Assembly: GCF_015244675.1 (NCBI RefSeq)
Contig: NZ_JABCQO010000007.1
Location: 1-64,000 of the forward strand
Length of the DNA stretch: 64,000 nt
From: Gluconobacter cerevisiae
GTDB taxonomy: Bacteria > Pseudomonadota > Alphaproteobacteria > Acetobacterales > Acetobacteraceae
Reading direction: 5' to 3'
Shown: piece by piece, positions 1 to 64,000 of the stretch
Position numbering within the stretch: the stretch's first letter is position 1
Layout: every line of letters begins with the position of its first letter
Position numbers and translations under genes: made by a program
The notes under the pieces: generated by a model
The model's input: only the letters and a program-made list of their open reading frames with translations
Database searches by the model: none
Told to the model about the DNA's origin: nothing

Positions 1-92
1 GAGGACCAGTTCGTCGTACGGTATCGCGTGGCTTTCGGCTTGCTCATCACTCCCAGCTACCAGTCTGGATTCATTCCGTGAATCCACTCCGA

Positions 93-112
93 GCATTTAC
101 GCAACAAAGCCC
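93..112. mobile_element. Probable right terminal inverted repeat of an IS5/IS903-like element
   Basis: The 20 bases at 93-112 read, on the minus strand, GGGCTTTGTTGCGTAAATGC, which resembles the known IS903-type terminal repeat GGCTTTGTTGAATAAATC. The orientation is that of a right end, so any element would lie to the left and run off the window. A short palindrome (GGATTCA-5-TGAATCC, 67-85) sits just inside. No convincing transposase C-terminus can be read in bases 1-92. The assignment rests on the terminal repeat alone; the other end and a target duplication cannot be seen. Confidence 0.35.
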
Positions 113-388
113 CTGTTGGGCAAAAAATGCCCCCTTGGGCCAGGAAGCGCGCTAGTTACCGGCCCCTCCCCCCCGATGCAAGCACTTTATGGGGCAGTTC
201 CTCAATATGTCATATATCTCCCCCGCCCCATGTTCCCATTGCATGAGAAAGAGGTTTTCCCTTTCCTGTACACAGGGCTGAGACACGGAAAAGCCACGTT
301 CCACCCACTCCACACACAATTCGGGCGCCGGACCTCCGGGAAACGAATCCCGGATATCCTGACGCCCGACTGACGCTGATTCTGTATA

Positions 389-418
389 TTCCGAAAGAAC
401 GAATCCGCCCTTTCGGAA
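389..418 (-). terminator. Hairpin downstream of ilvC, possible terminator
   Basis: A perfect 9-bp inverted repeat, TTCCGAAAG (389-397) and CTTTCGGAA (410-418), with a 12-base loop lies 9 bases after the ilvC stop. No T run follows on the minus strand, so intrinsic termination is uncertain; it could be an mRNA 3' stabilising hairpin. The rest of 113-388 shows no gene or recognisable site. Confidence 0.35.
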
Positions 419-426
419 CAGCCTGA

Positions 427-1972
<1,546 letters not shown>

Positions 1973-1973
<1 letters not shown>

Positions 1974-3766
1974 CAGACCAGCATCTTTCCTTCTTCGGTC
2001 AGTCCCGCCGCTTCGGAATCCTGATCCGGACCCAGCAGCATCTGGTTATGCGCCGCACCCGATGGGATCATCGGATAGCAGTTCTCGCCCTCCGCCACAC
2101 AGATATCGGCCACGACCGGCCCATCATGCGCCAGCATCCGACGGATCACGTCATCCAACTCGCCCACATGCGTCGCCCGCATCCCGGTTGCATGGAACGC
2201 CTCGGCCAGCTTCACGAAATCCGGCAGCGCCTCGCTGTAGGACTGCGAATAGCGCGAGCCGTGAAGCAGTTCCTGCCACTGACGGACCATGCCCATATAG
2301 TGGTTGTTCAGGATAAAGATCTTCACCGGCAGACGGTACTGCGCGATCGTCCCCAGTTCCTGGATGTTCATGAGCGTGGATGCCTCACCGGCAATGTCGA
2401 TCACCAGCGCATCCGGGTGCGCCACCTGCGCGCCCACGGCGGCTGGTAGACCATAGCCCATCGTCCCCAGACCACCCGACGTCAGCCAGCGGTTCGGCTT
2501 GTCGAACTGGAAATGCTGGGCCGCCCACATCTGGTGCTGCCCGACTTCGGTGGACACGAACGTATCGCGCCCCGTTTCCTTCGCCAGCTCATACAGACGG
2601 CGAACCGCATGCTGCGGACGGATGATGGCAGACGGCGTCATGTCCTGCGTGAAGCCGAATCCGTCCACACTCCGCCAGGACGCGATCTGGTTCCACCAGG
2701 TCGACAGATCCGGCGCAGGCGTCTCCCCCCAGCCTTCGAGCAGCGCCTCAAGCGTATCGCGCACATCGCCTTCGATCCGCACATCCACCGGCACGATCTT
2801 GTCGATCTGGCTCGGGTCGATATCGGCATGAACCTTGAACGAATTGGGCGAGAACGCATCCACACGCCCCGTCACGCGGTCATCGAAACGCGATCCCAGA
2901 GCGATCAACAGATCACAGCCATGCGTGGCCATGTTCGCCTCGACCGAACCGTGCATGCCCAGCATGCCCAGAAACTGCGGATCGGGAGACGGAAACGCCC
3001 CCAGCCCCATCAGCGTGGACGTCACCGGGAAACCGGTCTTGCGCGCCAGACGACGCAGAAGGTCCGACGCTTCCGGCCCGGAATTGATGATGCCACCGCC
3101 CGTGTAGAAGAGCGGACGTTTCGCCGTCTTCATGGCTTCGAGGGTCCGGGCGATCGCGATCGCATCCGGTCCACCCTGATGACGCAGCCGCTGCAACCGC
3201 GACAGTGCAGGCTTCGTCAGAGGTGCCTTGCCGACCGTGATATCCTTGGGCAGATCCACCAGAACCGGCCCCGGACGTCCCGAGCGCGCAACCTCGAACG
3301 CCTCACGCACGATCTGTGCCAGCGTTCCGGGCTCCCGGACGAGATAATTGTGCTTGGTCGCAGGGCGCGTGATGCCCGTCGTGTCGGCTTCCTGAAACGC
3401 ATCATTGCCGATCAGCTTCGTCGGCACCTGACCCGCCAGACAGACGAGCGGAATGGAATCCATCAGCGCGTCCACAAGCCCGGTCACGGCATTGGTCGCC
3501 CCCGGCCCCGACGTCACCAGAACCACGCCAACCTTGCCCGTCGAGCGCGCATAGGCTTCCGCCGCATGAACGGCGGCCTGCTCGTGACGCACAAGAATGT
3601 GTCGAATCCGGTCCTGCTTGAAAAGAGCATCGTAAATCGGAAGGACAGCCCCACCCGGATATCCGAATATGACCTCCACACCTTCTTCATCGAGAACGCG
3701 CAGAAGCACTTCCGCGCCATTCAGCGCCTCGTTGCCTGTTCCTGCGTCTCTTTCAGCAGCCGTCAC
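1973..3766 (-). CDS. ilvB: Acetolactate synthase large (catalytic) subunit
   Basis: ThDP-, FAD- and Mg-dependent condensation of two pyruvates, or pyruvate with 2-oxobutyrate; first common step of branched-chain amino acid synthesis. The 597 residues show the usual three domains: an N-terminal ThDP-binding domain with the catalytic glutamate in RHEQ (E62), a central FAD-associated domain (about 210-345), and a C-terminal ThDP domain with LNNHYMGMVRQWQ. The metal-binding GDG motif reads GEAS at residues 460-463, so the usual aspartate is glutamate. The start is GTG, chosen because a strong GGGAGG site precedes it. It lies 30 bases downstream of miaA on the same strand and may be co-transcribed with it. 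Confidence 0.95.
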
Positions 3767-3796
3767 CGTTTCCTCCCAAGGTATGAGCGGCGGGAT

Positions 3797-4789
3797 TTAG
3801 GACGACAACGCGGCGGCGTCAACTCGTTCCGATATAAAGTTCTCTATTTTTTCATAATCACTTTCCGAATCTTGCGCAAAATGGGTATATCTACGCAACG
3901 AAATCATCGCGCCACCCTCTTTCCCCAACGCATGATGCCGGAACCACGTCGCCTGCCGCCGCGTATAGCGCCCGATGGCAAGGACCGCGGATTTCCGCGC
4001 TTCCTCAAGCGTTTCTTCTCCTCGCAGAACGGAGGCCAGTTCAGGCACGCCATGAGCACGCATGGCAGGTAGAACCGGATCAAGCCCTCTCTCCAGCAGA
4101 CGGGACACTTCCTCCAGAGCCCCGGCCTCCAGCATCTGCCCGAATCTGACATCAATCGCCCGGCGCAACCCCTCCCGCTCAGGGTCAAGCTGCACGGACA
4201 CAAACCGGCACGGCGCAGGTGGCAAACCCGGCTGCGACCGCCACCAGGCCAGCCCATGCCCTGTCCCCGTCCAGACCTCCCAAGCCCGCGAAATCCGCTG
4301 CGTATCGTTCGGACGCAGACCAGACGCCGTTTCAGGGTCAACCTGCATCAGACGCCCATGCAGCGCCTCCGGCCCGATCCCTTCCGCCAGCCCCCGTGCT
4401 TCGGTCCGCGCAGCCTCTCCGGGGTCCGGCACCTCCACCAGCCCATCCGTCAGCGCCCGTAGATACATCCCCGTGCCGCCACACAGGATCGGCATACGCC
4501 CCACGGCCCACGCCTCGTCCATTTCCCGCAAGGCTTCTGACCGCCACCAGGCCACACTGCCCGGCACCGCCGCATCCAGAACCCCGTAAAGCCGGTGCGG
4601 GACAGCAGCCTCATCCGCGTCATCAGGCCGGGCCGTCAGAATCCGCAGATCGCGGTAAACCTGCATGGAATCCGCGTTGATAACCGTACCGTCAAAGCGT
4701 CGCGCAAGATCGAGCGCCAGTGCTGACTTGCCGGAGCACGTCGGTCCGGCCACAATGATCGCAGTTTTTGTTGTCTTCGGGGCGTTCAT
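3797..4789 (-). CDS. miaA: tRNA dimethylallyltransferase
   Basis: Transfers a dimethylallyl group from DMAPP to N6 of adenosine 37 in tRNAs that read codons beginning with U. The protein is 330 residues from the chosen ATG at 4789, which has an AGGAGGGGAG ribosome site; an in-frame ATG at 4807 would add six residues. The P-loop GPTCSGKS is near the N-terminus and the DMAPP-binding segment INADSMQVYRDL follows, as in the family. It is divergent from serB, with start codons 41 bases apart, so the two promoters must share that interval. ilvB follows 30 bases downstream. The last 20 or so residues are less conserved in composition than the core. Confidence 0.94.
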   Translation of the reverse strand: MNAPKTTKTAIIVAGPTCSGKSALALDLARRFDGTVINADSMQVYRDLRILTARPDDADEAAVPHRLYGVLDAAVPGSVAWWRSEALREMDEAWAVGRMPILCGGTGMYLRALTDGLVEVPDPGEAARTEARGLAEGIGPEALHGRLMQVDPETASGLRPNDTQRISRAWEVWTGTGHGLAWWRSQPGLPPAPCRFVSVQLDPEREGLRRAIDVRFGQMLEAGALEEVSRLLERGLDPVLPAMRAHGVPELASVLRGEETLEEARKSAVLAIGRYTRRQATWFRHHALGKEGGAMISLRRYTHFAQDSESDYEKIENFISERVDAAALSS

Positions 4790-4830
4790 TCTCCCCTCCT
4801 GCCACACGTGCCGGACCGTTACGAGATCTC

Positions 4831-5724
4831 ATGTCCCTTCCTGCCGTCCTGACCCTTATCGCTGACCGGAAATCCGGTCCCCTCAAACCCGAAGCCATCG
4901 ACGTGGCCCGCACGCTCGTCAAAGGCAGCGCACCCATCGTCCTGTCTCCGGGCGAAGCAGTGGACATTCCCTGCCCGCCGCCGCGCCCCGGATCGGCCAG
5001 CATCGCCACGATCCGGGCGACGCTTGCGCCCTACCGCGTCGATGCACTGCTCCTCAAAACGCGTGGCCGCCGCCGCGCCGTCCTCGTCGCGGACATGGAC
5101 AGCACCATCGTCACGGGCGAAACGCTGGACGAAATGGCCGCCCTGCTGGGCTGCGGCGAAGAAGTCGCAGCCATTACCCGCGCGTCGATGAGCGGCGAAC
5201 TGGATTTTGATGCGGCCCTTGAACAGCGCGTGGCTCTTCTGGCCGGGAAGCCGGCTTCGGTTCTCGAACAGGTCTGGGAATCCGTCACCCTGACGGAAGG
5301 GGCCCGGGAACTCGTGCAGACCATGCGCAAGCATAATGGCCGGACGGCGCTGGTCTCGGGCGGCTTCACATGGTTCACCCAGCGCGTGGCCGAGCTTTGC
5401 GGATTCGACGAGAATTACGGCAATGAACTGGAAATCGAGGACGGCAAAATCACCGGCCGTCTCGCGGCCCCGATCCTCGGCCCCGACGCCAAGCGCGACC
5501 ATCTCGAACGCCTGACTTCAGAGCGCGGCGTGCAGCTTCGTGCCGCCCTGACGACCGGCGACGGCGCCAACGACATCCCCATGCTCGCCAGCGCGGGCCT
5601 TGGTCTGGCTTTCCACGCCAAACCCAATGTCCGCCGCATCATTTCCACGCAGATCAACTTCGCTAACCTGCGCGCGCATCTTTTCGCACAGGGCTATCAC
5701 GCGAAGGATTTCGTCACGGACTGA
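4831..5724 (+). CDS. serB: Phosphoserine phosphatase
   Basis: HAD-superfamily enzyme for the last step of serine synthesis, phosphoserine to serine plus phosphate. The catalytic DMDSTIVTGETLD motif (nucleophile and acid aspartates, then the cap region) lies near residues 89-101, SGGFTWF supplies motif II, and GDGANDIPML is motif III. The first 80 or so residues form the N-terminal regulatory-type extension typical of long SerB proteins. The start at 4831 (MSLPAVL) is preferred over an upstream ATG at 4768 because the latter would run into the miaA coding region. A strong bidirectional-looking terminator follows 31 bases after the stop. Confidence 0.93.
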   Translation: MSLPAVLTLIADRKSGPLKPEAIDVARTLVKGSAPIVLSPGEAVDIPCPPPRPGSASIATIRATLAPYRVDALLLKTRGRRRAVLVADMDSTIVTGETLDEMAALLGCGEEVAAITRASMSGELDFDAALEQRVALLAGKPASVLEQVWESVTLTEGARELVQTMRKHNGRTALVSGGFTWFTQRVAELCGFDENYGNELEIEDGKITGRLAAPILGPDAKRDHLERLTSERGVQLRAALTTGDGANDIPMLASAGLGLAFHAKPNVRRIISTQINFANLRAHLFAQGYHAKDFVTD

Positions 5725-5754
5725 CCGGGCCTCAAACCCGCAGGATACAAAAAA

Positions 5755-5788
5755 GCCGCCGGAGACTCTACTCCAGCGGCTTTTTTTT
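5755..5788 (+). terminator. Intrinsic terminator shared by serB and the convergent glycine-rich gene
   Basis: GCCGCCGGAG and CTCCAGCGGC pair around a 6-base loop (one mismatch), followed by eight T residues at 5781-5788 and preceded by an A run, so the structure can end transcription from both directions. It sits between the serB stop and the stop of the minus-strand gene at 5792. Confidence 0.85.
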
Positions 5789-5791
5789 CGA

Positions 5792-6253
5792 TCAGTACCC
5801 CCAGGTGTAAGGCGGCACGTCCGAATAAGAAGGCTCGGCGTAATAGCCGGGGGCATAACCCGGCGCATATCCATATCCGCCATACCCGCCACCATAACCA
5901 TAAGGCGAGGCCTCGATTGCCATCCCGGTCGCGACGCCAAGCCCGACACCCAGGCCCCAGCCACCCCAGCCCCAACCGCCGCCCCAGCCCGGCATCCCCC
6001 AGCCATAACCGAACCAGCCGGGTCCGCCCCAGCCGTTCCAGCCACCCCAGCCCGGATAACCCCAGCCGCCAAAGCGCGGACCACCCCAACCTCCACGCCA
6101 GCCACCACCACGGTAGCCCCAACCGGGACGCCCACCGCCATGGAAGCCGCCGCCACCCGGACCTCCGCCATGCTGGGCAAAAGCGGGAACAGAAATCGTG
6201 GACGCCAGCAAGGCCAGCATCAATGCGGCAGCTGATCTGTGGGTGAAGGTCAT
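5792..6253 (-). CDS. Glycine/tryptophan/tyrosine-rich exported protein
   Basis: No enzymatic function recognised. The 153-residue product starts with a clear Sec signal peptide (THRSAAALMLALLASTISVPAFAQ, cleavage after AFA) and then is built of Gly-Trp, Gly-Tyr and Gly-Pro runs such as GWGGWNGWGGPGW and GYGGGYGGYGYAPGYAPGY. A central stretch, GLGVGLGVATGMAIEA, resembles the glycine-zipper segment of small envelope proteins. The start at 6253 is chosen for the signal peptide and its AGGAGA site; upstream in-frame codons would destroy the signal. It is most likely periplasmic or outer-membrane associated. A parS site lies just upstream of its promoter region. Confidence 0.75.
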   Translation of the reverse strand: MTFTHRSAAALMLALLASTISVPAFAQHGGGPGGGGFHGGGRPGWGYRGGGWRGGWGGPRFGGWGYPGWGGWNGWGGPGWFGYGWGMPGWGGGWGWGGWGLGVGLGVATGMAIEASPYGYGGGYGGYGYAPGYAPGYYAEPSYSDVPPYTWGY

Positions 6254-6344
6254 GGCAAGTCTCCTGCGGGAAAGCCCGATCATGTGTCCCATATCGGCAT
6301 TACCAGATCGTGTAGAAAGAGGGGCTTTCCATGACGAAACAACT

Positions 6345-6360
6345 TGTTTCACGTGAAACA
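6345..6360. promoter_or_regulatory. parS: parS site 1 (ParB-binding centromere)
   Basis: The perfect 16-bp palindrome TGTTTCACGTGAAACA equals the conserved bacterial parS consensus. It is intergenic, between the dciA stop (6367) and the start of the glycine-rich gene, about 27 kb from parB. Two further copies lie at 30116 and 32402. Confidence 0.92.
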
Positions 6361-6366
6361 CTTCCG

Positions 6367-6909
6367 TCACCTTCGCCTGCGCTGCGCCCCCAGATGCCCA
6401 CCAAGACTCTCCAGCGCCAGACGAAGCTCCTCGTCCTCGATATCCGGCACGTCGATCTGCAACGGTTTCGGGCGCTTCGGCGTCGGTCGCTCGAACGCCA
6501 CCAGATCCTGAACGATCTTCAGTCGCTCGATCCCATATTCGCCCCGCAACCCACACGCCACATTGATGCGCTCAATGATCTGCGGCGCCAGATGCTGAAG
6601 CTCCATGGCAATCGGCCCCGCACAGGCCAGCGTCAGCGTTCCCGCAGATAAACGACGCGGTTCGGTCTGTTTTGCCAGACGCGGGCCGACAAAATCTGCC
6701 CAATCCATCATCAGACGGGCCAGAACCGGCGGCTTCTTTTTGAAAACAGGCTGCGTCAGCGCCTGCACAAAAGACCCGATCTGCTTTGTGCCCGAACGGC
6801 GGGGCGTCCAGTTGCGGTCTGCTGGCACCCAGCCATCAGGCTCCTGCGCCGGTTTCTTTCGGGCCGTATTTCGTAACGGGCGCTTGTCCGAACCGCGATC
6901 CTTCGTCAT
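6367..6909 (-). CDS. dciA: DUF721/DciA-family protein
   Basis: Member of the DUF721 family, whose best-known representative DciA loads the replicative DNA helicase DnaB in bacteria lacking DnaC/DnaI. The 180-residue protein has a basic N-terminus (KDRGSDKRPLRNTARKK) and the DciA core with MMDWADFVGPRLAKQTEP and GTLTLACAGPIAMELQHLAPQIIERIN, the typical W-x-x-xVG and hydrophobic strand pattern. The ATG at 6909 is used because longer frames run over mutY. It is divergent from mutY, 10 bases between starts, the usual arrangement in alphaproteobacteria. The helicase-loading role here is inferred from the family. Confidence 0.8.
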   Translation of the reverse strand: MTKDRGSDKRPLRNTARKKPAQEPDGWVPADRNWTPRRSGTKQIGSFVQALTQPVFKKKPPVLARLMMDWADFVGPRLAKQTEPRRLSAGTLTLACAGPIAMELQHLAPQIIERINVACGLRGEYGIERLKIVQDLVAFERPTPKRPKPLQIDVPDIEDEELRLALESLGGHLGAQRRRR

Positions 6910-6919
6910 ATCCGTTCCC

Positions 6920-7978
6920 GTGACTCCTGATGCATCCGCCCTGCTGCGCTGGTACGACCACCACCGCCGCGCCCTTCCCTGGCGCAGCCTGCCCGGCCAG
7001 CGTCCAGACCCGTATGCCGTCTGGCTAAGCGAAATCATGCTCCAGCAGACGACCGTCAAAGCCGTCATATCCTATTACGAGCGCTTTCTCACGCATTACC
7101 CTACCGTACAGGATCTCGCGGCAGCCCCGCTTGAAGACGTCCTGCATCTCTGGGCTGGCCTCGGTTACTATGCCCGTGCCCGCAATCTCCACGCCTGCGC
7201 GAAACGGGTCTCCGAACGCGGCGGTTTCCCCGATACGGTCGAAGACCTACTGACCCTTCCCGGAATCGGCGCCTACACAGCCCGCGCCATCGCCGCCATC
7301 GCCTTCGGACGCCCCGTTGTCCCCGTTGACGGTAATGTCGAACGCGTCACGGCCCGCCTGAACGCCACAGAAGAGCCGCTTCCCGGCGCACGCCCCCTTC
7401 TGGCGAAACAGGCCGCACGCCTGAACGCCGATCCTGTTGCAAAAAGCCGTCCGTCAGACTTCGCTCAGGCCCTGTTCGACCTCGGCGCAACGATCTGCAC
7501 ACCCCGCAATCCCGCCTGCCTGACCTGCCCCTGGCAGACCTCCTGCATCGCCCACGCCCGCGGAGTCGCAGCCCAGCTTCCGGCCAAACAACCCAAACAG
7601 GCACGCCCGACACGCTACGGCGCACATTTCCTCCTGCATGATACCAACGGTCAGATCCTGCTGCGGACCCGTCCCCCAACCGGCCTGCTCGGCAGCATGG
7701 ACGAACTCCCCGGAACCGACTGGCGCAGTACACCCTGGAGCGAAGACGAAGCCCTCGCTCATGCACCCTGCCTGACCGACTGGGCGCACAGAGGCGAAAT
7801 CCGCCATGTCTTCACCCATTTCACCCTGTACCTCACGGTTTATGAGGCTTACCTTCCACAGGCTCATAATGCAGGGATCGATTCCTCTTTCGGCACGTTC
7901 CGTTCCACGAAGCGCGCCGCCCTGCCCGGCGTCATGAAGAAATGTCTGGCCCTCACCAAACAGCCTTCGGAGACATGA
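6920..7978 (+). CDS. mutY: A/G-specific adenine glycosylase
   Basis: Base-excision repair glycosylase that removes adenine mispaired with 8-oxoguanine. The 352-residue protein shows the helix-hairpin-helix block LPGIGAYTARAIAAIAFG followed by VPVDGNVERV with the catalytic aspartate, and the [4Fe-4S] ligand set C-x6-C-x2-C-x5-C (CTPRNPACLTCPWQTSC). The C-terminal NUDIX-like domain that recognises 8-oxoG is present, with HVFTHFTLYLTVYEA. The start is the GTG at 6920, immediately before TPDASALLRWYDHHRRALPW; longer upstream readings overlap dciA. Its stop overlaps the following gene. Confidence 0.94.
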   Translation: MTPDASALLRWYDHHRRALPWRSLPGQRPDPYAVWLSEIMLQQTTVKAVISYYERFLTHYPTVQDLAAAPLEDVLHLWAGLGYYARARNLHACAKRVSERGGFPDTVEDLLTLPGIGAYTARAIAAIAFGRPVVPVDGNVERVTARLNATEEPLPGARPLLAKQAARLNADPVAKSRPSDFAQALFDLGATICTPRNPACLTCPWQTSCIAHARGVAAQLPAKQPKQARPTRYGAHFLLHDTNGQILLRTRPPTGLLGSMDELPGTDWRSTPWSEDEALAHAPCLTDWAHRGEIRHVFTHFTLYLTVYEAYLPQAHNAGIDSSFGTFRSTKRAALPGVMKKCLALTKQPSET

Positions 7979-8610
7979 TGACTGAGACCACCCCGACACT
8001 CCGCCTCTGGTTCATGGACTGGTTCGGCTGGATGCTCGATCATAATTCCGTAAGGGATGCCCTCGACCGCACCCCCTTTCAGGAAGGCCGTCTTCCGGGT
8101 CTCAGCATCGCCGTTCCCTTACCTTTCCATCTTCCCTGCCGTCCGCTTCTGGAAAAGCGGATTTCAATGCCCCGCCCATTTCCTGAAATGGAAATGCAGG
8201 AATTCCTCCCGAACCGCGTAGTTTTTTTCATTCCGCGAACCAGCACCTATCTGAGAAGCTCTCCTCTTGGGCCTGAACCCGTAGATTTCTTGGCCCTGGA
8301 GCCAGGGGGATGGGAAATCTTCTTTCCCATGACGATCGAGATGCTGCGTGGGTTGTCCCTGATCCTCAAGCCCAACACTGTAAAGCTGCAAGACGATGCG
8401 GGGCACGACCTTCCTGCACCCACGCTCCAACAGGGATTCATGCTCCAGTTTGGCGACCGGCATCTTCCATTATTCCTGAACACGACAGCTCTGATCCAGA
8501 TCGGCCAGATCATGCCAGGAGCCACTGCCAAAGTCGCACTGACATGGGAAGACGACGCCCCACCTGCCTATTTTAACGTATCCCGCGAAACCCCGTTCAA
8601 TCATCAATAG
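7975..8610 (+). CDS. Hypothetical protein coupled to mutY
   Basis: I do not recognise this 211-residue protein. The ATG at 7975 overlaps the mutY stop as ATGA (a second ATG at 7978 is equally possible), so it is probably translated with mutY. There is no signal peptide or membrane segment. It is rich in Pro, Leu and Phe, with a segment PFPEMEMQEFLPNRVVFFIPRTS and a C-terminal half resembling beta-sandwich sequence. Codon use is like its neighbours in the first part and becomes more AT-rich towards the 3' end, where non-coding AT-rich DNA follows. Confidence 0.65.
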   Translation: MMTETTPTLRLWFMDWFGWMLDHNSVRDALDRTPFQEGRLPGLSIAVPLPFHLPCRPLLEKRISMPRPFPEMEMQEFLPNRVVFFIPRTSTYLRSSPLGPEPVDFLALEPGGWEIFFPMTIEMLRGLSLILKPNTVKLQDDAGHDLPAPTLQQGFMLQFGDRHLPLFLNTTALIQIGQIMPGATAKVALTWEDDAPPAYFNVSRETPFNHQ

Positions 8611-9191
8611 TATAAAAACAGGCCAACTAGAGAAATATGTGAAAACTTTTACCCCATATCTCTGAAATACCACGATGATTTCTGTAATCCGAAATACCTG
8701 AAAAAGACTATTCCAGTCCTCATCCTTTTCACGGAAATTGTCTGTCTGTATTCAATTCCCCCTCATGAGAAAGGGTTTTTTCAATTAATTGTAATTTTTG
8801 ATTGATGTCCTTCACAGACAGGATTTTTGTTCTAAACATTTATGCGTCTGGAGCAGACAGGCATTTAATACGAAGCCGGTCTGTTTTCCGGCTGTCATGG
8901 GAAGATATGTCAGCAACAGATTATTTTCTTGCCGCTTCAGGGGGCCGTCTTAACGGAACGGACCGTCTATTCTTTTACGCTCCCGGTTATTTAACGACAG
9001 AAAATCGCTATCCCGACTTTCACGATTTTCCGCTCCTCCCTGACGGCACATCGCCCCTCACTACCCTGCTCCAGACACCAGCCCGCAACCTGCCATCCGC
9101 CTGTCTCGGGTCGGATGACTGCATGGTCCTGTCAGCACGCCAGACCATCCAGTCATCTGACCGTCACTACGGCTCCTGAGGTATCGAAATC
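8611..9191. other. Upstream region of pdc with a doubtful 124-residue frame
   Basis: This 581-base stretch begins very AT-rich (8611-8860) and becomes normal in GC towards pdc. An open frame from ATG 8805, or 8907 with a GGGAAG just before it, runs to 9179 and ends a few bases before the pdc start. It has no recognisable domain and no good ribosome site at 8805. I treat it as a possible but unsupported gene. The pdc promoter must lie somewhere here; no clear -35/-10 pair was identified. Confidence 0.4.
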
Positions 9192-10883
9192 ATGACCTAC
9201 ACTGTCGGACATTATCTTGCCGAACGCCTGACACAGATCGGCCTGAAGCATCATTTCGCCGTCGCGGGTGACTACAACCTCGTGCTGCTCGACCAGATGA
9301 TCGAACAGGGTGGCACCAAGCAGATCTATGACTGCAACGAGCTGAACTGCAGCTTCGCCGCTGAGGGCTATGCCCGCGCCAATGGCGCTGCCGCAGCCAT
9401 CATCACCTTCAGCGTCGGCGCGATTTCCGCCATGAACGGTCTGGGCGGCGCTTACGCCGAGAACCTGCCGATCCTCGTGATTTCCGGCGCACCGAACACC
9501 AACGATCACGGTTCGGGCCACGTCCTGCACCACACGATCGGCACGACCGAATACAGCTACCAGATGGAAATGGCGAAGCACGTCACCTGTGCCGCCGAAA
9601 GCATCACCTCCGCCGAAACGGCTCCGGCAAAGATCGACCACGTCATCCGCACCATGCTGCGCGAAAAGAAGCCGGCCTATCTCGAAATCGCCTGTAACGT
9701 CTCGGCCGCGCCCTGCGTCCGTCCGGGCCCGGTCTCGTCCCTGCACGCCCATCCGCGCCCTGACGAAGCCAGCCTCAAGGCCGCTCTGGACGAGAGCCTG
9801 AGCTTCCTCGACAAGGCCAGCAAGGTCGCCATCCTCGTCGGCACCAAGCTGCGCGCTGCCGAAGCCCTTAAGGAAACGGTCGAACTGGCCGACAAGCTCG
9901 GGTGCCCCGTGACGGTCATGGCCGCCGCCAAGAGCTACTTCCCCGAAACGCATCCCGGCTTCCGTGGCGTGTACTGGGGCGATGTCAGCAGCCCGGGCGC
10001 ACAGGAAATCATCGAAGGCGCCGATGCCGTGATCTGCCTGGCTCCCGTCTGGAACGATTACTCCTCGGGCGGCTGGCAGAGCATCATCCGTGGCGAGAAG
10101 GTTCTTGAGGTCGATCCGGACCGCGTGACCGTCAACGGCAAAACCTTCGACGGCTTCCGCCTCAAGGAATTCGTCAAGGCCCTGAGCGAGAAGGCCCCGA
10201 AGAAGTCCGCAGCCCTGACCGGCGAATACAAGCCCGTCATCCTGCCGAAGGCCGATCAGGCAAAGCCGCTGACCAACGACGAAATGACCCGCCAGATCAA
10301 CGAACTGGTCGACGGCAACACCACCCTTTTCGCCGAGACCGGCGACTCATGGTTCAACGCCATGCGCATGCACCTTCCCGAAGGTGCGAAGCTCGAGACG
10401 GAAATGCAGTGGGGCCATATCGGCTGGTCCGTTCCGTCCATGTTCGGTAACGCCACCGGTTCGCCGGAACGTCAGCATGTTCTGATGGTCGGTGACGGTT
10501 CTTTCCAGCTCACCGCGCAGGAAGTGGCCCAGATGGTCCGCTACGAACTGCCGGTCATCATCTTCCTCGTGAACAACCACGGCTACGTCATCGAAATCGC
10601 CATCCATGACGGCCCGTACAACTACATCCAGAACTGGGACTACGCCGCTCTGATGCAGTGCTTCAACCAGGGCGTCCCCGGCGAAGAAAGCGGCAAGTAC
10701 GGTCTCGGCCTGCATGCCACGACGGGCGAGGAACTGGCCGAAGCCATCGCCAACGCCAAGAAGAACACCCGCGGCCCGACGCTCATCGAGTGCAAGCTCG
10801 ACCGGACGGACTGCACCAAGACGCTGGTTCAGTGGGGCAAGGCTGTTGCAGCCGCAAACTCCCGCAAGCCCCAAAACACCTGA
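9192..10883 (+). CDS. pdc: Pyruvate decarboxylase
   Basis: ThDP-dependent non-oxidative decarboxylation of pyruvate to acetaldehyde in the cytoplasm, rare in bacteria and characteristic of acetic acid bacteria and Zymomonas. The 563 residues match the known length. Catalytic residues can be placed exactly as in Zymomonas: D27 (AVAGD), E50 (DCNE) and the H113-H114 pair (VLHHTIG). The cofactor motif [14 protein letters not shown] with [10 protein letters not shown] is intact. The gene is isolated, ends in a perfect terminator, and probably feeds acetaldehyde dehydrogenases encoded elsewhere. Start ATG has a GAGG about ten bases upstream. Confidence 0.97.
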
Positions 10884-10908
10884 TCAGAATCAGGTCTCTA
10901 ACGAAAAA

Positions 10909-10940
10909 CCCCCGTGTCAGACACGGGGGTTTTTTCTTTT
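10909..10940 (+). terminator. Intrinsic terminator of pdc
   Basis: CCCCCGTGT and ACACGGGGG pair perfectly around a three-base loop (10909-10929), followed by TTTTTTCTTTT and preceded by five A residues, so it may also serve the convergent gene ending at 10965. Confidence 0.92.
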
Positions 10941-10964
10941 GTACCGCATAAAACCTGACAACCG

Positions 10965-12029
10965 TCAGAGCAGACGCGCCACCTTCATGAACAGAAACGT
11001 CACACTCATGAAGACGAAACAGACAATGCCTGCCTCCACCGTCCCCAAAGACCCCTGAGCCAGAAACATCCCGCCGGTATTCATCCCGAAGAACCCGGTC
11101 ACGAATGTCGCGGGCAGCATCAACGTGGTCCCGACCGAGACGATATACAGCCGCCGGTTGGTCTCTTCCGCCTGATTGGACCCAAGTTCGTCCTGCAACG
11201 AGCGAGCACGGTCCTGAAGCGCAATCAGATCGTCCAGAGCCGCATGAACCTGCCGCTCCGCACGGTCCCGCAGTTCATCCTCCGCCCAGTCCGGAAGATC
11301 CAGATCCTCATCTTTCAGAACACGGTCAATTGGCGTCACCACCCGGCGCAATTCGGTCGCACGACGCCGCACCTTGCCCACGATACTACCCAGATGCCCC
11401 AGATCGGAGCGATGCTCGATCAGCAGAAGCACATCTTCCGCCCGATCCAGCTCATCATCCAGATGCCCAAGCTGCCGCCGCACCGTCCCGGTAAATTCCC
11501 GCAAGGCACGATCAATAATCCCTGCAGGCGTCTTGGGAATCTGATCCGGCCTCAGAGAACGATAGGCCGCCCCCAGCACCGGAATAGGATTGCGCCGCGT
11601 CGTAATCAGCAGATCCGGGCGCATCGCAAAGCGCCAGGCACAGATCTCCCTGTCATCTTCGGACAGCGCATCGTCAAAGGCGGGTAACGCTCCCCAGATC
11701 AGATCCTCGAAAGCCTCAAGCGCAATGCCGTATTCCGTCTCGGCCAGCATGGCGCAAACGTCGTCGGGCAGATCCGGCAGATGCGCGACATAGCCGCGAG
11801 CAGAACTGTGTACCGTATCGAAATGCAGCCAGTACCAGCCTTCGTTCTCAAGCGGACGCCCCGGCGCCAGGAGCGCCTCGACCTCAGCCGATCCCAGCGT
11901 GCGCAGTTCCTGCCCCGGAACGGCATGAACGGCCCAGACAAGCCCGTTCGCGAATGCGGGCGCACCGGTTTCCTGATGCTGTGGGTCCAGAACCGTGAAG
12001 GGGAAGTTGTAGGCAGTGCTGTCTGACAC
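10965..12029 (-). CDS. CorA/ZntB-family divalent metal transporter
   Basis: A 354-residue CorA-superfamily protein, expected to form a pentameric inner-membrane channel/transporter for zinc or magnesium. The large N-terminal cytoplasmic domain contains a charged helical region (residues about 170-290, e.g. RQLGHLDDELDRAEDVLLLIEH). Two C-terminal membrane helices follow, the first ending in the pore signature GMNTGGM rather than the CorA-type GMNFEHMP, which points to the ZntB branch. The family assignment is firm; the transported ion is inferred. The ATG has a strong AGGAGGAT ribosome site. Divergent from the small exported protein at 12271. Confidence 0.85.
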   Translation of the reverse strand: MSDSTAYNFPFTVLDPQHQETGAPAFANGLVWAVHAVPGQELRTLGSAEVEALLAPGRPLENEGWYWLHFDTVHSSARGYVAHLPDLPDDVCAMLAETEYGIALEAFEDLIWGALPAFDDALSEDDREICAWRFAMRPDLLITTRRNPIPVLGAAYRSLRPDQIPKTPAGIIDRALREFTGTVRRQLGHLDDELDRAEDVLLLIEHRSDLGHLGSIVGKVRRRATELRRVVTPIDRVLKDEDLDLPDWAEDELRDRAERQVHAALDDLIALQDRARSLQDELGSNQAEETNRRLYIVSVGTTLMLPATFVTGFFGMNTGGMFLAQGSLGTVEAGIVCFVFMSVTFLFMKVARLL

Positions 12030-12270
12030 GACATCCTCCTGTTTTCAGGGGGTTCAGGACCGGCAGAACCGGCATGCAGGTTCAACAGAAACGACGGGGC
12101 AACGCGCCCTCTCCGGCTTCTCGCATGCCCTGCATACAGACGCAATATACCCGTCTTTCCGCATCCAAACCGTCACGAAAATGCAACTCCGCCCCAAACA
12201 GACAGTTAAAACTCCATATCGCAATGAGTCAGCCCCATACACGGGCGCTCTCTTTTGGGAAGGAATATCC

Positions 12271-12648
12271 ATGTCCATCCGCACAGCATTCTTCGCCACA
12301 AGCCTTCTGCTCGGCACCGCCATCGCCGCTCCTGCCGCAATGGCTCAGGCTGTCAGCGCGCCCAGCAACGACCAGCCGCAGACTTCGACCTCCGCGATCC
12401 AGAAAGCGCAGAACTCCACGATCAGCCAGCCGAATAACGCCCTGCCGACCAATCCGCGCACCGTAACGGAACAGCCGGACCAGCCTGCGCCCGCCGCCCC
12501 CGGTCCCATGACCCACAGCCCGAACGAAACCGGCCCCGTCCCGTCAAACCAGAAGGACGTCCACAGGCTTCCCGGCAAACATCATCACGCCCACAAGAAA
12601 ACCTCCGCACCAACCGACGCGACACCGCAGACCACAGCGCCGGAATAA
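12271..12648 (+). CDS. Small exported Pro/Gln/Thr-rich protein
   Basis: No family recognised. The 125-residue product has a Sec signal peptide ([25 protein letters not shown]) and a low-complexity mature part rich in Pro, Gln, Ser, Thr and Asn, with a basic His/Lys patch (GKHHHAHKK) near residues 104-112. The start at 12271 is chosen because a GGGAAGGA site precedes it and the signal begins there; upstream in-frame codons add a non-signal extension. Composition suggests an unstructured periplasmic protein. It stands between a divergent metal transporter and ahcY, with no clear functional link. Confidence 0.65.
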
Positions 12649-12757
12649 CGCGTCCGAACAGACATACAGAGAGCCGATTGCCGGGCCCGCCCTTTCCGCG
12701 GGTCCGCCAAGCCTTTATACAGGCAGCCATCCAAAGATGGGCAGCAAGGGCCACTTC

Positions 12758-14053
12758 ATGACGACGCAGGATTACAAGGTTCGCGATATCACTCTCGCAG
12801 ACTGGGGCCGCAAGGAAATCTCCATCGCCGAAGGCGAAATGCCAGGCCTGATGGCTCTTCGCGAAGAGTACAAAGACACACAGCCGCTCAAGGGCGCCCG
12901 CATCGCCGGCTGTCTGCACATGACCATCCAGACCGCCGTTCTGATCGAGACGCTGATCGACCTCGGCGCCACGGTCCGCTGGTCCTCTTGCAACATCTTC
13001 TCTACGCAGGATCACGCTGCAGCAGCCATCGCCGCAGCAAACATCCCCGTTTTCGCCTGGAAGGGCCTGACGGAAGAAGAGTTCAACTGGTGCATCGAGC
13101 AGACCATCCATGGTCCCGATGGCTGGACGCCGAACATGATCCTCGATGATGGCGGCGACCTCACCATCATGATGCACGACAAGTACCCCGAAATGCTCAA
13201 GGACGTGCGCGGCATCTCCGAAGAGACGACAACGGGCGTGCATCGTCTGTGGGAAATGTCCAAGAAGGGCACGCTGAAGGTTCCGGCCATCAACGTGAAC
13301 GACAGCGTCACGAAGTCCAAGTTCGACAACCTGTATGGCTGCCGTGAGAGCCTCGTGGACGCAATCCGTCGCGGCACGGATGTCATGATGGCTGGCAAGG
13401 TCGCCGTGGTTGCCGGTTATGGTGACGTGGGCAAGGGCTCCGCTGCCTCCCTGCGCAACGCAGGCTGCCGCGTGCTCGTGACCGAAGTTGATCCGATCTG
13501 CGCCCTTCAGGCCGCCATGGAAGGCTATGAAGTCGTTACGATGGAAAACGCAGCACCGCGCGGCGACATCTTCGTCACCTGCACGGGCAACGTGGACATC
13601 ATTACGATCGACCATGTGCGCGAGATGAAGGACCGTGCGATCGTCTGCAACATCGGTCACTTCGACAGCGAAATCCAGGTCGAAGCCCTGCGCAACTATC
13701 GCTGGAACAACATCAAGCCGCAGGTCGACGAGATCGAACTGGCTCCGAACCGCCGCATCATCCTTCTGTCCGAAGGCCGTCTGGTGAATCTGGGCAACGC
13801 AACGGGCCACCCGTCCTTCGTGATGTCCGCATCCTTCACCAACCAGACGCTCGCGCAGATCGAACTGTGGACGGCAAAGCCGGGCCAGTACGAGGTCAAG
13901 GTTTATACCCTGCCGAAGTCTCTGGACGAGAAGGTCGCTGCCCTGCACCTCGCAAAGGTCGGCGCAGAACTTTCCAAAATGTCACAGAAACAGGCGGACT
14001 ACATCGACGTTCCCGTCAATGGTCCGTTCAAGCACGAAGAATACCGCTACTAA
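12758..14053 (+). CDS. ahcY: Adenosylhomocysteinase
   Basis: Reversible hydrolysis of S-adenosylhomocysteine to adenosine and homocysteine, keeping SAM-dependent methylation running. The 431-residue protein shows substrate-domain blocks ([31 protein letters not shown]), the NAD-binding motif [13 protein letters not shown], and the C-terminal lysine/tyrosine tail ending KHEEYRY that completes the neighbouring NAD site in the tetramer. The start at 12758 (MTTQDYKV) fits the family; an in-frame ATG at 12737 would add seven residues. No riboswitch could be recognised in the short leader. Confidence 0.96.
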
Positions 14054-14128
14054 GACGAGGCCGGTCTGGAAGGGCGAAACCCCGGTTGCGCCCTTTCCCG
14101 ATTTCCTTAACCAGAAGGAGTTACACCC

Positions 14129-14509
14129 ATGGGTCTTTTCAGCACGATCATGTCCAAGATCTTCGGACATGCAGAAGCCGCAACACCGTCCACCAGCGCA
14201 GCCCCGGCTGACGCAGCCGCTCCGGCCGCAGCAGCAACTCCGGCAGCAGCGCCCGTGGATGTAGACGCCGTCCTGTCCGGTCTGGCCGCAAATGCTGGTC
14301 AGCCGCTGAACTACAAGACTTCCATCGTGGATCTCCTGAAGCTGCTCGGTCTCGACAGCTCGCTCCAGTCCCGCAAGGAACTGGCCAGCGAACTGCATTA
14401 TTCGGGCAGCACGGACGACACCGCGACGATGAACGTCTGGCTCATCAAGCAGGTCTATGCCGAGCTGGCCAAGAATGGCGGCAAGGTTCCGGCTGACTGG
14501 ACGCACTGA
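14129..14509 (+). CDS. DUF3597 domain protein
   Basis: Small 126-residue protein of the DUF3597 family, of unknown function. It begins GLFSTIMSKIFGHA, then has an Ala/Pro-rich linker (about residues 18-46), and ends in the conserved domain with LNYKTSIVDLLKLLGLDSSLQSRKELASELHY and MNVWLIKQVYAELAKNGGKVP. There is no signal peptide. A strong AAGGAG ribosome site precedes the ATG, suggesting high expression. It follows ahcY by 75 bases and ends at its own terminator, so it may be read through from ahcY or have its own promoter. Confidence 0.85.
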   Translation: MGLFSTIMSKIFGHAEAATPSTSAAPADAAAPAAAATPAAAPVDVDAVLSGLAANAGQPLNYKTSIVDLLKLLGLDSSLQSRKELASELHYSGSTDDTATMNVWLIKQVYAELAKNGGKVPADWTH

Positions 14510-14542
14510 TCCGCGCCCCGTCCACACGGACACCATAAAAAA

Positions 14543-14572
14543 AGCTCGGCTGGTAACAGCCGGGCTTTTTTT
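14543..14572 (+). terminator. Intrinsic terminator after the DUF3597 gene
   Basis: AGCTCGGCTG and CAGCCGGGCT pair around a GTAA loop (one T-G wobble), followed by a T run from 14567 and preceded by seven A residues. It separates the plus-strand gene from the convergent phosphatase. Confidence 0.88.
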
Positions 14573-14596
14573 ACGTCTGATCGCAGAAGCTGCCGC

Positions 14597-15772
14597 TCAG
14601 GGAAGGACGGGGTTTCGCGGCTCCAGCGTCTGCATAGAACGCTCAACACCAGACGCCTGCCCCGCACGCAGCTCTTCCAGAGACTGATGGAATATCCGTA
14701 CTTTCACTTCCACATGCCGGTCCGGATAACGCCACCGCTCGAACGCCAGGACCGTATCCGGAGCCGTGCTGTCCGGCTGATCGGCAAACGCCCATGACAG
14801 CCCGAAGATCGCCGCCAGCGCGTCCTGATTCGTATCGTGCCCCGCCAGAACCAGCAGACGCGTGGACGCCGTTACACCCGGAATCTCCGTCACCGGACGG
14901 TCCACCAGAAACGCCCGGATGCTTTCGGCCATCACCCCATTACGCGCCGCCGCTACAACAGGCAGACGCCGCAACATCCGGCTCTCTGCTTCATGAACCG
15001 GCAGAACGGTTTTCAGCAGCCCCGGAACGTCCGCTTTGGCAGACCCGAAAACATCCAGCGGAAAGCCCTCGGAATAGAGCAGCAGCAGACTTTCCGCCGC
15101 CATGCCACCCGTCGCCACCCCTCCAGAGAGACGCGGCGCGCCTTTCTTCCATTCAAGCACCACATCATCACGCAGACACCACGCCGTATGCGCAACACCA
15201 TCATACGCGCCGGGCGCCAACACGGTCTGCAAAGCGTGCAAACCATGCTGAACATCCGCACTCTTTGAGACGGGCAACATGGAAGCAAACGCCTGCTCGG
15301 TCTCATGCTTCGACGGCACCGCGCGACCAGCCGAAATGGCATTGAACACTGGGTCCGGCCCATGTGCCTGCCATTGCGCAGAAACATGGCAGTCCGGAGC
15401 CAGACCCCGCGCCCAAACCTGACCGGTCTGCTGCGTCCGATGATCCACGCCATCCGCCCAGATCCGCACGCCATCGGAACAGGATCGTAACGGATTAAAT
15501 CCGAGATCCACATAATGCGTCCGGACAGCCTGAACCATGGCCCCAAGCGCCACAGCCCCATGCGACGTCATTTCTCCGGGCGCAACAGACCATTCCGGCC
15601 AGTCAAAACCGGTCTTCTCCCGCAAAGCCGCCGCAGAAGCCGTCGGACTGCGGATCCCGTGCCGCGACAGCAGCACAACTTTTTCCAGAACAGGCCCTGA
15701 CGGCACAGAGGCACCGCCCGAACATCCCGTCAGGAAAAAAGCCAACAGAACGACAGAGTGCGTCTTTTTCAC
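14597..15772 (-). CDS. Histidine acid phosphatase lipoprotein (phytase/Agp-like)
   Basis: Branch-2 histidine phosphatase, related to periplasmic glucose-1-phosphatase and AppA phytase, that hydrolyses phosphate monoesters through a phosphohistidine. The 391-residue product carries a lipoprotein signal with a FLTGCSGG lipobox (Cys17), so it is probably anchored in the envelope facing the periplasm. The nucleophile motif RHGIRSPT is at residues 37-44 and the proton-donor pair HD at 312-313. The start is GTG, overlapping the stop of the upstream TonB receptor gene as GTGA, so translation is coupled. This links the enzyme to uptake of a phosphorylated ligand; substrate is inferred only. Confidence 0.85.
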   Translation of the reverse strand: MKKTHSVVLLAFFLTGCSGGASVPSGPVLEKVVLLSRHGIRSPTASAAALREKTGFDWPEWSVAPGEMTSHGAVALGAMVQAVRTHYVDLGFNPLRSCSDGVRIWADGVDHRTQQTGQVWARGLAPDCHVSAQWQAHGPDPVFNAISAGRAVPSKHETEQAFASMLPVSKSADVQHGLHALQTVLAPGAYDGVAHTAWCLRDDVVLEWKKGAPRLSGGVATGGMAAESLLLLYSEGFPLDVFGSAKADVPGLLKTVLPVHEAESRMLRRLPVVAAARNGVMAESIRAFLVDRPVTEIPGVTASTRLLVLAGHDTNQDALAAIFGLSWAFADQPDSTAPDTVLAFERWRYPDRHVEVKVRIFHQSLEELRAGQASGVERSMQTLEPRNPVLP

Positions 15773-18035
15773 GGGAAAGTCGCCGTCATGTTGAAGAAGA
15801 CGCTGCGCCCTGCCAGACGCCAGTAAAGCGGCGCATCACCATAAGACTGATTGCCCGCAAAATCGCTGATGGAGCGGTTGTTGAAGAGGTTGGAAATCTT
15901 GAGGCTCGGCGTCACGTCGCGCATGAAACCACCGATATTATGAATGCGCCACCCCAGCGCCAGATCCGCAGTCACGTTACTGTGGATTTTATACTGGTTT
16001 TCAAACGCCGCATTTCCAGCCGCATTCGTGGTGCTGTCCAGCCCCCAGTGATGCCCGACATATTTTCCCATCAGCGAGAAATACGGCCCCTTCGGATTTT
16101 CATAAAGCAGACCGAACGACGCCAGTGAATCCGGCGTCGTCGCAACGCGCACGGTGCTATGTTTGTAGCGCGCATCATTGACGCTGTAATTGCCGTAAAG
16201 CGAGAATCCATATCCAATGACATACTGCCCCTCAAGCTCGATCCCCTTATAAATCGCACCGCCACTGTTCACGTATGTAGACGTGGTTCCGATACCATCA
16301 ACCTTGATCTGTGCGGATGCGATATAATTGGAAAAATCGATATAATATCCATCCAACGACAGCATCCAGTTTTTGCCGTGATAAACCGATCCAACCTGAT
16401 AATTCAGCGTCGTTTCAGGCTTCACGTTTCCAACCGACTTCACCTGAAAAACCGACATCGGAGGCGCTAGAAAACCCCGCGCGATCTGCGCATAAGCGCT
16501 CCAGTTTTTCATGATACGTTGATTGATCGCAATGGATGGCTGCCATGATCCATAATGCTGTGTATCATTCAGCGGCACTTTTGTGGACTTGTTAATGGCC
16601 GCATCATAATCCCGTGTGAACATGGAATATTTCATACCCGGCTTGATAACCACCCCCTTCCAGGGATGAATATCCAGTTCAAGGTAGGGCTGAATGGTCG
16701 TGTTCAGATCGGAAATATCATAGCTGTAAGCCGACCCTGTTTTGGACGGAACCGGTATCGCATTTTTACTCAGATCTAGCGCATAGGTGTACCGACGGTC
16801 CTTCTGCACATCCGCCCACACACCGAACAGAACATCCCCGTAAGACGTATGCGCCTTGAACCGTAATGTATCACCATAAGAACGGAATTTGGCGTCCGCA
16901 TATTTTCCGGGAATATCATGAGCATAGGTCGCCACCTTTTTCCCAGCCGTATTATAGAACGTCACACCATTCGCAGCCGTACTCGTCTGACTGGCATCCG
17001 TGCTCTCCGTATAATCATGCTCAAACCCGCTCGTATAAAGCTGGTTTTCCATCGTCAGCCATGATGCAAGACGACTTTTCAGGCTGACATAATCGAAATC
17101 AGACGTGTAGGTGCTAGGATTATATCCATAATAACACTGCGCGGCCGGGTCGTTGCACAGCCCGTAATTCTTCCCATATTTTGCATATTCTGCGAGCGTC
17201 GCGCCCTGCGTCGTAAACTGCCATTCCTTGTTATAGGTCGTCTCAAATGTCAGCGTCGTCTCGGGCGCAAGATCAATCACATCCTTGAACATCAGATTGC
17301 TCCGGCGCTCTGCCGAATTGGTCAGATAGCCATTCGTTTCCTCGTGCTGCATATCAAGGAATGCACGACCAAAACGCGTCTTACCACTATCGAACTCGAT
17401 CCCTCCAGCCCGCGTATTAAAACTGCCGTAGGTCCCATACAACGACACCCCCCCCTCTTGGCCGGCGGCGTCTTGGACGTGAAACCCATCGTGCCACCAA
17501 ACGTGGCATTTCCAATCGTCGAGCCCGTTCCAGGGCCGCGATCAATCTGCGCCTCCCCCAGAAAATGCGAAATAAACAAAGACGACGTCGTGTGATGCAG
17601 ATCGGTGGCATCGCCAAACGGAATGCCATCAAACGTCATGTTGTACTGGCCGTCCTGAAACCCGCGCAGGCTCATCGCCTCTGCCTTACCCATTCCGGGT
17701 CCGTTAGGATTTTGCGAATAAACGCTCGGCTGGAAGCGGATAATATCGTCGATGCTGGCAAGCGGAATAATGTTGTTGCTCAAAAACCCTGACTGAATTT
17801 TTGATGTCGGCTCCGTAATGTCCAGCGGGACCGTGGCAGGCGCAATCCGCGCCGCATGACCAAGTACGGTCAGGTTTTCCACACCGGGCGTCGCGTCTTT
17901 TTCTTTTCTGGTTTTATGCTCCTCATGCTTTTTCTGTTTTGCATCAGGAACATCAGCCTGCGCGCCTCCTCCCAAAAACAGGGCACCGGCAAAGCACCCG
18001 GAAAGCAGGATATGGTTACGCATCTTGAACATCAT
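15769..18035 (-). pseudogene. TonB-dependent outer-membrane receptor interrupted at a G8 tract
   Basis: Outer-membrane, TonB-energised beta-barrel receptor. The 5' part (18035 to about 17450) gives a signal peptide (KMRNHILLSGCFAGALFLGGGAQA) and most of the plug domain, with IDDIIRFQPSVYSQNPNGPG, AMSLRGFQDGQYNMTFDGIPFGD and RGPGTGSTIGNATFGG. The rest of the plug edge and the full barrel lie in another frame, starting at VSLYGTYGSFNTRAGG and ending in an aromatic FNMTATFP. The break is at eight consecutive G on the coding strand (17448-17455). Nine G, or six, would restore one frame of roughly 755 residues. It may be a phase-variable gene in the off state, a fresh mutation, or an assembly error. 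The ligand is unknown. Confidence 0.85.
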
Positions 18036-18178
18036 GGGGAGTGGGCTCCAGTGATTGGCGCGCACTCCATACGGAAGGCTTCAGATCAGGAAAACTGCTT
18101 TACCGTTCCTGAAATAAAACATTCACACGTTTTACTTCAAATTTTCATACTTATTTTGAAATATTTCTTATTCTATAT

Positions 18179-19189
18179 TTACGGCAACGGTCTTTTATCT
18201 GCAATAGGGTCAATTTTCGGCTCGGTCAGTGGTCCTGAATCCACCACAACCACCAGATCTCCCGCAATCGGCGTGGGCTGACGATCTTTCGGAAGCAGCG
18301 CCTGAAAGCGCGGATCGTAGCTCGCCGCCTGTTCATAGAGAGCATCAATCAGCCCGTAATGATCCATGAACTTGTTCATGGTCGCCGGAATACGAATGCA
18401 TCCTTCCGAAGCCGGGTGACCCAGACGCCATTCCAGAAACTGCGGGTCCGTCGCATGGATCTCCAGCCGGATCTGCCCGGTTTCGTGACGTGGCAGCCAC
18501 CCCTTCATCGCCGTCTGCCATCCCATGTCCCACACGCGCGATCCCTTGGCGCCGATACCACGGATTCCGTTCTTGTTCTTCGTCCCTTCCGCCCGATACC
18601 CCAGACGATCCGCCGTGTTCTGAAAAACACCAATCGGCGTAATGTAATAATATTTGCGTCCCGTCGTCCCGGTTGAAACCGGCGTCCCGCCAAGAGACTC
18701 CCACGGCACATCCGGCAATGCCAGAACGTAATCCAGATGCTGGATCTGCTCGTTGCGATCCACAACCATAATGAGCTGCGGTCGCGAAATCGGCATATTC
18801 GCCTGCGTCACCTGCTCTTTCGCCAGCGTCAGGAACGCCCGGCGGCGCTCGGGCGTGTAGGTGCTGAACCCCTTGATAGTGTGCTTCATCAGAACGGCCA
18901 GACGGGACGCCTCTTCCTGCGCAGTCTCATCGGAAACAACCGGCAAATCCGGAATATCCAGAGGCGGCGGTGCCAGATCAGGACGTGGCGGCGTATCGGT
19001 CGGCGGATTACTGGCTGGCGGCGGGACCGACACTCCCAGAGACGGCGTCGTATCCGGCTGAGGGCCCGACAGTTCCGGCCCCGCGCCATCCGGCCGCGCG
19101 CAGGCCGCCAGCGGTGACAATCCCACGACCATCGTGGTGGACGCACATAACAGAACTGCAAACCGCGTCAGTCTGGAAACATCACGCAT
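18179..19189 (-). CDS. YkuD-family L,D-transpeptidase
   Basis: Periplasmic peptidoglycan cross-linking enzyme. From the ATG at 19189 the 336-residue protein has an N-terminal signal or anchor (RLTRFAVLLCASTTMVVGLSPLAACA), a Pro-rich linker (about residues 35-75), and a catalytic domain in which HATDP and GHPASEGCIRIP supply the His and the nucleophile Cys264. The ASEGCIR form differs slightly from the common SHGCIR. From memory, Gluconobacter has a YkuD enzyme making unusual 1,3-type cross-links and its gene adjoins odhB, as here, so this may be that enzyme. The start is uncertain; an upstream in-frame start at 19297 lacks a signal sequence. Confidence 0.85.
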   Translation of the reverse strand: MRDVSRLTRFAVLLCASTTMVVGLSPLAACARPDGAGPELSGPQPDTTPSLGVSVPPPASNPPTDTPPRPDLAPPPLDIPDLPVVSDETAQEEASRLAVLMKHTIKGFSTYTPERRRAFLTLAKEQVTQANMPISRPQLIMVVDRNEQIQHLDYVLALPDVPWESLGGTPVSTGTTGRKYYYITPIGVFQNTADRLGYRAEGTKNKNGIRGIGAKGSRVWDMGWQTAMKGWLPRHETGQIRLEIHATDPQFLEWRLGHPASEGCIRIPATMNKFMDHYGLIDALYEQAASYDPRFQALLPKDRQPTPIAGDLVVVVDSGPLTEPKIDPIADKRPLP

Positions 19190-19303
19190 CTTCAGGGCAC
19201 CATCCTCGGGTTCGGAACAACAGACAGAACGCGAGGGAACAGGAACCTGTCCGGCGTTCGGCATGACTGGAACGTCTTCAACGCACCAGCCACGCAAAAG
19301 ACA

Positions 19304-20416
19304 TCACAGATCCAGAAGCAGACGCCTCGGATCTTCCACAAGCTGCTTGATCCGGACGAGGAAGCTTACAGCTTCCCGCCCGTCCACGATCCGGTGATCG
19401 TAAGACAGCGCAACATACATCATCGGCCGGATCACAATCTGCCCGTCCCGCACGACCGGCCGGTCCTGAATGGCATGCATCCCCAGAATGCCAGACTGCG
19501 GCGTATTCAGGATCGGCGTGGAGAGCAGAGATCCGAAAATCCCGCCATTCGTGATGGAGAACGTCCCATGCGACAGTTCCTCCAGCTTCAGCCCGCCTGT
19601 CCGCGCCCGCTTGCCGTAATCGGCGATCCGACGCTCCAGCTCGGCAAAGCTCATCTGATCGGCATCATGCAGCACCGGCACCACAAGCCCACGCTCTGTA
19701 CCCACCGCAATGCCCAGATTGACGAAATCGCGATAAACGATTTCATCGCCTTCGATCTGCGCATTGATCGCCGGATAATCCTTCAGCGCGCCCACCACGG
19801 CCCGCGCGAAAAAGGACATGAAGCCCAGACGCGCACCGTCATGCTTTTTCTCGAACTCGTCCTTGTATTCCGCCCGCAGCGCCTTGGCAGCGGACATGTC
19901 GATCTCGTTGAACGTCGTGAGAATGGCCGCCGTATTCTGCGCTGCCTTCAGATTCCGCGCGATCGTCTGACGCAGACGACTCATGGGAACCCGACGCTCC
20001 CGTGCTTCATGTGAGGACAGCTTGGGGGCCGGTGGAACGGAGACAGGCTTCGGCGCTTCAGAAGCAGGAGACGTGACTCGCGCAGATGATGCAACAGGCG
20101 CTGCGACAGGTTCCGGAGCCGCTGTCTTGGGAGCCGGAGCAGGTTCAGCCGCAGCAGCTTGAGGCACAGCCGGTGCCTCCGCCGTCTCGTCCACAGCCCC
20201 GAGCAGGCCGCCGATCTCGACTTCCGTCCCCACTGCCACACAGTCTTCCAGACGCCCGGCGGAAGGCGCGGTCACTTCAACGCTGACCTTGTCCGTCTCC
20301 AGCTCCACGATGGTCTCGTCATGCTGCACATAGTCGCCGGAGTTTTTAAGCCACCGCGCGACAGTCGCAGTCGTCAGGCTTTCTCCAAGCGCCGGAACCC
20401 TGATTTCGACCGTCAT
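19304..20416 (-). CDS. odhB: Dihydrolipoyl succinyltransferase (2-oxoglutarate dehydrogenase E2)
   Basis: E2 core of the 2-oxoglutarate dehydrogenase complex, moving the succinyl group from E1 to CoA. The 370-residue protein has one lipoyl domain (residues 1-78, lipoyl Lys43 in ETDKVSVEV), a long Ala/Pro linker (about 80-138) and a catalytic domain from about 141 ending with DHRIVDG (His341, Asp345). The peripheral-subunit-binding domain normally found between linker and catalytic domain is not visible. Neither E1 nor E3 is adjacent. The start at 20416 is certain from the lipoyl-domain N-terminus; upstream frame is non-coding. 2-oxoglutarate rather than pyruvate specificity is judged from the [19 protein letters not shown]-terminus. 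Confidence 0.9.
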
Positions 20417-20583
20417 GCTGCTTCCCTGTCTTGCGTCCCGCCGCGAAGCGGGGAAATGTCTGTGCCGTACCCCGGCACTCTGTCCGGAAAAGTTAAGAAT
20501 GCAGGATACTGCATCTTCGTTCCCAGCGGGAGGCGGAACCATCCCCATCGCCGGACTTTGAAACCAAAACGCAGGAGGCCGCA

Positions 20584-21231
20584 ATGTCCCACCCGCCCGA
20601 CCGTCCTGAAATTCTGGACTCCGACCATCTTTCCACCCGCACCCGCGAGATCCTGACATCGCGGCTTTCGGTCTCCACCACACAGCCGCGCACCTTGTCC
20701 CTTCGGGCCTATGCCGTCCTCGACGCGCTGCTGCCCGTCCTGCTCCCGCTGGACGAAATCCTGCCTCCCGGCACCGACATCTCCATGACAGCACGGATCG
20801 ACGCCGCGCTCTCCGGCCCGCGTGACGGCTGGCGTTTCGCGGACCTCCCACCAGATGCCGAAGCCTGGGAATCCGCCCTCCTGACGCTCGACGATGCTGC
20901 CACCGAACAGCACGGACTCGCCTTCATTCATCTGGCACCGGACCTGCGTGGCTCCCTTCTCGACGCCGTCATGGACGGACAGGTCGGCCTCGACCGTGCA
21001 GGACGCCTCACGGCATCCCAGATGAAACGCTGGTCCGGAGACCTGCGTGGCGAGGTCGTGGACTGCATCATGAGTGACCCGCGCATCCAGCAGGCACTCG
21101 GCATTTCCTCCAGTCTCACCGGCGGCGACACCGTCTTTCAGGGCTTCACAAACGTCGGCCCCGACAGCCGCGAAGACTTCGAGCCCAAAGCCACCGCCTC
21201 CCTTCTCCAGATGACAGACTCCAGCGAATGA
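20584..21231 (+). CDS. Small subunit of a GMC-type dehydrogenase (gluconate 2-dehydrogenase subunit 3-like)
   Basis: The 215-residue protein resembles the gluconate 2-dehydrogenase subunit 3 family, the small partner that helps fold and export the flavoprotein subunit of membrane-bound FAD dehydrogenases. Visible family-like blocks are [16 protein letters not shown] at residues 40-55 and a C-terminal [18 protein letters not shown] twin-arginine signal, usual in the family for carrying both subunits to the periplasm, is not seen here, so the location of the complex is open. It overlaps the large-subunit gene by four bases (ATGA). Assignment rests mainly on this partnership and size. Confidence 0.65.
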
Positions 21232-22775
21232 GCAGCAGCACCCTCATGAAGACATTCGCCGAAACGGACATCGTCGATACCCTCATCATCGGCAGTGGTG
21301 CCGGTGGCGCGCCGCTGGCCGCAGAACTCGCCCGCAACGGCAAAAGCGTCGTGGTTCTGGAAGCTGGGCCCGCTTTCCCCGCCACGGGACACACGCCCGA
21401 CGAAGTCGCCGCCCGTGAACTGTACTGGCTGCATGAACGCCTTTCCGCTGGCACAAACCCGCAGGCTTTCGGCGGCAACAACAGCGGCACCGGCCTCGGC
21501 GGCTCTTTGCTGCACTACGGCGCCTTCATGCCCCGCATGGATGCCCGCGACTTCCACCTGCACACCGAAACCGGCAAAGGCGTGGACTGGCCTTTCGGTC
21601 TAAACGAACTGCTCCCCTATATCGAGCGCGTGGAATCCTTCATCGGCGTCTCCGGCCCCGCCCATTACCCGTGGGACCCTGAGCGCCGCTATGCCTATGC
21701 ACCCCCGCCCGCCAATTCCGCCGCACTCAAGATGCGCGAAGGCTGTGACGCCCTCGGCCTGCGCCACGCAGACGGCCCCGCCGCCCTCATCACCCGCGAT
21801 ATCGAACAGCCGCATTTCGGCACCCGCCATGCCTGTGCCAACTGCGGGGCCTGCCATCAGGGCTGCCGCAACGGCGCCAAGTCAGGCACGGACAACACAT
21901 GGCTCCCCATGGCCGTCGCCTATGGCGCGGAACTCCGCCCCGGCTGCTTCGCCCATACGATCGAACGCGACAGTTCAGGCCGCGTGACCGGCGTGGTCTA
22001 TCGCCAGAACGGCGTCGAACACCGCCAGAAATGCGCGACCCTCGTCCTCGCCGCCGGTGCCGTCGAAACCCCGCGCCTGCTCCTGACCAACGGCCTCGCC
22101 AACAGCTCCGGCCAGGTCGGCCAGAACTACATGACCCATGTCTCCACACAGGTCTGGGGCGAGTTCGACGAAGATATCCGCCCCAATCGTGGCTATCCGT
22201 CCCTCACCATCACCGAAGACATGATGCGCCCCAAAGACGCGGATTTCGTCGGCGGCTACCTCGTGCAGTCACTGGGCATGATGCCCGCAACATGGAGCCA
22301 GAACCTCGCCCGCAGTACCACAACACGCGGTCCAGCCTTCGCCCGCGCGCTGGCCGGATACAACCGCTCCGCCGGTATGGGCATCAACGGCGAATGTCTT
22401 CCCCGGCCCGAAAACCGTGTCACGCTTTCGAACGAAAAAGATGCTTTCGGCATCCCCAAACCGCTGATCGAACATTCTTACGGCCCAAATGAATGGGCCA
22501 TGCACCACCACGCCGCCCGTCTGCTGACGCAGATGTGGGAAGCCGTCGGCGCAAAGGATATCCGCGTCATCGACCGCGCCGCCCATATGATCGGCACCTG
22601 CCGTATGGGCACGGACGCCGACAGCAATGTCGTCAATCCGGTCGGCCGCAGTTTCGATATCGACAATCTGTGGATCTCCGACCACTCGATCTTCCCCAGC
22701 GCCGCCGCCGCCAACCCGGCTCTGGCCATCATGGCGCTCTCCCTGCGCACCGCGGAGGCCATGCTGAAGACCTGA
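21228..22775 (+). CDS. GMC-family FAD-dependent dehydrogenase, large subunit
   Basis: Flavoprotein of the glucose-methanol-choline family, oxidising a sugar, sugar acid or alcohol. The 515 residues start with the FAD-binding motif GSGAGG (22-27) and end with the GMC C-terminal block around HMIGTCRMG and NPALAIMALSLRTAEAML. A four-cysteine motif, C203-x2-C206-x2-C209-x3-C213, resembles the cysteine cluster that binds [3Fe-4S] in bacterial FAD-glucose dehydrogenase. It is coupled to the small subunit, but no cytochrome c subunit follows; rho comes next. Substrate cannot be decided from sequence; candidates are polyols, sorbose-type sugars or gluconate. Confidence 0.85.
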   Translation: MSSSTLMKTFAETDIVDTLIIGSGAGGAPLAAELARNGKSVVVLEAGPAFPATGHTPDEVAARELYWLHERLSAGTNPQAFGGNNSGTGLGGSLLHYGAFMPRMDARDFHLHTETGKGVDWPFGLNELLPYIERVESFIGVSGPAHYPWDPERRYAYAPPPANSAALKMREGCDALGLRHADGPAALITRDIEQPHFGTRHACANCGACHQGCRNGAKSGTDNTWLPMAVAYGAELRPGCFAHTIERDSSGRVTGVVYRQNGVEHRQKCATLVLAAGAVETPRLLLTNGLANSSGQVGQNYMTHVSTQVWGEFDEDIRPNRGYPSLTITEDMMRPKDADFVGGYLVQSLGMMPATWSQNLARSTTTRGPAFARALAGYNRSAGMGINGECLPRPENRVTLSNEKDAFGIPKPLIEHSYGPNEWAMHHHAARLLTQMWEAVGAKDIRVIDRAAHMIGTCRMGTDADSNVVNPVGRSFDIDNLWISDHSIFPSAAAANPALAIMALSLRTAEAMLKT

Positions 22776-22860
22776 CCCGCAGGAAACTGACATAGATCAA
22801 AGTGATCCGGAGCATGCTCAGCAGTCTTGACACTGCTTCGCGCGCTCCGGTAAGCGAAGG

Positions 22861-23056
22861 ACGACTTTATCGGTGACGTCCTGTCACCCGGTCTCCCTTT
22901 CCTTACGGATGCTTCCTGCTTCCATCGTCCTGCGAAATCCTTACAGATCACCGCCTGACACAAGCAGTCCCCGTCCAGTGGCCCCGCCTTCTGTACGGTC
23001 GCGCATCCCTCCCCCTATCAGGTCTGCCACTACCGGCACATCAAGGCGCGTCTTTC
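22861..23056 (+). promoter_or_regulatory. C-rich, G-poor leader of rho
   Basis: The DNA before rho is strongly C-biased: by my count bases 22861-23040 have about 72 C and 35 G. Long unstructured C-over-G stretches are typical Rho-utilisation sites, and rho leaders in other bacteria are autoregulated by premature Rho-dependent termination. The rest of 22776-22860 holds no gene. The role is inferred. Confidence 0.4.
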
Positions 23057-24355
23057 ATGCATCTTGCCGAACTCAAGAAAAAATCCCCAGCCGACCTTCT
23101 GGATTATGCAGAGGAACTGGAGATCGAGAACGTCTCGTCCATGCGCAAGCAGGACATCATGTTCGCCATTCTCAAGACCCTTGCCGAGCGCGATCAGGCG
23201 ATCTACGGCGAAGGCACGCTCGAAATCCTGCCGGACGGCTTCGGTTTCCTGCGCAGCCCGGAAGCCAATTACCTTCCCGGCCCCGACGACATCTACATCT
23301 CCCCCACCCAGGTCCGCCGCTTCGGCCTGCGCCCGGGTGACACGGTTGAAGGCCAGATCCGCGCCCCGCGCGACGGCGAGCGCTATTTCGCGCTGCTGAA
23401 GGTCAACACCATCAATTTCGAGGCCCCGGAAACCGTCCGGACCCGCATCAACTTCGACAACCTCACGCCGCTCTACCCCGAGCGTCGCCTGAAGATGGAA
23501 GTCGAACAGTCCGAACCCGCACCCACGGAAAACCACCGTAGCAAGGGCAAGAAAGACCAGCGCGACTACACTCCGCGCGTGATCGATCTGGTGACACCGA
23601 TCGGCATGGGCCAGCGCGCCCTGATTGTCGCCCCGCCCCGCACCGGCAAGACCGTGATGCTCCAGAGCATCGCAGCCTCCATCTCCGCCAACCACCCCGA
23701 AGTGTTCCTGATCGTCCTGCTGATCGACGAACGCCCGGAAGAAGTGACGGACATGGCACGCTCGGTTCGCGGCGAAGTCGTTTCCTCCACCTTCGACGAA
23801 CCGGCAACCCGCCACGTCCAGGTAACGGAAATGGTGCTGGAAAAGGCCAAGCGCCTCGTCGAGCACAAGCGCGACGTGGTCATCCTTCTGGACTCCATCA
23901 CCCGCCTCGCCCGCGCCTACAACACCGTCGTCCCCTCCTCGGGCAAGGTGCTGACCGGCGGTGTGGACGCCAACGCCCTGCAGCGCCCCAAACGCTTCTT
24001 CGGCGCCGCGCGTAACATTGAAGAAGGCGGCTCGCTCACGATCATCGCAACGGCCCTGATCGACACGGGCTCGCGCATGGACGAAGTGATCTTCGAAGAG
24101 TTCAAGGGCACCGGCAACGCCGAACTCATCCTCGACCGCAAGCTGGCCGACAAGCGCACCTTCCCCGCCATCGACATCACCAAGTCGGGCACGCGTAAGG
24201 AAGAACTGCTGGTCGATCGCGCCGAACTATCCAAGATGTGGGTCCTGCGCCGCATCCTCGCCCCGATGGGCACGATGGACGCCATGGACTTCCTGCTGGA
24301 CAAGCTGAAATACAGCAAATCCAATCAGGACTTCTTCGACGCCATGAACAACTGA
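23057..24355 (+). CDS. rho: Transcription termination factor Rho
   Basis: Hexameric RNA-dependent ATPase that ends transcription at unstructured C-rich RNA. The 432-residue protein shows the N-terminal domain ([24 protein letters not shown]), the cold-shock-like RNA-binding domain with [21 protein letters not shown] (read in two blocks), the Walker A APPRTGKT, the Walker [15 protein letters not shown] and the Q/R loop regions. It lacks the long insertions seen in actinobacteria. Its position near mnmE-mnmG-parAB is usual in alphaproteobacterial origin regions, although here ogt and adhAB intervene. Ends at a strong terminator. Confidence 0.97.
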
Positions 24356-24384
24356 TCCCGGATCAGCATGGTCGACATGGAAAA

Positions 24385-24408
24385 GGGGAGCTCCGGCTCC
24401 CCTTTTTT
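24385..24408 (+). terminator. Intrinsic terminator of rho
   Basis: GGGGAGC and GCTCCCC pair around a TCCG loop, with AAAA before and six T residues after (24403-24408). It lies 29 bases past the rho stop. Confidence 0.9.
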
Positions 24409-24447
24409 GTTGTCCAGTCTATTCGGAATATCGAAAGAGGCCGTTCG

Positions 24448-24894
24448 TTACAGCACACCTTCCAGATGCAGCATGGCATGCTTGTCCGCGATGCCTCCCA
24501 GCCCCGAATATCCGCCCAGCCCTGCACGCCCGACAACACGGTGGCAGGGGATCAGGATCGGAATCGGATTCGCCCCGACCGCCCCGCCCACAGACCGGGG
24601 AGATCCCCCGACCTCGGCCGCAATGTCTGCGTAAGTCCGCGTCTTGCCATAGGGAATCCGACGCAGCGCGTCCCAGACCTTCTGGCGATACGGAGTCCCG
24701 TAAGGGCGATAGGGCAGCGTGTCGAAATCGACCGATTCCCCGTCAAAATAGCGCTCCAGAAGGTCGCGGGCTTTCAGAAGGAGTGGAGTCTCCTCCTGAT
24801 CGCGCCCCCAACCCCAGTCCAGAGCGACGATCTGGCCCTCATCTTCACTGATGGTAAGGGCCCCGAAAGGTGAGTGGCAGGATAGCTGTGGCAT
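24448..24894 (-). CDS. ogt: Methylated-DNA--protein-cysteine methyltransferase
   Basis: Suicide repair enzyme that takes alkyl groups from O6-alkylguanine or O4-alkylthymine onto its own cysteine. The 148-residue protein has the active-site motif IPCHRVVG, the helix-turn-helix-type block YRQKVWDALRRIPYGKTRTYADIAAEVG, and the asparagine hinge GANPIPI. The compact length without an Ada activator domain marks it as Ogt-type. The ATG at 24894 is preferred; a TTG at 24930 would extend it by twelve residues. Convergent with rho; upstream lies the long adhA promoter region. Confidence 0.9.
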   Translation of the reverse strand: MPQLSCHSPFGALTISEDEGQIVALDWGWGRDQEETPLLLKARDLLERYFDGESVDFDTLPYRPYGTPYRQKVWDALRRIPYGKTRTYADIAAEVGGSPRSVGGAVGANPIPILIPCHRVVGRAGLGGYSGLGGIADKHAMLHLEGVL

Positions 24895-25355
24895 GAACGA
24901 CACGGTGCCCGAGCCGCTCAAAACCGTCAATCCGGCAGTATTGCCATTATGCTGAGACTTTTAAGCTATGCAATTTAAGCATATTGGAGAACTCCGATAT
25001 GCATAATAAACATACAGGACTGCATCTGTAGGCTTTCAGCAATATTCTGTAATGTGTTGGAAAACTGCCCTTTTTTGTATCAGAAACGAGACAGGAAGTT
25101 TTCCGAAACGCCTGTGTAATTATCCAGTGAGCCACATCGCAGCCTGTTTTGCAGCTTTCCCCTCCCTCCCTCACGGAAACGTCAGAAGCCGTGTTTGTCT
25201 TAAGCAATAAAATAGGGTCAGTAAGTTCTCATGCTAACGGTGTCTGGTACTGATCGTTGGGTTGAGAGGGCGGGAATGTTTCCTGCACCTTTCAAGACTA
25301 CAGAGGTCCAGAATATCGCAGTGGAAACAGTCTTTACAAAAAGGACAGTTGGATC
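24895..25355. other. Promoter region between ogt and adhA
   Basis: A 461-base interval without a credible gene, markedly more AT-rich than its surroundings (24950-25250). It should contain the adhAB promoter and the divergent ogt promoter. No operator, riboswitch or clear sigma-factor hexamer pair was recognised. A short minus-strand frame at 24947-25207 has no ribosome site or similarity and was not accepted. An AAGGA site ends the interval, ten bases before the adhA ATG. Confidence 0.5.
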
Positions 25356-27629
25356 ATGACTTCTGGTCTACTGACGCCGATCAAGGTTACGAAAAAGCGC
25401 CTTCTCAGCTGCGCTGCCGTATTGGCGCTCTCAGCAGCTGTACCTGTCGCTTTTGCGCAGGAAGATACGGGCGCAGCAATTACAAGCGCCGACAGCGGTG
25501 GCAATGCCGGAAACTGGATGTCCTACGGACGGACCTATTCCGAGCAGCGTTTCAGCCCGCTCGACCAGATCAACAAGGACAATGTCGGCAAGCTGAAGCT
25601 CGCCTGGCACTATGATCTGGATACGAACCGCGGTCAGGAAGGCACTCCCTTGATCGTTAATGGCGTCATGTACGCCACGACCAACTGGAGCAAGATGAAG
25701 GCGCTGGATGCAGCGACCGGCAAGCTCCTGTGGGCCTACGATCCCAAGGTTCCGGGCAACATCGCCGATCGCGGCTGCTGTGACTCCGTCAACCGCGGCG
25801 CTGCCTACTGGAACGGCAAAGTCTATTTCGGCACGTTCGACGGACGCCTGATCGCCCTCGACGCCAAGACCGGCAAGCTGGTCTGGAGCGTTTACACGAT
25901 CCCCAAGGAAGCCCAGCTCGGCCACCAGCGCTCCTATACGGTTGACGGCGCACCGCGCATCGCCAAGGGCCGCGTCATCATCGGCAACGGCGGCGCCGAA
26001 TTTGGTGCCCGTGGCTTCGTGACGGCCTACGACGCCGAAACCGGCAAGGTGGACTGGCGCTTCTTCACGGTTCCAAACCCCGACAACAAGCCCGACGGCG
26101 CAGCCTCCGACGACGTCCTGATGTCCAAGGCCTATCCGACCTGGGGCAAGGGCGGAGCCTGGAAGCAGCAGGGCGGCGGCGGTACCGTCTGGGATTCGCT
26201 CGTTTATGACCCCGTGACGGACCTCGTCTATCTCGGCGTCGGCAACGGCTCGCCCTGGAACTACAAGTTCCGCTCCGAAGGCAAGGGTAACAACCTCTTC
26301 CTCGGCAGCATCGTCGCGATCAACCCGGATACCGGCAAATACGTCTGGCATTTCCAGGAAACGCCGATGGACCAGTGGGATTACACCTCGGTCCAGCAGA
26401 TCATGACGCTCGACATGCCGGTCAACGGCGAAATGCGCCATGTGATCGTCCATGCCCCGAAGAACGGCTTCTTCTACATCATCGATGCGAAGACCGGAAA
26501 ATTCATCTCCGGCAAGCCCTACACCTACGAAAACTGGGCAACAGGTCTGGACCCCGTCACCGGCCGTCCGAACTATGTGCCTGACGCCCTGTGGACCCTG
26601 ACCGGCAAGCCCTGGTACGGCATTCCGGGCGATCTGGGTGGCCACAACTTCGCCTCCATGGCCTACAGCCCCCAGACGAAGCTGGTCTATATCCCCGCAC
26701 AGCAGGTTCCGTTCGTCTACGATCCGCAGAAGGGTGGCTTCAAAGCCCACCACGACAGCTGGAATCTCGGGCTGGACATGAACAAGATCGGCCTGATTGA
26801 CGATTCCGATCCGCAGCACAAAGCCGACAAGGCCCAGTTCCTGAAGGACCTGAAGGGCTGGCTCCTGGCCTGGGATCCGGTAAAGCAGCAGGCAGCCTTC
26901 ACGGTTGACCATAAGGGTCCGTGGAACGGCGGTCTGCTCGCAACGGGTGGCGGCCTTCTCTTCCAGGGTCTCGCAACCGGTGATTTCCATGCCTATGACG
27001 CGACGAACGGCAAGGATCTCTTCAGCTTCCCGGCACAGAGCGCCATCATCGCGCCTCCTGTGACCTACACCGCCAACGGCAAGCAGTATGTTGCAGTTGA
27101 AGTGGGCTGGGGTGGCATCTATCCGTTCTTCCTCGGTGGCGTGGCCCGGACATCCGGCTGGACCGTCAACCACTCCCGCGTGATCGCTTTCTCGCTGGAT
27201 GGCACGGACAAGCTCCCGCCGAAGAACGAACTTGGCTTCCTGCCGGTCAAACCGCCAGTGAAGTGGGATGAAGCCCGTACGAAGAACGGCTATTTCCAGT
27301 TCCAGACGTATTGCGCTGCCTGCCACGGCGACAACGGCATCTCGGGTGGCGTTCTGCCTGACCTGCGGTGGTCCGGTGCAATCCGCGGAGATGAGAAGTT
27401 CTACAAGCTCGTCGCCAAGGGCGCTCTGACCGCCTACGGCATGGATCGCTTCGACACGTCCATGTCTGCGGCCGAGATTGAAGACATCCGCAACTACCTC
27501 GTGAAGCGGTCCAACGAGTCCTATGAGGACGAAGTGAAAGCCCGCGACAACAAGCAGGGCGTCCCCAACGACCAGTTCCTCAACGTACCCCAGGGTCCGG
27601 TTGAGCCTGCAACGGCGGACCATCCGTAA
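25356..27629 (+). CDS. adhA: PQQ-dependent alcohol dehydrogenase, subunit I (quinohaemoprotein)
   Basis: Catalytic subunit of the membrane-bound periplasmic alcohol dehydrogenase that oxidises ethanol to acetaldehyde and passes electrons to ubiquinone through subunit II. The 757 residues match the Gluconobacter/Acetobacter enzyme. A signal peptide ends near AVPVAFAQ (about 35), followed by an eight-bladed propeller with repeated DAxTGKLxW motifs, the vicinal disulphide Cys141-Cys142 near the PQQ, and a C-terminal cytochrome c domain with C653-AAC-H657. adhB follows 34 bases downstream. A third small subunit, where present in this family, is encoded elsewhere. Probably very highly expressed. 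Confidence 0.97.
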   Translation: MTSGLLTPIKVTKKRLLSCAAVLALSAAVPVAFAQEDTGAAITSADSGGNAGNWMSYGRTYSEQRFSPLDQINKDNVGKLKLAWHYDLDTNRGQEGTPLIVNGVMYATTNWSKMKALDAATGKLLWAYDPKVPGNIADRGCCDSVNRGAAYWNGKVYFGTFDGRLIALDAKTGKLVWSVYTIPKEAQLGHQRSYTVDGAPRIAKGRVIIGNGGAEFGARGFVTAYDAETGKVDWRFFTVPNPDNKPDGAASDDVLMSKAYPTWGKGGAWKQQGGGGTVWDSLVYDPVTDLVYLGVGNGSPWNYKFRSEGKGNNLFLGSIVAINPDTGKYVWHFQETPMDQWDYTSVQQIMTLDMPVNGEMRHVIVHAPKNGFFYIIDAKTGKFISGKPYTYENWATGLDPVTGRPNYVPDALWTLTGKPWYGIPGDLGGHNFASMAYSPQTKLVYIPAQQVPFVYDPQKGGFKAHHDSWNLGLDMNKIGLIDDSDPQHKADKAQFLKDLKGWLLAWDPVKQQAAFTVDHKGPWNGGLLATGGGLLFQGLATGDFHAYDATNGKDLFSFPAQSAIIAPPVTYTANGKQYVAVEVGWGGIYPFFLGGVARTSGWTVNHSRVIAFSLDGTDKLPPKNELGFLPVKPPVKWDEARTKNGYFQFQTYCAACHGDNGISGGVLPDLRWSGAIRGDEKFYKLVAKGALTAYGMDRFDTSMSAAEIEDIRNYLVKRSNESYEDEVKARDNKQGVPNDQFLNVPQGPVEPATADHP

Positions 27630-27663
27630 CGGGCAACCGTTACGGTAAAAGGAGGCACGTGAC

Positions 27664-29100
27664 ATGCTCAATGCATCAATTCGCGACAGGCTGGTATCTG
27701 AGATGAAACAGGGATGGAAATTCGCGGCCGCTATCGGCCTCATGGCGGTGTCGTTCGGCGCCGCCCATGCCCAGGACGCTGATGAAGCGCTGATGAAGCG
27801 TGGCGAATATGTCGCCCGCCTGTCAGACTGCATCGCCTGCCATACGGCTCTGCACGGACAGCCCTACGCGGGCGGTCTGGAAATCAAGAGCCCGATCGGC
27901 ACGATCTATTCGACCAACATCACGCCAGACCCGGAACACGGGATCGGCAACTACACCCTTGAGGACTTCACGAAGGCCATCCGCAAGGGCATCCGCAAGG
28001 ATGGTGCAACGCTTTACCCGGCGATGCCCTATCCCGAATTCGCGCGTCTGTCCGACGAAGATATCCGTTCGATGTATGCGTATTTCATGCATGGCGTGAA
28101 GCCCGTTGCCGTTGCCAACAAAGCACCGGACATCAGCTGGCCACTCTCCATGCGCTGGCCGCTGGCAGTCTGGCGCGCCATGTTCGTTCCGAGCATGACG
28201 CCGGGCGAAGACAAGAGCATCAGCAACCCCGAAGTCGCCCGTGGTGAATACCTCGTCGATGGCCCGGGCCATTGCGGCGAATGTCATACGCCCCGCGGTT
28301 TCGCCATGCAGCTCAAGGCTTACGGAACGAGCGGCGGAAACGTCTATCTGTCCGGCGGTGCACCGATCGACAACTGGATTGCTCCGAGCCTGCGCAGCAA
28401 CAGCGACACGGGTCTGGGTCGCTGGTCTGAAGATGACATCGTCACCTTCCTCAAGAGCGGCCGTATCGACCACTCCGCCGTCTTCGGTGGCATGGCCGAC
28501 GTGGTGGCCTACAGCACGCAGCATTGGACAGACGACGATCTGCGCGCCACAGCGAAGTACCTCAAGAGCATGCCGGCCGTTCCGGAAGGCAATAACCTCG
28601 GCCAGGATGACGGTCAGACGACCGCCCTGCTGGACAAGGGTGCGCAGGGCAATGCCGGTGCGGAAGTCTATCTGCACAACTGCGCCATCTGCCACATGAA
28701 CGATGGTTCGGGCGTCAACCGCATGTTCCCGCCGCTGGCTGGCAACCCGGTCGTCATCACTGATGATCCGACATCGCTCGCCAATGTCGTGGCCTTCGGC
28801 GGCATCCTGCCTCCGACCAACACGGCACCTTCCGCTGTCGCGATGCCCGGCTTCAAGGAGCACCTCTCCGACCAGCAGATGGCGGATGTCGTGAACTTCA
28901 TGCGCAAGGGCTGGGGCAACAAGGCACCGGGAACCGTGTCCGCTGCCGACATCCAGAAGCTGCGCACGACCGGAGCACCGGTTTCCACAGCTGGTTGGAA
29001 CGTCTCCAGCCGCGGATGGATGGCCTACATGCCGCAGCCTTACGGCGAAGGCTGGACCTTCTCTCCCCAGACCCACACGGGCGTGGACAACGCACAGTAA
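27664..29100 (+). CDS. adhB: Alcohol dehydrogenase cytochrome c subunit II (triple haem)
   Basis: Electron-transfer subunit of the quinohaemoprotein alcohol dehydrogenase, which anchors subunit I at the outer face of the cytoplasmic membrane and reduces ubiquinone. The 478-residue protein has a signal peptide (KFAAAIGLMAVSFGAAHAQ, cleavage near 36) and three haem c motifs: C56-IAC-H60, C204-GEC-H208 and C340-AIC-H344. A preceding GGAGGCACGTGAC ribosome site fits the ATG at 27664; a second in-frame ATG lies 14 residues on and would also give an intact signal. It is in operon with adhA and ends at a very stable terminator. Confidence 0.96.
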   Translation: MLNASIRDRLVSEMKQGWKFAAAIGLMAVSFGAAHAQDADEALMKRGEYVARLSDCIACHTALHGQPYAGGLEIKSPIGTIYSTNITPDPEHGIGNYTLEDFTKAIRKGIRKDGATLYPAMPYPEFARLSDEDIRSMYAYFMHGVKPVAVANKAPDISWPLSMRWPLAVWRAMFVPSMTPGEDKSISNPEVARGEYLVDGPGHCGECHTPRGFAMQLKAYGTSGGNVYLSGGAPIDNWIAPSLRSNSDTGLGRWSEDDIVTFLKSGRIDHSAVFGGMADVVAYSTQHWTDDDLRATAKYLKSMPAVPEGNNLGQDDGQTTALLDKGAQGNAGAEVYLHNCAICHMNDGSGVNRMFPPLAGNPVVITDDPTSLANVVAFGGILPPTNTAPSAVAMPGFKEHLSDQQMADVVNFMRKGWGNKAPGTVSAADIQKLRTTGAPVSTAGWNVSSRGWMAYMPQPYGEGWTFSPQTHTGVDNAQ

Positions 29101-29130
29101 GCGTTTCCCACTCTCTGAAAGTCTGAACAA

Positions 29131-29162
29131 AAGGGCGGATCGGAAACGATCCGCCCTTTTTT
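29131..29162 (+). terminator. Intrinsic terminator of adhAB
   Basis: AAGGGCGGATCG and CGATCCGCCCTT form a perfect 12-bp stem closed by a GAAA tetraloop (29143-29146), continuing into a T run. It ends the adhAB transcript before mnmE. Confidence 0.95.
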
Positions 29163-29232
29163 CATGCCCGCACGCCGCTCATTGCAGCCTAGCCATTTTC
29201 ACCACAGGGCCTCCTGCACTACATAGAACCTC

Positions 29233-30537
29233 ATGATGCGCTCCTCCCTCCCGGACCACACCCCGCAGGTCATTTTCGCACTGGCAACCGGCCCCTCCCG
29301 CGCCGCCATCGCGATCATGCGCGCCAGCGGCCCCGGCAGCGATACAATCCTGCGCGTCCTCTGTAACGGACATCTCCCCGAACCCCGCCGCGCCAGCCTG
29401 CGCACCCTGCGCCATAACGGAGACGTGCTCGACCATGCCGTCGCCCTCTGGCTCCCCGGCCCGAATTCCTACACCGGGGAAGACGGGCTCGAACTTCACC
29501 TCCATGCCGGTCCCGCCATCATCGCCCGCGTCGCCGATGCCCTGACCGATCTCGGAGCACGCCCCGCCGAACCCGGCGAATTCACCCGCCGCGCCGTCCA
29601 GAAAGGGCGGCTGGACCTGCTTCAGGCCGAAGCCATCGCGGACCTCGTGGACGCCGAAACCGAAAGCCAGCGCAAACAGGCCCTGCGTCAGGCTGATGGC
29701 GCCCTGAGCCGCCTGTACGACAACTGGGCACAACGCCTGCGCCTCGTCCTCGCCCATCAGGAAGCCCTGATTGATTTCCCGGACGAAGACCTACCTCAGG
29801 ACGTGGAAGACGGACTGGTCGAAGAACTCTCAAAGCTCCAGACCGAAATGTCTGCCCATCTACAGGACAATCGCGGCGAACTCCTGCGTCAGGGCCTCAC
29901 CGTCGTGATAGCAGGAGCGCCGAATGTCGGAAAATCCAGTCTTCTCAATGCGTTATCCGGAACAGATGCCGCGATCGTCACGCATCGTGCAGGCACGACC
30001 CGCGATGCCATCGCACTGGACTGGATTCTGGACGGCGCCCGCCTGCGCCTGATCGACACGGCGGGTCTGCGGGAGACGGAAGACGAAATCGAAGCCGAAG
30101 GCATTCGCCGCGCATTGTTTCACGTGAAACAGGCAGATGTCGTGCTGCATCTGATCGGCCCGGGTGAGAGCCTTGAGTCTCTCTCCGGACAGGAAATTCC
30201 CATCCGGACGAAAATCGACATCGCACCAGCCCCATCCGGCATGTTAGGGATCAGCACGCAGTCCGGCGAAGGACTTGATGCGCTGCGTCAGGTTCTGTCC
30301 GAACGGGTGTCCGAACTCATGGCCGGTTCAGCGGCGCCTCCTCTGACCCGCGCCAGACACCGCGCCGGAATCCAGGAGGCCGCAACCCATCTGGACCGCG
30401 CCCGGACCGCGACATGGCCGGAACTCCGGGGCGAGGAACTCCGGCTGTCCATGCTGGCTCTGGGGCGTCTGACCGGACGTGTTGATGTTGAATCCCTGCT
30501 CGATGCAATTTTCGGGCAGTTCTGTATCGGGAAGTAG
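29233..30537 (+). CDS. mnmE: tRNA uridine-5-carboxymethylaminomethyl modification GTPase
   Basis: GTPase that, with MnmG, installs the cmnm5 group at wobble uridine 34 of several tRNAs. The 434-residue protein has the N-terminal tetrahydrofolate-binding domain, a helical domain carrying an inserted G domain with GAPNVGKSS (G1), DTAG (G3) and TKID (G4), and the C-terminal CIGK ending whose cysteine is essential in the family. Two adjacent ATG codons (29233, 29236) are possible starts; ribosome site is weak. A perfect parS lies inside the coding sequence at 30116, encoding FHVKQ. It is followed at three bases by mnmG. Confidence 0.95.
30116..30131. promoter_or_regulatory. parS: parS site 2, inside mnmE
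   Basis: Perfect TGTTTCACGTGAAACA within the mnmE coding sequence, where it encodes part of LFHVKQA. It is about 3.6 kb upstream of parB and 2.3 kb from the next site. Exact identity over 16 bp to the bacterial ParB site makes chance unlikely. Confidence 0.93.
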
Positions 30538-30540
30538 GTT

Positions 30541-32397
30541 GTGAGCGATTTCGACGTCATCGTGATCGGCGGGGGTCATGCCGGATGTGAAGCTGCAGCG
30601 GCATCGGCCCGTTTCGGCGCGCGCACGCTGCTGCTCACCCATCGGCTTGAAACGATCGGCGCCATGTCCTGCAACCCGGCCATCGGCGGGATCGGCAAGG
30701 GCCACCTCGTGCGCGAAATCGACGCGCTCGACGGCCTGATGGGCAAAGCCGCAGATCGCGCAGGCATCCACTTCAAACTGCTCAACCGCTCCAAAGGACC
30801 GGCCGTTCACGGCCCCCGCGCACAGGCCGACCGCTCGCTCTATCGCGCCGCCATTCAGGATCTGCTGGCCGCAACACCCAACCTGACAATCCGCGAAGGC
30901 GCTGCCGGAGACCTGATCGAAGAGAACGGCCACATCACTGGCGTCATCTGCGAAGACGGCCGCGAGTTCCGTTGCGGTGCCGTCGTGCTGACCGCCGGAA
31001 CCTTCCTGCGCGGCGTCATCCACGTCGGCCACACCCAGACAGACGCCGGACGCATCGGCGAAGCTCCGGCAAAGCGTCTGGGCGAACGGCTCTATGCGCT
31101 CGGCCTCCAGATGGGCCGCCTCAAGACCGGCACACCGCCGCGTCTGGCCAAGGACAGCATCGACTGGGAAAACCTCCCGGCCGATCCGGGCGATGCCGAG
31201 CCCGAGGCCTTCAGCCCCATGACGACGGCCATCACCAACCCGCAGGTCGTCTGCCGCATCACCCAGACCACCGCCGAAACCCACAGGATCATCAACGAGA
31301 ACCTGCACCGCTCGGCCATGTATGGCGGCGCCATCGCCGGTCGCGGCCCACGCTACTGCCCGTCCATCGAAGATAAGGTCGTCCGCTTCGCCGATCGCAG
31401 CTCGCATCAGGTCTTTCTCGAACCCGAAGCCCTGCCCGGCAATCCGGGCGGCGATCTGGTCTATCCCAACGGCATTAGCACCAGCCTGCCCGCCGACGTA
31501 CAGGCCGCCCTGATCGCCACCATGCCCGGTCTGGAAAATGCCCGCATCGTCACCGCAGGCTATGCCGTCGAATATGATTACGTGGACCCGCGCGAGCTTC
31601 TGCCTTCCCTGCAACTGCGTCGCCTGCCGGGCCTGTACCTTGCCGGACAGATCAACGGCACGACCGGCTATGAAGAAGCCGGCGCACAGGGCCTCCTCGC
31701 AGGCCTGAACGCCGCCCGCGCCACAGCTGGAAACGAGGCCCTCACGCTGGATCGCAGTGACGCCTATCTCGGCGTCATGATCGACGACCTGACGCTGCAC
31801 GGCATCAGCGAACCCTATCGCATGTTTACGTCCCGCGCCGAGTATCGTCTCACCCTGCGCGCCGATAACGCCGACCTGCGCCTGACGCCCAAAGGCATCG
31901 CCGCAGGCTGCGTTCTGCCCGAACGCGAAGCCGCTTTCACCGCCCAGAAAACCGAACTCGACGCCGCCATGGCCCGCGCATCCGAGACGACCTTCCTGCC
32001 GCAGGCGCTCCGCGACGTCGGTTTTGAAGTCTCTCTGGATGGCCGCCGACGTACGGTTCTGGACGTCCTCGCCAGCAACGGCGACCACACGATTCTGAAC
32101 GCTCTGGCTCCGTGGTTCGCCGAACTTCCGCTGCGTGTGCGTCGTCATGTCGAGACGGAAGCCCGCTATGGCGGCTATCTTCACCGGCAGGATCGTGAAA
32201 TTCGACAGCTTGCATCGGAAAGTGCCATCGCCCTTCCGGCCGATCTGGATTACACTGCCATCGGTGGCCTGAGCAGCGAAATGCGCGAGCGTTTTTCCCA
32301 GGCCCGCCCGACCAGTTTCGCAGCAGCACAGCGCGTGCGCGGGGTCACTCCTGCCGCGCTAGTCGCCCTGCTGGCCCATGTAAGGACCCCATCATGA
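30541..32397 (+). CDS. mnmG: tRNA uridine-5-carboxymethylaminomethyl modification enzyme
   Basis: FAD- and NADH-dependent partner of MnmE in wobble uridine modification. The 618 residues show the FAD motif [12 protein letters not shown] near residue 9, the [23 protein letters not shown] signature near 42-64, and the [23 protein letters not shown]-terminus. The start is GTG at 30541, three bases after the mnmE stop, set by the FAD motif position. Its stop overlaps the rsmG start by four bases (ATGA). Together with rsmG, parA and parB this is the classic origin-proximal cluster. Confidence 0.96.
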
Positions 32398-32975
32398 CCA
32401 CCGTTTCACGTGAAACACACGAAAGGCTGGAGCGCTTCGCCGACCTGCTCGTGCAGTGGAACGCAAAAATCAATCTCGTCAGCCCGCGGGACATCGCCCA
32501 GCTCTGGCCCCGCCATATCGAGGACAGCCTCCAACTCGCCGAGCTGATCCCCGAAGGTGCCAGCATTACAGATCTGGGTTCTGGCGGCGGTTTTCCCGGC
32601 ATCATTCTGGCCATCGCCACGGGCAACCCGGTCACGCTGATCGAATCGGACCAGCGCAAATGCGCCTTCCTGCGGGAAGCCGGACGCATCTGCGACACGA
32701 AGGTCACAGTCATCGCCAAGCGTATCGAAGCCGCCAGCCCCCCTCCTGCCGACATCATCACGGCCCGGGCGCTGGCCCCCCTCAACAGGCTCCTGGACTG
32801 GGCGCGGCCATTGCTGAAAGAAGACGGGTTCTGCCTGTTTCTGAAAGGTCAGAAGGCGCAGGCCGAGTTGACCGAGGCAAGCGCCGACTGGCACATGAGC
32901 CACACCATTGTTCCCAGCCGCACCGACCCCGGCGGAGCCATCATCAAGGTCAGTGATTTCAAGCGTGTCGTCTAA
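32394..32975 (+). CDS. rsmG: 16S rRNA (guanine527-N7)-methyltransferase
   Basis: SAM-dependent methyltransferase (GidB) acting on G527 of 16S rRNA; loss gives low-level streptomycin resistance in other bacteria. The 193-residue protein shows [12 protein letters not shown], the SAM-binding loop [11 protein letters not shown], and [16 protein letters not shown], all in family order. It overlaps mnmG by four bases and parA by about eleven. A near-perfect parS lies at its 5' end and fixes the sequence TVSRET of the N-terminus, a feature also common in other alphaproteobacteria. Confidence 0.95.
32402..32417. promoter_or_regulatory. parS: parS site 3, in the 5' end of rsmG
   Basis: CGTTTCACGTGAAACA, a 15/16 match to the parS consensus (first base C instead of T), lies within the first codons of rsmG and about 1.4 kb upstream of parB. 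Confidence 0.88.
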
Positions 32976-33768
32976 AACCGAATCCCCCACCACCCGAATC
33001 ATTGCCGTCACCAACCAGAAGGGAGGCGTCGGCAAGACCACCACCACCATCAATCTGGCCGCAGGTCTGGCCCGTCAGGGGCAACGCGTCCTGCTCGTGG
33101 ATCTGGACCCGCAGGGTAACGCCTCCACCGGTCTGGGCATCGATTATGACCAGCGCAACACCGGCACTTACGCCGCGCTGATGGTGGAAGCCGAACCCCA
33201 CGCCCTGCCCCAGCCGACCGCGTTCGAGAATCTCTCGATCATCACGGCCAACAACGAACTGGCTGGCGCAGAACTTGAAATGATCGGGGATGAACGCCGC
33301 GAATACCGCCTGCGCGACGCCCTGCATGCCCTGCAAGGCGATTACGACACGATCCTGATCGACTGCCCGCCAAGCCTCGGTCTGCTGACGCTCAACGCAC
33401 TGGTGGCGTCCGACAGCGTGATCGTGCCGCTACAATGCGAGTTCTTTGCGCTCGAAGGCATCAGCCAGCTCGTCCGCACCATCGACCGCGTCCGCCGCGC
33501 CTTCAACGCCGACCTGCATCTCGAAGGCATCATCCTGACGATGTACGACCGGCGCAACAACCTGTCCGAACTCGTGGCGCAGGATGCGCGCGGCTTCTTT
33601 GGCGATCAGGTGTTCGAGACGATCATTCCGCGTAACATCCGCATTTCCGAAGCCCAGAGCCATGGCTCTCCGGTGCTGGATTACGACGCCCGCTCCACAG
33701 GCGCCATCGCCTATCTGGCACTGGCGGACGAGCTGATCAAACGCAACAAGAACAAGACAAAGGCGTAA
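32965..33768 (+). CDS. parA: Chromosome-partitioning ATPase ParA
   Basis: Walker-type ATPase (Soj family) that moves ParB-parS complexes and so segregates the replicated origin. The 267-residue protein, from GTG at 32965, has the deviant Walker A KGGVGKTTT with its signature lysine, VLLVDLDPQGNASTGLG, and LIDCPPSLGLLTLNAL. It lacks the N-terminal DNA-binding extension of plasmid ParA, as expected for a chromosomal type. The start is not certain: GTG at 32953 is closer to an AAGGT site, and a TTG at 32908 is open. It overlaps rsmG and is followed six bases later by parB. Confidence 0.94.
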   Translation: MSSKTESPTTRIIAVTNQKGGVGKTTTTINLAAGLARQGQRVLLVDLDPQGNASTGLGIDYDQRNTGTYAALMVEAEPHALPQPTAFENLSIITANNELAGAELEMIGDERREYRLRDALHALQGDYDTILIDCPPSLGLLTLNALVASDSVIVPLQCEFFALEGISQLVRTIDRVRRAFNADLHLEGIILTMYDRRNNLSELVAQDARGFFGDQVFETIIPRNIRISEAQSHGSPVLDYDARSTGAIAYLALADELIKRNKNKTKA

Positions 33769-33774
33769 CCGGCG

Positions 33775-34650
33775 ATGGCCAAAAAGGACAGTTCTCCGCG
33801 TCTTGGTCGCGGCCTCGCAGCCCTTCTGGGCGATCAGGCGCCGCAACTGGCCCGCGCCACACGCGCAAACGCCCAGCCGCAGCAGCATTCGTCCCTGCCC
33901 GTGGATGTTCTGGCCCCAAGCCCCTTCCAGCCGCGACAGGACATGAACCCCGAGCGCCTGTCCGAACTGGCCGACTCCATCCGCTCACGCGGCGTGCTGC
34001 AACCCCTGCTCGTCCGCCCCGATCCGGAAAAACCGGGTCATTACCAGATCATCGCCGGTGAACGCCGCTGGCGCGCCTCACAGCTCGCAGGCCTGCACAG
34101 CGTTCCCGTCCATATCCGCGAACTGGACGACACGGACGCGATGGCCGCTGCCTTGGTCGAGAACCTCCAGCGTGCGGATCTCAACCCGATCGAAGAAGCC
34201 GAAGGCCTGCAACGCCTCGTCATGGACTATACCCTGACGCAGGAAGAACTGGCCGGTGCCGTCGGCAAGTCCCGCCCGCACATCACCAACACCATGCGCC
34301 TGCTGAACCTGCCGCCGGAAGTCCGCGCGTATGTCCGCAACGGCGACCTCACAGCCGGTCACGCCCGCGCCCTGCTCACCCATCCCGACCCGGTCGCTGC
34401 CGCCAAGCTCGTTATCGCCCGCGGCCTGAACGTCCGTCAGACAGAAGCCCTCACCAGCGGCAAAGAGACCACCACCCCGGCCAAAAAGGCGCGGGACGCG
34501 GAAATCCTCCAGATCGAAAACGACCTCTCCTCCCGCCTCGGCCTGAAAGTCCATATTTCCTATAACGGCAAAAAAGGCGGCTCCCTGAAGATCGACTACA
34601 CATCTCTGGAGCAGTTCGAAAGCGTCATGCGCCTCCTCAACCGGAAATAA
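33775..34650 (+). CDS. parB: Chromosome-partitioning protein ParB
   Basis: CTP-dependent DNA clamp that loads at parS and spreads to mark the origin region. The 291-residue protein begins with a basic KKDSSPRLGRGLAALLG segment (the usual ParA-stimulating N-terminus). The ParB/Srx nucleotide-binding domain follows with QPLLVRP and the GERRWRAS box. Next is the helix-turn-helix around LTQEELAGAVGKSRPHITNTMRLLNLP, then the C-terminal dimer domain ending in LKIDYTSLEQFESVMRLLN. Its recognition sites are the three parS copies in this window. The operon ends in a long hairpin before tRNA-Lys. Confidence 0.96.
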   Translation: MAKKDSSPRLGRGLAALLGDQAPQLARATRANAQPQQHSSLPVDVLAPSPFQPRQDMNPERLSELADSIRSRGVLQPLLVRPDPEKPGHYQIIAGERRWRASQLAGLHSVPVHIRELDDTDAMAAALVENLQRADLNPIEEAEGLQRLVMDYTLTQEELAGAVGKSRPHITNTMRLLNLPPEVRAYVRNGDLTAGHARALLTHPDPVAAAKLVIARGLNVRQTEALTSGKETTTPAKKARDAEILQIENDLSSRLGLKVHISYNGKKGGSLKIDYTSLEQFESVMRLLNRK

Positions 34651-34664
34651 GATACTGAAAAACA

Positions 34665-34713
34665 AGGTTTTTCTTCTTTTCCAGTTCAGGCAGAAAGAAA
34701 AGAAGAAAAACCT
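34665..34713 (+). terminator. Long pyrimidine/purine hairpin after parB
   Basis: AGGTTTTTCTTCTTTTC (34665-34681) and its exact complement GAAAAGAAGAAAAACCT (34697-34713) form a perfect 17-bp stem with a 15-base loop, 15 bases after the parB stop. One arm is almost pure pyrimidine and the other pure purine. It lacks the usual GC-rich stem and T tail, so termination is likely but not certain. Confidence 0.55.
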
Positions 34714-34768
34714 CTTGCAGCCTTCCACCAAATCCCGCTATAAGCCGCTCCACCGGTAGACGGGCCAT

Positions 34769-34844
<76 letters not shown>

Positions 34845-34954
34845 TGCCCGTCTCCGGTTATTTCCCAAAAATTTCGTACTGAATTTCCAAAGCCCGCCAA
34901 GGGTCTTTTCGTGCTTTTCGGCAGCCCCGGAAATCCAGAGACTGCCGCGCAAGT

Positions 34955-35641
34955 TCAGCCCCGGAAATCCGGCAATTCGTTAACCGTCACGACACGCCAC
35001 AGACAGTCGATACGCTCTAGAATGGTAATGGACAGGTTCTGGATCGAAAACCGCAGGGCCGTATCGGGATGAACGCCCAGCGCATGCGCCAGCGCCGCGC
35101 GGATGGCCCCCCCATGACTGACGACAACCATGTCTTCGCCTTCATGGGCATTCGCCAGATCGTCAAGCCCATGCGCCACACGCGCACAGACATCCAGCAT
35201 GCTCTCCCCGCCCGGCGGCAGTTCACACGCGGAAATGGACCAGAACGGATTAGGCGGCAGACGCAACAGAGACATGAACTCCGTGTGCGGCGTTCCATGC
35301 CATTCCCCGATCGACTGCTCGATAAAGCGACCATCAATCGTCACATTCTGCGAAAATGCTCCCGCCTTACGGATCTCGCTTGCAGTGTCACGCGCGCGCT
35401 GGAGCGGCGAACTATACCACAATGCCTCGGTCGGCAGACGCCGCGCCAGCGTGGCATAACCACCCTGCTGGCTTGCCATTGCTTCCCGGCACAGCGGCAC
35501 ATCAAGCGCCCCATACATCGTCTTGCGCGCACTGGCTTCCACGACCGCATGGCGGATCAGCCAGAACCGGGTGACGCCCTTCGGCAGTTCTGGCGTATCA
35601 AGAAAATGCCCGTGCGGGACCGCTTTATCTGTCTGGGTCAT
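34955..35641 (-). CDS. Histidine phosphatase (phosphoglycerate-mutase-like) family protein
   Basis: Branch-1 histidine phosphatase of 228 residues, with the phosphohistidine motif LIRHAVVEA (RHA in place of the common RHG) and the second catalytic block VVSHGGAIRAALAHALG. Also visible are YSSPLQRARDTA and IEQSIGEWHG, typical of the CobC/alpha-ribazole phosphatase and PhoE-like groups. Its true substrate cannot be told from this. The ATG at 35641 overlaps the stop of the upstream PLP-fold gene as ATGA, so the two are translated together, which suggests a shared pathway, perhaps a phosphorylated amino compound. No membrane or export signal. Confidence 0.82.
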   Translation of the reverse strand: MTQTDKAVPHGHFLDTPELPKGVTRFWLIRHAVVEASARKTMYGALDVPLCREAMASQQGGYATLARRLPTEALWYSSPLQRARDTASEIRKAGAFSQNVTIDGRFIEQSIGEWHGTPHTEFMSLLRLPPNPFWSISACELPPGGESMLDVCARVAHGLDDLANAHEGEDMVVVSHGGAIRAALAHALGVHPDTALRFSIQNLSITILERIDCLWRVVTVNELPDFRG

Positions 35642-37686
35642 GCTAATGGGGCGTAACGGGGGACGGGGTTCGCGTCCAGCAGAACATCCCAGTGCTTCAG
35701 GATCAGTTCCAGTTTTCCAAGCACCCGGCGCGCATCCGTACATTCACGCTGCAACCGGCGCTCTTCGTCCAGCCCTTCATGCGACGGCTCTCCCGAAACC
35801 AGCCGCGCGCCCGCACACAAACGCAGCGCACCCGCTGGCCCCTCCAGCATCGGATGCGGCACCGGCACGGGCTGCCCGAGCACACAGAGCAGACTGCCCT
35901 CCCCGTCTGCCACCCAGGGCGACAGATCCGCATTCAGCCAGCGATGCAGCCGTCGCGCATCTTCCAGCGCAAGAGGCTGGCCAAGAGCATGTGGGTCCTG
36001 CACCAAAAACGACAGGATGGTCGGAACCGCATCCCAACGCCCGTCATCGAAAGGTGTGCCCATGGGCAGCATGGTCAGCACAGGACGGGCGCGCACCATA
36101 GCAACGGCCTCCGTCATGAACCGGGTCAGACGACCGCGAATAACCGGATCGGGCAGTGCAAACAGCGCATCCATTTCGGCCAGCGCCGCATACCAGCGCA
36201 GGGCCAGCCCGATATTATGACCGTCATTGAGCGCCGAAACATCCGCACCTTCCGGCCACTCATCGCGGTTGCCATAGGCCCGCAATCCCTTCGGAAGCGA
36301 CAGGGACGGCAGACGATTACGAATTTCGGGAGGGAGAAGAATGGCCCCGCAGAAAGGTGGGCCAGTAAAGAACTTGGAGCCGGTCACCATGACGATGATC
36401 CCCCGCTCCACCCAGTCCGCCACCCGCGACGGACTTAACCGCGCCTGACAGACATCGATAACGACGCTGAGCTGATCGCCCAGCTCGGTACACAATTCCC
36501 AGACAAGATCCATGTCAGGTGCCGCAAGCCCGGTCTTGGACTGATCCAGCCGATGCAGCAGCACATGACGCCCCTCAGCCGCTTCGCGTCGCACAAGGGC
36601 CGCACATTGCGCGTTGATCTCCGCAACGGGCCGCGCCGTGCCATCAGCCGCACGGATATCGACACCAATCAGCCGCGTTTCCGACGAAAACCCTTCAATC
36701 ACCTCGCCCTTGCCCACCAGCGTAGAGCAGGCACTGTCCGTCGCGAAATGTCGTCCACAAGCCGCCAGCGGCACGCCACTACCCGTTTCATCGGGGGCCA
36801 GAAGAATGGACGTCACCGGACGCTCCGTTCCCGCCGCCACAAGCGCCAGAACCGCCAGTTCGCAATCCGTCCCGGATGCGGACAGCAGAACCGCATCTTC
36901 TGACAGACCATAATGCGCACCAATCAATGCACGGGCCCGGCGCACAACACCTTCCTGCACCACATCCGGGTCCTGCTTGGCCAGCAGCGCACTCATCATG
37001 GCGCGTCGGGCGGATTCTGCCCCACCAAAACCACGCGCAGACAACGAAGACGCCGTCGATGACCCGAAAGTGATCGCCCAGGGACGGGGACGATGGGAGC
37101 TGGAATAACGGTTCAGCCCGGTATGCGGATCAACAGCCAGCCGGGAATCTCCGCCGCCGCTCATCAGGCTCTCGGCCGGTGCCAGAACGTGCCACAACCG
37201 GGTCAGAACCCCTTGCAGACGCTCGGCCTCAGGCTGCGTAAAAGGCGGCAGATCCGGCAGAAACGCACTCAGTGTCTCCCAGCTCTGCAACAGGGAAGAC
37301 ACTTCCGGCACACCGTCGCTGAAAACCGCAAGCCAAGACGGAAGCGGCGCGACATCCCCCGTATCGAGCGCATGAAACAGCGCCGCCACACGCGCTGCCG
37401 CAAAACTGGCCAGAAACGGATTGGCGCCGGGCTCCAGCAACCGCATGAGTTCAATGGCATGGCGCAGGAAGGTCGGCGCAAGACGCGGCGCTTCAAGACA
37501 TAATCCACCCAGCTTGAGCGTCGCCGTGGACAGGCAGAAAGGCTGCCCCGGCACCAGTTCTCCCTCAATCCGGAACGGAAGCGGCAGTGACACGTCCAGG
37601 ATCGGAACCAGTCCGTCCGCAATCACCCGCAGATCGGGCCGCTCCAGAACATCCGTCAGGGAGCGTGTCAAAGTATCAGCCAGCAT
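35638..37686 (-). CDS. PLP-dependent transferase-fold protein with N-terminal extension, function unknown
   Basis: A 682-residue protein I cannot assign. Residues about 1-180 form an alpha-helical extension with no recognised motif. From about 200 it follows the fold-type I PLP plan: SASGTDCELAVLALVAAG (phosphate-binding region), LHRLDQSKTGLAAPD, VVIDVCQARLSP in place of the usual aspartate strand, and VTGSKFFTGPPFCGAILLP with the likely Schiff-base Lys438. A C-terminal small domain follows. It resembles class V aminotransferase/cysteine desulphurase-like proteins but is far longer. Coupled by ATGA to the histidine phosphatase. Its upstream interval, 37687-37882, is shared with divergent rfbB. 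Confidence 0.7.
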   Translation of the reverse strand: MLADTLTRSLTDVLERPDLRVIADGLVPILDVSLPLPFRIEGELVPGQPFCLSTATLKLGGLCLEAPRLAPTFLRHAIELMRLLEPGANPFLASFAAARVAALFHALDTGDVAPLPSWLAVFSDGVPEVSSLLQSWETLSAFLPDLPPFTQPEAERLQGVLTRLWHVLAPAESLMSGGGDSRLAVDPHTGLNRYSSSHRPRPWAITFGSSTASSLSARGFGGAESARRAMMSALLAKQDPDVVQEGVVRRARALIGAHYGLSEDAVLLSASGTDCELAVLALVAAGTERPVTSILLAPDETGSGVPLAACGRHFATDSACSTLVGKGEVIEGFSSETRLIGVDIRAADGTARPVAEINAQCAALVRREAAEGRHVLLHRLDQSKTGLAAPDMDLVWELCTELGDQLSVVIDVCQARLSPSRVADWVERGIIVMVTGSKFFTGPPFCGAILLPPEIRNRLPSLSLPKGLRAYGNRDEWPEGADVSALNDGHNIGLALRWYAALAEMDALFALPDPVIRGRLTRFMTEAVAMVRARPVLTMLPMGTPFDDGRWDAVPTILSFLVQDPHALGQPLALEDARRLHRWLNADLSPWVADGEGSLLCVLGQPVPVPHPMLEGPAGALRLCAGARLVSGEPSHEGLDEERRLQRECTDARRVLGKLELILKHWDVLLDANPVPRYAPLA

Positions 37687-37882
37687 GCCTGCCTCTCCTG
37701 CCTCCGCACGACAGTGGGATTAGACCATCAGCCCTGCCAGCGCGAGAGGCGAAAGCCGTCTTCAAAATCATACATATGATGTTACAGAGAATGTCGCAGC
37801 GTTATTTGCGCTGTTCCAACAACACTGTAAGATAAAATTACTCTGCAGGGGTTCAGACCCTGATTTTAACCAAGAGGTTCAA

Positions 37883-38938
37883 ATGCGGATTTTGCTGACA
37901 GGCGGTTGCGGCTTCATAGGATCGGCCGTTATACGCCATCTGATCCGGAACACGGACCACTCGGTCCTGAATGTTGACTGCATGACTTATGCAGCCTCGG
38001 AAGACACCGTCAGCGAAGTCGCAGACGATCCCCGCTACTCCCACGCCCGTGCAAATATTGTGAACGGCGTGGAAATGCAGCGCCTGTTCGAGGAATACCG
38101 CCCCGACGCCGTGATGCATCTCGCGGCCGAAAGCCATGTGGACCGCTCCATCGACGGCCCCGGGATTTTCATCCAGACGAACGTCGTCGGCACCTACTCC
38201 CTGCTCGAAGCCGCCCGCAAATACTGGAACACGCTGGGAGACGCCGAAAAGAAGGCCTTCCGCTTCCACCATATTTCCACAGACGAAGTCTTCGGCCATC
38301 TGGAGCCGAACGATCCCCCGTTCACGGAAACCACACCTTACGATCCCCGCAGCCCGTATTCGGCCTCCAAGGCGTCGTCCGACCATTTGGTCCGCGCCTG
38401 GTTCCACACCTACGGCCTGCCAACCTTCGTCACCAACACCACCAACAATTACGGCATCTGGCATTTCCCGGAAAAGCTGATCCCGCTGGTCACGATCAAT
38501 GCGATCGAAGGCCGCGACCTTCCGGTTTATGGCAAGGGCGAGAACGTCCGCGACTGGCTGTTCGTCGAAGACCACGCCGAAGCTTTGGTCAAGGCGGTCG
38601 AAACCGGCAAACCGGGCGAAACCTATGCCATCGGTGCCCGCCAGCCCCGCACCAATCTTGAAGTCGTCAAGAAGATCTGCGCCGTCCTCGATGAGCTTCA
38701 GCCCGATCCGGCTGGCCCGCGCGAGCGTCTGATCCGCTTCGTCACCGACCGCCCCGGCCATGATTTCCGCTACGAGATCGATCCGTCCCACGCCGAGAAG
38801 GAACTCGACTGGAAAGCGACGCACGATTTCGAAAGCGGCATCCGCAAGACGGTTCAGTGGTATCTCGACAACCGCGCCTGGTGGGAAGGAATCCGCTCCA
38901 AGCGCTATACAGGCCAGAGACTGGGAGCCAGCAAATGA
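37883..38938 (+). CDS. rfbB: dTDP-glucose 4,6-dehydratase
   Basis: NAD-dependent SDR enzyme that makes dTDP-4-keto-6-deoxyglucose, the second step of dTDP-L-rhamnose synthesis. The 351-residue protein has the Rossmann motif [10 protein letters not shown], the [15 protein letters not shown] block, STDEVFG with the catalytic Thr-Asp-Glu triad, and [10 protein letters not shown] with the Tyr-x3-Lys pair. AAGAGGT precedes the ATG. It overlaps rfbA by four bases. Product goes to surface polysaccharide or lipopolysaccharide. Confidence 0.95.
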
Positions 38939-39825
38939 GCACCATCGAGACCAAACCCATGAAGGGCATCATCCTTGCCGGCGGTTCGGGCACACGCCTG
39001 TATCCGATGACGATGGCATCCTCCAAGCAGTTGCTGCCGGTCTATGACAAGCCGATGATCTACTATCCCCTTTCCACGCTGATGCTGGCGGGAATCCGGG
39101 ACATCATGATCATCACCACGCCGCATGACATGCCGCAGTTCCAGCGCCTGCTGGGCGATGGTTCACAGTTCGGCGTCACCTTCGAATACCGCGTCCAGCC
39201 CACGCCGGACGGTCTGGCACAGGCGTTTCTGATCGCCGAAGACTGGATTCAGGGTTCACCCTGCGCACTTGCGCTGGGCGACAACCTGATTTTCTCCGAA
39301 CATCTCGGCGTCCTGCTGCGTGCGGCCTCCAACCGCCCTGAAGGTGCCACCGTCTTCGCCTATCAGGTCCGCGATCCGGAGCGTTACGGCGTGGTCTCCT
39401 TCGACGAAAGCGGCATCGCTCTCAAGGTCGAGGAAAAGCCGACCCACCCCGAATCCCACTGGGCCATCACGGGTCTTTATTTCTACGATCACCGCGTCGT
39501 GGATTTCGCCAAGAAGGTGAAGCCAAGCCCGCGTGGCGAACTGGAAATCACTGACCTCAACCGCATGTATCTCGAAGAAGGCACCCTTCAGGTGGACCGT
39601 CTGGGTCGCGGCTGTGCATGGCTCGACGCCGGTATGCCTGACAGCCTGATGCAGGCCGGAACCTTCGTGCAGACCATCCAGTCCCGTCAGGGTATGCTGG
39701 TCGGCTCTCCTGCCGAAGTTGCCTTCCGTAACAAGTTCATCAACGCCGACCAGCTTCGTGATCATGCAAAGAAGATGGGCAAAACCGAACTCGGCCGCCT
39801 GCTTCTGGAACTGGCTGACAGCTGA
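38935..39825 (+). CDS. rfbA: Glucose-1-phosphate thymidylyltransferase
   Basis: Makes dTDP-glucose from glucose-1-phosphate and dTTP, the first step of the rhamnose pathway. From the ATG at 38935 the protein is 296 residues, with the nucleotide-binding signature [39 protein letters not shown] and LALGDNLIF with the metal-binding aspartate. The start overlaps the rfbB stop (ATGA), which decides it against longer frames that run into rfbB. A strong terminator follows, separating rfbBA from rfbCD. Confidence 0.95.
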
Positions 39826-39837
39826 TTTTGTTTCTAC

Positions 39838-39877
39838 GGTTCCGGTCTGCTGAAATACGCAGCCGGAACCATTTTTT
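39838..39877 (+). terminator. Intrinsic terminator between rfbA and rfbC
   Basis: GGTTCCGG (39838-39845) pairs with CCGGAACC (39863-39870), and CTGC with GCAG inside, leaving one bulged T and an eight-base loop; six T residues follow at 39872-39877. It would divide the rhamnose genes into two transcripts or attenuate rfbCD. Confidence 0.85.
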
Positions 39878-39906
39878 ATAAGAAATTTTTACGGCAGGAT
39901 TTCAGC

Positions 39907-40470
39907 ATGAAGGTCGAACGTCTTTCCATTCCAGAGGTCATTCTCGTTACGCCTCCCCGTTTTGGTGACAATCGCGGCTTCTTCTCCGAAACATATAATG
40001 TGGATCGCATGAACGACGCCGGCATCGCCCTGCCCTTCGTTCAGGACAATCAGAGCCTGTCACGCCAGAAAGGCGTCGTCCGCGGCCTGCACTGCCAGCT
40101 GGCTCCCCACGCACAGGGCAAGCTGGTGCGCGTCACGCGCGGTGCGATCTGGGACGTGGCTGTCGACGCCCGCACAGGCTCGCCAACCTATGGCAAATGG
40201 GTCGGTGCTGAACTGTCTGCTGAAAACTGGTCGCAGCTCTGGGTTCCGCCCGGCTTCCTGCACGGCTTCGTCACGCTCGAAGAAAATACCGAAGTCCAGT
40301 ACAAATGCACCGCGCTCTACAGCAAGGTCTCCGAACGCGCGGTTATCTGGAACTGCCCGGAACTGAAGATCGACTGGCCCGTTTCCGAAGCTGATGCCGT
40401 CCTGTCCGAGAAGGATCTGGTCGCACCCCATTTCTCGGAATCCAAAGACTGGTTCCAGTACGAAAAGTGA
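39907..40470 (+). CDS. rfbC: dTDP-4-dehydrorhamnose 3,5-epimerase
   Basis: Cupin-fold epimerase for the third rhamnose step. The 187-residue protein contains DNRGFFSETYN, FVQDNQSLSRQKGVVRGLHCQL (in two blocks; catalytic His in RGLH), the catalytic Asp in VAVDARTGSPTYGKW, and the Tyr of VQYKCTALYS. Length and order are typical. AT-rich leader and the upstream terminator suggest it has its own promoter around 39880-39905. It overlaps rfbD by four bases (GTGA). Confidence 0.95.
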   Translation: MKVERLSIPEVILVTPPRFGDNRGFFSETYNVDRMNDAGIALPFVQDNQSLSRQKGVVRGLHCQLAPHAQGKLVRVTRGAIWDVAVDARTGSPTYGKWVGAELSAENWSQLWVPPGFLHGFVTLEENTEVQYKCTALYSKVSERAVIWNCPELKIDWPVSEADAVLSEKDLVAPHFSESKDWFQYEK

Positions 40471-41369
40471 GCATGCCCATGTCAGGCACAGGTCCCATTC
40501 TTGTCACGGGCGGCAACGGTCAGCTTGCAACCTCCCTCCAGAATCTTGGAGATGAGCGCATCATCCGGGTTGGGCGGCCGGAGTTCGATTTCGACCATCC
40601 GGAAACGATCGCGGCTATCGTTGAAAAATACAATCCGTCGGTCGTCGTGAACGCGGCAGCCTGGACGGCCGTCGATCTGGCCGAAACGGAAAAGGACGGA
40701 GCCGAACGCGCAAACAATTCCGGCCCGGCAGCGCTTGCTGCGGCCTGCGCCAAAGCAGATATCCCGTTCATTCATGTCTCAACGGACTATGTCTTCTCCG
40801 GTGACAAGGGCACGCCCTACACTGAAGACGACGCTACCTCTCCTGAGACCGTCTATGGCAGCACCAAGGCCGAAGGCGAACAGGCTGTCCTGAGTGCCAA
40901 CATCAAGAGCATCATCCTGCGCACGTCATGGGTCTATTCCGCCCATGGCAAAAACTTCGTGCGCACCATGATCAATGCGGGTGCCAAAAACCCCGTGCTC
41001 AAGGTCGTGGGAGACCAGAGCGGCAACCCGACCAGTTCGGACGATCTGGCAGAAGCCATTCTTGCCATCATCACTCTGATCGAACGCGATGGCTGGAAGC
41101 CGCAATATCGAGGCATTTTCCACGCCAGCGGCACCGGCGAAACCACGTGGCACGGCCTCGCCGTCGCCGCTCTGGAAGAAGCCGCGAAACATGGTCAGAC
41201 CATGCCGCAGGTCAACGCCATCCGCACCGAGGACTGGCCCACTCCTGCCAAACGTCCGCAAGACTCCCGAATGGATAATTCAAAGCTCCATCGCGTTTTC
41301 GGCGTAAAGATGCCAGACTGGCGCCACAGCGTGACGCGTACTGTTCACAAGCTGTTTTCTGAAGCCTGA
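40467..41369 (+). CDS. rfbD: dTDP-4-dehydrorhamnose reductase
   Basis: NADPH-dependent SDR enzyme that finishes dTDP-L-rhamnose. The 300-residue protein has GGNGQLATSL as nucleotide-binding loop, VVNAAAWTAVDLAETE, HVSTDYVFSG and YGSTKAEGEQ with the Tyr-x3-Lys pair. The first possible start is the GTG at 40467 overlapping rfbC; in-frame ATG codons at 40473 and 40479 are alternatives. The gene ends before an unusual GC-rich hairpin and a glycosyltransferase that may use the sugar. Confidence 0.94.
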   Translation: MSMPMSGTGPILVTGGNGQLATSLQNLGDERIIRVGRPEFDFDHPETIAAIVEKYNPSVVVNAAAWTAVDLAETEKDGAERANNSGPAALAAACAKADIPFIHVSTDYVFSGDKGTPYTEDDATSPETVYGSTKAEGEQAVLSANIKSIILRTSWVYSAHGKNFVRTMINAGAKNPVLKVVGDQSGNPTSSDDLAEAILAIITLIERDGWKPQYRGIFHASGTGETTWHGLAVAALEEAAKHGQTMPQVNAIRTEDWPTPAKRPQDSRMDNSKLHRVFGVKMPDWRHSVTRTVHKLFSEA

Positions 41370-41375
41370 CCGGCT

Positions 41376-41402
41376 GTTGCCCTCTCCCGGCGGGAGGGCA
41401 AC
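41376..41402 (+). terminator. Hairpin after rfbD
   Basis: GTTGCCCTC (41376-41384) and GAGGGCAAC (41394-41402) pair perfectly with further C/G pairing possible inside the loop. No T tail follows, so it may stabilise the rfbCD transcript or act as a weak terminator. Confidence 0.45.
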
Positions 41403-41480
41403 CGACTGTCTCTCTCCTTGGCGTTGCGTTTGAATGATTCCCTTTCTCCATCTTTCGGCCTTAAGCCCGGGTGCCGAAAC

Positions 41481-42431
41481 ATGACACAGAAAAGGACCGA
41501 ACCTACCCGTCAGGTCGCCATTCTCCTGTCACTGTATAATGGAGAAGCCTATCTGGATGCGCAGCTTGCGAGCATCCTGGCCCAGACCCACCCGGACTGG
41601 ACACTATACTGGCGAGATGACGCTTCCACTGACTCTTCGAGAAACCGGATGCAGGCTTTTGCCGAAGGCCCCGGACAGGGAAGATGCATCGAGATCACCA
41701 GTCGTCACGAACGTCTCGGCGTCGCCGGTTCCTACGCTCATCTGCTCGATACGGTCCCAGTCACGCCGTATATCGCTTTCGCCGATCAGGATGATATCTG
41801 GGAACCCCAGAAACTCGAATGGGCCGTGGATACCGCAGAAGAGGCCGCCCGCCGATACTTGGGCGAAATACCGCTTCTGTATTGCGCCCGACAGTATCTG
41901 ACGAATGCGAACCTCGTCATTTTCCAGAAATCTTCAACCCTGCGGCGCAAACCCGATTTCCCGGCCTCCCTGACGCAGAACATCGCAACCGGCCATACGG
42001 TTCTGCTCAATGCGGCGACACACACCCTGTTGCGGAACAACCCACCACCGCCATCAATCCTGCATGACTGGTGGGCCTATCTCCTGACAACGGCAGCCGG
42101 TGGAGAAGTCATATTCGACAACCGCTGCGTCAGCTATTATCGGCAACACGCCCATAATACGGTCGGCGCCACAGGCTCGTTCATCAGACGCGCCTGGGCA
42201 GCCTGCCGCCGTGGCCCACGGGCGTTCATGACGATCTTCCACTCCAACGTGACACATCTTCTGAGCCAGCCGGAAAACCTGTCGCCCCCAGCCCTGCGTC
42301 TGCTGAAGACCATCGCCGCTGCCCGGACATTCCCCGCCCGGCTCCGTATCCTTTTCAGATACTCGTCCCTCCGACGACAGCGCTTCTCCGAAACTGTAGT
42401 TTTCCGGCTCTGGTTCCTGTTCTCACGTTAG
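41481..42431 (+). CDS. Family 2 glycosyltransferase
   Basis: Cytoplasmic GT-A fold glycosyltransferase, probably adding a sugar (rhamnose is likely from context) to a surface polysaccharide or O-antigen precursor. The 316-residue protein begins with the GT2 signature VAILLSLYNGEAYLDAQLASILAQT, then WRDDASTDSS with the nucleotide-binding aspartates, and FADQDDIWEPQKLEW carrying the metal-binding DQDD motif typical of rhamnosyltransferase-like GT2s. The later HDWWAYL block fits the acceptor site. The ATG at 41481 is used; a TTG at 41418 would add 21 residues. It follows rfbD by 111 bases. Confidence 0.85.
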   Translation: MTQKRTEPTRQVAILLSLYNGEAYLDAQLASILAQTHPDWTLYWRDDASTDSSRNRMQAFAEGPGQGRCIEITSRHERLGVAGSYAHLLDTVPVTPYIAFADQDDIWEPQKLEWAVDTAEEAARRYLGEIPLLYCARQYLTNANLVIFQKSSTLRRKPDFPASLTQNIATGHTVLLNAATHTLLRNNPPPPSILHDWWAYLLTTAAGGEVIFDNRCVSYYRQHAHNTVGATGSFIRRAWAACRRGPRAFMTIFHSNVTHLLSQPENLSPPALRLLKTIAAARTFPARLRILFRYSSLRRQRFSETVVFRLWFLFSR

Positions 42432-42576
42432 ATGTCTATTTCCGAAATTTAATAGCGAGTATCTTCGCTTGAAGGGCATGCGGCCTGCTTCCAAAATAAC
42501 AGGCATATTGAATAATAAATACTACCAATCAAACACAATAATTATAATTCACATATAAAATATTTTATTTTTAATT

Positions 42577-43494
42577 CTACCCAGGAAATAATCTTCTTAT
42601 TTCTTTCATTATTCCATAACAAGGGGTGTATTTGTAAATTACAGGCCTAGAGATGGGACATAGGCCAAATCCAGCCAAAAATTTAGCGCTTGAAACACTT
42701 CCATAGCAATCAAAGTCCAAAATTTTCCCCATTGAAGAAGCCAGTTTCATACATTCCCACAGCAATAATGAATTTGCTCCTGCATAAGAAAAACTCGTAT
42801 CTCTTGCTGACTGCCAGAAGTACATAATATTTTCTCCCCATATTACAATTGATGCCGCAACCGGGATATGTCCTTTATACGCAACAACCGTTACCAATTG
42901 ATCTCTAAGCAGACATTGCCTGCAAATTTCTTCCAATAATTTATAATTATGTGTACTCTCTTCATTTCTTTGTTTTTTTGATAAAAAAATGAAGGAATCT
43001 ATTGAACTCTCAATTCGAATTTCCAACAATTTATCAGTAGTTCGAATTAGATTTCGAGTTTTTTGATCGAGATTATTCCACGCATCTTCTAAATCAACAT
43101 TAAAATCATACTGGAATGTAGATTGATTGGATATGTTAAATCCTTCCAGTTCAAATGCAAAAAGAGTTTCATCGTGAGGATCAAATGATAATCTAAAATT
43201 ACTGTAGCTCGGTATATTTTGAACCAACCCTTCCACCAGACGTCGTATGTTCTGTCCTTTTTTAAAGGGCTTTGATTCTGGAATATCGAACTGTGGGGAG
43301 AAAGTCCTTGTATATGGAGGCATCGAAATACTTGTCATACCCAGATTTTTTATTTTATATATTGGAAGGTTTATATTCAATTTATTGCTATGAGTATAAT
43401 TTATAAACTCTATTTTTCCTTCCGTTACACAATCAAGCCACCACTCCTCCATAAAAATACTGTCCTTTTTCATTGTCCTGTTCCCGAAATGCAT
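42577..43494 (-). CDS. AT-rich GNAT/FemAB-like acyltransferase
   Basis: The 305-residue protein looks like a GNAT-type acetyltransferase of the FemAB/BioF2-like group. There is a conserved C-terminal half with VAYKGHIPVAASIVIWGENIMYFW (in two blocks), SARDTSFSYAGANSLLLWECMKLASSMG and LDFDCYG...FLAGFG. Such proteins often acylate sugars or lipids in polysaccharide clusters. Base composition is unlike the neighbours: two 60-base lines counted gave 23% and 38% GC. Flanking non-coding DNA on both sides (42432-42576, 43495-43772) is also AT-rich, so the gene is probably acquired. Alternative starts at 43473 or 43452 are possible. It is convergent with the glycosyltransferase. Confidence 0.7.
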   Translation of the reverse strand: MHFGNRTMKKDSIFMEEWWLDCVTEGKIEFINYTHSNKLNINLPIYKIKNLGMTSISMPPYTRTFSPQFDIPESKPFKKGQNIRRLVEGLVQNIPSYSNFRLSFDPHDETLFAFELEGFNISNQSTFQYDFNVDLEDAWNNLDQKTRNLIRTTDKLLEIRIESSIDSFIFLSKKQRNEESTHNYKLLEEICRQCLLRDQLVTVVAYKGHIPVAASIVIWGENIMYFWQSARDTSFSYAGANSLLLWECMKLASSMGKILDFDCYGSVSSAKFLAGFGLCPISRPVIYKYTPCYGIMKEIRRLFPG

Positions 43495-43772
43495 TCTTCC
43501 TCGTCTCTAGATATTGGCACAAAATTCTAACCAAAGAATAGTATGATAATTTTCATATTTGCCGTTAAAAATAAGTTATTATAATACCTGTGCCATCTAT
43601 TCAATATTTTTCAGATCGATAAAGATACATCTCCTAACCAGAAAATTGGATACATCGGCTATATTTTCATTTCTCTCCGATGAGAAATTTTCCAGAGTGA
43701 ATTTTGAGAAGATGGCTGCAGACTGCCCTGTCCCTTCATCCGCCAGCCGATGTGATTTCTATTTTATTAATC

Positions 43773-44216
43773 TCAGACCTTTAACTTCAAATACTGACGG
43801 AGGATTTCCATAAACGGGCCGTCGTGCTCCACACTGGACGGTCGTGCCGCATCGTAATCATAAACCGTCCCAGCCGGACGCATGGCTTTTTCAGGATCTT
43901 CCGACGCATAGCGCGGCACGATATGGGTATGCAGGGATGGCGCCAGATTGCACCATGTCTCGTAATTGATTCGCACCGCATTGGTTACCGCCAGCAGCGC
44001 ATCCCCGACCGCCGCCATATCGGCCAGATACTGTGCCCGTGCCTCGCCGTGCAGGTCATTGATCGTCGGCACAACCGGGTCGGCCAGGAGCTGACAATAT
44101 CCCGGCAAAGGCTGCGTTTCTCCGATCACCAGCCAGCCCGATTTCATCCGCCCGATAACAGAAGGGTTGCTGCCACATCGTGCGGCAGCAACCCTCTGTG
44201 CAATAACATCCGTCAT
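43773..44216 (-). CDS. HIT-family hydrolase
   Basis: Histidine-triad protein of 147 residues, with the triad-like motif LHTHIVPR near residue 96, and LLADPVVPTINDL earlier, as in HIT nucleotide hydrolases (Hint/Fhit superfamily). The usual HxHxHxx triad is reduced to H-x-H-x-x-P here, a form found in alphaproteobacterial HIT proteins; activity is inferred. The start at 44216 is chosen for the match of the N-terminus and a GGGGAACC site. It follows the sugar transporter by 35 bases and may be co-transcribed with it. Confidence 0.78.
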   Translation of the reverse strand: MTDVIAQRVAAARCGSNPSVIGRMKSGWLVIGETQPLPGYCQLLADPVVPTINDLHGEARAQYLADMAAVGDALLAVTNAVRINYETWCNLAPSLHTHIVPRYASEDPEKAMRPAGTVYDYDAARPSSVEHDGPFMEILRQYLKLKV

Positions 44217-44251
44217 GGTTGGTTCCCCTTCTGCGTGAAGGGGAAAGCGTA

Positions 44252-45736
44252 TCATGCAGCGGCTTCGACGTCCTCGTCCTCACGTTCCACGATCCGCGTA
44301 TTTCCGCGCGTGGGACGGAAGCGCTTTTCAACCAGCGCCTCTTCAATGTCTTCCAGAGACGCACCCGCCGTTTCCGGCACAAAGAAGAACACGAAGATCA
44401 CGGACGCCAGATTGACGAACGCATAAAACCACATCGTCCAGCTCAGCCCGATGGCTTCCGCCATGCTCAGCGCCGTACTGGTCACCAGCAGATCAGCCCC
44501 CCACAGCGTCGCAGCATGAAGCGACGTTGCCTGTCCGCGCATCGACAGCGGGAACATCTCCGCCCCCAGCAGCCAGCCACACACCTGAATCCCGCCGGAA
44601 TTGAACATCATGAACAGCAGCAGGAACACCACGATCAGATAGGCCCCCGTGCTGCCCGGAGTCGGATGGCTCAGGAACATCACACCAAGCCCCACAAGCG
44701 ACAACGCAGCTCCCGGTCCCATGATAAGCATCAGACGACGACGACCGATCCGGTCCACGAACATGCAGCCCAGAAACGTCATGATGCAGTAAATCACCGC
44801 CACACCCAGCGACGCCAGAAGGGCGGAAGACGTGCCGAAACCCGCATCATTCAGGAAGGTCGGGGTATAATAGATCATCATTTCCAGCCCGCCGCACTGC
44901 GTGAAGAACGCAACGCCGAGCGCCGCCACGAGCGCAGGACGCACCCAAGGCTGGAACAGACCGCGCCAGCCGCGGTTCTTCGGCTCGATCCCTTCCGCAT
45001 TTTCGCGGATGGTCTGAACTTCCCGACGAATGGCCCGCTTGGTCGTACGGATGCGCCCAAGCTGGATGATGGCACTCTTCATGCCTTCATTCTCAGCCGC
45101 CCAGCGCGGGCTCTTTGGCATGAAGAACATGGAAACAAACACGATCGCTGCCGGAATGGCTGCAATCCCCACCATTGGACGCCAGCCCCAGGCCACACGC
45201 TGGGTAAAGCCGATGATGTTGGCAATCAGAATGCCCAGACCAATCGCCACATTGAACAGCGTCACCAGCGTGCCACGACGTTCCTGCGGCGCCAGTTCGG
45301 AAATATACATCGGCACGACCTGCGTCGAACCACCAACCGCCAGCCCCAGCACGAAACGCGCCGCAATCAGGCTCCAGACATCCGGCGCCAGCGAACACGC
45401 CGTCGCCCCCGCGACAAACAGACCACTCACCATACAGGTGGTGTTCCGTCGACCGAATTTCTCCGACAGGCTACCCGCGCCGAAGGCTCCGAATATCGCC
45501 CCAAGAAGGATCGCGGACGCAACCCATTCCTTCATGGTGGCATTCAGATGGAAATCATCCCCGATCAGAGGCAACGTGCCCGAGATGATGCCGGTGTCAT
45601 AGCCATACAGACCGCCGCAAATCGCAGCAACCACAGCGGCCAGAATCAGCATCAGCTTGGCATTGGGAGAAACTTCGATGGACGCGGGATCAATATGCTC
45701 CCGTCCGGTTCGGACTGTTTTCGTATCGTTTTCCAT
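44252..45736 (-). CDS. MFS sugar:H+ symporter (GalP/XylE-like)
   Basis: Twelve-helix inner-membrane sugar porter of about 494 residues. Family markers are GYDTGIISGTLPLI in helix 1, GSLSEKFGRRNT between helices 2 and 3, RFVLGLAVGGSTQVVPMYISELAP in helices 4-5, PKSPRW after helix 6, and FVPETAG after helix 12. These place it in the galactose/glucose/xylose symporter group. The exact sugar is undecided. The start at 45736 (MENDTKTV) is preferred; an in-frame ATG lies six codons upstream. The HIT gene follows downstream. Confidence 0.9.
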   Translation of the reverse strand: MENDTKTVRTGREHIDPASIEVSPNAKLMLILAAVVAAICGGLYGYDTGIISGTLPLIGDDFHLNATMKEWVASAILLGAIFGAFGAGSLSEKFGRRNTTCMVSGLFVAGATACSLAPDVWSLIAARFVLGLAVGGSTQVVPMYISELAPQERRGTLVTLFNVAIGLGILIANIIGFTQRVAWGWRPMVGIAAIPAAIVFVSMFFMPKSPRWAAENEGMKSAIIQLGRIRTTKRAIRREVQTIRENAEGIEPKNRGWRGLFQPWVRPALVAALGVAFFTQCGGLEMMIYYTPTFLNDAGFGTSSALLASLGVAVIYCIMTFLGCMFVDRIGRRRLMLIMGPGAALSLVGLGVMFLSHPTPGSTGAYLIVVFLLLFMMFNSGGIQVCGWLLGAEMFPLSMRGQATSLHAATLWGADLLVTSTALSMAEAIGLSWTMWFYAFVNLASVIFVFFFVPETAGASLEDIEEALVEKRFRPTRGNTRIVEREDEDVEAAA

Positions 45737-45856
45737 AGGGGGATAACATACCACGAAACGATTGGTTTTTCAGGTTCGGCAGAAAACAGCCACAAAATAC
45801 ATCAGAGACACGTTCAGGATTGACTATTCCCCCCCAATATCGTCAGGATACTCGCC

Positions 45857-45985
45857 ATGCAGACACCTGATACAACCAACGATGTTCCCGTTATCGGTAC
45901 GAAAGCGCTGATCATCATGCATGTGGTGCTGGCTGCATTCATCGCTCTGGTGCATTTCAAGCTGACGAGCGCTACGGACTTCTGA
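45857..45985 (+). CDS. Possible 42-residue membrane peptide
   Basis: A short frame between the divergent-facing ends of the sugar transporter gene and znuB: MQTPDTTNDVPVIG followed by a single hydrophobic helix (ALIIMHVVLAAFIALVHF) and a short polar tail. An AGGA lies eight bases before the ATG. It overlaps the 3' end of the opposite-strand znuB by 14 bases. A signal-anchor-like helix with a good ribosome site supports it; no family was recognised and it could be chance. Confidence 0.4.
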   Translation: MQTPDTTNDVPVIGTKALIIMHVVLAAFIALVHFKLTSATDF

Positions 45986-46778
45986 ACCGCCGCCACAGAT
46001 CGGCCAGCGCATAAGACAGGGCAGCACCAAGCCCGATCCAGAACGGGACCGGCGCATCCGTCACCCAGGACAGCATCAGCCCACCCCACGATAATCCCAG
46101 CGCCAGCCCGACCGAAACGGCAATCCCTGCCAGCGGTCCAAGCCCGAGCTTCAGCGCTGTCGCGGCAGGCCCGATCATCAGGCTGAACGCCAGAAGCGCC
46201 CCGGCTACTTCCGCACAGGCCGCACAGGCCAGCGCAGCCACCGCCATGAACACCACAGAGACTAACCGCGCCGGAACACCCCGCGCTCGCGCCACTTCCG
46301 GCGCCAGACTGGCAAACAGCAGCTTGCGCCCCAGAAACGCCAGCAGTCCAAGACACAGCACGGCGACCCCACACAGCGCCTCCAGCGTCGGCACATCAAT
46401 GCCCAGAACATCCCCAAACAGTAGCGTAGTCGCAAGGCTGGAGCCCCGGTTGCTCATATGCAGGAACCACGCCCCAAGCCCCAGACTGGCCGCCAGCACA
46501 AGCCCGATCGTGCTGTCCCGCTGGGCGGGAACACCGCGCTCCCCTTCGCGCTCAGCCCCGATAACGAACCCCGCCATCAGACTGAACACCACCATTCCCG
46601 AAAGCGGAGGAAAGCCAAGCCAAACCGCCCCGGCCGCACCGCTGAATCCGATATGCGACAGCGCATGGGCCGCAAACGCCTGACGCCGCAGCATCAGGAA
46701 CCAGCCCACCGTCCCCGCCAGAACAGAAACAACCGCCGCGCCCACAAAGGCATGGCGCATGAAATCAAACTCGAACAT
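45972..46778 (-). CDS. znuB: Zinc/manganese ABC transporter permease
   Basis: ABC-3 family inner-membrane permease, 268 residues with about eight hydrophobic helices, forming the channel of a zinc (or manganese) importer. Family-like blocks are AFAAHALSHIGFSGAAGAVWLG near the N-terminus, RDSTIGLVLAASLGLG, LLFGDVLGI and ALLAFSLMIGPAATA. The start at 46778 (MFEFDFMRH) overlaps the ATPase gene by 14 bases; the longer reading at 46805 lies deeper in that gene. Part of znuA-znuC-znuB, transcribed in that order from the Zur-like operator. Confidence 0.88.
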   Translation of the reverse strand: MFEFDFMRHAFVGAAVVSVLAGTVGWFLMLRRQAFAAHALSHIGFSGAAGAVWLGFPPLSGMVVFSLMAGFVIGAEREGERGVPAQRDSTIGLVLAASLGLGAWFLHMSNRGSSLATTLLFGDVLGIDVPTLEALCGVAVLCLGLLAFLGRKLLFASLAPEVARARGVPARLVSVVFMAVAALACAACAEVAGALLAFSLMIGPAATALKLGLGPLAGIAVSVGLALGLSWGGLMLSWVTDAPVPFWIGLGAALSYALADLWRRFRSP

Positions 46779-47454
46779 GCAGCCCCCCGTCCGCAAGCTG
46801 CACACCCCGCGTCACGGCCCCGGACAGAGCCTCGGTTTCATGAGACGTCAGAACAATCCCAATCCCCAGACGCTCCGTCAGATCCCGCAACAGACGCACC
46901 GTCCGCTCCTGCCCCGCCTGATCGAGCGCCGCCAGCGGTTCATCCAGCAACAGCAGATCCGGACTGCCCGCCAGAGCCTGCGCCAGCCCAACCCGCTGAC
47001 GCTCCCCGCCGGACAGCAGTCCCAAAGGACGGTGCGCAAATGATGCAGCCCCCGTCAGCGCCAGAAGCCGGTCCGCTTCCTCCCGCCGAGCCCGCAGACG
47101 CAACGGGAGTCCCCAACGCACACCGTCCACCGCCGCGCGCACATGACTGACCGCCGGAAGTAGCAACGCCGCATCCGTCACACTCTGGGGCATATAACCA
47201 ATATGCTGACGCGCCTGCGTCGGCGGCAAACCATGTGTGAGAATTTCGCCAGCCTGAAGCGGGATCAGACCCAGCATGGCCCGCAGCAGCGTGGACTTCC
47301 CCGCTCCGTTCCGCCCCGACAAAAGCGTGATGCCCGAAAGCGGCACCGTCAGGGACGCATCCCGCAACACGCAGGTCGATCCCGCCGTCAGCGTCACGTC
47401 CCGCAGAACCAGCCCGCGCTCCGGCTGACAGCAGACCCGCTTATTTTCCGCCAT
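46765..47454 (-). CDS. znuC: Zinc/manganese ABC transporter ATP-binding protein
   Basis: ATPase of the metal importer, 229 residues from the ATG at 47454. Walker A GRNGAGKST, signature LSGGERQRVGLAQAL, Walker B LLLLDEPLAALD and the switch His in TSHET are all present. It overlaps znuA and znuB by 14 bases each, so translation is coupled. The N-terminal MAENKRVCCQPE segment has two adjacent cysteines of unknown meaning. Longer frames reaching 47535 overlap znuA and are not preferred. Confidence 0.9.
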   Translation of the reverse strand: MAENKRVCCQPERGLVLRDVTLTAGSTCVLRDASLTVPLSGITLLSGRNGAGKSTLLRAMLGLIPLQAGEILTHGLPPTQARQHIGYMPQSVTDAALLLPAVSHVRAAVDGVRWGLPLRLRARREEADRLLALTGAASFAHRPLGLLSGGERQRVGLAQALAGSPDLLLLDEPLAALDQAGQERTVRLLRDLTERLGIGIVLTSHETEALSGAVTRGVQLADGGLHVRV

Positions 47455-48316
47455 CACCCAGCGCCTGCTCCACCGTCTGAAGAATGCCATGAACCCAGCC
47501 CTGCCAGGACTGACCCGGTGGCAAAGTCTCCCCAATCGCCACGATCGGCAAGCCCACAGCCTGCGCCCGGTCCACCAGCCGGTCGATCTGCGGCGAATGA
47601 ATCGCCGGATTGGTCATCAGCATCCGCACCTTACGACCGTCAATCAACATATCGACCTGCGCCACATCGCGCGGCGACGGCTCCGCATGGTTCATGATCG
47701 AGAGCGCAAAATTCTCATCCAGAACAGCCAGCCCTGCATCCCGGAGCAACGTCTCCCCGACCGGCTCCACCGCCGCCACGGGCACAGCCTCATGACGGGC
47801 CTTCATCGCCGCCAACCGATCCGTCACGCCATCCAGTTGCTTGCGGAACGCCGCCAGCCGCTCTGCCACGGCCGGTGCGGAAATTCCCGGCTGATGCGAC
47901 AGCCTGTCCGCAAAGACCTGTGCGACTTTCCCCACCGCGGCCGGATCGAGAAAGAGATGCGGATTATCGCCAGGCCGCCACCCCGCCAGAGACGCCACCA
48001 CGATCCGCTCCGGCACGGAAGCCGTAAAGGGAAGCGCCCAGTCGTCATAGGTCGCACCATTCACGACCGCGATGGTCGCCCCCGCCATGGCGCGCGCCAT
48101 GGAGGGCGAGGGCGTCAGATCATGCGGATCGATTCCCGGTGTCGCCAGAAGGGCCTGCGTCTGCACATCCGTCCCCCCAATCTGCGCCGCCACATCGCAC
48201 CAGGCTGCTTCAACGCACACCACACGCACGGGAGCGGGCGACGGCTCGGCCTGAGCGACGGCTACAGATCCTGAAATCAGTGCAGCCAGCAACAAAGCTG
48301 GAAAAAAACGCATCAT
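47441..48316 (-). CDS. znuA: Zinc/manganese ABC transporter substrate-binding protein
   Basis: Periplasmic metal-binding protein of the cluster A-I family, 291 residues with a signal peptide (RFFPALLLAALISGSVAVAQA). Metal-site candidates are the His of GIDPHDLTPSPS, the His of NPHLFLDP, and the His in ALSIMNHAEPSP. The long acidic/His-rich loop of some zinc-specific ZnuA proteins is absent. The start is set by the signal sequence; the ATG at 48313 is equally possible. First gene of the operon, 29 bases behind a Zur-like palindrome. Confidence 0.88.
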   Translation of the reverse strand: MMRFFPALLLAALISGSVAVAQAEPSPAPVRVVCVEAAWCDVAAQIGGTDVQTQALLATPGIDPHDLTPSPSMARAMAGATIAVVNGATYDDWALPFTASVPERIVVASLAGWRPGDNPHLFLDPAAVGKVAQVFADRLSHQPGISAPAVAERLAAFRKQLDGVTDRLAAMKARHEAVPVAAVEPVGETLLRDAGLAVLDENFALSIMNHAEPSPRDVAQVDMLIDGRKVRMLMTNPAIHSPQIDRLVDRAQAVGLPIVAIGETLPPGQSWQGWVHGILQTVEQALGDGGK

Positions 48317-48344
48317 GGTCCTCAGGGCAGGGGTCAAGGCTCAG

Positions 48345-48361
48345 GTGTTATAAAGTAACAT
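48345..48361. promoter_or_regulatory. Zur-like operator upstream of znuACB
   Basis: GTGTTATAAAGTAACAT resembles the alphaproteobacterial Zur box ATGTTATAnTATAACAT: 7 of 8 in the left half and 6 of 8 in the right. It lies 29 bases before the znuA start. Zinc-dependent repression by a Fur-family protein is inferred from this and from the gene it precedes. Confidence 0.6.
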
Positions 48362-48391
48362 TTGCGGCCTGACCATCCTCACCGGATCGTC

Positions 48392-48811
48392 TTATCCCTG
48401 ACGCAGATAAAGTGCCGCCGCCGCGGCCACAACCTTGCGCTGGTAATTCAGATTGAGCGGCAGCGTGCGGGAATGGTAATCCCCGATCGCCTTCATCAGA
48501 TTGCCATGCTCCTCATTCAGCGCCCTGCGCAGGATCATCGCCGCCGCCGCGATATTAAAACACGGCTCCAGCGCCAGACGCGCCGCAACCTGCGACACCG
48601 GCTGATGCGTCATGGACGCGATCGGCAAAATCCAGCGCGAATTGATCTGCATGAGCCCGATATCAACCGAGCCGTCCGTATTGCTGCTGACATGCCCCAT
48701 CGTCCCGCCCTCAACCCGCTGGATTGCAGGCAGGATGCGCGGCGGCAGATGGTAATGCAAAGCCGAAGCCAGCATGCAGGCCAGCAGACCGCCAGCCATG
48801 ATTATGAACAA
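48392..48811 (-). CDS. Small lytic-transglycosylase-like protein
   Basis: The 139-residue product has an N-terminal hydrophobic segment (FIIMAGGLLACMLASAL) acting as signal or anchor and then an SLT-like domain: PPRILPAIQRVEGG with the likely catalytic Glu, the SVDIGLMQINSRW motif, and AAAMILRRALNEE. This is the VirB1/PilT-type arrangement of small transglycosylases that open peptidoglycan for secretion or conjugation systems. No such system is nearby, so it may be a stand-alone housekeeping enzyme. The gene faces away from ybaK. Confidence 0.75.
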   Translation of the reverse strand: MFIIMAGGLLACMLASALHYHLPPRILPAIQRVEGGTMGHVSSNTDGSVDIGLMQINSRWILPIASMTHQPVSQVAARLALEPCFNIAAAAMILRRALNEEHGNLMKAIGDYHSRTLPLNLNYQRKVVAAAAALYLRQG

Positions 48812-48904
48812 ACCACAGGGTTAATCATGCCCCAACCCTAGCATCGGACGCGGCCGCCTGCCATCCTGAACCCCTCATGATGACCGCAAAGGACAGGAGG
48901 ACAC

Positions 48905-49381
48905 GTGCAGGACACATCCGCGACCCTGACATTGGACGCTCTCGGCATTTCCTATGAACGCCATGTCTATGAGTATGACCCCTCAGCAGGAAAACTTGGC
49001 GTGGCCGCCGCCGCAGCGCTGGGCCTGTCGCCGGATCACGTCCTCAAGACCCTGATGGTTCAGATCGACGGACGCCCCGCCTGCGTGGTGCTGCCTGCGG
49101 ATCGCGAACTGGATTTCGCCCGCGTGGCACAGGCCTTTGGAGGCCGGAAAGCCAAGATGCTCTCCCGCCCCGATGCCGAACAGCGCACCGGCTACCGCAT
49201 CGGCGGCGTGAGCCCTTTCGGACAACGCAGCGCCGTCCCCACGGCCTTTGAGCAATGCGGCATGGACGGCCCGCCCGTCGTCATCAATGGCGGAAGTCAA
49301 GGCCTTCTGATCGCGTTATCCCCGCAGGATGCCCTGACCGCCACTGATGGCCTCGTGGCCGATCTGGTCAAACCCCTTTAA
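48905..49381 (+). CDS. ybaK: YbaK/EbsC-family aminoacyl-tRNA deacylase
   Basis: Trans-editing protein of 158 residues, related to YbaK, which hydrolyses Cys-tRNA(Pro) made by mistake. Family features are LGVAAAAALGLSPDHVLKTLMVQ with the essential lysine, VLPADRELDFARVA, and the GGVSPFGQR motif. The start is GTG at 48905, placed after an AGGAGGACAC ribosome site. It overlaps the convergent galE by four bases. Cys-tRNA(Pro) specificity is judged from the GGVSPFG block. Confidence 0.88.
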   Translation: MQDTSATLTLDALGISYERHVYEYDPSAGKLGVAAAAALGLSPDHVLKTLMVQIDGRPACVVLPADRELDFARVAQAFGGRKAKMLSRPDAEQRTGYRIGGVSPFGQRSAVPTAFEQCGMDGPPVVINGGSQGLLIALSPQDALTATDGLVADLVKPL

Positions 49382-50367
49382 GCGGCGCCATATCCGTCCG
49401 GATGGTCCACACGCCAGCGCAGGGCCGTCTCGACGATATCATCAAGCTGGCTAAACTTCGGGTCCCAGCCCGTTTCCTTGCGGATCTGCGAAGAATCCGC
49501 CACCAGAACCGCCGGATCTCCCCCACGGCGCGGCGCCCATTCCCAGGGCACTTTCCGGCCGCTGACGCGCTCGACACTCTGAACGACTTCCAGATTGGTA
49601 AAGCCCAGACCATTGCCCAGATTATACGTCACGGACCGCTCATCGAGCTGCCCCATCGCGCGGATATGTGCATCGGCCAGATCCGTCACATGGATATAGT
49701 CGCGCACACAGGTGCCATCGCGCGTCGGATAGTCATTCCCGAACAGCTTCAGCCCGGCACGACGACCCAGGGCCGCGTCGATCGTCAACGGAATGAGATG
49801 CGTCTCCGGCCGGTGATCCTCACCCAGACGTCCCTGTGCATCCGCACCCGCCGCATTGAAATAGCGCAGGCACGCGCTCTTCATACCGCAAATCCGGTCC
49901 GCCCAGACCAGCGCACGCTCGATCAGATACTTACTCTCGCCATAAGGCGATCCCGGATCAACCGGCGCATCCGCCGAAATCAGCGGCGGACGATCATCGC
50001 CACCAAACAAAGCCGCCGTAGAGGAAAACACGAAGCGCTTCACGCCATGCCGCGTGCAGGCCTCGATCAGGTTCAGAGCCGTAATGTAGTTCCGGCGCAG
50101 ATAGAGGAAAGGCTGGCTCATGCTTTCGCCCACAAGCGACAGTGCAGCAAAATGCAGAACCGCATCCCACTGCCCCGAAGCCACCGCCCGGTCCGTCGCC
50201 TCGGCATCTGCCAGATCGACATGAATAAACTGTGCGCCCTGCGGCACGGCCGCCCGATGGCCTGTGCTCAGATTGTCGAGAACGACAACCTCATGTCCGG
50301 CATCCACCAGAGCCTGTGCCAGATGACTTCCGACAAACCCGGCCCCACCCGTAACGAGATACTTCAC
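49378..50367 (-). CDS. galE: UDP-glucose 4-epimerase
   Basis: Interconverts UDP-glucose and UDP-galactose for polysaccharide synthesis. The 329-residue SDR protein has GGAGFVGSHLAQAL, VFSSTAALFG with the catalytic Ser-Thr pair and SPYGESKYLIE with Tyr-x3-Lys. The RDGTCVRDYIHVTDLADAH block, in two parts, is diagnostic for GalE. It stands alone: convergent overlap with ybaK at its 3' end and a hairpin upstream. Galactose use through the adjacent sugar porter is possible but not shown. Confidence 0.93.
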   Translation of the reverse strand: MKYLVTGGAGFVGSHLAQALVDAGHEVVVLDNLSTGHRAAVPQGAQFIHVDLADAEATDRAVASGQWDAVLHFAALSLVGESMSQPFLYLRRNYITALNLIEACTRHGVKRFVFSSTAALFGGDDRPPLISADAPVDPGSPYGESKYLIERALVWADRICGMKSACLRYFNAAGADAQGRLGEDHRPETHLIPLTIDAALGRRAGLKLFGNDYPTRDGTCVRDYIHVTDLADAHIRAMGQLDERSVTYNLGNGLGFTNLEVVQSVERVSGRKVPWEWAPRRGGDPAVLVADSSQIRKETGWDPKFSQLDDIVETALRWRVDHPDGYGAA

Positions 50368-50396
50368 TGATCCAGCAGTCCTTTTTCCGGAAATAC

Positions 50397-50429
50397 CCGG
50401 CCCGTCACAAATGATCCATGACGGGCCGG
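50397..50429 (-). terminator. Hairpin between the DUF2501 gene and galE
   Basis: CCGGCCCGTCA (50397-50407) and TGACGGGCCGG (50419-50429) form a perfect 11-bp stem with an 11-base loop, 21 bases beyond the stop of the minus-strand gene. Only a short T-containing tail follows on that strand, so termination is probable but not strong. Confidence 0.6.
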
Positions 50430-50450
50430 ATCAAATAAGAGCAGAACAGA

Positions 50451-50888
50451 TCAGAGAAGATTCTGGGCGCGGCTGAGGATCATGCTGCACAGCTTCTGCT
50501 TCATCTGCCCCTTGAGGCTCGACAGCGACAGCGGATTGCTGCCCCCCGTCAGAAGCTGCCCCTGCTGCCCGGCGGCATAATCGCTGGAGGACGTCACGTC
50601 CTGCTTGCCCGTCAGGCTGCTCAGAGCCGATGTGGCGCTGCTGCCGCTCAGATAGTTGTTCTGCACACAATAGCTCAGAACACCCGCGACATTCCCCGTG
50701 CTGGCGGAAGACACGTTCGGCAGTACACTGCTCATGAGGCCACTGCCTCCCGTCATGCCACTCATGCCTGACATGCCGCTCATGGCATTGCCCGCATTGC
50801 CAACACCCGGAATGGACTGGGCCTGGGCTGAAGACGCAATCAGAGCAGTGGCCACCAGACCTGCGAAGAGACCGTTTAAGTAACGCAT
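50451..50888 (-). CDS. DUF2501-family exported protein (YjjA-like)
   Basis: A 145-residue periplasmic protein of unknown function, resembling E. coli YjjA (DUF2501). It has a signal peptide (RYLNGLFAGLVATALIASSAQA), a repeat of NAMSGMSGMSGMTGGSG (about residues 34-49), and the conserved part with VAGVLSYCVQNNYL and QKLCSMILSRAQNLL; its two cysteines may form a disulphide. The Ser/Met/Gly repeat is a probable site of length variation. Own ribosome site AAGGAGAAA precedes the ATG. Confidence 0.8.
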   Translation of the reverse strand: MRYLNGLFAGLVATALIASSAQAQSIPGVGNAGNAMSGMSGMSGMTGGSGLMSSVLPNVSSASTGNVAGVLSYCVQNNYLSGSSATSALSSLTGKQDVTSSSDYAAGQQGQLLTGGSNPLSLSSLKGQMKQKLCSMILSRAQNLL

Positions 50889-50999
50889 CCTATTTCTCCT
50901 TCAGAAGACGCTCAGGGCAGCACCTGTCAGAAGTCATCGTCGCTGCCGACATGTTTACCGAAAGTGACGCTAACATAGGATTGCAACGGGTTCACCCGT

Positions 51000-52214
51000 C
51001 TAGCGTCCGCAGAACTCCCGCGCCGCACCATAAATATGATAGAGCGAACTGGCCGGCACGTCCGAGACTGTCGCGTTTCCGAAGGCGTCGAAACGATCGA
51101 CCCACAAAGCACTGCTCTGATCGGAACTGAACGTTCCAAAGAATTGATCTGTCAGCCCCCGCAGGATATCGGGCCTCTCGTTACGACACACCAGCAGACG
51201 GCAAAGCTCGGTCTGTGGCCAGATACGCGTTGCATTTTCAACGGTCTGCCCCCCATCCGTCACGGCATCCCGCACGACGGTGCCTTCCCAGACACGCGCT
51301 ACGCCATGCGCCATTCCGAACGCAAACAGCCCTTCCGCCGCCCGGCCAATCGCCTCGGCCTCGGACGCCCCCGGCTCGAGACGCAGATAATCGCGCAGCA
51401 GCCAGGACCATTCGAAAAGATGCCCCGGCTCCACACGATTACTCCCCGCGGGGGCCGTCGGACGCCAGTCTGTCATGAAATCTTCAAGGAGCGCCCCCGA
51501 TCCGGGCTGGATGAGCTTCCCCAACGCCAGCCTCACCAGAGACCGCGCCTCGTCCAGATAAAAGCTGTCCCCCGAAACCTCGAACAGCACCAGAAACGCC
51601 TCAAGCAGATGCATATGAGGATTCTGATGTCGCACCGCCCCCGTCAGCGGCACCTCGTCCAGAAACCCACCATGCTCCGCCCGGAAAATCTGATGCAGTT
51701 CCAGCACGGTCTGCCGCGCCACCGCCAGAAAATCCGGATTGCCGCTCAGGCGATACGCCCAGCCATAAGCAAACAGAATGAAGGCATGCGCATACAGGTC
51801 CCGCTTCGTCCCGACCGGAGTTCCATCCGGTGCGACGGAAAAGATCCACCCCGCCTGTCCGTCCCGATGGCGATAAAGCCGCTCGACCTCTTCCAGACAG
51901 ACCAGCGCCTGCCCGGACGCCTCATGCAGCCCGTCCAGCGCCGCCCGACAGAATGTCGAAATCTGCCGCGCCTGCACCATCAGCCGCGACGCCTCCAGAA
52001 CCAGAGGCTCCCCGGAAAACGTCAGACGCTCATGATAGAGGCGCTTTGTGCGATCAAACCCCGCATCGCTCCAGAACGGCAGCACCGTCCGCGTCAGCCA
52101 GCCGCCCCAGAGCGACCGCTGGTCAGCATCCATGAGGGTCGGCAAAGAGGCGTAAGGCGTTCCGGTCTGCATCCGACTGCCGTATGAGAGCTGAACGTCC
52201 GCGTCAACAGACAC
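51000..52214 (-). CDS. AGE-family sugar epimerase/isomerase
   Basis: A 404-residue (alpha/alpha)6-barrel protein of the N-acylglucosamine 2-epimerase family, which includes GlcNAc 2-epimerase, mannose/aldose isomerases and mannobiose epimerase. Visible blocks are FCRAALDGL, GWIFSVAPDGTPVGTKRDLYAHAFILFAYGWAYRL (in two parts), FLDEVPLTGAVRHQNPHMHLLEAFLVLFE with the catalytic-region histidine, and GHLFEWSWLLRDYLRLE. The NPHMHLLEA segment points to the aldose/mannose isomerase side. Cytoplasmic. The start may be 52214 or an ATG at 52172. tRNA-Ala lies 57 bases upstream on the same strand. Confidence 0.82.
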   Translation of the reverse strand: MSVDADVQLSYGSRMQTGTPYASLPTLMDADQRSLWGGWLTRTVLPFWSDAGFDRTKRLYHERLTFSGEPLVLEASRLMVQARQISTFCRAALDGLHEASGQALVCLEEVERLYRHRDGQAGWIFSVAPDGTPVGTKRDLYAHAFILFAYGWAYRLSGNPDFLAVARQTVLELHQIFRAEHGGFLDEVPLTGAVRHQNPHMHLLEAFLVLFEVSGDSFYLDEARSLVRLALGKLIQPGSGALLEDFMTDWRPTAPAGSNRVEPGHLFEWSWLLRDYLRLEPGASEAEAIGRAAEGLFAFGMAHGVARVWEGTVVRDAVTDGGQTVENATRIWPQTELCRLLVCRNERPDILRGLTDQFFGTFSSDQSSALWVDRFDAFGNATVSDVPASSLYHIYGAAREFCGR

Positions 52215-52271
52215 AGATCAACCGTGGCAGAACCGGACCAGAAATTCCAGATTTTTAAGAGGGAAGGAAAC

Positions 52272-52347
52272 TGGTGGAGCCAATCGGGATCGAACCGACG
52301 ACCTCCTGAATGCCATTCAGGCGCTCTCCCAACTGAGCTATGGCCCC
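52272..52347 (-). tRNA. tRNA-Ala (anticodon GGC)
   Basis: A 76-base cloverleaf on the minus strand: acceptor GGGGCCA pairs with TGGCTCC (one G-T), the D arm is AGCTCAGTTGGGAGAGC, the anticodon stem CCTGA/TCAGG closes ATGGCAT giving GGC, and the T arm contains GGTTCGATCCC. CCA is encoded. It lies close to the maf/hemE origin interval. Confidence 0.95.
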
Positions 52348-52451
52348 ACATGTTTCATCTGCGGCCCCTTTGGGACGGAGCCGGATGAGGGCGGTATATC
52401 GTCATGATTTCGCCCTGACAAGCCTGAAAAACAGATTTTGACAGCAGTTTT

Positions 52452-53063
52452 TCAAGCGTCAAGCGCCTTCAGCCTGCGCAGTTCCTCCAATAAGGGAAGC
52501 AGCGGCAGCCCCAGCACAGCGTCCTGCGCCCCTTCAACCGCCGAAAAAAGCTGTATTCCGGGGCCCTCCAGCCGATACGCCCCCACACAGGACAGGATCG
52601 CCGCTCCTTCCCGCTCCAGATAGGCCTCAAGAAACGCCTCCGAAAACTCCCGCATCGTCAGACGCGGCGATGCCAGATGCTCCCAGATTTTCTCGCCCCC
52701 CTTATAAAGAACGACCGCCGTGCGCAGAACATGCGTCCGCCCCCGCAGCCGACGCAGATGCTCCCCCGCCTCCGCCACGGAACCCGGCTTGGCAAACGCT
52801 ACCCCGTCCAGATCGAGAATCTGGTCCGCCGCAACCGTCAGGTCCTCAAACCCCGCCTCCCGTGTCGCAAGGTTTGCTTTCGCATCCGCCAGAGCAATCG
52901 CCGTTTCCGAAAGCGTCTGCCCCTGCGCCTCGCAGGATTGCCGCAGCGCCTCCTCATCGAGATCGACCGGTCTGGCCTGCACCGTAAGACCCGCATTTTC
53001 GAGAAGCATCCGCCGGGCTAATGAGCCGCTGGCAAGAATCAGGGAAGTACTGAAAGACATCAT
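52452..53063 (-). CDS. maf: Maf-like nucleotide pyrophosphatase
   Basis: House-cleaning nucleoside triphosphate pyrophosphatase of 203 residues. The N-terminal signature LILASGSLARRMLLENAGL, the conserved ADQILDLDG block with its catalytic Asp and the RRLRGRTHVLRTAV segment are in family order. The second glutamate motif reads GPGIQLFSAVEGAQDAVLGLP. In alphaproteobacteria a Maf gene commonly sits beside hemE and the replication origin, as here. It is transcribed away from the origin interval. Two ATG codons (53063, 53060) are adjacent. Confidence 0.9.
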   Translation of the reverse strand: MMSFSTSLILASGSLARRMLLENAGLTVQARPVDLDEEALRQSCEAQGQTLSETAIALADAKANLATREAGFEDLTVAADQILDLDGVAFAKPGSVAEAGEHLRRLRGRTHVLRTAVVLYKGGEKIWEHLASPRLTMREFSEAFLEAYLEREGAAILSCVGAYRLEGPGIQLFSAVEGAQDAVLGLPLLPLLEELRRLKALDA

Positions 53064-53416
53064 AATGTACGACTCCGTACTATCGACTGTAAGAACGAGG
53101 GCGAGTACTGCAAAAAACCCTGTGAAGGCATTGCGTCAGTACTGGGGTACATGGGGATAGTACCTGCCCTCCCGAAAAGAGTACCGAGTACCGTGGATTG
53201 TACGGTACACCAGCCATAACTGGGGGTTGTACACAGCCTCTCTGTGGGCAATTCGGGATAGAATCAACGACTCCCTTGCAGACTGCGGCTTCCAGAGTTG
53301 TACACAGTGTGAACAAGACGGGGTACATTTTCAGAAAGCCGGGTACCCCGGTATCCACAGGGATCATCTTAACCTCCAGCATTTCTTTCTTTTTTCTTTT
53401 ATGATTAGTGGGCGGC
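53064..53416. other. Probable chromosomal replication origin (oriC)
   Basis: Non-coding interval between maf and hemE, the usual site of the alphaproteobacterial origin. It has DnaA-box-like 9-mers: GTATCCACA at 53351-53359 (8/9 to TTATCCACA), TTGTACACA twice in GTTGTACACAG (53226-53236, 53297-53307), TGTGAACAA at 53308-53316 and TGTGGGCAA at 53243-53251. There are three GANTC (CcrM) sites at 53071, 53261 and 53269, and an AT/pyrimidine-rich stretch at 53368-53406 that could melt. Fifteen GTAC tetramers lie between 53047 and 53346. parABS is 20 kb away. Location and boxes are seen; function is inferred. Confidence 0.75.
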
Positions 53417-54490
53417 ATGATTTCGGAAAACGCACCTTCCTCACCCTCGTCGAAACCGCTTTCGAAGCCCCTTCTGCGGGCCCTCCGTGGTGAAGCCATC
53501 TGGCCGCCTCCGGTCTGGCTCATGCGTCAGGCAGGCCGCTATCTCCCCGAATTCCGCGCCATGCGCGACAAGGCCGACTTCCTGACCCGGTGCATGACCC
53601 CGGACATGGCCACCGAACTGACGATCCAGCCCATCCGCCGCTACGGCATGGACGGCGCGATCCTGTTTTCCGACATCCTGATCCTGCCCTGGGCCATGGG
53701 TCAGTCCCTGGACTTCATCGACGGCCGTGGCCCGGTCCTCAGCGCCATCCGTTCAGAAGCCGACCTCGCCCGGCTTGATCCCAAGCGCGTACAGGACGCC
53801 GTCGCACCCGTGCGCGAGACCTTGTCCCGCCTCGCAAAAGAGCTTCCCGACGTCACGACACTTCTGGGCTTCGCAGGCAGCCCGTTCACGGTCGCCTGCT
53901 ACATGGTCGAGGGCGGTGGATCGCGGGATTTCGCCGAAACCCGCCGCATGATGCAGACCAACCCGGCCCTATTCGATCGCCTGATCGACACCCTGATCTC
54001 GAGTACAGCCGAGATGCTCTGCGGCCAGATCGAAGCGGGCGCGGAAGCGGTGATGCTGTTCGATTCCTGGGCCGGAATTCTGCCCCCTTCGGCATTCCGC
54101 CGCTATGTGATCGAACCGACGCGCCAGATCGTCGCGTACATCCGCGCCCGTCACCCCAACACCCCACTCATCGGCTTTCCGCGTCTCGGCGGCATCATGG
54201 TCCGTGAATACGCGCAGAAAACCGGCATCAACACGCTGGCGCTCGACACGGTCGCCGACCCCGCTCAGATTTCCGAACTGCTGTCCAAAGACGTTCCGGG
54301 CCTCACCCTTCAGGGCAACATGGACCCGATGATCCTGTTCTCCGGCGGTGAGGCAATGATCCGCGAAGCCCAGGCCATCCGCGACGCAATGCGCGGAAAG
54401 CCCCATGTTTTCAATCTCGGACACGGCGTCATGCAGCATACGCCCCCTGAAAACGTGGCGGCCCTCGTTGAGGCGGTACGGTCTGTATGA
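53417..54490 (+). CDS. hemE: Uroporphyrinogen decarboxylase
   Basis: Cytoplasmic haem-pathway enzyme converting uroporphyrinogen III to coproporphyrinogen III. From the ATG at 53417 it has 357 residues, with WLMRQAGRYLPEFR near the N-terminus (signature 1), ILFSDILILPWAMG with the catalytic Asp, GFAGSPFTVACYMVEGG, and FNLGHGVMQHTPPENV (signature 2). A GTG at 53408 would add three residues. It is the first gene of hemE-HAD-hemJ, each overlapping the next by four bases. Its promoter must overlap the origin interval, as in Caulobacter. Confidence 0.96.
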   Translation: MISENAPSSPSSKPLSKPLLRALRGEAIWPPPVWLMRQAGRYLPEFRAMRDKADFLTRCMTPDMATELTIQPIRRYGMDGAILFSDILILPWAMGQSLDFIDGRGPVLSAIRSEADLARLDPKRVQDAVAPVRETLSRLAKELPDVTTLLGFAGSPFTVACYMVEGGGSRDFAETRRMMQTNPALFDRLIDTLISSTAEMLCGQIEAGAEAVMLFDSWAGILPPSAFRRYVIEPTRQIVAYIRARHPNTPLIGFPRLGGIMVREYAQKTGINTLALDTVADPAQISELLSKDVPGLTLQGNMDPMILFSGGEAMIREAQAIRDAMRGKPHVFNLGHGVMQHTPPENVAALVEAVRSV

Positions 54491-55191
54491 CAACCGTCCT
54501 GGATCCAGCAGGCCAGCTGAAACTGGTCATTTTCGACTGTGACGGCGTTCTCGTGGACAGCGAAGGCCCGTCCTGCCGGGCCACGGCGGAATTCGCCCGA
54601 TCCAAGGGCATGTCCATCTCCGACGAAGAGGCGCATGAGCGTTTCGCAGGCATGGCTCTGCCGCAGATCGTAACCAAACTCGAACACGAAATTGGTCATC
54701 CGCTCCCGCCAGAAACGGCAGTCATGTTGCGCGAAAATCTCGTACAGATGATGCAGAAAATCGCAGAACCTGTAGGCGGTGCGCCTGAAATGCTGGCAGG
54801 TGTGCGGTCTTTGGGACTGCCGGTTCGCGTCGGTTCGAATTCTTCCGTCCGTGAGATGGAAATCAAGTTCGAAAAAACCGGAATGTCGCAGTATTTCCCC
54901 GAAAAACGCGTCCATTCCGCCAATGACATGGGCTGCCCCAAACCCGATCCGGACGTCTATCTGTACGCGGCAAAAGCAGAGGGCATTCTGCCAGAAAGCT
55001 GTGTCGTCATCGAAGACAGCGATACTGGAGCAGAAGCCGCTTGGAAGGCCGGAATGGCCTGTGTGCTTCTTCGCCCTGAAGACATGCCTGCACCGCCTTT
55101 CTGGCCCGTCGAAGGCTCGGTCCGCATCGCCCATCTGGACGAGCTGGTACCGCTGCTGCACCGGACGCTTGAAAGTCAGAAACCCGCATGA
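54487..55191 (+). CDS. HAD-superfamily phosphatase
   Basis: HAD hydrolase of 234 residues with the nucleophile motif FDCDGVLVDSEG, motif II GSNSS, and motif III KPDPDVYLYAAKAEG followed by VIEDSDTGAEAA. This is the beta-phosphoglucomutase/phosphoglycolate phosphatase subgroup with a helical cap. The substrate is unknown. It is overlapped by four bases on both sides inside the haem operon (ATGA at hemE and at hemJ), so it is made together with hemE and hemJ. A link to haem synthesis is possible but nothing in the sequence shows it. Confidence 0.85.
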   Translation: MTTVLDPAGQLKLVIFDCDGVLVDSEGPSCRATAEFARSKGMSISDEEAHERFAGMALPQIVTKLEHEIGHPLPPETAVMLRENLVQMMQKIAEPVGGAPEMLAGVRSLGLPVRVGSNSSVREMEIKFEKTGMSQYFPEKRVHSANDMGCPKPDPDVYLYAAKAEGILPESCVVIEDSDTGAEAAWKAGMACVLLRPEDMPAPPFWPVEGSVRIAHLDELVPLLHRTLESQKPA

Positions 55192-55634
55192 CCGATTTTC
55201 TCGCGACGTATCAGAGCTGGATCCTATCCCTGCACATCATGGCGTTCATCGCCTGGATGGCCGGGACGTTCTATCTCCCGCGCTTGTATGTCTATCACTG
55301 TCAGGTGGTACCGGGCTCGGCCGAAAGCGAGCGGTTCAAGGTCATGGAGCGCAAACTCCTGCGCCAGATCATGACCCCCGCCATGATCGTGACCTTCCTC
55401 GCAGGCGGCGCTCTGGCCTCCATCCCCGGTTTGATCGACTGGAACGCAGGCTGGTGGTGGACGAAGCTGATCTGCGTCCTCGGTCTCGCCGGATTTCACG
55501 GCGCCTGCGGAACATGGCGTCGTGGTTTCGCCGAAGACCGCAACCAGCATCCGGAAAAATTCTACCGGACCGCCAATGAAGTCCCCACAATCCTGATGAT
55601 GGTCATCGTCATCATGATCATCGTCCGCCCCTGA
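55188..55634 (+). CDS. hemJ: Protoporphyrinogen oxidase HemJ
   Basis: Integral membrane protein (UPF0093) of 148 residues that oxidises protoporphyrinogen IX in many alphaproteobacteria lacking HemG and HemY. Four hydrophobic helices are visible. The conserved His in SLHIMAFIAWMAGTFYLPRLYVYH and the lysine/arginine of MERKLLRQIMTPAMI match the family. It overlaps the HAD gene by four bases and ends the operon, after which comes the branched palindromic element at 55647. Confidence 0.93.
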   Translation: MTDFLATYQSWILSLHIMAFIAWMAGTFYLPRLYVYHCQVVPGSAESERFKVMERKLLRQIMTPAMIVTFLAGGALASIPGLIDWNAGWWWTKLICVLGLAGFHGACGTWRRGFAEDRNQHPEKFYRTANEVPTILMMVIVIMIIVRP

Positions 55635-55646
55635 GAGACGTCTTTG

Positions 55647-55729
55647 ATAAAAGTTTTTGGGTGTCGCCTTTTTTAAAAAGGTGACGGTCTTTGAAGCTTT
55701 TTGAAAAAAGCTTCACCAAAAACTTTTAT
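55647..55729. repeat. Branched palindromic intergenic element (three-way junction)
   Basis: Outer arms ATAAAAGTTTTTGGGTG (55647-55663) and CACCAAAAACTTTTAT (55714-55729) pair with one extra G. Inside are two hairpins: GTCGCCTTTTTT/AAAAAGGTGAC (55663-55685) and GAAGCTTTTTGA/AAAAAGCTTC (55693-55714). The 83-base unit can fold as a three-way junction on either strand. I recall similar AAGTTTTTGG elements as dispersed repeats in acetic acid bacterial genomes, from memory only. It may also end the hemJ transcript. Confidence 0.7.
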
Positions 55730-55734
55730 GACTT

Positions 55735-56706
55735 TCAGATCAGGCCGTATTTTACGCCGGTCATCTGTTCCGAGACGGTCCACAGACGCGCGGCCAGTTC
55801 GGGTACATGCGCCAGAGCTGGCAGCCCCGCGATCCCCGGCACGCCACGGCGTTCTCCCGGCCCTTGCGGACCATAATAGCTGCCGTCATGCGCCTGCGGA
55901 CTGGCAAGAGCATAGAGCAGCGGCCACGCCCCCTCCTCGACCGTCTGCCCCATCGCATGAAACACCGGCCCGGCGACACTGCGTGCCAGACTGCGCATGA
56001 ACCGTGCGGCTTTGTTGGCGGACTGGTCCAGACTGCCGTTATTCGCGACGATATCACTGGCCGCCCAGCCCGGATGCGCCGCACGCGAATGAATGGGCCA
56101 GGGCGCTTTTGCGGCCCGGCGGTTCAGTTCGAGCGCAAACAGCAGGTTGGACAGCTTGCTCTGACGATACCGCACCATCGGATTGTAGGAATGCCGCGCA
56201 TTCAGATCGCCAAACGGGATTTCGCCCTTCAGCGCCGCCAGAGACGCCACTGTCATGACCGTCGCATTCCCCGCCGCCAGCAACGGCAGCAGCCGTCCGG
56301 TCAAAGCGAAATGCCCGAGATGGTTGGTCCCGAACTGCAACTCGAACCCATCTTTCGTCGTCAGACGCGTCGCAGGCCCCATGACCCCGGCATTGTTCGC
56401 CAAAAGATGGATCGGCTCGCCCCGGCTTCGCATCGCGGACGCAAACGCCTCGATCCCGGCCAGAGACGCCAGATCCAGCAGTTCGAACCGCGCTTTGACG
56501 AACGGCACGCGCTCATGAAGCCGTGCCAGCGCCGCCTGTCCCTTGTCATGACTGCGACCGCTCAGCACGATCGCAGCACCCTGCTTTGCCAGCCCGCAGG
56601 CGACCTCGAACCCTAGCCCCCCGGTCGATCCGGTGATGAGCGCCGTCTTTCCGTCCAGACGTTCAAGAGAGTCTGTGGACCACTCGGGAGCGGAGGGCTG
56701 TGTCAT
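55735..56706 (-). CDS. Short-chain dehydrogenase/reductase (retinol-dehydrogenase-like)
   Basis: Classical-extended SDR of 323 residues. The nucleotide-binding motif TGSTGGLGFEVA is at about residues 26-37, NNAG near 104-107 and the active-site pair in YRQSK (Tyr-x3-Lys). The overall pattern, ending AARLWTVSEQMTGVKYG, is that of the retinol-dehydrogenase/WWOX-like bacterial SDRs, which reduce or oxidise diverse alcohols and ketones with NADP. Substrate unknown. It is transcribed towards the palindromic repeat and follows DedA on the same strand only after a divergent gap, so it is probably monocistronic. Confidence 0.85.
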   Translation of the reverse strand: MTQPSAPEWSTDSLERLDGKTALITGSTGGLGFEVACGLAKQGAAIVLSGRSHDKGQAALARLHERVPFVKARFELLDLASLAGIEAFASAMRSRGEPIHLLANNAGVMGPATRLTTKDGFELQFGTNHLGHFALTGRLLPLLAAGNATVMTVASLAALKGEIPFGDLNARHSYNPMVRYRQSKLSNLLFALELNRRAAKAPWPIHSRAAHPGWAASDIVANNGSLDQSANKAARFMRSLARSVAGPVFHAMGQTVEEGAWPLLYALASPQAHDGSYYGPQGPGERRGVPGIAGLPALAHVPELAARLWTVSEQMTGVKYGLI

Positions 56707-56729
56707 GACGTCTGTCCTTCCAGTCTGTG

Positions 56730-57419
56730 TCAGCTCGGTTTCTTGTCCACACGCGATTCCTCGCGCTTTTCGTCTTCCTCGGCCTGCCGGAGCGCCTCAT
56801 CCGTCAGGCGCTTCTCGTTCTTCTTGAGAAAAACGAGCGCCCCGATCAGACAGCAGACCCCCACGACCGCCATGGCGATCCCGACCGGCCCGGTGATCTT
56901 CTCGATCTGCTTGCCCAGTTCATAGGTCACAAAGGCATAGCCACCGGCCCAGCAGATGCCACCAAGCGCATTGAAGAACAGGAACGAATGCCAGGGCATC
57001 CGGTTCGCTCCTGCCAGCAATGCGACGAACACGCGCAACACCGCGACAAAACGCCCCAGAAACACGACGATCCCGCCATGCCGACGGAACAGATACCGCC
57101 CGAGCATCAGCCGCTCTTCAGTCAGACCGACTTTCTGGCCGTGCTTTTTCAGAATGCCGTAACCGAAGTGATGGCCGATCAGATAGCCAATATTGTCGCC
57201 CATGATGGCGCCAAGCACGGCTGCCAGCGCGATCCAGCGGATTTCAAGATGATGGGTGCTGCCCGCATAGAGCGAAGCGGCGATGATGACGCTCTCCGCC
57301 GGAAGTGGAAGTCCCATGCTCTCGAACATGACGGTGATGCCGACGACGCCATAGCCATACTGTATCAGCATGTGATCGAGAAAATGACTGAGATGAAACA
57401 GCGGTTTGGTCCTGTTCAA
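56730..57419 (-). CDS. DedA-family membrane protein
   Basis: Inner-membrane protein of 229 residues in the DedA/SNARE-associated family, some of which flip undecaprenyl phosphate or phosphatidylethanolamine. Visible are ESMGLPLPAESVIIAASLYAG with the membrane-embedded glutamates, GDNIGYLIGHHFGYGIL and FLGRFVAVLRVFVALLAGANRM with the conserved arginine-rich loop. The C-terminus is charged (KKNEKRLTDEALRQAEEDEKREESR, in parts). It lies 23 bases downstream of nothing on its strand and 60 bases from the divergent S9 peptidase start. Confidence 0.88.
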   Translation of the reverse strand: MNRTKPLFHLSHFLDHMLIQYGYGVVGITVMFESMGLPLPAESVIIAASLYAGSTHHLEIRWIALAAVLGAIMGDNIGYLIGHHFGYGILKKHGQKVGLTEERLMLGRYLFRRHGGIVVFLGRFVAVLRVFVALLAGANRMPWHSFLFFNALGGICWAGGYAFVTYELGKQIEKITGPVGIAMAVVGVCCLIGALVFLKKNEKRLTDEALRQAEEDEKREESRVDKKPS

Positions 57420-57479
57420 GCTGTGGCGGAAGAGAGTGCCACGGGCTACGATACTACGGCATCGGAGACAGGATGAAAA

Positions 57480-59411
57480 ATGACGCCCCCTTCCCCCGCA
57501 TCTTCCGCAGCCTTATCGGGACACTGGCCGTCCTGGGTCACGCCCGAACTCGTGGCTGGACGCACACTGTCTTTCTCCGAACTGCGCACTGCTGGGGAGT
57601 GGATCTTTTGGCTTGAAAGTCGCCCGGACGAACAGGGCCGCTCCGTCATCACGGCCCGCGACCCTGAAGGCCACATCCACGACCTGATCCCGCCAGAATA
57701 CTCGGTCGGCACTCGTGTGCATGAATATGGCGGCGGCGCATGGGACGTGCGCCTGAAAGACAACGCCAAAGACAACGCCCCGCAGGTCGTTTTCAGCGAT
57801 CGCAAACGCGGCGGCGTCTGGTTCAGCGACGGCACCACCGCCACGCAATGGGCGACGGCGGGTGAAAGTCCCGAACACCGCTACGCCGACCTGACATTCG
57901 ATCCCGCTGTCGATGCCGTATTCTGCGTGCGTGAAAGCCACGGCGACGGCGTGCCGGTCGCAACGCTGGTCCATGTGCAGGCCGACGGGCGCGAAACCGT
58001 GCTGGTCGAAGGCGCGGATTTCTACGCCGCTCCCCGGCCCTCACCCGATGGAAACTTTCTGGCCTGGTTCAGCTGGAACGACCCGGCCATGCCCTGGACC
58101 GCCACGACCCTTTCCGTCGCCCCCTTCGACCGCACAACTTGCACACTCGGTCCCGTCACCGACCTGACCGGACCCGAACCCTGCAGCATCATCGAACCCT
58201 GCTGGTCCGCCGACGGCATGCTCTACGCCACGTACGACGCCTCGGGCCGCTGGACCCCCATCCGCTTTTCCCATGACGAGACAGGCTGGCACTCCCACTC
58301 CCTTGACGGTGCCAACGCCGAAATTGGCCTGCCGCACTGGGTGTTCGGACAGCGCAGCATGGCGCCCCTGCCCGAAAACCGCCTGCTGGCCCTCGGCATC
58401 CGCCACGGCCTCAACCACGTCCTGCTGGAAGACAACGACCTCTGGACCGAGCTTGCGCTCGGCACGCCCGTCAACGTCCCCGAACCTCTCGGAAACGGGC
58501 AGTTCGCCTGGATCGACGCCCCGGCCGATGCCCCCGCCGCCATCGCCTTCGGCCGCCCCGGCAAAGGCTGCGACCGCTTTCGAATCAGCGTCACTCTCCC
58601 GCACGGCGTCACGAAAGCCGATATCGCAACCCCCACCCCGCTGACGTTCCCAACTGCAAACGGCGCAGAAGCTCATGCCTTGGCCCACGCCCTGTTCTAC
58701 GCTCCCGCCAGCAGCACCAGTGCGTTGCAGCATGGCGAAAAACCACCACTCGTCGTCATGGCGCATGGCGGCCCGACCGGCCGCGCCAATCCATCCTTCG
58801 CGTTCAAGGTGCAGTGGTGGACCTCGCGCGGTTTCGCCGTCCTAGACGTCAATTATCGCGGCTCAACCGGCTTCGGCCGCGCCTATCGCGAAGCACTGGA
58901 CGGACAGTGGGGTGTCGCGGATATCGAAGATTGCCTCGCTGGAGTGCAGGCTGTGCTCGACCGCGGCCTCGCCGACCCCGCCCGCTGCGTCATCCGTGGC
59001 AGCAGCGCCGGCGGCCTGACCGTCCTCGGCGCTCTCGCACAGTCGGATCTCTTCGCCGCCGGAACCTCCCTCTACGGCGTCACGGACCTGCGCGCCCTCG
59101 CCGAAGAAACCCACAAGTTCGAAGCGCGCTATCTGGACGGGCTGATCGGCCCCTATCCCGAAGACGAGGCCGTGTATCTGAAACGTTCCCCCATCACTCA
59201 GGCCGAGGGCATTACCGTTCCTGTCCTGTTCCTGCATGGAGGGGCAGATAAGGTCGTTCCCCTGTCACAGGCGGAGTCCATGCGCACAAAACTCGAACAT
59301 TCCGCCCTGCACGTCTATCCCGAAGAAGCCCACGGCTTCCGCGCCCGCGAAACCATAGAAGACGCCCTGCAACGGGAACTCGCCTTCTATCAGCAGGTTT
59401 TCAATGCATAG
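57480..59411 (+). CDS. S9-family (prolyl oligopeptidase-like) serine peptidase
   Basis: Cytoplasmic acylaminoacyl-peptidase/dipeptidyl-peptidase-like enzyme of 643 residues. The first two thirds form a beta-propeller-like domain. The C-terminal alpha/beta-hydrolase carries the catalytic triad Ser509 (in GSSAGG), Asp590 (in HGGADKVVP) and His618 (in EEAHGFR), and the oxyanion region MAHGGPTGRANPSFAFKVQWW. There is no signal peptide. Likely trims short peptides. Its start follows an AGACAGGATGAAAAATG context; a few in-frame upstream codons are possible. A minus-strand hypothetical gene converges at 59421. Confidence 0.9.
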   Translation: MTPPSPASSAALSGHWPSWVTPELVAGRTLSFSELRTAGEWIFWLESRPDEQGRSVITARDPEGHIHDLIPPEYSVGTRVHEYGGGAWDVRLKDNAKDNAPQVVFSDRKRGGVWFSDGTTATQWATAGESPEHRYADLTFDPAVDAVFCVRESHGDGVPVATLVHVQADGRETVLVEGADFYAAPRPSPDGNFLAWFSWNDPAMPWTATTLSVAPFDRTTCTLGPVTDLTGPEPCSIIEPCWSADGMLYATYDASGRWTPIRFSHDETGWHSHSLDGANAEIGLPHWVFGQRSMAPLPENRLLALGIRHGLNHVLLEDNDLWTELALGTPVNVPEPLGNGQFAWIDAPADAPAAIAFGRPGKGCDRFRISVTLPHGVTKADIATPTPLTFPTANGAEAHALAHALFYAPASSTSALQHGEKPPLVVMAHGGPTGRANPSFAFKVQWWTSRGFAVLDVNYRGSTGFGRAYREALDGQWGVADIEDCLAGVQAVLDRGLADPARCVIRGSSAGGLTVLGALAQSDLFAAGTSLYGVTDLRALAEETHKFEARYLDGLIGPYPEDEAVYLKRSPITQAEGITVPVLFLHGGADKVVPLSQAESMRTKLEHSALHVYPEEAHGFRARETIEDALQRELAFYQQVFNA

Positions 59412-59420
59412 GCCCCGATT

Positions 59421-59804
59421 TTAGTCGTCAGAGAGTCCAAACTGGCTGGGATACGGCATGGCATTGCGGCTGAGCTTCTTCTTTTTCCAATCCGCCAGCG
59501 CCCTGTCATATTCGACATGGCGCAGGGCGAACTGCAATGCTTCCACATGCCGCTCGTCGGCCGGGTCCATCATGTTCCGGCGCCAACCCGCCGCAATCAG
59601 CCAGTATTCCCCGGCCAGCCGCCAATCCCCGGCCTCATGATGCTCAAGCGCCAGTCGCTCAAGCCCATGATATTTATTCTTCGGATTGGCGAGCGCTTCG
59701 GGCGTAAGAATGAAATCATCCCCTTTCCAGAGGAAGGTCGATTTCATGTAGGGAAACTGCCGGGTCATCACACCCGGATCTCCAAAATGCTCTTTAATCA
59801 GCAT
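59421..59804 (-). CDS. Hypothetical protein
   Basis: No family recognised with certainty. From an ATG at 59804 the product is 127 residues; the frame is open to 59867. It is rich in Lys, Trp and His with segments like YHGLERLALEHHEAGDWRLAGEYWLIAAGWRRNMMDP (read in two blocks), suggesting an all-alpha protein. No signal or membrane segment. It is convergent with the S9 peptidase by nine bases. The interval 59868-59992 beyond it is AT-rich and holds no gene. Confidence 0.55.
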   Translation of the reverse strand: MLIKEHFGDPGVMTRQFPYMKSTFLWKGDDFILTPEALANPKNKYHGLERLALEHHEAGDWRLAGEYWLIAAGWRRNMMDPADERHVEALQFALRHVEYDRALADWKKKKLSRNAMPYPSQFGLSDD

Positions 59805-59992
59805 CGGAACCAGTCTGTCGTAAGACCTACGCCATTCGCACTGCACAGACTGTCTCCTGAAGATCACGTTAAATAGAGTGCCGCCTCTATAACGAACCGC
59901 TCTTCCAGAGTCGATTTTTTGCCGATTTTGCTTTCTGGCACCTGATTTAAAAAACCGTTTTGAAAAATTACCGCACCAGACGGGACCAAATT

Positions 59993-60985
59993 TTAAAACA
60001 TGGCATTAATAGCGAATTGTGGTGACGCCTGAATATTCTTGTTGTGTCCGGCAAAATAAAAAGGCGAACCAACAATTATTCCCCAATGCGGGTTCCAGTT
60101 ATATTCAATGGCCGGAGCAATCTGCCAATCCGTGGCGGACGCGCCTGTTTTATGGATGTAAGCGCCGTTCTGGTCATGTCCACGCAAAGTGGAACCATTG
60201 GCCCAGTCCCGCGCAAGGTCCATAGCCAGAACCCATTTCTGGTTCACACCATATTCTAGTGAAAATCCCGTCTGTCCGCTCATGCCAGGCTGACCTGAAC
60301 CGCGAAAGCCATTTGTCGTTCCGTAGCTGGTCATATCAGTCAGTTTTGCTGACGTAACAGCACGCCGAAACCAGTTCCAAACCCGAAGACGCAGTTCATG
60401 ATGACCTGGAAGGGTGTAAGTTGACTGTTCAGTCAAAGCAAAGCGGAAAACATAAGCACCGCTTCCCAGCCCGTCCTGGGAGCTGCCAAGTTTTGTATAA
60501 TTTCCTGTGGGAAAAATCATGCCCACAAACAGATTAAAAGCCGGAATATAATGCGCGGGGTCAGGCCGAACGAGACGATAGATCAGGTCAACAGGCATAT
60601 CCCCTGCCTGAGGGCCGTGAGAATGCCCTTCATCGTGCTTCCATCCATAGTTAACGATGGTATGCAGCTGAATGCTGAAGTCTTGGGAAATGCCATATTT
60701 CCAGAGTGTGGAATTGGTAAACATGCGCTGCATGGGATGAGTGGCAGACAATGTCTGTCCGTGCGGACCGAACCGTCCCAGAGGCTGGGTATAGGAAGAA
60801 TAAGGCTCAACATTCAGGATGCCTTTTTGCGTAGTGCCTGACGGAGAAACCAGTGACCCTGTGTACCATTGGCCAGCATAAGCAGGAGATAAGGAAAACC
60901 CTGCCGCAAAAAGAAGGCAAAAACCGAATTTTCTTATGAAGGATGCGCCTGTCCTACAGATCCTATGTTGAATGCGGCCTGCCAT
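59993..60985 (-). CDS. Outer-membrane beta-barrel protein, porin/transporter-like
   Basis: A 330-residue exported protein with a signal peptide ending SLSPAYAGQW (about residue 39) and long alternating amphipathic strands rich in Tyr, Trp, Gly and Asn, finishing with FAINAMF, an aromatic C-terminus typical of outer-membrane barrels. The pattern recalls the meta-pathway/phenol-degradation porin-like transporter group. Ligand unknown. It lies between a hypothetical gene and the aspartate pair, on the same strand as both but with long gaps, so it is likely monocistronic. Confidence 0.65.
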   Translation of the reverse strand: MAGRIQHRICRTGASFIRKFGFCLLFAAGFSLSPAYAGQWYTGSLVSPSGTTQKGILNVEPYSSYTQPLGRFGPHGQTLSATHPMQRMFTNSTLWKYGISQDFSIQLHTIVNYGWKHDEGHSHGPQAGDMPVDLIYRLVRPDPAHYIPAFNLFVGMIFPTGNYTKLGSSQDGLGSGAYVFRFALTEQSTYTLPGHHELRLRVWNWFRRAVTSAKLTDMTSYGTTNGFRGSGQPGMSGQTGFSLEYGVNQKWVLAMDLARDWANGSTLRGHDQNGAYIHKTGASATDWQIAPAIEYNWNPHWGIIVGSPFYFAGHNKNIQASPQFAINAMF

Positions 60986-61173
60986 TTATCCATTTACCTT
61001 GTTTGTTTCTTTGAAAGACCGAAATAATTTTTTCTATAATTTCTGTAGGATCATCGATGCTTTTTGCGTTTTCATGTTCCTCAGGACAGCGCGCGTGGAC
61101 CGTATAATGATGACGCCGGATTTTGAGAGACCTGGCCTGTTCTGCTTGTCAGAACCAAAAAAAAGCAGTGTCA

Positions 61174-61197
61174 CCGAAAGGGGGTTCCCCCTTTCGG
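61174..61197 (-). terminator. Strong hairpin downstream of the aspartate genes
   Basis: CCGAAAGGGGG (61174-61184) and CCCCCTTTCGG (61187-61197) form a perfect 11-bp stem with a two-base loop, 13 bases after the decarboxylase stop. A T run on the minus strand lies only at 61159-61166, a little distant for a textbook terminator. The interval 60986-61173 has no gene. Confidence 0.55.
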
Positions 61198-61210
61198 CTT
61201 CACACCGGCT

Positions 61211-62815
<1,605 letters not shown>

Positions 62816-62823
62816 TTAAAGAT

Positions 62824-64000
62824 TTAGGAAAACGCGACCACAAGGGGGCCAAGAAGGGTAAGAAGAACGTTTGCAACGGCGTATGTAATGGCGAAAGGTG
62901 TCGTGGGAACGGCATTCCCCGCCTTGTTCAGAACCTCACCAAAAGCCGGATTGGCACTGCGTGATCCAGCCAGAGCGCCAGCAAAAATGGCCGTGTTGTC
63001 GTAGCGAAGCACATAGCGCCCAAAGAGCATTGTCAGGATCAGTGGCACCAGCGTTACAACAACACCCAGAAGAAAGAGCGTCACGCCATGCTGCATGATC
63101 GTGGCAATCGCTTGCTGACCTGTCTGCAATCCCGTTACGGCCACAAAACCCGCCAATCCGAAATCGACCAGAAATGTCGAAGCCGCGCGAGGCATATTCC
63201 CCGTAGCGGGATGGCGGCTTTGATACCAGCCAAACAGAAGTCCCGACAGAAGAGCGCCTCCGCCACTGCCGAGTGTGAGCGGAACTGAACCCAGGTGAAC
63301 CACACCCAGACCGATCAATAACCCAACGGCTACACCCAGGGCATGGAAAACCAGATCGGTTTTGAGACTTGGAACAAGAGGCGTACCGATCTGCGCCACG
63401 GCTCTGTCCACGTCTGTGGACGTTCCCAATAACGTAACAACATCCCCGGCCATAATCTTCAGGGAGCCTGTAACAGGAACCGTCTTGCCCGCACGGGAAA
63501 GAGCCACGAGATAAACACCATGCCGTACAGCCGCCGAAACAGACTGCACGCATTGATCAATTGTCTGTCCTACAAAATCCTTGCGAGACAGAACAACATC
63601 CCGGCGGATCAGGGAAAGATCCAGATCAGGCGATTCACCGATCTCCTGACCAATTTTTTGTCCCGCAGCTAGCACCTCTGAACGATGGCCAACCAGCAGC
63701 ACCCTGTCACCCGGGACCAGCGCTGCAGTACCTTCCATGCCAATCGGCTTATCGTCCCGGATCACTTTCTCGACCGTGATCCCGGCTGCCATTTTCTCAA
63801 TCATTTCAATGGTCAGCTCGGATTGGGTCAAACGGTAGGCGCGTCCAACCAGATGAGGGAAAGCAGATACCTCCCCCTCACCCATGATATGCACGCCACC
63901 AGCCTGCTCCGCTTCAGCCCGGATAGCATCTTCGCGGATGCTGCGTTTCATGAACCAGGGCAGAACATTGATGCACAGCAGAATGGGACCAATGGAGCCA
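62824..64000 (-). CDS. aspT: Aspartate:alanine antiporter (partial, runs off the right edge)
   Basis: Inner-membrane exchanger of the AAE family that swaps external aspartate for internal alanine; with intracellular decarboxylation it builds a proton-motive force. Only the C-terminal 391 codons or so are in the window. Upstream of the first internal Met (63951) the frame continues open to the edge with GSIGPILLCINVLPWF, so the gene is partial here. Visible are two RCK_C/TrkA_C-like domains (ending near 63370) and then a hydrophobic half with about five helices, including ALAGSRSANPAFGEVLNKAG. It precedes asdA by 23 bases. Confidence 0.9.
   Translation of the reverse strand, partial: GSIGPILLCINVLPWFMKRSIREDAIRAEAEQAGGVHIMGEGEVSAFPHLVGRAYRLTQSELTIEMIEKMAAGITVEKVIRDDKPIGMEGTAALVPGDRVLLVGHRSEVLAAGQKIGQEIGESPDLDLSLIRRDVVLSRKDFVGQTIDQCVQSVSAAVRHGVYLVALSRAGKTVPVTGSLKIMAGDVVTLLGTSTDVDRAVAQIGTPLVPSLKTDLVFHALGVAVGLLIGLGVVHLGSVPLTLGSGGGALLSGLLFGWYQSRHPATGNMPRAASTFLVDFGLAGFVAVTGLQTGQQAIATIMQHGVTLFLLGVVVTLVPLILTMLFGRYVLRYDNTAIFAGALAGSRSANPAFGEVLNKAGNAVPTTPFAITYAVANVLLTLLGPLVVAFS

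What the first reader, a model, noticed from the sequence alone, without database searches (positions are those of the whole stretch)
53047..53346. Dense GTAC tetramer array in the putative replication origin
Fifteen GTAC tetramers occur in exactly 300 bp, at 53047, 53067, 53077, 53105, 53139, 53147, 53160, 53181, 53188, 53210, 53215, 53229, 53300, 53323 and 53343. About one would be expected by chance. GTAC is its own reverse complement. Two copies sit inside DnaA-box-like TTGTACACA 9-mers, but most do not. A palindromic tetramer at this density in an origin suggests a dedicated binding protein, a methylation mark, or an unusual DnaA recognition mode in acetic acid bacteria. I know of no described system matching it.
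Basis: partly seen in the sequence, partly recalled or inferred. Interest (0 to 1): 0.85.

Follow-up and report, generated by a model that had tools for sequence, protein, structure and literature searches.

The report
GTAC methylation-site array at replication origin
Acetic acid bacteria carry a conserved cluster of the four-letter word GTAC at what looks like their chromosome's starting point for copying, and it tends to come and go together with one stand-alone DNA-methylating enzyme, which points to an unstudied chemical mark on the origin.

Summary
The array is real: 15 GTAC in 53047-53346; the highest of 5,000 dinucleotide shuffles is 9. Two listed coordinates were wrong (53200 and 53205, not 53210 and 53215). 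It lies between divergent maf and hemE among DnaA-box-like sites. 68 of 80 Acetobacteraceae hemE loci have it (6-16 copies). The other 12 are Bombella, Saccharibacter and kin; in two such genomes (G032, G118) the array sits intact elsewhere and GC skew changes sign there, not at hemE. So it travels with the origin.

Second finding: a 272-aa orphan beta-class DNA methyltransferase, encoded outside this window behind Tim44 and mltA, tracks GTAC at the origin. 48 of 48 enzyme-positive intervals hold at least one GTAC, 24 of 52 negative ones do. The link survives phylogenetic correction (p=1.8e-7 in 58 genomes; 0.0012 in 34 early-branching ones), strongest of 16 palindromic tetramers. Best reading: GTAC is the enzyme's target and the array an origin methylation mark, a new member of the kind described by Blow et al. 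2016. Specificity, methylation and effect on replication are not shown. Against it: in this genome the skew minimum lies 27 kb from the array.

The parts
53047..53346 (.). array of 15 GTAC tetramers
   Evidence: count; shuffles; conservation in relatives
53139..53191 (.). conserved left core: five GTAC with fixed spacing (53139, 53147, 53160, 53181, 53188)
   Evidence: retention 0.81-1.0 in 21 aligned relatives
53227..53346 (.). conserved right core: four GTAC (53229, 53300, 53323, 53343), two of them inside TTGTACACA
   Evidence: retention 1.0 at all four in 21 aligned relatives
53227..53235 (+). DnaA-box-like 9-mer TTGTACACA (2 mismatches to TTATCCACA) with a GTAC inside
53298..53306 (+). 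DnaA-box-like 9-mer TTGTACACA (2 mismatches) with a GTAC inside
53308..53316 (-). DnaA-box-like 9-mer TTGTTCACA (2 mismatches)
53351..53359 (+). DnaA-box-like 9-mer GTATCCACA (1 mismatch); 57 of 79 intervals of this and related genomes hold a CCACAG in the last 200 bp of the extracted stretch
53243..53251 (-). weak DnaA-box-like 9-mer TTGCCCACA (2 mismatches)
53152..53160 (-). weak DnaA-box-like 9-mer CTATCCCCA (2 mismatches)
53381..53401 (.). T-rich stretch between the last DnaA-box-like site and hemE, candidate unwinding element (inferred from position and composition only)
52452..53063 (-). maf gene (Pfam Maf), left border of the origin interval
53408..54490 (+). hemE (Pfam URO-D), right border (start GTG 53408 or ATG 53417)

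Best explanation
The maf-hemE interval is most likely the chromosomal replication origin of acetic acid bacteria, and the GTAC array is a conserved part of it. GTAC is most likely the recognition site of an orphan beta-class DNA methyltransferase of 272 aa (own genome G000:C2:391054-391869, outside this window, behind Tim44-like and mltA genes). The array would then be a cluster of methylation marks: fully methylated before initiation, hemimethylated just after the fork passes, and so able to tell an old origin from a newly copied one, by changing DnaA binding (two DnaA-box-like sites contain GTAC) or by attracting a reader protein, in the manner of Dam/SeqA at E. coli oriC. Shown here: the array, its conservation, its movement together with the skew switch in two genomes, and the co-occurrence with the methyltransferase. 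Inferred: the enzyme's GTAC specificity, the methylation, and the control of initiation.
For: Array in 68 of 80 hemE loci; 9 of 14 scored GTAC sites kept in 81-100% of 21 aligned relatives, mean retention 0.72 against 0.18 for 188 other tetramers. Kept in a 34%-GC locus with 11 copies in 300 bp. In two genomes where it is missing at hemE it is intact elsewhere (10 and 11 copies) and GC skew changes sign there, at a resolution of 2.5 and 5 kb. Methyltransferase: in 25 of 25 genomes with a demonstrated array among the 42 examined, and absent from G066 and G029, which lack the array (array; enzyme). 48 of 48 enzyme-positive intervals have at least 1 GTAC against 24 of 52 negative; 24 of 24 against 23 of 50 when the acetic acid bacteria are left out. 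PGLS p=1.8e-7 (58 genomes) and 0.0012 (34 early-branching); at lambda=1 no other palindromic tetramer reaches p<0.05; the stretch 600-1450 bp upstream shows no association (p=0.83, 0.48). The gene lies behind Tim44 and/or mltA in 18 of 19 loci, so it looks vertically inherited rather than a mobile restriction-modification part. 4 of 385 class genomes have it, all in this family, and 28 hemE-upstream intervals of other families hold 0-2 GTAC, mean 0.32. Precedent for the pattern: PMC4752239 section 15.
Against: No methylation data: specificity rests on co-occurrence only. 24 of 52 enzyme-negative genomes still have 1-3 GTAC in the interval, in 10 of 52 next to a CCACAG site. 14 of 24 early-branching enzyme-positive genomes have exactly one GTAC, which is no array. 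G066, G029 and G116 also give no mltA match, so the enzyme may have gone with a larger deletion. Only one methyltransferase family was profiled, so another protein could share the pattern. At its best-fit lambda (0) AGCT is also associated, negatively (p=0.0004), and GCGC weakly (0.048). The dnaA loci of 12 genomes hold at most 3 GTAC per 300 bp (4 of the 12 begin at a contig start and lack most of the upstream DNA), so no second array there as one might expect from the E. coli case (recalled). In this genome the GC-skew minimum is at 80.1 kb of the contig, 27 kb from the array; of the 68 array loci only 33 go from negative to positive skew within 5 kb.
Confidence: 0.6

Rival explanations
1. 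A dedicated GTAC-binding protein (repressor, architectural protein or initiator helper) recognises the array without any methylation; the methyltransferase has another site and follows the same lineages by chance or through shared biology.
For: No methylation was measured; only one protein family was profiled; 24 of 52 enzyme-negative genomes keep 1-3 GTAC.
Against: Flanking bases vary (-1: A47 T28 C14 G50; +1: A48 C40 T34 G17; 139 sites of 10 loci) and spacings are irregular (5-71 bp), unusual for an ordinary transcription factor. The methyltransferase link survives phylogenetic correction also within early-branching lineages.
Confidence: 0.22
2. GTAC is the core of an unusual DnaA recognition mode of acetic acid bacteria (low-affinity boxes built on TTGTACACA).
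For: Two TTGTACACA sites contain GTAC. G066, which has no GTAC in the interval, has 14 perfect TTATCCACA boxes there (both strands) while this genome has none.
Against: 13 of the 15 GTAC sites are not in a TTGTACACA-type 9-mer on either strand; other DnaA-box-like sequences lie beside them; GTAC counts follow a methyltransferase, whereas a DnaA gene is in all 12 genomes tested, G066 and G029 included. DnaA's DNA-binding domain was not compared.
Confidence: 0.08
3. The GTAC words are ancestral sequence kept because the whole element is conserved, with no special role for the tetramer.
For: About 5% of the other tetramers are at least as well kept as the GTAC mean; five of 14 scored GTAC sites are kept in only 10-52% of relatives.
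Against: GTAC is kept far better than other tetramers (p=3.5e-7), GTACs occur at non-homologous places in Acetobacter, Komagataeibacter and Gluconacetobacter, and 11 copies stay in a 28%-GC interval.
Confidence: 0.05
4. The array regulates maf or hemE transcription rather than replication.
For: It lies between their divergent starts.
Against: In G032 the array is intact about 26 kb from hemE, between gluconate-dehydrogenase-subunit-3-like and GMC oxidoreductase genes; in G118 it has also left hemE; and the skew change goes with it.
Confidence: 0.03

Closest known systems
Orphan-methyltransferase motif clusters at replication origins (Blow et al. 2016, PMC4752239, section 15: GATC in Gammaproteobacteria, TTAA in Arthrobacter, CTCGAG in Nocardia, CTAG in Haloarchaea; the text prints CATG, the figure legend CTAG, for the last)
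   Same: Conserved cluster of a short palindrome in non-coding DNA at the origin; cluster presence correlates with an orphan methyltransferase in the same lineage.
   Different: The motif here is GTAC, the lineage Acetobacteraceae, the place maf-hemE rather than dnaA or orc1/cdc6; the enzyme's specificity is inferred here, whereas theirs came from SMRT methylomes. Here the cluster also moves with the skew switch in two genomes.
E. coli Dam methylase, SeqA and oriC GATC sites (recalled; mentioned in PMC5390034 passages)
   Same: Dense palindromic tetramers interleaved with DnaA boxes in the origin.
   Different: Different tetramer; the enzyme here has beta-class motif order (TSPPYN before DPFxGxG) while Dam is of the alpha/D12 type (recalled); no SeqA relative was sought.
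CcrM (GANTC) of Alphaproteobacteria
   Same: Related enzyme; a strong PF01555 match, presumably CcrM, is in all 42 genomes tested.
   Different: The new enzyme is a separate gene scoring 72.7 bits against the CcrM equivalog cut-off of 830; GANTC occurs 3 times in the 300 bp, GTAC 15 times.
Burkholderia cenocepacia orphan methyltransferases BCAL3494 (CACAG) and BCAM0992 (GTWWAC) (PMC7364216, abstract and passages)
   Same: Methylases whose methylated motifs lie in or near the replication origins, CACAG partly at DnaA boxes.
   Different: Other motifs; methylation was measured there. That the best PDB hits 8urk/9c3s are a GTWWAC enzyme is recalled and was not confirmed (one search found nothing).
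GTAC methylases of restriction-modification systems: M.RsaI (GTAC, m4C; PMC6256690) and M.Hpy99XII, with the HpyAXII system (GTAC, m6A; PMC3936762)
   Same: Show that GTAC-specific methylases exist, M.RsaI in an alphaproteobacterium.
   Different: Those belong to restriction systems; here no restriction gene was seen beside the enzyme and its gene neighbourhood is kept across genera. Sequences of M.RsaI and M.Hpy99XII were not compared.

Membership tests
Orphan-methyltransferase motif cluster at an origin | conserved cluster of one short motif in non-coding DNA at orthologous places | tested here: met
   68 of 80 loci with 6-16 GTAC; fixed spacing of core sites
Orphan-methyltransferase motif cluster at an origin | cluster lies at the replication origin | tested here: met
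   DnaA-box-like sites; skew sign change at the relocated array in G118 and G032. Not clean everywhere: 33 of 68 array loci go negative to positive within 5 kb, and in this genome the skew minimum is 27 kb away
Orphan-methyltransferase motif cluster at an origin | motif presence correlates with a methyltransferase | tested here: met
   24 of 52 enzyme-negative intervals still hold 1-3 GTAC
Orphan-methyltransferase motif cluster at an origin | methyltransferase is an orphan (no cognate restriction gene) | tested here: inconclusive
   neighbours in this genome are Tim44-like, MltA and di-haem cytochrome c peroxidase genes; Tim44 and/or mltA adjacent in 18 of 19 loci; the rest of the genome was not scanned for a GTAC restriction gene
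Orphan-methyltransferase motif cluster at an origin | the enzyme methylates the clustered motif | not testable with these tools
   needs a long-read methylome or restriction assay
Dam/SeqA system | GATC motif and Dam-type methylase | tested here: not met
   GATC in the acetic-acid-bacterial intervals averages 2.09 against 1.98 expected; enzyme belongs to PF01555 with beta-class motif order
Dam/SeqA system | hemimethylation reader such as SeqA | not tested
   no search made
CcrM | equivalog score and GANTC sites | tested here: not met
   72.7 bits against cut-off 830; a separate, stronger PF01555 match exists in this genome
GTAC restriction-modification system | adjacent restriction endonuclease, sporadic distribution | tested here: not met
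   no such neighbour seen in this genome; 170 of 397 family genomes, 50 of 102 genera, stable gene order

The most novel reading that the evidence does not exclude
Acetic acid bacteria run a methylation clock on their origin that is independent of both Dam/SeqA and CcrM: a vertically inherited orphan methylase, of a type suggesting N4-methylcytosine, writes GTAC marks in the origin, and an unknown reader, or DnaA itself, reads the hemimethylated state. A genome without the methylase (G066) instead carries 14 perfect DnaA boxes at the same place, a natural experiment in rewiring initiation control.
Probability: 0.3. Interest if true: 0.85.

Novelty: new member of a known kind. Interest (0 to 1): 0.7.

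Why it matters
Origin methylation control is understood in detail mainly for Dam/SeqA in Gammaproteobacteria (recalled). Here a dense, movable tetramer array and a candidate writer gene are named in industrial bacteria that can be handled genetically, in a class where CcrM is the known cell-cycle methylase. It makes the question whether origin methylation control evolved repeatedly testable with one gene deletion and one methylome, and supplies natural losses for comparison.

Tried and rejected
Regulation of hemE/maf: set aside because the array left that place in two genomes while staying intact. DnaA-only reading: most GTACs are not box-like. A second GTAC array elsewhere in the genome: none found with the triplet pattern; the other 8 triplets are single places, one being repeats beside a plasmid-type replication initiator gene. 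A GTAC cluster at dnaA: at most 3 per 300 bp in 12 genomes' loci, 4 of which lack most upstream DNA. A local inversion beside hemE to explain the 27-kb offset of the skew minimum: not supported, since gene order within 5 kb right of hemE agrees with the G. cerinus and G. morbifer loci; the offset stays unexplained. DnaA boxes at 80 kb: none of the strict forms searched.

First attempts at a phylogenetic correction reached only 24 and 26 genomes because matches to Maf were taken piecewise (one search also ended in an error on an empty subset, and the early-branching part held 2 genomes). In those runs GTAC had the smallest p, but only 2-3 genomes were enzyme-negative, and CCGG (p 0.003-0.008) and, once, TTAA (0.013) were also below 0.05. 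In one search (58 genomes) AGCT reached p=0.0004 and GCGC 0.048 at their best-fit lambda, 0.061 and 0.065 at lambda=1. The tree is from Maf alone, so it is rough. Rows dropped: of 110 family genomes 3 had no hemE match and 6 lay at contig edges or were partial, leaving 101; Maf was usable in 59 of them. G101 was left out because its interval had one GTAC and its hits were not printed, so whether its array moved is unknown. For G032 the relocated region was used.

One search replaced a reading of 30 loci on one strand only, which had given false zeros for genes on the minus strand. One search replaced the class-level counts, where one locus (L318) with a short flank had been read at the wrong offset (0-3, mean 0.43, became 0-2, mean 0.32).

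Literature: ten searches; in what they listed I saw no paper on GTAC at an acetic-acid-bacterial origin. Several searches matched 81-289 papers of which 10-15 were listed, and the library holds only open-licence PMC papers. PMC4752239: section 15 in full plus passages; PMC7364216, PMC5390034, PMC6256690, PMC3936762 and PMC5158111: passages only; the others only as listings with abstract starts.

Full report
OBSERVATION. The window stretch 53047-53346 holds 15 GTAC, two of them at 53200 and 53205 rather than the listed 53210 and 53215. The whole window has 88; elsewhere no 300-bp stretch that begins at a GTAC has more than 3. Shuffles that keep dinucleotides give 2.8 on average for the 300 bp and never more than 9 in 5,000. 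In the 3.0-Mb genome 11 of 19 close GTAC triplets are in this array.

SETTING. The array starts inside the maf gene (52452-53063, minus) and ends before hemE (53408 or 53417 to 54490, plus). Six sequences within two mismatches of TTATCCACA lie in or beside it, two of them TTGTACACA with GTAC inside, followed by a T-rich stretch. In 150.8 kb of the contig, 3 of 6 hits of TTGTNCACA are here (53227-53308) and the other three are scattered; TTATNCACA has none.

RELATIVES. One scan with HemE gave 80 Acetobacteraceae loci, the best 80 of 452. 68 have 6-16 GTAC (median 15) in the 550 bp before the hemE match; the 12 without are Bombella, Parasaccharibacter, Saccharibacter and two unnamed relatives. 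Elsewhere in the same 80 loci GTAC occurs 0.27 times per 300 bp. An alignment of 25 sequences, this window included, shows fixed spacing of the core sites and other GTACs confined to single lineages. Over 21 relatives, nine of 14 scored sites are kept in 81-100% and five in 10-52%; mean retention is 0.72 against 0.18 for 188 tetramers that do not overlap GTAC. One GTAC (53067) could not be scored because the aligner put a gap in it. The flanking bases vary on both sides (139 sites of 10 loci).

THE ARRAY MOVES WITH THE ORIGIN. Of the genomes without GTAC at hemE, two (G032 and G118) show the array intact elsewhere, with 10 and 11 copies in 300 bp. In G032 it lies about 26 kb from hemE, between a gluconate-2-dehydrogenase-subunit-3-like and a GMC oxidoreductase gene. 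A third, G101, was in the same search but its hits were not printed. G066 and G029 gave 1 and 2 scattered triplets and no array. Contig lengths and hemE positions identify G032 with Bombella dulcis TMW 2.2559 (L025), and the contig length identifies G118 with Acetobacteraceae bacterium B3987 (L021); this is inference. GC skew goes from negative to positive at the relocated array in both, at a resolution of 2.5 kb (G032) and 5 kb (G118). At hemE in the 12 array-less loci there is no such change: 11 are positive on both sides and one goes positive to negative. In G040 the sampled 20-kb skew is -0.143 at 0.75 Mb, -0.075 at 0.95, +0.025 at 1.10 and +0.149 at 1.25, so the switch is near but not resolved at the array (1.184 Mb); in the 1.7-kb locus it goes from -0.15 to +0.06 across the array. 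Over all 68 array loci the picture is mixed: 33 go negative to positive within 5 kb, 18 are negative on both sides, 17 positive on both sides, and in 63 the right side is more positive than the left.

A POINT AGAINST. In this genome the skew minimum is at 80,137 of the contig, 27 kb to the right, and third-codon-position skew changes there as well. Close relatives (for example L001-L010) also stay negative on both sides of hemE, whereas the G. cerinus, G. japonicus, G. thailandicus and G. wancherniae loci change sign. Gene order within 5 kb right of hemE is shared with G. cerinus and G. morbifer. I have no explanation.

BEYOND THE ACETIC ACID BACTERIA. HemE was found in 107 of 110 family genomes, and upstream DNA was usable in 101. 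23 acetic-acid-bacterial genomes have 8-15 GTAC in 550 bp. Early-branching Acetobacteraceae have 0-6; where one is present it often lies just before a CCACAG site (13 of 24 enzyme-positive and 10 of 52 enzyme-negative genomes by the pattern used; the 52 include G066 and G029). 28 hemE-upstream intervals from other alphaproteobacterial families have 0-2, mean 0.32; that these are origins was not tested. So the dense array looks like an elaboration of the acetic-acid-bacterial branch on an older origin.

THE METHYLTRANSFERASE. A 4-bp palindrome with free flanks suggests a methylase site, so PF01555 was profiled in 42 genomes. Besides one strong match in every genome, presumably CcrM, a second enzyme is present in all 25 genomes with a demonstrated array and absent from G066 and G029; orthology was confirmed by protein search. 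In this genome it is G000:C2:391054-391869, 272 aa, overlapping the end of mltA. TSPPYN then DPFxGxG in 19 of 19 homologues is the order of the beta class; SPPY hints at N4-cytosine (both rules recalled). It is not CcrM by the NCBIfam cut-off (72.7 against 830 bits). Tim44 and/or MltA lie next to it in 18 of 19 loci. It is in 170 of 397 family genomes and 50 of 102 genera; 4 of 385 class genomes have it, all in this family.

ASSOCIATION. Enzyme-positive origin intervals have at least one GTAC in 48 of 48 genomes, negative ones in 24 of 52; leaving out the acetic acid bacteria, 24 of 24 against 23 of 50. In the early-branching set mean GTAC is 2.04 against 0.71, and GTAC is the only one of 16 palindromic tetramers with p below 0.05 (GGCC 0.0505). 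On a Maf tree of 58 genomes, with seven parsimony changes of methyltransferase state, the PGLS p for GTAC is 1.8e-7, and 0.0012 for 34 early-branching genomes. At lambda=1 no other tetramer is below 0.05; at best-fit lambda AGCT (p=0.0004, fewer in positives) and GCGC (0.048) are, in the 58-genome set. The stretch further upstream shows nothing. Limits: one marker gene, 58 of 101 genomes, one protein family profiled. Of 14 enzyme-negative genomes checked for mltA, 10 keep it and 4 (G066, G029, G116, G108) give no match.

MECHANISM. The most economical reading is that this enzyme methylates GTAC and that the array gives the origin a replication-sensitive mark. After the fork passes, up to 15 sites become hemimethylated together, and two DnaA-box-like sites contain one. 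Whether a reader exists, or DnaA senses the mark, is unknown. G066, without enzyme and array, has 14 perfect TTATCCACA boxes in 650 bp before hemE and this genome's interval has none, as if initiation control had been rebuilt.

KNOWN SYSTEMS. Blow et al. 2016 (PMC4752239, section 15) found the same pattern for GATC, TTAA, CTCGAG and CTAG orphan methylases. Burkholderia cenocepacia origins are rich in methylase sites (PMC7364216). GTAC methylases exist in restriction systems: M.RsaI, m4C (PMC6256690) and M.Hpy99XII, m6A (PMC3936762). The present case is a new member of this kind: a new motif, a new lineage, and a cluster that relocates with the skew switch.

VERDICT. The functional role is untested.

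Noticed in passing
contig C7 of G000, about 80,137 (16 kb beyond the window end; L227): GC-skew minimum and third-codon skew change 27 kb to the right of the array, with no strict DnaA box there; close Gluconobacter relatives stay negative on both sides of hemE, while the G. cerinus group changes sign.
   Followed up: partly
L139 850-1500 (G066): A 1.95-Mb-contig Acetobacteraceae genome without the methyltransferase, an mltA match or any GTAC in the interval has 14 perfect TTATCCACA boxes (both strands) before hemE.
   Followed up: partly
L085 about 1490-1566 (G000:C5, about 175.9 kb): Plasmid-like replicon: a replication initiator protein A gene (Pfam RPA) near three repeats of the form GTGGGTgAAgGTACGTG.
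   Followed up: partly
   Followed up: yes
window 52272-52347, minus: tRNA-Ala (GGC) gene just beyond maf.
   Followed up: no
loci without a Maf match, e.g. L161 (G077): 19 of 101 genomes gave no Maf match in the fetched stretch (about 1.5 kb) upstream of hemE, so the left border of the interval varies in the family or the search missed it.
   Followed up: no
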